IMG/VR virus record: IMGVR_UViG_3300037189_018674 | Location: 1 to 21,673 of that record | Direction: 5' to 3' (one strand) | Length of the DNA stretch: 21,673 nucleotides | Source: a virus | Shown here: in pieces, positions 1 through 21,673 of the stretch | Layout of the letters: each line of letters starts with the position of its first letter | How positions within the stretch are numbered: position 1 is the first letter of the stretch | Program-made: the position numbers and the translations under genes | Notes under the pieces: generated by a model | What the model was told of the DNA's origin: nothing | The model's database searches: none | What the model saw: only the letters and a program-made list of their open reading frames with translations

Positions 1-1
1 T

Positions 2-181
2 GAAGCTATAAAAAATGGTACTATTGTTACCACATGTTCATTTACTGGTAATTATAAAACTATAAATTCTTATGTTAACAATTCTCCAGTAATAACTGAT
101 ATACAATCTAAATATGATGAAAAATTTGATGATCCTAGTTACTATTATGGAATAGGCAACGCAAACTTAATAGGTGGTTGA
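2..181 (+). CDS. C-terminal end of a truncated gene, unknown (probably virion protein)
   Basis: An open frame enters from the left edge and ends at TGA 179-181, giving 59 visible residues that finish YYYGIGNANLIGG. Its beginning lies outside the window. The visible part is polar, rich in Asn, Ser, Thr and Tyr, and has no cysteine pair, signal or membrane segment that I recognise. The stop lies 2 bases before the ATG of the next gene, so both are probably translated from one message. A structural role (tail, neck or fibre) is inferred only from the fibre-like proteins that follow. No family is recognisable from this fragment. Confidence 0.6.
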   Translation, partial: EAIKNGTIVTTCSFTGNYKTINSYVNNSPVITDIQSKYDEKFDDPSYYYGIGNANLIGG

Positions 182-183
182 GC

Positions 184-453
184 ATGAGCATAAAAAGAAT
201 AAATGAATTTCCAGAAGGAAGTGGTAGCCTAAGTTCTGATGATATATTCTTAATTATGGATGATCCATTAGGCGCATCTTTGACAAAAGCCGTTTCATTA
301 TCTGGTATTCAAACATCGATGAAGATTGTTCAAAGTGATACATCCTTGGTGTCAAACTCAGTAAAAGTTACTAATATAATTAGCATATCACAAAGTAACT
401 ACGATAATCTTGCTACAAAAGATTCAAAAACATTATATATTATTAATGGTTAA
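184..453 (+). CDS. Small phage fibre-like structural protein
   Basis: The protein has 89 residues. It begins MSIKRINEFPEGSGSLSSDD and continues with FLIMDD and a T-K-x-V-S-L pattern. This arrangement (I-x-E-F/L-P, a 'D-D-x-F/L' strand, then 'T-K-x-V') is common at the N-terminus of phage tail-fibre and neck-appendage proteins. The C-terminus has Y-D-x-L-x-x-K-D-S-x-T-L-Y-I-I, a motif that recurs at the end of phage head- or tail-fibre proteins. Both motifs are visible; the link to virion fibres rests on general knowledge of such proteins. I use ATG 184 because AGGTGG at 172-177 gives a six-base spacing. An upstream TTG at 178 in the same frame is less likely. The gene follows the previous one almost without a gap. 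Confidence 0.7.
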   Translation: MSIKRINEFPEGSGSLSSDDIFLIMDDPLGASLTKAVSLSGIQTSMKIVQSDTSLVSNSVKVTNIISISQSNYDNLATKDSKTLYIING

Positions 454-461
454 AATTTGTC

Positions 462-1082
462 ATGCCAACAATAGATAGTGACATATATTTAAGTAGTTCT
501 AATATAACTTCTATTAAATTAGGAAATACAAATATTTCTAAAATATTTTTAGGAAATAATTTAGTTTTTTCAGCCTCGTCTTTTGGTAGCTCAGGATTTC
601 AATGGATGAATATTAATGGAGTTACTGCAACCGCAGCATCTGGAATTGGTCAAAATAATATTACAATCTCAATTACTCAAAATGGTGGAGGTATGGCTCC
701 TCATAATGGCATGTATGGATATCCAACATTTCCCGAAGCATATGGAGTACCCGGTAATGGAACTCAAATCTTAAATAGTCGAGCTGGCACATTTACAGCA
801 ACTTTTAGTCAACCAGTTACAAATCCTCTAGTTGCATTTGCTAGTGTTGGTAATCCTAGCACGCCAGTTCCTGTTCAAGTATCCTTACCATTTACTCCAA
901 TTTGGAGCACAGATACTACATATCAAAATGCAGTAAATGGTACTCAATACTCTCAATTTACCGGCACAGAGGGATTTAATATTATTAGAATAGATGGCGT
1001 ATTAACTACTATAACTTTTAATTATACTATCAGTGAATACTACTGCACAGTTTGTTTTGGATTTGTGGATCAAAATACATAA
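462..1082 (+). CDS. Phage fibre or adhesin-like protein
   Basis: The protein has 206 residues. Residues 8-36 carry two repeats of the type I-x-x-I-x-L-G-x-x-x-I-x-K-I-x-L-G-x-x-L-V-F, a beta-strand motif seen at the N-terminus of phage tail-fibre and receptor-binding proteins. The rest is rich in Gly, Thr, Asn and Ser, with aromatic beta-strand patterns such as TFTATFSQPVTNPLVAF and a closing ITFNYTISEYY...FGFVDQ, which suggests a jelly-roll or similar beta-sandwich exposed on the virion. No catalytic motif or signal peptide is visible. It starts 8 bases after the previous stop with no strong ribosome-binding site, so translational coupling is likely. The name 'adhesin' is inference from composition and position. 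Confidence 0.65.
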   Translation: MPTIDSDIYLSSSNITSIKLGNTNISKIFLGNNLVFSASSFGSSGFQWMNINGVTATAASGIGQNNITISITQNGGGMAPHNGMYGYPTFPEAYGVPGNGTQILNSRAGTFTATFSQPVTNPLVAFASVGNPSTPVPVQVSLPFTPIWSTDTTYQNAVNGTQYSQFTGTEGFNIIRIDGVLTTITFNYTISEYYCTVCFGFVDQNT

Positions 1083-1099
1083 TTTGCATTAGGTGTATC

Positions 1100-1120
1100 T
1101 AATAATAGTTACTATTATTA
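1100..1120 (+). repeat. AT-only inverted repeat (hairpin) before the holin-like gene
   Basis: TAATAATAG at 1100-1108 pairs perfectly with CTATTATTA at 1112-1120 around a three-base TTA loop. It lies in the gap between the fibre protein and the holin-like gene, ending 8 bases before that gene's GGAG ribosome-binding site. There are no G-C pairs beyond one and no T-run follows, so it is not a convincing intrinsic terminator. It could be a weak mRNA structure at the boundary between structural and lysis genes. Confidence 0.4.
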
Positions 1121-1138
1121 CATTTATTGGAGTTTAAA

Positions 1139-1462
1139 ATGGTCAAACCTGGTTATAAAACTAGTGAATTCTGGTTCACATTAGTAAGTTTCATTTTTAG
1201 TGGAGCTTATTTATTTGGGGTATTAGACGATTTTACTCAAAAAGAAGATTTAATACAAGAAACAAGTAAAGGATTAGAAGCTGCTATATTAATTATAGGT
1301 CAATTAACTTTGTTATTTAAATATATCAAAGGAAGAACAGATCTTAAAAAGACTTGGTGGAATACTGCAACACCAGAAGAAAGAAAAATAGCTAATAGAA
1401 AAAATACAAGATCTAAAACTAAGAAGAAAATCAAAAAACCAATTCAGCTCAAAGTTGAGTAG
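1139..1462 (+). CDS. Holin-like two-pass membrane protein
   Basis: The protein has 107 residues with two hydrophobic segments, about residues 11-28 and 46-62. A short charged loop (residues 30-45) separates them, and a strongly basic tail follows (many Lys and Arg from residue 64 on). Small size, two membrane spans and a cationic C-terminus are the usual outline of phage holins, which make holes in the inner membrane to time lysis. A peptidase gene and other small membrane proteins follow, which fits a lysis cassette. No sequence motif proves the role, so this is a topology-based call. I use ATG 1139, which has GGAG at 1129-1132 six bases upstream, rather than the TTG at 1127. Confidence 0.55.
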   Translation: MVKPGYKTSEFWFTLVSFIFSGAYLFGVLDDFTQKEDLIQETSKGLEAAILIIGQLTLLFKYIKGRTDLKKTWWNTATPEERKIANRKNTRSKTKKKIKKPIQLKVE

Positions 1463-1516
1463 ACAGTCTTGGTCGGTGTACTATAATATATAGGGCGTTT
1501 TCAAAAAGGACATTTT

Positions 1517-1960
1517 ATGCCAGAAGCAGCTTCAATATACTCAATTAAAATAAAATTAGATGAATTTATGACTCAGGTCAAAGTCTCTTTAGGAGAGATT
1601 AAATCTGTTGCAATATCTCAAGCCTGGAAAATTCTACAACTTGCTGTTGCTCAAACGGTACAAGTGTTAGAACAGAATACTAGTAATTTGTCTGGACCAG
1701 ATAAAAAAGCTATGGCTATGGACTATTTATCAAAATTTTATGATAGTGTTTTTATTATTGTTGATGTTCCTATGATCCCAAGTTTTATTGAGCCAATTAT
1801 TCGTCAATATGTAAAAGTATTTTTAATGGCACTAGTAAGTTCCAGCATTGATGCTATGGTCACAACGTTCAGACAAGTTGGAGTCTTTAAAACACAACCG
1901 TTAGTTTCACAATCTATTAAATCTAACCTTAAAGTTAACAGAGCGAGGAAAAAGAAATGA
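1517..1960 (+). CDS. Unknown hydrophobic protein, possible holin-associated
   Basis: The protein has 147 residues and I do not recognise a family with certainty. The N-terminal 55 residues look helical and amphipathic. A G-P-D-K-K-A-M-A-M-D-Y-L stretch follows (residues 60-71), then a long hydrophobic region (about 77-115) containing two prolines, and a basic tail ending RARKKK. The 'small residue, lysine pair, alanine' patch before a hydrophobic region recalls LL-H-type holin-associated proteins, but the resemblance is loose. An AAAGGA ribosome-binding site lies 8-9 bases upstream of ATG 1517. Its stop overlaps the next start (ATGA at 1957-1960), so the two proteins are probably made together. 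It may act at the membrane with its neighbours. Confidence 0.5.
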   Translation: MPEAASIYSIKIKLDEFMTQVKVSLGEIKSVAISQAWKILQLAVAQTVQVLEQNTSNLSGPDKKAMAMDYLSKFYDSVFIIVDVPMIPSFIEPIIRQYVKVFLMALVSSSIDAMVTTFRQVGVFKTQPLVSQSIKSNLKVNRARKKK

Positions 1961-2331
1961 ATTACACAGAGAGTTTTGATCAGTTTGCTAGTAGAGTAAC
2001 TACTTTTGATTTAGCTTTATATGCTGGTGCAGCACTTATCCTATTTGTTTTATTTCAAGATAAACTAGGCCCAGTACAGGGATTTATTAATAATCTATTA
2101 CAAAAAGTTTCATTGCCCAGGGTTCCTGGTAGCACATCTAATGTTGTGTCTAATGTTGTTAATAAAGAAGATTTATTTTTTCAACTTATGCACTCGTGGA
2201 AACAAACAAGAGATTTAGCATCCAGAAGCAACTGCACAGAAGCTGTTAAGGTTGCTGATCAAATGTTTCCATTTCTCAGTCCGAACGCTTGTGGCTCAAC
2301 ACAATCTGTATTGACCACGCCAGAAAAGTAA
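1957..2331 (+). CDS. Unknown single-pass membrane protein
   Basis: The protein has 124 residues with one clear membrane segment at about residues 18-34, preceded by a polar N-terminus and followed by a soluble domain. Cysteines at about residues 93 and 111, near the C-terminus, could form a disulphide if that domain is outside the cytoplasm. No family is recognised. The start overlaps the previous stop by four bases (ATGA), so it is translationally coupled to the upstream hydrophobic protein. Its position between the holin-like gene and the peptidase suggests a role in lysis or in membrane attachment of virion-linked functions, but nothing in the sequence proves that. Confidence 0.5.
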   Translation: MNYTESFDQFASRVTTFDLALYAGAALILFVLFQDKLGPVQGFINNLLQKVSLPRVPGSTSNVVSNVVNKEDLFFQLMHSWKQTRDLASRSNCTEAVKVADQMFPFLSPNACGSTQSVLTTPEK

Positions 2332-2359
2332 TTTAAAGAATGTATAAGGATAAAATATA

Positions 2360-2848
2360 ATGAATAAAAAATTATTACTAAGTATAGCAGTAGGGTTGGT
2401 TCTTTTAGGTTTATTTAAACCAAATTTTTCTAACATCATTCCTGTTAGAAATGAATCTACTGTAACTATTCTTGTAGAAGAACCAACAAACGAGGTTACT
2501 TTGGAAGCTTGTAAAAAAGTAACTCAAGTTTTGTCTTCTGGTCCCAATCCTAAAAAAGATGCTTTAGACCTAGCTTCATTATATAGTGATGTTGCTAGAC
2601 TAATAGAATTAGATGGTGAAGATATAGTTATTATAAATACTGAAGAAATAGCTTCAGTAAATAAAATTGCAGGATCTTTATTAAAACTAAATCTTAAAGG
2701 TAAATATGATAATCTAGCTACTAGCTGTGAAGAAGTAGTTAAGTCTGTGGTGGGAAATGATAATGTTCCACTAGACAACGATTTACGCAAAAAGGCTGTT
2801 GTTGCTTTTAAGAATTTAGCGTGGGCTTGTAAAGAAGGTGCAAAATAA
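2360..2848 (+). CDS. Unknown N-terminally membrane-anchored protein
   Basis: The protein has 162 residues. MNKKLLLSIAVGLVLLGLF at the N-terminus is a lysine-led hydrophobic segment of the signal-anchor type, without a clear lipobox or signal-peptidase site. The remaining 140 residues form a soluble, probably helical domain with cysteines at 51, 123 and 157. No catalytic motif is recognised. An AAGGA ribosome-binding site lies about nine bases before ATG 2360. The stop shares its last base with the next ATG (TAATG at 2846-2850), so it is coupled to the papain-like peptidase. It might present or restrain that peptidase outside the inner membrane, which is inference from the coupling alone. Confidence 0.5.
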   Translation: MNKKLLLSIAVGLVLLGLFKPNFSNIIPVRNESTVTILVEEPTNEVTLEACKKVTQVLSSGPNPKKDALDLASLYSDVARLIELDGEDIVIINTEEIASVNKIAGSLLKLNLKGKYDNLATSCEEVVKSVVGNDNVPLDNDLRKKAVVAFKNLAWACKEGAK

Positions 2849-3771
2849 TGCCAAGATACACTCCGGAAGAATTATATAAAAACTATAAAGATGGTTTTAG
2901 TGGTTGTTTATGGGAAGAGCATGTATATGAACAACTAATGGAAAATTCTAAATACGCTTACTTTTCTGATGGTGCAAAAAGGATTGTGGATAGCGGAAAA
3001 GGAAAATTAAGCACTCCTTATAAAAGTGTATTAAAATTTGATAAAAAAGCATACGAAGAAAGACAAACCACTGGAGATTGCGTAAGCCATGGAACAAGAA
3101 ATGCCTGTGATATTAGCAGAGCGGTAGAAATAGATATTAAGAAAGAAAAAGAAACATGGATAGCTAGAGGAGCAACAGAAGCTATCTATGGAGCACGAGG
3201 TCATGGTGGCCAAGGAATGAGTTGTGCAAGAGCGGCGACATTTGTGAGTCAGGCTGGCGGAATAGTAGTTAGAAAAAATTATGAAGGCATAGCAGACTTT
3301 AGTAAATATAATGGCAATCTAGGAGCGAACTGGGGATCAAGAGGTTTACCAGATCCTGTAATAGATCTAGCTAATGATCATCAAATTACAACAACTAGTT
3401 TAGTAACAACAGTAGAAGAAGCTAGAGACGCATTAGCAAATGGATATGGATTAGCTGTTTGTTCAAATTATGGCTTTAGTAACAAAAGAGACAAAAAGGG
3501 TTTTGCTAAAGTAAGTGGTAACTGGGGTCATTGCATGGCTTGGATTGCTTGTGATGATACTGGTAGTGAGCCAGCATTTTTAGTACAAAATAGTTGGGGT
3601 AAATGGAATGACGGAGGTCATCCAGAGTGGGGCCCCATACCAGATGGATCATTTTTAATAACATCAGATGTTGCTGCTGGGATGTTATCAGCAAACGGAT
3701 CTTATGCCTTCAGCAATTTTAACGGATTTCCTGTACAAAAATTACCCAATTACGGTTTCACATACTTATAA
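2848..3771 (+). CDS. Papain-family (C1A-like) cysteine peptidase
   Basis: The protein has 307 residues and a full papain-type catalytic set in the canonical order. Gln73 (oxyanion hole) and Cys78 lie in QTTGDCVSHGT, His228 lies in WGHCMAWIAC, and Asn248 in VQNSWGKW. The N-S-W-G signature after the histidine is diagnostic of the papain fold. No signal peptide is visible, and residues 1-70 could be a short propeptide or a virion-binding part. The gene is coupled by TAATG to a membrane-anchored protein and follows a holin-like gene, a place where phages usually carry an endolysin. It may cut peptide cross-links in the cell wall, process virion proteins, or act on host proteins; the sequence does not tell which. 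No other lytic enzyme is seen in the window. Confidence 0.85.
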   Translation: MPRYTPEELYKNYKDGFSGCLWEEHVYEQLMENSKYAYFSDGAKRIVDSGKGKLSTPYKSVLKFDKKAYEERQTTGDCVSHGTRNACDISRAVEIDIKKEKETWIARGATEAIYGARGHGGQGMSCARAATFVSQAGGIVVRKNYEGIADFSKYNGNLGANWGSRGLPDPVIDLANDHQITTTSLVTTVEEARDALANGYGLAVCSNYGFSNKRDKKGFAKVSGNWGHCMAWIACDDTGSEPAFLVQNSWGKWNDGGHPEWGPIPDGSFLITSDVAAGMLSANGSYAFSNFNGFPVQKLPNYGFTYL

Positions 3772-3783
3772 TAGGATTATATA

Positions 3784-6114
3784 ATGACAGCTTTTGTTAG
3801 AAAAGTAGGTAATAATTTTTATGTTAGATATTCAAATGGTACCGCGTGGGTACGATCCTCCGAACAACAGGTTCAAGATTTATGTGCAAGTTGCTGTCCT
3901 ATTCAGTTTTTATCATCGTGGGAAGATCCTAATACCGTTTGTAACGACTCAAGATTCACTCATCCAATCAGCTTAAAGGCTCCATATTATATTTTTAAAG
4001 GACAACCAAATAATGGAGTTATTACAAGCACCCCTAAGTCAGCTCCATCGTATGCATACTCTCTTTTTGGTGGAACTCCCCCAACAACAAATTTTAGTTC
4101 AAGAATAAGCATTAAAATTCCAAATGATCCAGTGTTTAGCGGAACATATGTTTTTGATTATAAGTCATTAACTCAAGAATGGCGTTTAAATACTTTATCA
4201 GGCATGACCGATACCTCAGTATCTGCCTATCAGGACTACTGGAATATGTCTTATGGTGTTGGTAAAAAAATAATTAGTTTAGTAGAAACAACAAACGAAC
4301 CTTCATATAAAGGATATGTCGAATATGCAACAAGCGGTAATATTGGATCAAATTTGAGTGGAGTATATGCTTTTCCGTGTCAATTTGTGTTCACAGCTAT
4401 TCAAGCTCCAGAAGATATAGTGGGAATAGATCTTCCTGGCGGCACCAATCCTGTACTACCACTAGGAACTGGCCATAGAGCGGTTATTGGTTTCAACCCA
4501 CCATTAAGGTGGAGACATCCTTATAGTGATTGGACAGTTGTTGATCAAATTGGTCATAATATATTACCAGAAAATTATCCTCTCGACGTTGCAGGAACTG
4601 CCCCAGCAAAACCTTGGTTTAATACCAATTATTTCACAGGAATAGCTAGTCAGCCGTCCTCAATTAATATTAGTGGAATAAGTAACAATCCATATAATTT
4701 ATCTAGCTCGTCATCAAAAACTCCAGTTTATACTGGCCTTTCAACTATAGGATTCTCTTATAGAACTTCAGGAGTTGGAGTTCCTTTTGACAGTTCAGAA
4801 TATGGGGTCTCTATGGTGAATCGTTGTAGTGGAATAAGACCACACTTTCATAAATATCAATTTACTTATAATAGTGTCTCTTATTCTATCAACGAAACAG
4901 CATTATTTAGTCCTAAACAGTATTTAGATGCATCAATAGAATTTAATTTTTCTTGTAGAACATCTGGAACAACCTGTTCAGAATTTAATTCGTTAATTCC
5001 TGTATCAACAGGATATTCAACCATTAGTAATAGTTGTTTTGGCTCGTATGTTAATGCTGATTTTATGTGTGGGGATAATTTTGCTCATCCTAGCGGAAAT
5101 TATTTTACAACAGAAGGAGTGCAAGATCTTAAGATTATTTACTCTGGATTACCTTATCAAGTAGCTTCGATTCCTCACGTTTATCCTATGGTAAAAACAA
5201 CAAATTCTGCTGGTAATGTTTATAAAGCTAATAGTGGACAAATAATTTTTGTAGATTACGATGGAGCTAAAACTCCTGATGGCTTTAGATCATGGATAAA
5301 TTCAAACTTTAACTTTGTAACATTAGATAATAGTGACAATGTTACTATTAAATGGCCCGGTGTTGATGTGTATTGGAGTCTTAGAGACTCTGTTTATGTT
5401 TCAGGAGCAGGAGCAGGCTATGACACAAGCGGAAAATATTATGCAGCAAATGTTGTTGATTATAATGACAATATTTTTTATTCAAAAGATGGTGGAAATA
5501 GTTATCCAAGAATATCTACACAGGGTGATGGCGAGTGGTATATGAATAAAAATGGTGATGACTTGTATAAATTAAGTAATAATACAAATTATCCAATTTA
5601 TCCGTTTCTTCCAACAGGTACCTGGGAAAGCTATAGTGACGATTTATTTGGTCCAATGATTAGCTATGATAATAAAACAGCATTCGCCAGAGTTACTCCA
5701 GAAGGTGGAGAAGGAAGCAACGTTGGAGTATATGTTTTTAAAGCAGGATTAACAGAATTTATATCTCAATATGCTTATGATTCTGATAATAATAGATATA
5801 TTAGTCTTAAGAACTCAGATATACAAATGAGATTTTCTGTTGATAAATGGCAATTGGGCAAAGTTGAAACTGGTACATTTGTTGCATATTATGAATTGAC
5901 TAATGTAACATGTGGCAATCCTTTATTATTAGATCCTCAAATACTCGATTATAGTGACTATAATCCGATAAATACTTATGGAACAGTTCAAATTCCTGTA
6001 ACGTGTTTATCACAACCTATTGGACAATGGGTTGCGACAGGTCCAGGAACAGGATCCGCAATATCGGTAAGAGATCCATTGGCTGTTGGCGGCGCTGGCT
6101 CTTTCATTTGTTAA
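3784..6114 (+). CDS. Large probable virion/adhesin protein
   Basis: The protein has 776 residues and is the largest complete product here. It is rich in Tyr, Ser, Asn, Gly and Thr with alternating beta-strand patterns throughout, and contains scattered cysteines including C34, C37, C38 and C53. There is no signal peptide, membrane span or enzyme motif that I recognise. The N-terminus (MTAFVRKVGNNFYVRYSNG) is short-stranded beta and could be an attachment domain. The C-terminus ends GGAGSFIC. Composition, length and position next to fibre-like genes suggest a tail fibre, spike or other surface protein that contacts the host. AGGAT at 3773-3777 serves as a weak ribosome-binding site. Functional assignment is low-confidence; the reading frame itself is certain. 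Confidence 0.6.
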   Translation: MTAFVRKVGNNFYVRYSNGTAWVRSSEQQVQDLCASCCPIQFLSSWEDPNTVCNDSRFTHPISLKAPYYIFKGQPNNGVITSTPKSAPSYAYSLFGGTPPTTNFSSRISIKIPNDPVFSGTYVFDYKSLTQEWRLNTLSGMTDTSVSAYQDYWNMSYGVGKKIISLVETTNEPSYKGYVEYATSGNIGSNLSGVYAFPCQFVFTAIQAPEDIVGIDLPGGTNPVLPLGTGHRAVIGFNPPLRWRHPYSDWTVVDQIGHNILPENYPLDVAGTAPAKPWFNTNYFTGIASQPSSINISGISNNPYNLSSSSSKTPVYTGLSTIGFSYRTSGVGVPFDSSEYGVSMVNRCSGIRPHFHKYQFTYNSVSYSINETALFSPKQYLDASIEFNFSCRTSGTTCSEFNSLIPVSTGYSTISNSCFGSYVNADFMCGDNFAHPSGNYFTTEGVQDLKIIYSGLPYQVASIPHVYPMVKTTNSAGNVYKANSGQIIFVDYDGAKTPDGFRSWINSNFNFVTLDNSDNVTIKWPGVDVYWSLRDSVYVSGAGAGYDTSGKYYAANVVDYNDNIFYSKDGGNSYPRISTQGDGEWYMNKNGDDLYKLSNNTNYPIYPFLPTGTWESYSDDLFGPMISYDNKTAFARVTPEGGEGSNVGVYVFKAGLTEFISQYAYDSDNNRYISLKNSDIQMRFSVDKWQLGKVETGTFVAYYELTNVTCGNPLLLDPQILDYSDYNPINTYGTVQIPVTCLSQPIGQWVATGPGTGSAISVRDPLAVGGAGSFIC

Positions 6115-6137
6115 ATTAGATAATATAAAGGTTAATT

Positions 6138-6314
6138 ATGAAAATATTAGATAGAATAGCATTAAATAGATTAATATCTATAATAACAAGTTTTATATTA
6201 TCTATTATAAAAATTTTTGCTAATAAAAACATTGATAATGTTGTTCCACACGTTCCTGATAATCAACCATTTCCCTGGCTCAGAAAACAAATTAATAAGG
6301 TAATTAAAAAATGA
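6138..6314 (+). CDS. 58-residue membrane peptide
   Basis: A short gene begins at ATG 6138 with AAAGG seven bases upstream and ends at TGA 6312-6314, overlapping the next ATG (ATGA). The product begins MKILDRIALNRLISIITSF, has one hydrophobic helix at about residues 12-28, and ends with a basic amphipathic tail (WLRKQINKVIKK). This resembles small phage membrane peptides, but no family is recognised. A good ribosome-binding site, coupling to the next gene, and a neat fit in the gap after the 776-residue protein support it as real. Confidence 0.55.
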   Translation: MKILDRIALNRLISIITSFILSIIKIFANKNIDNVVPHVPDNQPFPWLRKQINKVIKK

Positions 6315-6661
6315 TTAATAAATTATTAATAATATCTATGTTCTTATCTTCTATGGTAACCTACTCTTCTGATTATAGTCCAGTTTATACCAAATCTGCT
6401 GTGATTTTAGCGGGATCAGTTATTGCATCACAACATATGGTTGATAATAAAAAATATAAACGAAAAGATTGCCCCATCTGTAAAGGTAAAGGTTGGTATA
6501 TTAGTGGAGATGAAATTAAAAAAGTAGATTGTGGTTATTGTGAAGAAGATACAAAAAACCAACCAGTTGAGAAGCCATCGCCAAAAGTTTTAATTCATAA
6601 TCCCATAACAATAACTCCCAATTGTATAAGCGGAACTTGCTCATCGACACAGAGAAAGTAA
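6311..6661 (+). CDS. Exported protein with a four-cysteine zinc motif
   Basis: The protein has 116 residues. Residues 1-19 (MINKLLIISMFLSSMVTYS) look like a cleavable signal peptide, followed by a second mildly hydrophobic patch at about 29-40. A zinc-binding pattern follows: CPICKGKGWY (Cys54, Cys57) and CGYC (Cys74, Cys77). The first half resembles the C-x-x-C-x-G-x-G units of the DnaJ central domain. Two more cysteines (105, 110) lie near the C-terminus. The gene starts inside the stop of the upstream membrane peptide, so they are translated together. A zinc motif on an exported phage protein is uncommon. The role is unknown; interaction with envelope proteins is one possibility. Confidence 0.6.
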   Translation: MINKLLIISMFLSSMVTYSSDYSPVYTKSAVILAGSVIASQHMVDNKKYKRKDCPICKGKGWYISGDEIKKVDCGYCEEDTKNQPVEKPSPKVLIHNPITITPNCISGTCSSTQRK

Positions 6662-6664
6662 ATT

Positions 6665-7057
6665 ATGTCTAATGATGAAAAACTAAAAAATATATCCAAA
6701 GAAATTTTAAAAAAAGCTAATATTCCAGAAGATCAAAAATTTGGTAGTATTATAGCTATTTTAATGATGATTAGTATAGTCTTAACCATTATAAGAGTTA
6801 TGCAGGAGTGTAATAAAAGCAAAACCAATAATATGTCATGTGCGGAAAAGGGTTTTCTATATGGTCAAGAAATACGTTCTTATAGTAAAAAAAGGGGTTG
6901 GTTTACTAGACTAAGAATCAAGCGAATTATTCGTCAAGAACTAACTAAAGAAGACTATCATAAATATGGTATTAAACTTACAGAAGTTTTGTTAGATAAA
7001 GGAGAAATTCTCACGGACGATGAGGCATTAACCCTAGTGGAGACAGCAAATGTTTAA
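6665..7057 (+). CDS. Unknown single-pass membrane protein
   Basis: The protein has 130 residues. A charged N-terminal helix (about residues 1-25) precedes a hydrophobic segment at about 27-45, then a basic cytoplasmic-looking region (KKRGWFTRLRIKRIIRQEL) and an acidic C-terminus. Cysteines at about 49 and 58 lie just after the membrane segment. No family is recognised. The start is three bases after the previous stop and the end overlaps the next gene by eight bases, so it belongs to a coupled run of small membrane proteins (6138-7307). The topology suggests a membrane anchor with a cytoplasmic domain, but no function can be assigned. Confidence 0.5.
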   Translation: MSNDEKLKNISKEILKKANIPEDQKFGSIIAILMMISIVLTIIRVMQECNKSKTNNMSCAEKGFLYGQEIRSYSKKRGWFTRLRIKRIIRQELTKEDYHKYGIKLTEVLLDKGEILTDDEALTLVETANV

Positions 7058-7307
7058 TTTATTAGTATGGTGTGTTTATGGATTATTTGTTGGTAGTGTG
7101 GCCAAAGCAATTGTTCCAGGTGAAGAAAATTTTGGTTTTATAAAAACAGTTGCATTAGGTGTTGCTGGTTCATATATGGGAGGGGCGGTTTTGTATATGT
7201 TAGGTAAATACGAATCCTTATCTCCAGCAGGGTTATTTATGGGAGTAGCAGGAGCTATTCTCTCTCTTGTTTTATATAATAAGCTCCAGCAACAGACCAA
7301 ATCTTGA
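7050..7307 (+). CDS. GlsB/YeaQ/YmgE (transglycosylase-associated) family membrane protein
   Basis: The protein has 85 residues with three hydrophobic segments at about residues 3-20, 32-51 and 58-76. The glycine-rich pattern is typical of the family: G-L-x-V-G-x-x-A-K-x-I-V-P-G after the first segment, then a G-x-x-G-S-Y-x-G-G patch and a G-x-x-G-A-x-x-x-L final helix. Members are small stress-associated inner-membrane proteins of unknown biochemical activity; despite the family name no transglycosylase activity is shown by the sequence. It overlaps the upstream gene by eight bases and is the last gene before the promoter at 7344. It may alter the host envelope during infection, which is inference. 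Confidence 0.75.
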   Translation: MFNLLVWCVYGLFVGSVAKAIVPGEENFGFIKTVALGVAGSYMGGAVLYMLGKYESLSPAGLFMGVAGAILSLVLYNKLQQQTKS

Positions 7308-7343
7308 TCAAATAGCTTGAATGAAGCTTATAAGAAAAAATAT

Positions 7344-7371
7344 TTGACTAGCAGCAGAATTCTGCTATCAT
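7344..7371 (+). promoter_or_regulatory. Sigma70-like promoter with extended -10
   Basis: TTGACT at 7344-7349 (-35) and TATCAT at 7366-7371 (-10) are separated by 16 bases. TGC at 7363-7365 makes it an extended -10 (TGnTATCAT). Transcription should start near 7378, at or next to the ATG of the dCMP deaminase gene at 7379, so the message would have practically no leader. No ribosome-binding site precedes that ATG, which agrees. This is the best promoter in the window and lies at the switch from membrane/structural to nucleotide-metabolism genes. A host-like promoter implies early or middle transcription by host RNA polymerase. Confidence 0.7.
7353..7366. promoter_or_regulatory. Perfect 14-bp palindrome in the promoter spacer (putative operator)
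   Basis: AGCAGAATTCTGCT reads the same on both strands. It fills most of the spacer between the -35 and -10 boxes and touches the first base of the -10. A dimeric repressor bound here would block RNA polymerase directly. I saw no second copy elsewhere in the window. The palindrome is directly visible; its role as an operator is inferred from its position. Confidence 0.55.
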
Positions 7372-7378
7372 ATGCTAT

Positions 7379-7861
7379 ATGAAAACAACACCCCTCGCTA
7401 GACCATCATGGAACGATTATTTCTTAGGTCTTGCTAAAGTCATTTCACAACGCAGTCACGATTCTCAAACACAACATGGTTGTGTAATTACAGATCAAAA
7501 TAATAGGATACTGGGTGTTGGATATAATGGTTTTGCACGAGGCTTGGACGATGATCTATTGCCAACCACTCGTCCTGATAAATATCCGTGGATGATACAT
7601 GCAGAAAGAAACGCATTAAGTAATTGTGTTGTTAGACCGGACAATGGAGTAGCATATGTTACTGGCCAATGCTGTAATGATTGTATTATGGCCTTATGGC
7701 AAGAAGGCGTCTCCACAGTTATCATGATGGATGATCATGGTACACATTTATTTGATGACAAAGCACAAAAACACTTTGATTCTTTTGTCAAAATGAGTCA
7801 AATCAATATTAGATACATTAAGCCAAACTTCAATTGGCTGAGACAAATACCCGGTGTATAA
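7379..7861 (+). CDS. Deoxycytidylate (dCMP) deaminase
   Basis: This 160-residue zinc enzyme converts dCMP to dUMP, feeding dTTP synthesis. The zinc and catalytic motifs are visible: H74-A-E76 in MIHAERNAL, and Cys99 and Cys102 in CCNDC. The usual Pro before the first zinc cysteine is replaced by another Cys (C98). Upstream, the substrate-side pattern T-Q-x-G-x-V-I ... G-Y-N-G (residues 31-51) is typical of the dCMP deaminase/ComEB family. ATG 7379 is the only plausible start, as homologous sequence begins by residue 9. There is no ribosome-binding site, and a promoter lies just upstream, so translation is probably leaderless. The stop overlaps a 47-residue ORF that leads into the ribonucleotide reductase, so the genes form one nucleotide-synthesis unit. 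Confidence 0.9.
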   Translation: MKTTPLARPSWNDYFLGLAKVISQRSHDSQTQHGCVITDQNNRILGVGYNGFARGLDDDLLPTTRPDKYPWMIHAERNALSNCVVRPDNGVAYVTGQCCNDCIMALWQEGVSTVIMMDDHGTHLFDDKAQKHFDSFVKMSQINIRYIKPNFNWLRQIPGV

Positions 7862-8004
7862 TGAACTTACCAATAATAATATTTTATGGCAGTTTAATTT
7901 GTTATTTTTATAATAGAGTTTATACTGAAGATTTATTAATGACAAATTTTTCTTTTCAAACCGCAATCATTATAGGTATCATTGCCATTTTAAATAGGAG
8001 ATAG
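7861..8004 (+). CDS. 47-residue membrane peptide between dCMP deaminase and RNR
   Basis: An ORF begins at ATG 7861, sharing its first base with the deaminase stop (TAATG), and ends at TAG 8002-8004, one base before the reductase ATG. The product has two hydrophobic stretches (about residues 3-17 and 34-44) joined by a short polar loop, and ends LNRR. The ribosome-binding site of the reductase (AGGAG, 7996-8000) lies inside its last codons. It fills the gap exactly with coupled ends on both sides, which argues that it is translated. Its peptide could have a membrane role, or its translation may simply control initiation at the reductase. No family is recognised. Confidence 0.5.
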   Translation: MNLPIIIFYGSLICYFYNRVYTEDLLMTNFSFQTAIIIGIIAILNRR

Positions 8005-8005
8005 T

Positions 8006-10195
8006 ATGTCGGCACTTCAAGAACTTCAGAATTATACATTTGTTAGTAAGTATGCTCGTTGGATAGAAGATAAGAATCGCAGAGAAACTTGGAAGGAAGC
8101 TGTTGATCGCGTCAAAAATATGATGCATACCCAGTATCCTGATGTCAAAGAAGATATCGATTGGGCATATGATATGATGTATAAGAAGAAGATTCTTGGT
8201 AGCCAAAGAGCATTACAGTTCGGTGGCGAACCAATTCTCAAAAGACATGCGAAGATATACAACTGCACAAGTTCATATTGTGATCGACTCCGATTTTTCC
8301 AAGAGTGTTTCTGGCTACTATTATGTGGTAGCGGAACAGGATTTAGTGTTCAAAAACACCACGTTGCAAAATTACCAACATTAGAACATGATATTCCCGA
8401 CAACAATGAAGGAACAAAATATGTTATTGAAGATAGCATAGAAGGATGGGCAGATGCTCTTGGAGTTCTTCTTAGTTCTTACTTTAGTAAGCCAATTGAA
8501 GAATTCAAAATATACAAAAATACTTATGTTGTTTTTGACTATTCAAATATTAGACCTAAAGGATCATCATTAGCCAGTGGCGTAGGAAAGGCCCCTGGAT
8601 TTGAGCCACTACAAAATGGACTAGAAAAAATCAGAACTCTACTAGATCGTTGTATCTCTAATGGCCAAAAGAAACTAAGACCAATCGATGCTTATGATAT
8701 TGTTATGCACAGTAGCGATGCCGTGTTAAGTGGTGGAGTCAGACGCTCTGCTAGTCTTGCTTTATTTAGTCCTGATGATGAAGAAATGGCAAAAGCAAAA
8801 ACCGGTAATTGGTATATAGACAACCCACAAAGAGCACGAAGTAATAATTCGGCACTTCTACTTAAAAATGAAACAACGCTTGAAGAATTTCAAGAACTAA
8901 TGGAAAGTGTTAAAGAATTCGGAGAACCAGGATTTATTTGGAGTGACTCAACAGAAATGACATTTAATCCTTGCGTAGAGGTTGGAATGTGGCCAGTAGA
9001 TGAAGAAACTGGAAAGAGTGGATGGCAAGGATGTAATCTATCTACTATCAACTGTTCATCAATTGAAGATGAAGATGATTTTTATGAAAGATGTAAGGCT
9101 GCTGCTATTATAGGAACTCTACAGGCTGGATTCACTAAACTAGATTATCTTGGAGAGATCACTTGCAGAATTTTTGAAAGAGAAGCTCTGCTTGGAGTTT
9201 CATTAACTGGAACAATGGAAAAACACGATCTTATTCTTTCAGAAAAGGTTCTTCGTGCCGGAGCTAAAATTGCAGTCGAAACAAACAAAGAGCTATCAAA
9301 AAAGATCAAAATTAACCAAGCAGCAAGAGTAACTTGTCTAAAGCCAGAAGGCACAAGCTCTAGTATGCTTGGAACAAGCTCGGGTATCCACCCACATCAT
9401 GCTAAACGCTATATAAGACACGTACAGGCCAATATTTTAGAAGCACCGTACCAACACTTTAAAAAACTAAACCCGCAAGCCTGTGAAAAATCCAGTTGGT
9501 CAGCAAACAATACGGATGAGGTAATTAAGTTTCCAATAGAGGTTCCAGACGGAGCTAAATTAAAGAACCAATTACCAGCTGTAGAAATGTTATCTATTGT
9601 TAAAGATACTCAAAAAAACTGGGTTCAAAGTGGAAAAAACAGATCATTATGTACTCAAGAATATTTAAGTCATAATGTTAGTAATACCGTAACCGTTAAG
9701 CCAGACGAATGGGATGATGTTACTAAATATATTTATGATAACCGTAAATATTTTGCTGGTATTAGTTTAATTCCACAGAGCGGAGATAAAGACTATACAC
9801 AAGCCCCATTCACAACAGTTTATACTAGTCGTGAAATAGTTAAAGAATATGGAGATGCTGCATTGTGGTGCTCTGGACTAATTCAATTGGGCTTGAATGC
9901 TTTTAATAACAATCTATGGGCGGCTTGTGATTATGCTAGTATGAATCAGACAAAAGAAAATGATAGTCAAGATAAATTATTATTTATTACCAAGATGAAA
10001 AATTTTGCTGGTAAATATTTTGATAGTGACCTTAAGAGACTAACATATTGTATGAAGGATGTTTATAATTGGAAAATCTATTGCGATCTATATAACGGAT
10101 TTAAAAAAGTAGACTATACACAACTTCTGGAAAATGAAGATAATACTGTCGGGATTGAGGAAATAAGTTGTGCTGGTGGCGCCTGTTTATTATAA
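8006..10195 (+). CDS. nrdJ: Class II (adenosylcobalamin-dependent) ribonucleotide reductase, monomeric type
   Basis: The enzyme has 729 residues and reduces ribonucleotides (triphosphates in the Lactobacillus-type subfamily) to deoxyribonucleotides using vitamin B12 coenzyme, so it needs no small subunit and no oxygen. Active-site motifs are present: Cys87 in YNCTSSYCD as the first redox cysteine, NPCVE (Asn321, Cys323 thiyl radical, Glu325), and Cys343 in GCNLS as partner. The C-terminus ends CAGGACLL, a C-x4-C pair (Cys722, Cys727) that passes electrons to the active site, as in the Lactobacillus leichmannii enzyme. The start has AGGAG five bases upstream. No intein or intron interrupts it. 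It follows the dCMP deaminase and supplies precursors for the replication genes downstream. Confidence 0.92.
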   Translation: MSALQELQNYTFVSKYARWIEDKNRRETWKEAVDRVKNMMHTQYPDVKEDIDWAYDMMYKKKILGSQRALQFGGEPILKRHAKIYNCTSSYCDRLRFFQECFWLLLCGSGTGFSVQKHHVAKLPTLEHDIPDNNEGTKYVIEDSIEGWADALGVLLSSYFSKPIEEFKIYKNTYVVFDYSNIRPKGSSLASGVGKAPGFEPLQNGLEKIRTLLDRCISNGQKKLRPIDAYDIVMHSSDAVLSGGVRRSASLALFSPDDEEMAKAKTGNWYIDNPQRARSNNSALLLKNETTLEEFQELMESVKEFGEPGFIWSDSTEMTFNPCVEVGMWPVDEETGKSGWQGCNLSTINCSSIEDEDDFYERCKAAAIIGTLQAGFTKLDYLGEITCRIFEREALLGVSLTGTMEKHDLILSEKVLRAGAKIAVETNKELSKKIKINQAARVTCLKPEGTSSSMLGTSSGIHPHHAKRYIRHVQANILEAPYQHFKKLNPQACEKSSWSANNTDEVIKFPIEVPDGAKLKNQLPAVEMLSIVKDTQKNWVQSGKNRSLCTQEYLSHNVSNTVTVKPDEWDDVTKYIYDNRKYFAGISLIPQSGDKDYTQAPFTTVYTSREIVKEYGDAALWCSGLIQLGLNAFNNNLWAACDYASMNQTKENDSQDKLLFITKMKNFAGKYFDSDLKRLTYCMKDVYNWKIYCDLYNGFKKVDYTQLLENEDNTVGIEEISCAGGACLL

Positions 10196-10213
10196 GAACA
10201 ATATTACTCGTTA

Positions 10214-10266
10214 TTCTTATAAAGGTGTATTATTAATATAGTATTTTAATACTCCTTATATAAGAA
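10214..10266 (+). promoter_or_regulatory. Long imperfect hairpin between RNR and phoH
   Basis: Bases 10214-10232 pair with 10247-10266: 18 base pairs, one T-T mismatch (10226/10253) and one bulged A (10258). The 14-base loop holds a further AATA/TATT pairing around TAG (10235-10245), so nearly the whole 53 bases fold. No T-run follows the 3' arm (AAAGGG comes next), so it is a poor rho-independent terminator. The 3' end of the stem abuts the AAAAGG ribosome-binding site of phoH (10265-10270). It may protect or delimit the reductase message, or control phoH translation. Confidence 0.6.
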
Positions 10267-10277
10267 AAGGGCACACA

Positions 10278-11009
10278 TTGAGAAAAACTAATAGAAACTC
10301 AAAGAAAAAAAGTAAGGTTATTGATGCGACAAATAGTTTGGAACCCAAAGGAGCCGCTTATAGAAATCGATTAAAACCAAGAACAGAAAATCAAAAAGAA
10401 TACATAAGGACTGTTGCAGAAAATACTATAACATTTTGTCAAGGCTTAGCCGGTAGTGGCAAAACACACATCGCTATAGGAATGGCTCTTGAGTATCTTT
10501 TAGATGAAAAAGTAAAAAAGATTATTATCACAAGACCTATATTAGAGGCTGGAGAAAAAATGGGATATCTCCCAGGATCAGCAGAAGAAAAATTACATCC
10601 TTATCTATTACCTATACTAGATGAAATTGTACACTTCATAAGCTCAGCACATTATGCTTCACTAAGACTTAATAATAAAGTTGAAGTGGTTCCACTGGGA
10701 CTTATGAGAGGTCGTAATTTTCATAACGCTTTTATTGTTGCTGATGAGTGCCAGAATGCGTCATATGAACAATTAAAAATGCTAATAACAAGAACAGGAC
10801 AAGCTAGTAAAATGGTTTTAACTGGCGACGTTGCTCAGTCTGATTTAAGCAGACATTTACAAGGCGGTTTTAGCGATATGATATCAGCCCTTAATGGAGT
10901 TGAAGGTATAGGTTATTCTAAATTAGAAGCCTCAGATATTGTAAGAAATCCAATCATCTCTAAAATCCTATATAGACTTGATGACTATGAGCAGCAAAGC
11001 CGAAAATAG
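10278..11009 (+). CDS. phoH: PhoH-like P-loop ATPase
   Basis: The protein has 243 residues. Walker A is GLAGSGKT (residues 56-63) and Walker B is AFIVADECQN (151-160), followed by T-G-D-x-x-Q-S-D, all typical of the PhoH/YlaK family. PhoH proteins are widespread in phages, and their exact role is unsettled (RNA-related ATPase or helicase activity has been proposed). The N-terminal 35 residues are highly basic and may bind nucleic acid. The start is TTG 10278, with AAAAGG seven bases upstream; no ATG exists before the Walker A region. It is the first gene after the hairpin at 10214 and overlaps the next gene by 29 bases. It ends with tandem stops TAG TAA. Confidence 0.88.
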   Translation: MRKTNRNSKKKSKVIDATNSLEPKGAAYRNRLKPRTENQKEYIRTVAENTITFCQGLAGSGKTHIAIGMALEYLLDEKVKKIIITRPILEAGEKMGYLPGSAEEKLHPYLLPILDEIVHFISSAHYASLRLNNKVEVVPLGLMRGRNFHNAFIVADECQNASYEQLKMLITRTGQASKMVLTGDVAQSDLSRHLQGGFSDMISALNGVEGIGYSKLEASDIVRNPIISKILYRLDDYEQQSRK

Positions 11010-11580
11010 TAAATGTTTATTATTAAATGCCGACTATTCCCCTCTGAGAATAATATCTTGGCAGAGGGCTATAGTTTGGTCTATTAGATATGAAGATAGT
11101 AAAAATTATGGTATCGAAATATTATCATATTACAAAGATAAACACATACAAGGATCTGCCGGCAAACAATATCCTGTTCCGGCAGTAGCAAAAACACTTA
11201 GATTCTTCAACCTATACAATAGAAAGATTAATTTTTCTAGACATAATTTATTTATTAGAGATAATCATACATGTCAATATTGTGGTATTCAATTATGTTT
11301 CTCACAATTAACATATGATCATATAATTCCAAAAAGTAGATTCAATGAGAATAAAAGATTATCTACAAATTGGAATAATGTTGTTACAGCATGCAGACCA
11401 TGTAATCATAAAAAGGGCAACAGAACACCAAAAGAAGCTGGGATGTCATTAATAAATATCCCAATCGAGCCGAATTATTCTTACGCATACTTGCCATGGT
11501 ACCAGGAACTATCTAATATAACTCAGGGATCGTCGTACGAAATATGGAAACCATTTATATCTCATATTAATTATGTCTAA
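10981..11580 (+). CDS. HNH endonuclease with zinc-binding cysteines
   Basis: The protein has about 199 residues. Residues 98-143 form an HNH nuclease core with structural zinc: C98-x-x-C101 (CQYCG), the catalytic D113-H114 (TYDHIIPKSRF), W131-N-N-V-V, and C138-R-P-C141-N-H143-K-K-G-N. The first 90 residues carry L-L-L-N-A-D-Y-x-P-L, commonly seen in standalone bacterial and phage HNH proteins of this type. It cuts DNA, but whether it is a free-standing homing enzyme or serves replication, recombination or packaging is unclear. It overlaps the end of phoH. ATG 10981 and ATG 10987 are both possible starts, and neither has a clear ribosome-binding site. The last eight bases overlap the next gene. 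Confidence 0.85.
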   Translation: MTMSSKAENSKCLLLNADYSPLRIISWQRAIVWSIRYEDSKNYGIEILSYYKDKHIQGSAGKQYPVPAVAKTLRFFNLYNRKINFSRHNLFIRDNHTCQYCGIQLCFSQLTYDHIIPKSRFNENKRLSTNWNNVVTACRPCNHKKGNRTPKEAGMSLINIPIEPNYSYAYLPWYQELSNITQGSSYEIWKPFISHINYV

Positions 11581-11980
11581 TTTTATATTTAATCCAAAAG
11601 ATCAAGAACCAACAGAACACCTATATTGTTTAATAGGGCAACAAGATTTTTTAGATGAAGATGGCTGCCCTAGGTTAAATGATTCTGCTTCTGATCACAT
11701 AGTTGCTAAAAGCATACAAAACAAAAAAGGTAAAAATATTGTATCGTCACAAAATTATTGTACTTATTTTTTAAGAATATCTCCCAATCTTCAATTGTAC
11801 AATCCTATAAATAGATTATCTCCGATAAAAGATAAAAGACAATATAATTTTATAGATTCTATATGTAAAGAAAAATGGATGTTTAAAGAGGTTAATAAGC
11901 AAGTGTTCGATAAATATTTAACTTTTCTTAAGACAAAAAATATATCTTGGTTAAAAGATGCTGAGCGTGAACTAAAATAA
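11573..11980 (+). CDS. Unknown protein, paralogue A of a local pair
   Basis: The protein has 135 residues and I recognise no family. It is clearly related to the product of 12678-13055. Shared features in the same order are N-F-I-F-x-P-x-D at the N-terminus, an acidic D/E patch near residues 25-30, L-Y-N-P (75-78), V-N (107-108), F-x-x-Y-x-x-F-L-x-T-x-N-x-S near 112-125 and A-E-R-E (130-133). It has no membrane segment and looks like a small globular cytoplasmic protein. The start overlaps the HNH stop by eight bases, and the FmdB-type zinc ribbon follows one base after its stop. Position within the replication block suggests a DNA-related accessory role, which is a guess. Confidence 0.6.
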   Translation: MSNFIFNPKDQEPTEHLYCLIGQQDFLDEDGCPRLNDSASDHIVAKSIQNKKGKNIVSSQNYCTYFLRISPNLQLYNPINRLSPIKDKRQYNFIDSICKEKWMFKEVNKQVFDKYLTFLKTKNISWLKDAERELK

Positions 11981-11981
11981 T

Positions 11982-12326
11982 ATGCCAACCTACTCGTATT
12001 TCTGCAATACATGTAAAAAAGATTTTGAATTATTTTTTTACATTAAAGACTATATTAGTGATCCAGAATGTTCATTGTGTTATTCTAAAGACACTCATAG
12101 GTCTTATATTAAAGATGTGGCAACTCAAAATCTGTCAGTTAAAAAATCAGATAGTGAGTTAAAAACAATAGGAGATTTAGCAAATCGTAATCGTGATAAA
12201 TTAAGCGATGATCATAAGCTTGCACTTCATAATAAGCACAATGATTATAAAGATGAGGTGCCACAAACAAAATTACCATCAGGAATGAGTCGTATTAAAA
12301 AATCTAAAAAAACAAAGTGGACGTAA
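11982..12326 (+). CDS. FmdB-type zinc-ribbon protein
   Basis: The protein has 114 residues. The N-terminus MPTYSYFCNTCKKDFELFF with C8-x-x-C11 and then C30-x-x-C33 (CSLC) is the standard start of the FmdB/CxxC zinc-ribbon family (M-P-x-Y-x-Y-x-C-x-x-C-x-x-x-F-E). Family members are described as putative regulators, without a well-established biochemical role. The C-terminal 75 residues are charged and lysine-rich and could bind nucleic acid. It lies between the two members of the paralogous pair (11573 and 12678) and starts one base after the first one's stop. The zinc ribbon is certain from motif order; the function is open. Confidence 0.75.
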   Translation: MPTYSYFCNTCKKDFELFFYIKDYISDPECSLCYSKDTHRSYIKDVATQNLSVKKSDSELKTIGDLANRNRDKLSDDHKLALHNKHNDYKDEVPQTKLPSGMSRIKKSKKTKWT

Positions 12327-12328
12327 TT

Positions 12329-12676
12329 ATGAGTGAAAAAGAATATTCAGACTTAGAAAAAGAAAAAATATTAGAGGCAGTAGAATCCGTATCAAAACAA
12401 TATCAAATTGGATCAGAGTCTCTGGCTTCTCAAATATATTCTCAATCAGAGCATAATAAACTAATTGATTGTAGACATGAAATACTTATACAAATCACTG
12501 CACATGTTATAGAACAAGATGTTACTGGATCAACTGTGGGAACAAAAGAAATATGTCAAAAAAATTATCACATACCAGTTCCAGAAAATAAAGATCATCA
12601 TGTATATTTACAAGGTTTTTTTAATTTCCTAGAAGGATGTATGAATCAGTCGATACAGTCACAAGAAAAGGAATAA
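12329..12676 (+). CDS. Unknown small acidic protein
   Basis: The protein has 115 residues and no family is recognised. It is acidic and glutamate-rich at the N-terminus (MSEKEYSDLEKEKILEAVES), followed by a predicted mostly helical body with three cysteines. There is no membrane segment. I choose ATG 12329, two bases after the FmdB stop, over the in-frame GTG at 12317, which would overlap that gene. No strong ribosome-binding site is visible, so coupling with the upstream gene is likely. One base separates its stop from the second paralogue at 12678. It belongs to a group of small proteins of unknown role inside the replication block. Confidence 0.55.
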   Translation: MSEKEYSDLEKEKILEAVESVSKQYQIGSESLASQIYSQSEHNKLIDCRHEILIQITAHVIEQDVTGSTVGTKEICQKNYHIPVPENKDHHVYLQGFFNFLEGCMNQSIQSQEKE

Positions 12677-12677
12677 T

Positions 12678-13055
12678 ATGGAAAATTTTATTTTTAAACC
12701 AACAGATAAAAAACAACTAGAGCCAATAATTGAATACTATTGTACTAGCAAAGATCAAGACTATGTTGATGATAATAATTTTGCTAGAGCAAATGAATTT
12801 TCTTCAAAAGTACATGCTCAGAAGACTCAAACTTCAAATGGAACTCAGTATGCTATAAAAATAAACAATAATCATAAACTATATAATCCCTTAGGTTTTG
12901 GCCTAGAAGACCGCTCATATAGTATATTAGATAATGTTATTAGTCCAGAATGCAAAATGAAGAATGTTAATCAAATAGCATTTAATCTATATGTTAAATT
13001 TTTAAACACGCAGAATATGTCATTTTTAATACAAGCAGAAAGAGAGATGATATGA
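12678..13055 (+). CDS. Unknown protein, paralogue B of a local pair
   Basis: The protein has 125 residues and is a diverged copy of the product of 11573-11980. It shares NFIF-x-P-x-D at residues 3-10, L-Y-N-P (68-71), V-N (97-98), F-x-x-Y-x-x-F-L-x-T-x-N-x-S (102-115) and A-E-R-E (119-122). The copies therefore arose by duplication and are now separated by two unrelated genes. A weak ribosome-binding site (AAAAGGAA, 12666-12673) lies close upstream. The stop overlaps the next ATG by four bases. No catalytic motif is visible. The conserved C-terminal block is probably the functional core. Confidence 0.6.
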   Translation: MENFIFKPTDKKQLEPIIEYYCTSKDQDYVDDNNFARANEFSSKVHAQKTQTSNGTQYAIKINNNHKLYNPLGFGLEDRSYSILDNVISPECKMKNVNQIAFNLYVKFLNTQNMSFLIQAEREMI

Positions 13056-13360
13056 TGACAAAAATTAGTAATATAAAAAAATATGCAGCACAATGGCTAA
13101 AGCACACTGGATTTAGTAATGAAGATATTGCTAAAGAAATTAAAATTTCATCTTCAGAGATACAGCAGATATTTGACGAATATGAACAGAGTGCTTTGGA
13201 TTCTAAATCTACAAACTTAATGATAACGCACACAGCAGGAAAGAAAATTAATTCTGTTGCTATTATGACAAAAGAAGCATCTGAGTTAGTTGATACTGCT
13301 CGTAATAAAGTATCGCCAACAAGAGACCAAAAAGGAATCTTTAGGCCAAAACAAAAATGA
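13052..13360 (+). CDS. Small HTH-like protein
   Basis: The protein has 102 residues. Residues 6-45 (K-K-Y-A-A-Q-W-L ... F-S-N-E-D-I-A-K-E-I-K-I-S-S-S-E-I-Q-Q-I) have the pattern of a helix-turn-helix of the 'do not skip the cycle of starts' type (A-x-x-I-x-x-x-x-V/I-x-x). The C-terminal part (V-A-I-M-T-K-E-A-S-E-L ... G-I-F-R-P) forms a separate short motif that I have the impression of seeing in other phage proteins, without a known function. Starts at ATG 13052 and ATG 13055 are adjacent. It overlaps both neighbours by four bases. It could be a small DNA-binding regulator, and might even act on the 7353 operator, but that is speculation. Confidence 0.5.
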   Translation: MMTKISNIKKYAAQWLKHTGFSNEDIAKEIKISSSEIQQIFDEYEQSALDSKSTNLMITHTAGKKINSVAIMTKEASELVDTARNKVSPTRDQKGIFRPKQK

Positions 13361-13776
13361 AGTATCCATCTAGATACTCTAATGGTAAAGATGTATCTGC
13401 TGCCCAGTATATAACAGAACTTATATGTGAACATAAAGCGAAATTAGATAAGCTAGATTTGCATTATAAATTTTGGATCAATAAAGAATGGGCAAAATAT
13501 TATAGAAATCAAATTGCAACAGCTAACCAGCTACTAAAAAAATATAACCCTAAATCAGTTATTAAGGCGTTAAACGATAAAAGGGCAGAAAAAATCTATT
13601 CTTTGCGTGCTCCGCACCTTATTGCTATTATAGAACAGTATGATTCTGTTAAAGAAGACACGAATATACCAGAGATTATTGTCAACAGATCAGATGATAA
13701 AACATATAGACAACATAAAAGATCTAATAATATTATATCCAAATTAAAGGAATTAGATGATGGCTACGAGTCTTAA
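13357..13776 (+). CDS. Unknown protein, possible recombinase accessory
   Basis: The protein has 139 residues and no family is recognised. The N-terminus (KYPSRYSNGKDVSAAQYITE) and a W-x-x-x-x-W-x-x-x-Y-R-x-Q-I-x-x-A-N-x-L-L-K-x-Y core look like a conserved, tryptophan-containing helical domain. It is basic overall, without cysteines forming a zinc motif. It overlaps the preceding HTH-like gene by four bases (ATGA) and the RecA-like gene by about 17-20 bases, so translation of the recombinase is coupled to it. A partner or loader role for the recombinase is suggested only by this coupling. Confidence 0.55.
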   Translation: MKYPSRYSNGKDVSAAQYITELICEHKAKLDKLDLHYKFWINKEWAKYYRNQIATANQLLKKYNPKSVIKALNDKRAEKIYSLRAPHLIAIIEQYDSVKEDTNIPEIIVNRSDDKTYRQHKRSNNIISKLKELDDGYES

Positions 13777-14779
13777 AGACGATGTAATTAAAAATTTTGG
13801 AGATGAAATAATACTCTCTGGCAATGCTTTGCTTGATAAGAAAATTTTAACTATTCCAGTGTGTCCCTCTTTGGACATAGCATTAAACGGAGGAATACCG
13901 GAAGGGAGTTTTGTTGTTTTAACTGGACAACCAAAGTGTGGAAAAACTACAACGTCGTTAGATTTTTCAGCAACAGCCCAAAGACCTGAGTATGCTCACG
14001 GTTCTTTTAAAGAGGGGCGACAAGTGTACTACCTAAATATTGAAGGTAGATTAAAGAAAAGAGATTTAGAAGGTATACCTGGATTAAATCTATCACGATT
14101 TCATATTATAGGAAGTCAACAGGGTAAGATATTACATGCAGAAGAATATCTACAAATTGGAGAAAGAATTATAAACGAAGAGCCAGGATGCGTATTAATC
14201 ATAGACTCATATTCTGCATTATGTACAGAAGCAGAAATTACTAGTGATATGGATAAAATGCAAAGAGCTGATGGAGCAAAACTATTAGCTAAATTTTGTC
14301 GTAAAGTAGCTAATGTAATTCCGGTAAATAGAAATATAGTTATTGGAATTACTCACTTAATGGGTAATCCAACAGGTTATGGTGCAGAATTTAAAGAAAA
14401 GAGTGGTCAGGCGATAGCTTATCAAACAGATATTAAGCTAAGAGCTAAAACATTTAAGCCATGGGTTATTGGTGCTGATAATACTCAGATAGGTCAGGAA
14501 ATAGAATGGCAAGTTATCTGTTCTGCTTTGGGTGCTCCGGGTGCTGTTACAACATCATATATCAGATACGGACAAGGAATTGACAAATGTACAGAATTAG
14601 TAAATTTAGCATCTGATCTAGGAGTTATCTACAAGGGAGGCGCTTGGTACACTATAACTTGTCTAGAAGATAAGCCAAAATTTCAAGGAACAGAGAAAGT
14701 AAGGAATTTCTTATTAGAAAATATCGAAGCGTATAAGAAAGTAGAACACTCTGTCAAAGAGGTATTAGGCATCAAATGA
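13760..14779 (+). CDS. RecA/UvsX-type recombinase
   Basis: The protein has about 339 residues and is a strand-exchange ATPase for recombination and recombination-primed replication. Walker A is GQPKCGKT (residues 56-63), preceded by S-L-D-I-A-L-N-G-G-I-P-E-G, the RecA/Rad51-family start. Walker B is CVLIIDS (144-150). A basic R-L-K-K-R patch after 'Y-L-N-I-E-G' corresponds to the family's ATP-sensing region. The end carries K-G-G-A-W-Y, similar to the RecA C-terminal turn. ATG 13760 has AAAGGAA with seven-base spacing; ATG 13757 is also possible. It overlaps the upstream gene and shares ATGA with the PD-(D/E)XK nuclease downstream. Whether it is closer to RecA or UvsX is undecided. Confidence 0.9.
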   Translation: MATSLKDDVIKNFGDEIILSGNALLDKKILTIPVCPSLDIALNGGIPEGSFVVLTGQPKCGKTTTSLDFSATAQRPEYAHGSFKEGRQVYYLNIEGRLKKRDLEGIPGLNLSRFHIIGSQQGKILHAEEYLQIGERIINEEPGCVLIIDSYSALCTEAEITSDMDKMQRADGAKLLAKFCRKVANVIPVNRNIVIGITHLMGNPTGYGAEFKEKSGQAIAYQTDIKLRAKTFKPWVIGADNTQIGQEIEWQVICSALGAPGAVTTSYIRYGQGIDKCTELVNLASDLGVIYKGGAWYTITCLEDKPKFQGTEKVRNFLLENIEAYKKVEHSVKEVLGIK

Positions 14780-15189
14780 TTGTTCATGATCTTGATGGCA
14801 ATGCAGTTAATTGGAGTTTAGTTGGTCATATAGCCAATGGTAGAATTAAAGATAAATCGTCATTTCATTTATCTGCCAGACAGATTATATCCGATCTTTT
14901 TCCAACTGTTCAAATTCTAGAAGAAGTGTCGATACCTTTAAGAAAATCAGAAAAATTATATTTAGACTTTTATCTTCCATTATTAAAAAAAGCCATAGAA
15001 GTTCATGGCGAACAACATTATAAATTTGTATCATTTTACCATTCGAACAAAATGAATTTTCTTAAAGCACAAAAAAGAGATCAAGAAAAAAAAGAATGGT
15101 GTGAAAAAAATGGAATATCTCATATAGTACTACCTCATTATCAAACACCAGAACAATGGAAAGCGCATATATTATATGACAACAAATAA
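14776..15189 (+). CDS. PD-(D/E)XK / VSR-like endonuclease
   Basis: The protein has 137 residues. The core reads L-Y-L-D-F-Y-L-P (Asp64), then A-I-E-V-H-G-E-Q-H-Y (Glu75, Gln80, His81), followed by R-D-x-x-K-x-x-W-C and I-x-H-I-V-L. This is the arrangement of the VSR/DUF559-type restriction-endonuclease fold: D, then E-x-x-G-x-Q-H, then a downstream R-D-x-x-K helix. It probably nicks or cuts DNA at joints or mismatches. Its coupling to the recombinase (ATGA at 14776-14779) suggests it resolves or trims recombination intermediates. It overlaps the next gene by 14 bases. The fold is moderately secure; the substrate is not known. Confidence 0.7.
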   Translation: MIVHDLDGNAVNWSLVGHIANGRIKDKSSFHLSARQIISDLFPTVQILEEVSIPLRKSEKLYLDFYLPLLKKAIEVHGEQHYKFVSFYHSNKMNFLKAQKRDQEKKEWCEKNGISHIVLPHYQTPEQWKAHILYDNK

Positions 15190-15682
15190 AACAGCAAAAG
15201 AAGAATTACATAACTGGGATGCGATACTTGATGAATATGAAACATCGCTATCCTTACCTAAATATTCGTCTCAATATGGAGTAGCAGAATCAGAGATAAA
15301 TCAATATCTTACAATGTCCCGAGATGAAATAGAAAAACTTTCACCAGAGGACTGTGCTCAAATATCTTATCGTTTAGCTCAATTTTCTTTTCATATACAA
15401 AGATCTATAAATAGAGAAATTGCTAGAATGAATTGGTCTGATGAATCAATTAAAGAAACTATTGCTGATGAAATTAATAACTATAAAGGTTACGGATTTA
15501 TAGAAAAATCTCTACAAGCAATTAAACATAATGACAAAGCACACTCGTTGAATTCAATAAAAAAATACGCAAAACAAAGAGTTGACAGATTGTCTTACAT
15601 AGCTAATAGTATCAAAAATTTGTCTGATATAATACTTTCTATACAAAAAATTAAGGTGCAATATGGATCCAGAACAAGTTAA
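15176..15682 (+). CDS. Unknown helical protein, possible replisome accessory
   Basis: The protein has 168 residues, soluble and predicted mostly helical, with a C-terminal half rich in Lys, Ile and Ser (residues 110-165) that suggests a coiled coil. The N-terminus has the compact pattern L-S-L-P-K-Y-S-S-x-Y-G-V-A-E-S-E-I. No enzyme motif or zinc ligand is visible. It overlaps the upstream nuclease by 14 bases and the downstream zinc-ribbon gene by 20. Its place between recombinase/nuclease and helicase/primase is where phages often carry helicase loaders, single-strand binding or mediator proteins. I cannot assign any of these from sequence. Confidence 0.55.
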   Translation: MTTNKTAKEELHNWDAILDEYETSLSLPKYSSQYGVAESEINQYLTMSRDEIEKLSPEDCAQISYRLAQFSFHIQRSINREIARMNWSDESIKETIADEINNYKGYGFIEKSLQAIKHNDKAHSLNSIKKYAKQRVDRLSYIANSIKNLSDIILSIQKIKVQYGSRTS

Positions 15683-16091
15683 GCAGTTAATTTCTCTTTT
15701 ACAAAGCATGTTAGTGTCTTCTCAGAACGCATCTTCTGGTGACGATATACCAGATGCTCCAGAAAGAAAAAAGACCAATGTTGACCCGGCCACTCCCAAG
15801 TCTAATATAAAAACACGCACCAGAAAAAAGGTGTCAGGAAGCAAAAACGAACCAACAACTCAGCAAAGCAACAATAAATTTGAATCAATGTCAGAGTTCG
15901 TTATGCATAAAGAAGATACAGAACTTGATAAGAAGCTGTGTAAAGCTCCTCCAGTTGCTAGATTAAGAGATTTTGAATTTGTAGATGTAACATGTAGAAT
16001 ATGTGGAAAAACAGAGAATGTAGCCCCTTCTCTTGTATTTGATAGTCCTTCAAGATATAAATGTAACAATTGTTCAACCCAGTCTGGTTAA
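15663..16091 (+). CDS. Protein with disordered linker and C-terminal zinc ribbon
   Basis: The protein has 142 residues. A short helical start (MDPEQVKQLISLLQSMLVSS) leads into a polar, low-complexity linker rich in Ser, Thr, Lys and Pro (about 21-72). A conserved-looking segment M-S-E-F-V-M-H-K-E-D (76-85) follows, and then a zinc ribbon, C111-x-x-C114 (CRICG) and C134-x-x-C137 (CNNC). It ends just before the helicase gene and overlaps the upstream gene by 20 bases. The layout (basic linker plus zinc ribbon) fits a nucleic-acid-binding or replisome-bridging protein. Function is not recognised. Confidence 0.6.
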   Translation: MDPEQVKQLISLLQSMLVSSQNASSGDDIPDAPERKKTNVDPATPKSNIKTRTRKKVSGSKNEPTTQQSNNKFESMSEFVMHKEDTELDKKLCKAPPVARLRDFEFVDVTCRICGKTENVAPSLVFDSPSRYKCNNCSTQSG

Positions 16092-16098
16092 AATTAAT

Positions 16099-17568
16099 AT
16101 GATACTTTGTGATCCTTCAGCCGAAAGAGCAGTTCTTAGTGGTATCCTAAAATATGGAGAAACTGCATATTTAGACATATCAGATATCTTAAACGAAAAC
16201 TGTTTTACCATAGACAGTAATCAAATCATATTTAAATGTTTAAAAAATATTTTAGATAAAGAATCAAAGCCAGTCATAGATATTGCTTCAGTATATTCTT
16301 CTGCAGAAGACCTGAAGCTTTCTCATGTTTTATTGCAAAAAGAAGAGAGCCAACATTTAAAGGCAGTATTCGATTTTCCTGTAGAGCCAAATAATGTTAG
16401 AAAATTTGCTTTAAAAATTAAAAAATTAGATATCGCTAGACTTCTACATAAAGAATTAGACAAGATACAAGATAAATTATTAGATATCAATGGTAATGAG
16501 TCAATATCCTCTATTATAGGAGTTGCCGAAGAGCCTATATTTAATTTTGCATCGAATTTAGCTGGTTCATCTTCTGAAGATGATCCACTATCAATAGCTA
16601 ATAATATTGATGATTATATTGAATATTTAAAATCTAATCCTGTTGATCAGATAGGAATACCTACTGGGTTTCCTGTTTACGACAAGGCTATAGGAGGAGG
16701 CTTGCGAAAGGGAACAATCAATGTTATTGCCGCAAGACCAAAAGTGGGGAAAACATTGCTCTCTGACAACATGGGATATTACATCGCCAATAATCTAAAA
16801 ATTCCAGTTTTGAATATGGATACAGAAATGACTAGAGAGGACCATGTTCATAGAATATTAGCAATGTCTACAGAAATAGAATTATCTAAAATAGAAACAG
16901 GACATTGTTTTAATAGCCCAAATTTAAGTGCAAAGATTGACAAGTCTATAACTGATTTAAAAGCATCTAGATTATATCATAAAAGTATAGCTGGAAAATC
17001 TTTTGAAGAACAATTAGCTATTATGCGTAGATGGATAATAAAAGAAGTTGGTCTTAACGATGATGGAACCGCAAAAGACTGTGTTGTATTTTATGACTAT
17101 CTTAAACTCATGGACAGTGCCGGTATCTCTCAAGATATGAAAGAATATCAGGTTTTAGGATTCATGATGTCAGAATTGCATAATTTTGCCATAAAATATA
17201 AGATTCCTATGGTCGCATTTGTACAATTAAATAGAGATGGTATTACAAAAGAAAGCACGGATACTGCAAGCGGTTCAGACAGAATTATATGGTTGTGCAG
17301 TAACTTCACAATATTTAAGAGAAAAAGTGATGAAGAAATAGCAGAGGATGGTACAGAAGCAGGGAACAGAAAACTATTACCATTGATTAGTCGCCACGGA
17401 GGTGGCTTAGACGATAATGATTATATTAATTGTCATATGAAGGGCTGGTGTGCTAAAATTACCGAAGGGCAAACTAGGCTAGAATTACTCAGCGGAAATA
17501 AAACAGGAAAAGATGGATTTATAATAAATGACGACCAAGTACAAGATGAAGAAATTCCTTTCGTATAA
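16099..17568 (+). CDS. dnaB: Replicative DNA helicase, DnaB family
   Basis: The protein has 489 residues. The N-terminal domain begins D-P-S-A-E-R-A-V-L-S-G-I-L, the typical DnaB opening 'P-x-x-x-x-E-x-A-V-L-G-x-x-L'. The RecA-like motor has G-I-P-T-G-F-P-V-Y-D-K-A-I-G-G-G-L-R-K-G, Walker A ARPKVGKT (residues 212-219), N-M-D-T-E-M after it (motif H1a), and Walker B CVVFYDYLKL (328-337). It unwinds duplex DNA ahead of the polymerase and recruits primase. I choose ATG 16099, seven bases after the upstream stop; an ATG at 16033 in the same frame lies inside the previous gene. No intein is present. The end overlaps the primase gene. Confidence 0.9.
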   Translation: MILCDPSAERAVLSGILKYGETAYLDISDILNENCFTIDSNQIIFKCLKNILDKESKPVIDIASVYSSAEDLKLSHVLLQKEESQHLKAVFDFPVEPNNVRKFALKIKKLDIARLLHKELDKIQDKLLDINGNESISSIIGVAEEPIFNFASNLAGSSSEDDPLSIANNIDDYIEYLKSNPVDQIGIPTGFPVYDKAIGGGLRKGTINVIAARPKVGKTLLSDNMGYYIANNLKIPVLNMDTEMTREDHVHRILAMSTEIELSKIETGHCFNSPNLSAKIDKSITDLKASRLYHKSIAGKSFEEQLAIMRRWIIKEVGLNDDGTAKDCVVFYDYLKLMDSAGISQDMKEYQVLGFMMSELHNFAIKYKIPMVAFVQLNRDGITKESTDTASGSDRIIWLCSNFTIFKRKSDEEIAEDGTEAGNRKLLPLISRHGGGLDDNDYINCHMKGWCAKITEGQTRLELLSGNKTGKDGFIINDDQVQDEEIPFV

Positions 17569-18691
17569 TCAACAGCAACTGAAGCATTTATCTGACATTA
17601 TCTGTGATGATATTGAAAGATTATTGCAAACTTTATGCATTGATGATTATAAACTACTAGACAAAATGGTTACAATGAGCTGCCCCGTTCATGGTGGGGA
17701 TAATGATTCTGCATTTAATTTGTACTATAAGGGAGATTCTTATAGAGGTAATTGGAAATGTAGAACACACGGATGTGAAGAGGTTTTTAAGTCATCAATT
17801 ATTGGATTCATCAGAGGATGTTTATCTCACCATAACGGATGGTCCAAGCTCAATGATCCAATGGTATCTTTTGATGATGCTTTAAATTTTGCTGTTAATT
17901 TTTCTAAGCAAGACCTTTCTAAAATTAAAGTATCAAAAAAAGCAACAGAAAAGCACAATTTCGTTAAAGCTATACAAAATATATCGTCTGAAAAAACTCA
18001 CCAAAATCAATCAGTACCTAGACAAATAGTAAAAAAATCATTAGATATACCATCCGAATATTTTATTGATCGTGGATTTTCTAAAGACGTATTAATTAAA
18101 TACGACGTTGGAGAATGTCGAGGTTTGGGAAAAGAAATGTCTGGACGATCTGTTGTCCCGATATATGATAACGATATGATGGGCATGATAGGTTGTTCTG
18201 GCAGATCTATTTTTGATAAATGCAATACATGCTCATGTTATCATGACGATAATAAAGCATGTCCGCCAGATAAAGATAAGTGGCTATTTTCTAAATGGAA
18301 GCACAGCAAAAATTTTAAAACACAAGAATGCTTGTATAATTTCTGGTTTGCCAAAGAGTCGATACTTAAGACCAAAACAGTAATAGTTGTTGAAAGTCCT
18401 GGCAATGTTTGGAAGCTAGAAGAGGCAGGAATCCATAATAGTGTTGCATTACTCGGTTCTTCTTTGAGCAATAAACAAAAAATGCTATTAGATATATCTG
18501 GAGCAATGAATCTGATTACAATTATGGATAACGACGATGCGGGGCAAAAAGCCGCACAAATCATTTATGATAAATGTTCTAGAATTTACAATGTAAAAAA
18601 TATAAAGATCTCTGCTCCTGATATTGCAGAAATGACACTATCTCAAATAGATCAAGAAATTAAACCATTCATTATAGGATATGATATATGA
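17546..18691 (+). CDS. dnaG: DNA primase, DnaG type
   Basis: The protein has about 381 residues and makes RNA primers. The N-terminal zinc domain has C46-x-x-H49 (CPVHGG) and C72-x4-C77 (CRTHGC), matching CHC2-type primases. The Toprim domain has V-V-E283-S-P-G and later D328-N-D330-D331-A-G, the metal-binding residues. Between them, residues 226-239 carry four extra cysteines (C226, C229, C231, C239), possibly another metal site. Residues 197-220 (S-G-R-S-V-V-P-I-Y ... G-C-S-G-R-S) belong to the catalytic core before Toprim. ATG 17546 (23-base overlap) and ATG 17528 (41-base overlap) are both open. It is shorter than cellular DnaG and lacks an obvious helicase-binding tail. Confidence 0.88.
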   Translation: MKKFLSYNQQQLKHLSDIICDDIERLLQTLCIDDYKLLDKMVTMSCPVHGGDNDSAFNLYYKGDSYRGNWKCRTHGCEEVFKSSIIGFIRGCLSHHNGWSKLNDPMVSFDDALNFAVNFSKQDLSKIKVSKKATEKHNFVKAIQNISSEKTHQNQSVPRQIVKKSLDIPSEYFIDRGFSKDVLIKYDVGECRGLGKEMSGRSVVPIYDNDMMGMIGCSGRSIFDKCNTCSCYHDDNKACPPDKDKWLFSKWKHSKNFKTQECLYNFWFAKESILKTKTVIVVESPGNVWKLEEAGIHNSVALLGSSLSNKQKMLLDISGAMNLITIMDNDDAGQKAAQIIYDKCSRIYNVKNIKISAPDIAEMTLSQIDQEIKPFIIGYDI

Positions 18692-19479
18692 AAATAATCG
18701 GAATATCCGGAAGAAAACAGTCTGGAAAAAGCACATTCGGTAACTTTGCAATTTCTATTTTTTTAGCAAAGCTTGATTATGCTAAATCAATATATATAGA
18801 TACCGAAACTGGCGAGCTTTTAGTATCAGACTTATTAGACGACGATAGGTTTAAGGGAATTTTTGATACAAGAATGTATAAAGAAGTATTTAATGACCAA
18901 AGAATCAACATAGCATTAGAAAAACTTAACAAGAAAGTTAAAATTTATAATTTTGCAGATATTTTAAAGAATGATATTTGCATGAATATGCTTGGTTTAT
19001 CATATGGGCAGTGCTATGGTGATGATGATAAAAAAAATACACTAACTGATATTATGTGGAAAAATATGCCAGGATATGAGGTGTCTAATTTAAATAGCTC
19101 TGATCATGATCCTAGTGGATACATGACAGCCAGACAAGTGATGCAGTTTGTTGGAACCGATATGTTCAGGAAAATGAAAACAGACGTTTGGGTTCGCAGC
19201 ACAATCAACAAAATATTAAATGAACAACCAGAAGTTGCCATTATTACAGACTGTCGATTTCCTAATGAGGTAGAATCAATTAGGAATATGGGAGGTTCAG
19301 TAATTAGACTAACTAGAAATCCTTTTAACTCAGATCACACAAGTGAGACAGTATTGGATAAAGACAATTATGATTGGTCTAATTTTGATCACATCATAGA
19401 AAATGATAATATCAATATTACTGAATATTTTGATCAGTCAAAAGCCATACTTTCTCAAATTATAGAAACTAATAAATGA
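18688..19479 (+). CDS. Deoxynucleoside monophosphate kinase
   Basis: The protein has 263 residues and belongs to the phage dNMP kinase family (T4 gene 1 / T5 type), which phosphorylates dNMPs to dNDPs for viral DNA synthesis. The P-loop is GISGRKQSGKST (residues 5-16). The typical middle motif T-A-R-Q-V-M-Q-F-V-G-T-D-M-F-R (about 147-161) and the segment I-I-T-D-C-R-F-P-N-E-V (about 189-199) are present, together with W-V near 166-167. It overlaps the primase by four bases (ATGA) and the next nuclease by four bases. With the reductase and dCMP deaminase it completes a route from ribonucleotides to dNDPs. Confidence 0.85.
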   Translation: MKIIGISGRKQSGKSTFGNFAISIFLAKLDYAKSIYIDTETGELLVSDLLDDDRFKGIFDTRMYKEVFNDQRINIALEKLNKKVKIYNFADILKNDICMNMLGLSYGQCYGDDDKKNTLTDIMWKNMPGYEVSNLNSSDHDPSGYMTARQVMQFVGTDMFRKMKTDVWVRSTINKILNEQPEVAIITDCRFPNEVESIRNMGGSVIRLTRNPFNSDHTSETVLDKDNYDWSNFDHIIENDNINITEYFDQSKAILSQIIETNK

Positions 19480-20519
19480 TAATTACATATTTTAGAAGCA
19501 GCTCATTTAATACACACAGTATGTGCGAACAACAATATTTTCTAGAATATGTGTTGGGGTGGAGAGGTCCATCAGGTCAAAAGGCAGACAAAGGAACGAT
19601 AGTTCATAAAGTTTTGGAGATTCTTGCTTGTATTAAAAAGGGGACGCAAGATAATCTATCTAAGATAAATGATGATATACTTGGAGATATTGATGTAATA
19701 AATTATGATTTAGACACAATTATTGATCAGGTATATTCTTTTTACTCCAAGAACTCTCCGCATCACAAATGGTCAAATAAAGATCACAAAGACTGTAAAG
19801 AGTGGGTTTATAAAGCTATTAATTTAAATAATGGAATGTTTGATCCAAGAAATAGAGATATACTTCAACCAGAGCAGCACTTTGACTTTGAGATTCGCAA
19901 GCCTTGGTCACAGTATTCCTATGACCTAGGAGACGGCAAAACTCTCTCAGGACACTTGGCTTTAAAAGGCACCATCGATCTTATTACAAAAGTAAATGAT
20001 GACACCATAGAGGTTATAGATTGGAAAACTGGCAAAAGACTAGACTGGGCTACCGGACAAGAAAAAACCCAGGAAAAACTTGAAAAAGATCCTCAATTAA
20101 AAATATATCATTATGCCATTAAACAACTATATCCAAATATCAAAAATGTTATTTTCTCTATTTATTTTATAAATGATGGTGGGCCATTTTCTATATGTTT
20201 TCATGATTATGATCTTTCTTCTACAGAAGATATATTAAGAGAAAAATTTAATCATATTAAACACACAAAAAAGCCTAAACTACATAAGAGTTGGATGTGT
20301 AGTAAATTATGTTTTTTTGGCAAAACAACATTTGAAGGAACGAATGTAGATCCTATCGAAGAATACAGAGATGGTCAATTATGTAAAAAAGATCAGACCA
20401 TGACCAAATGTGAACAAGTAAAACACGATCTTGACTTGTATGGAATCAATGGTATAATGCCAGTGTACAAGCACCCAAACCATACTTTTGGCCATTACAA
20501 AGCTCCGGGAAGTATGTGA
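19476..20519 (+). CDS. PD-(D/E)XK exonuclease, Cas4/RecB-like, with possible Fe-S cysteines
   Basis: The protein has 347 residues. The nuclease signature is His44 (G-T-I-V-H-K-V-L-E), Asp168 (G-T-I-D-L-I), D182-W-K184 (V-I-D-W-K-T-G-K) and Q207-x3-Y211 (D-P-Q-L-K-I-Y), in RecB-nuclease order. Cysteines at 17, 275, 279 and 303 or 312 match the one-before, three-after layout of Cas4/AddB-type iron-sulphur nucleases. It probably chews DNA ends for recombination or processes replication intermediates. There is no CRISPR array here, so a CRISPR role is not suggested. It overlaps the dNMP kinase by four bases and is followed by the polymerase gene. Confidence 0.85.
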   Translation: MIITYFRSSSFNTHSMCEQQYFLEYVLGWRGPSGQKADKGTIVHKVLEILACIKKGTQDNLSKINDDILGDIDVINYDLDTIIDQVYSFYSKNSPHHKWSNKDHKDCKEWVYKAINLNNGMFDPRNRDILQPEQHFDFEIRKPWSQYSYDLGDGKTLSGHLALKGTIDLITKVNDDTIEVIDWKTGKRLDWATGQEKTQEKLEKDPQLKIYHYAIKQLYPNIKNVIFSIYFINDGGPFSICFHDYDLSSTEDILREKFNHIKHTKKPKLHKSWMCSKLCFFGKTTFEGTNVDPIEEYRDGQLCKKDQTMTKCEQVKHDLDLYGINGIMPVYKHPNHTFGHYKAPGSM

Positions 20520-20542
20520 GTATTTTGATTAAATCCCACAAA

Positions 20543-20548
20543 AAGGAG
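20543..20548 (+). promoter_or_regulatory. Ribosome-binding site that decides the polymerase start
   Basis: AAGGAG sits nine bases upstream of ATG 20558. This is the strongest Shine-Dalgarno match in the region and points to 20558, whose frame gives the PHP-type N-terminus, rather than ATG 20577 in the downstream frame, whose AAAGG (20570-20574) is only two bases from the ATG. Confidence 0.7.
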
Positions 20549-20557
20549 AAAATATAG

Positions 20558-21673
20558 ATGGACGTGAATAAAGGATATGTTCCTTTGCACGTCCATTCTT
20601 AGAGAATCACATTATTCTCTACTGGATGGACTAAGTAAACCTAATCAGATAGCAAATAGATGTTCTTCTATAAGTGCTAAAAGTTGTGCAATAACTGACC
20701 ATGGATCAATATCTGGTTGTGTACAGTTTTATCAGGCAATGAAATCAAAAAATATCAAGCCTATATTAGGTTGTGAAATTTATGTATGCAAACAGGATTC
20801 TAATATAAAAGATAAATCAAATGGCGAACTAAGTCACTTTTTATTATTAGCTAAAAATTTATTAGGGTGGAAAACTCTAATTAATATAATATCAGAGTCT
20901 AACAAATCAGATAACTTTTATCGTAAACCAAGAATTAGCTTTAATAGATTGTCAGAGTTTTTAGATGGTAACGTTATTGGTTTTTGTGGACATCTAGGAT
21001 CATTTTTATCAGATATTATAGAGGCTAATAAAGACGATTATCTTACAGAATCTTTGTCCTATATATCTTATATGAAAGAGATATTTGGTAAAGATAACTT
21101 TTTTCTAGAAGCCCAATTAATAGATCAACAAATTAATCCATCACAATTTCAAATGACACAAGTTATGAGAGATTTGTCTCAAAAAACAGGAACAAAAATC
21201 ATAGCCACCCCTGATGCTCATTATTGTGAAAGACAGGACGCAATTGATCAGAGAATATTATTATGCAATAATCTAAAAACAACTTTAATAGATGTTAATA
21301 AAAAAATGCTTGTTAATGAGCAGATTCCTATGGAGTGTTTTTTCAGATCTGATAATTTTCATATTCCAGATATGTTAGAGATGCAAAGTATACACACACA
21401 AGAAGAACTAGAGAATACATTTTTTGTTGATTCTTTATGTGAGGAGTATTCTATTCTCAGTAAGCCATTACTTCCAGCTTTTGAATGTCCAAATAATTCT
21501 AATCCAGAAGAATATCTGAGACAATTATGTAGAGATGGTTGGAGAGAAAAGATAATGAATGATATTCCAGAGTCTGAGCACACAAGATATGCAGATAGAG
21601 TAAAATTAGAATTAGATATTTTACAAAAAGCTGGATTATCTAGTTACTTTCTTATAGTGCAAGATATTGTAAA
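20558..21673 (+). CDS. dnaE: DNA polymerase III alpha subunit (DnaE-like), frame-disrupted and cut off by window end
   Basis: This is the start of a C-family replicative polymerase, showing the PHP domain. From ATG 20558 the frame reads YVPLHVHS and then hits TAG at 20600-20602. The rest, HYSLLDGLSKPNQIA onward, lies in the +1 frame and is open to the last base. Visible PHP residues are His-x-His (LHVH, first frame), then D-H-G-S-I, G-C-E-I-Y-V, and T-P-D-A-H-Y-C in the second frame. A continuous ORF from ATG 20577 to the end exists but would replace the His-x-His motif with MFLCTSILRES and has a poor ribosome-binding site. Error, inactivating mutation, programmed +1 frameshift and short bypass are all possible. 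The catalytic polymerase domain lies beyond the window. Confidence 0.85.
20594..20618 (+). other. Frame break with hairpin and stop codon in the polymerase gene
   Basis: The sequence around the break has CAT TCT followed by TAG. ATTCT (20595-20599) and AGAAT (20603-20607) form an inverted repeat with TAG as the loop, and ATTCT recurs at 20614-20618. Ten bases (TAGAGAATCA, 20600-20609, or an equivalent set) separate the two correct halves, and removing them gives HVHSHYSLLDG, the consensus PHP opening. Alternatively, skipping one base at TCT-TAG gives HVHS-RES-HYSLLDG. Confidence 0.7.

Follow-up and report, generated by a model that had tools for sequence, protein, structure and literature searches.

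The window, the whole stretch of 21,673 nt that was analysed, is a phage contig from a virus record, and near its end a nuclease gene is followed by a gene for the alpha subunit of DNA polymerase III (dnaE). The features of this locus are the following:

19476-20519, plus strand: gene for a PD-(D/E)XK (Cas4/RecB-like) nuclease, an ORF whose identical copy in contig L002 matches Pfam PDDEXK_1 (2e-17)
20543-20548, plus strand: ribosome-binding site AAGGAG
20543-20571, plus strand: AAGGAG plus a 3'-terminal remnant of an HNH endonuclease gene, with its final codons GAT GGA CGT GAA TAA at 20557-20571
20558-20602, plus strand: dnaE segment 1, MDVNKGYVPLHVHS, from ATG 20558 to its TAG stop (20600-20602)
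20558-20596, plus strand: 5' stem-loop (P1), with an outer stem of 9 bp (20558-20566 with 20588-20596) and an inner stem
20591-20631, plus strand: possible alternative stem (P3), GTCCATTC (20591-20598) with GGATGGAC (20624-20631)
20597-20599, plus strand: putative take-off codon TCT (Ser)
20600-20609, plus strand: coding gap of 10 nt, TAGAGAATCA, ending in the putative landing codon TCA (20607-20609)
20600-20621, plus strand: putative take-off hairpin (P2), an 8-bp stem formed by TAGAGAAT and ATTCTCTA around a 6-nt loop
20610-21673, plus strand: dnaE segment 2, the PHP and NTPase part of DNA polymerase III alpha, with resume codon CAT, still open at the end of the window

In the window the codons CAC GTC CAT TCT (20588-20599) are directly followed by TAG, and the second segment, in the +1 frame, begins HYSLLDGLSKP... 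This segment stays open for 611 codons (611 aa, counted from the landing codon) in the identical contig L002, where its product matches Pfam PHP (1.6e-30) and DNA_pol3_alpha (2.3e-75). The first-pass annotation had listed the ribosome-binding site, ATG 20558, HVHS, TAG, TCA and the HYSLLDG of the +1 frame, all of which lie at the coordinates it gave, and deletion of the ten gap bases yields exactly the sequence HVHSHYSLLDG that it had foreseen. No tRNA genes were found within the window, and Rfam returned no match in the region of the dnaE break. DnaE of L002 is encoded in two genes (5001-6836, 7005-7712, 7714-9336), a DnaQ-like exonuclease gene separating the PHP/NTPase part from the finger/HHH/OB part that follows; this layout is found in both broken and intact lineages (L002, L007, L236), and no intein was noticed at the split.

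A protein search for relatives produced 17 loci, two of which (L003, and L002 as a second contig with an identical junction) have the same break as the window, while a third (L015, 66% protein identity) reads HVHS-TAA with a gap of 11 nt instead of 10 and the remaining loci are contiguous, for example HAHSHYSLLDG. A DNA pattern scan gave 27 contigs, and a protein profile search blind to the junction gave an unbiased set of 80 loci, comprising 16 broken and 64 contiguous ones with no third class; a stop lies directly 3' of the Ser codon in all 16 broken loci. Pooling these searches with further scans rendered 46 distinct cassettes from phage contigs. As several of the scans had part of the junction built into their pattern, they bias the codon frequencies around it, and the unbiased set is the safer reference. 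The cassettes share the pattern AAGGAG, ATG leading into Y-x-P-L-H-V-H-S, a stop, 7-12 extra bases and [H/M/E]-[Y/F]-S-L-L-D-G, and the broken family, a large one of environmental phages, spans dozens of contigs with 60-87% protein identity. With its recurrence in 46 distinct cassettes the break in dnaE is real and far beyond chance. Among isolated phages no DNA match to the window was found, and the polymerase relatives are all below 60% identity.

A stop directly follows the take-off codon in 46/46 cassettes (TAA 25, TAG 18, TGA 3), the expression used to find them having required a stop, which the profile search did not. The gap from the stop to the resume codon measures 7 nt (1 cassette), 8 (3), 9 (9), 10 (15), 11 (17) or 12 (1), so that all three frames are covered, with at least 15 length changes on the approximate dnaE tree. 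The joined product remains constant, HVHS followed by [HME][YFD]SLLDG, and the residues after the gap (HYS, HFS, MFS, MYS) are those of intact relatives, which never have extra residues at this point. Because the gap falls in all three frames and the joined product does not vary, no fixed frameshift, readthrough or change of code explains the break. Before the gap, Y-x-P-L-H-V-H-S is kept in every cassette through many synonymous changes (five codons for Leu, two for Pro and two for the first His) and without a single replacement; Y, P, L, H, V and H are thus invariant in 46/46, H, V and H having been demanded by the search expression and Y, P and L not. Seven PHP positions checked downstream are invariant in 48/48 broken genes, a result to be expected only when motif I, whose codons precede the gap, becomes part of the same product.

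The codon preceding the resume site is TCN, like the take-off codon, in 29 of the 46 cassettes, the window included (TCT to TCA, synonymous), and differs in 17 (ACT in nine, GCY in seven, TGA in one). The first base is mismatched in the 16 cassettes with ACT or GCY, and TGA is found in L175. Strict re-pairing with the landing codon is therefore not universal, and landing may depend partly on structure. The cassette of L175 is the most diverged member (TCA-TGA, gap of 7 nt, resume codon GAA); its junction reads HVHS-EYSLLDG, as in bacteria, and only the last codons of the endonuclease remain. A further variant (L221, L225, L227) has a TTG start, retains P1, lacks P2 and continues as HFSLLDG, the L221 type showing an exactly matched junction, TCG-TAAA-TCG.

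Two hairpins flank the putative take-off codon. P1 begins at the start codon and ends beside the take-off codon TCT, with the codon that precedes it; its fold of -20.1 kcal/mol (z -6.5) was equalled by 0/200 shuffles. All 46 cassettes preserve eight of the nine outer pairs, the remaining pair being present in 40/46, and pair 7/33 alternates between G-C, A-T and G-U with 10 changes on the tree. This stronger hairpin, directly 5' of the Ser codon, was absent from the first-pass annotation, which had taken the TAG for the loop of a small hairpin. That assignment was mistaken, as TAG forms the first three base pairs of the 8-bp stem of P2 and the loop is CACATT. P2 (z -4.8 in the window) starts at the stop codon, which pairs with the Leu codon CTA; it is present in nearly all cassettes, absent in the L221 type and interrupted in L027 and L172, and the first T of the stop is unpaired in most cassettes. 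The two arms co-vary: the Leu codon CTT occurs with TAAG or TAGG and once with TGAG, CTA with TAG, TTA with TAA, and CTC with TGAG in two cassettes and with TAGC in one. Pairing of P2 arms with their own partners scored 6.69 compared to a shuffled mean of 5.30 and maximum of 6.09 (0/5000 re-deals as high), although such statistics are inflated by the shared ancestry of the cassette, only partly removed, and by coding constraint. L015 has P3, which would enclose P2 together with the take-off codon, as its minimum-energy fold, and the TGGATGG sequence of P3 is found in 14/14 distinct broken alleles of the unbiased set versus 21/45 intact ones.

Directly upstream of the broken dnaE, an ORF of about 240 aa is present in L015/L040, L022, L023, L033, L134, L167, L188 and L203, with AAGGAG in its 3' end and a stop that overlaps the dnaE start region. 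PHROG profiles assign it to the HNH endonucleases as a relative of endonuclease VII (7e-22), and its relatives in isolated phages are annotated as HNH endonucleases; Pfam gave no HNH match above cut-off for this ORF, and a PDB profile search found nothing. The DNA of the window at 20543-20571 is the same as the 3' end of the intact ORF in these contigs, and this remnant, ending in the last codons GATGGACGTGAATAA, is all that is left of the endonuclease there; truncated remnants are also kept in L140, L171, L175 and L212. The HNH gene or a short 3' remnant adjoins 12/48 broken alleles versus 0/54 intact ones, and all 14 close endonuclease copies or remnants retrieved from the viral collection adjoin the cassette. 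On the dnaE tree, broken alleles are scattered among intact ones, with 17 presence/absence changes, at least 10 of them forced by supported branches, on a FastTree topology that is approximate and does not separate gain from loss. In intact phages the stop of the upstream PD-(D/E)XK nuclease gene overlaps or closely precedes the dnaE start, the ATG lying at or overlapping that stop without a ribosome-binding site spacer of its own.

Other mobile-type genes were seen in these phages. A more distant HNH paralog lies directly upstream of the Cas4-like gene in L250, L251, L254 and L255, its stop overlapping the ATG of that gene, apparently with no bypass. In L045 (3442-6435) dnaE is interrupted a second time, about 420 codons in, by a LAGLIDADG ORF, in which contig Rfam finds no intron, and a LAGLIDADG insert of intein-like appearance lies in frame within the upstream nuclease gene. 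The window itself has an unrelated HNH endonuclease gene at 10978-11580 (Pfam HNH_5, 6.9e-12), between a PhoH-like ORF and small ORFs, with no link to the dnaE site.

From these sequence features we infer that dnaE is, with high probability, expressed by programmed ribosomal bypassing in the form of a short stop-hop, through an element carried by a mobile HNH endonuclease cassette. Translation would start at ATG 20558 and proceed for 14 codons to TCT (Ser), placing the stop codon in the A site, where P2 would hold the stop and the strong P1 could fold behind the ribosome. The peptidyl-tRNA-Ser would then quit TCT while zipping of P1 pulls the mRNA by some 7-12 nt (10 in the window); since P1 abuts the take-off codon, its geometry suggests that it could close fully only if the mRNA were drawn out of the ribosome by about the length of the hop. 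The tRNA would land on TCA 20607 and decoding would restart at CAT 20610, yielding the intact PHP motif HVHSHYSLLDG. The cassette would have spread together with an HNH homing endonuclease inserted 5' of dnaE. As the gap splits a conserved coding sequence, it probably protects the carrier from its own nuclease, by analogy with T4, while bypassing would keep the polymerase functional despite the gap; in the window the endonuclease would later have been lost except for its 3' end. More tentatively, the cassettes may form a family in which the landing point depends mainly on the mRNA hairpins, as the 5' stem zips up and the hairpin around the stop codon melts, rather than on exact re-pairing of codons; natural in-frame stop-hops would belong to this family, which would operate with a nascent chain not long enough for a peptide signal of the T4 type.

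Excision from the RNA and downstream initiation are the less likely explanations. In the first, an unknown nuclease and ligase would cut 7-12 nt out of the RNA, guided by the hairpins, and the spliced message would be read normally. This would give the same product whatever the frame and would make the ACT and GCY cases no problem, a match of landing codons being unneeded. However, it does not account for a stop that always comes right behind the Ser codon, nor for the unpaired first T of the stop in most cassettes, no Rfam intron was found in the region, and we know of no bacterial or phage machinery of this kind, so that we consider it improbable.

An equally small chance is given to two separate products, namely a 14-residue leader peptide regulating dnaE and a polymerase that starts after the gap without the first PHP motif. 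P1 covers the start codon, which makes regulation conceivable, and candidate starts exist, TTG or CTG within LLDG and ATG or GTG in the downstream frame of some cassettes (some alternative start codon is found in that frame in about half of them). On the other hand, in 24/46 cassettes the stretch from the preceding stop to the resume codon contains no start, and the supposed leader keeps the exact polymerase sequence YxPLHVHS through synonymous changes. Invariance of seven other PHP positions would be odd if motif I were lost, and intact relatives have the same residues as those found behind the gap. A downstream start at ATG 20577 (MFLCTSILRESHYSLLDG) was rejected: it stems from TATGTT and is confined to gap-10 members, and in 16/17 gap-11 cassettes that frame lacks any start.

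Of the three readings offered by the first-pass annotation, the hop from TCT to TCA over TAGAGAA, with the stop right after the take-off codon as in T4 gene 60, survives, and the other two are excluded by the relatives. A +1 frameshift at TCT-TAG, giving HVHS-RES-HYSLLDG, would suit the open +1 frame of the window, but with gaps of 7, 8, 9, 10, 11 or 12 nt always opened by a stop, the relatives would need +1, +2 or 0 with a stop to reach their constant joined product, and the inserted residues would vary in number and kind, whereas intact relatives never have extras; its probability is minimal. An assembly error, which had been called the simplest explanation, or a decaying pseudogene can produce a single break, but is just as implausible for one that is identical on independent contigs, is conserved over dozens of contigs of 60-87% protein identity with sequences that diverge yet preserve the structure, and is followed by a frame open for 611 codons under purifying selection. 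A -1 frameshift is discarded, like the +1, because the gaps occur in all frames; readthrough and an altered code are discarded by the use of all three stops and by gaps that are mostly not multiples of three, and a His-to-His hop (CAT to CAT) by the loss of the conserved Ser that it would entail and its failure where the resume codon is ATG.

The proposed stop-hop in dnaE resembles T4 gene 60, in which ribosomes halt at the GGA that precedes UAG, a stem-loop contains this stop, and another stem-loop on the 5' side serves as motor and can lend part of its sequence to the take-off stem in an alternative pairing (PMC5009743; PMC11194080). The likeness, already pointed out in the first-pass annotation, is made closer by the hairpins and the homing-endonuclease context. 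One protein is made from two disjoint segments in gene 60 and would be so in dnaE, there in all three frames, and both systems have a stop directly 3' of the take-off codon and within a stem, a 5' stem-loop behind the ribosome whose 3' arm is able to pair in a stem enclosing the take-off codon, and a linked mobile endonuclease gene (mobA in T4). They differ in the gap (7-12 nt versus 50 in T4), the nascent chain (13-14 residues without KKYK versus 46 with a KKYK signal), the gene (polymerase III alpha versus a topoisomerase subunit) and the take-off codon (Ser versus Gly); unlike gene 60, the dnaE cassettes have many natural variants and, in about one third of them, a landing codon mismatched at its first base. 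We saw no sign of common origin and regard the dnaE cassette as analogous to, and independent of, mobA/gene 60.

In synthetic stop-hops of E. coli, matched codons flank a stop and 9 nt are decoded as one residue; gap-9 members such as L026 (TCT TAA GTG TCT) have that layout with three more nucleotides between the codons, and the dnaE cassettes have hairpins and natural conservation, whereas the E. coli cases are constructs. A 2016 review knew of no natural in-frame stop-hop (PMC5009743). The byp elements of Magnusiomyces mitochondria, 81 inserts scattered across many mitochondrial yeast genes (PMC5009743), share with the dnaE cassettes short bypassed inserts and landing codons that are not always matched, but the dnaE cassette occupies a single site in a phage gene and is endonuclease-linked. 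A short bypass in a phage gene has also been proposed for the terminase of Streptomyces phage Hau3, with another gene and context (a UUA codon) and, in the portion of that source available to us, no hairpin or endonuclease cassette described.

In a literature search that reached few subscription papers, no report of bypassing in a phage polymerase was found. Efficient natural bypassing has so far been known from a single phage gene and a single group of yeast mitochondria, and short natural counterparts have long been expected and not found, according to the leading review (PMC5009743). With dozens of natural variants in the gene of a replicative polymerase, having gaps of 7-12 nt and covarying hairpins, the rules of take-off and landing would become directly testable. 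The present data suggest that homing endonucleases and bypassed inserts have come together on more than one occasion; selfish genes may thus repeatedly have used ribosome hopping to leave their mark in essential genes whose function is spared. Automated gene prediction would report such polymerases as truncated. The sole match in genome collections, L236, is an 8-kb contig with this cassette that was binned in a Chitinophagia MAG; it is probably a phage contig and gives at most a weak hint of the host.
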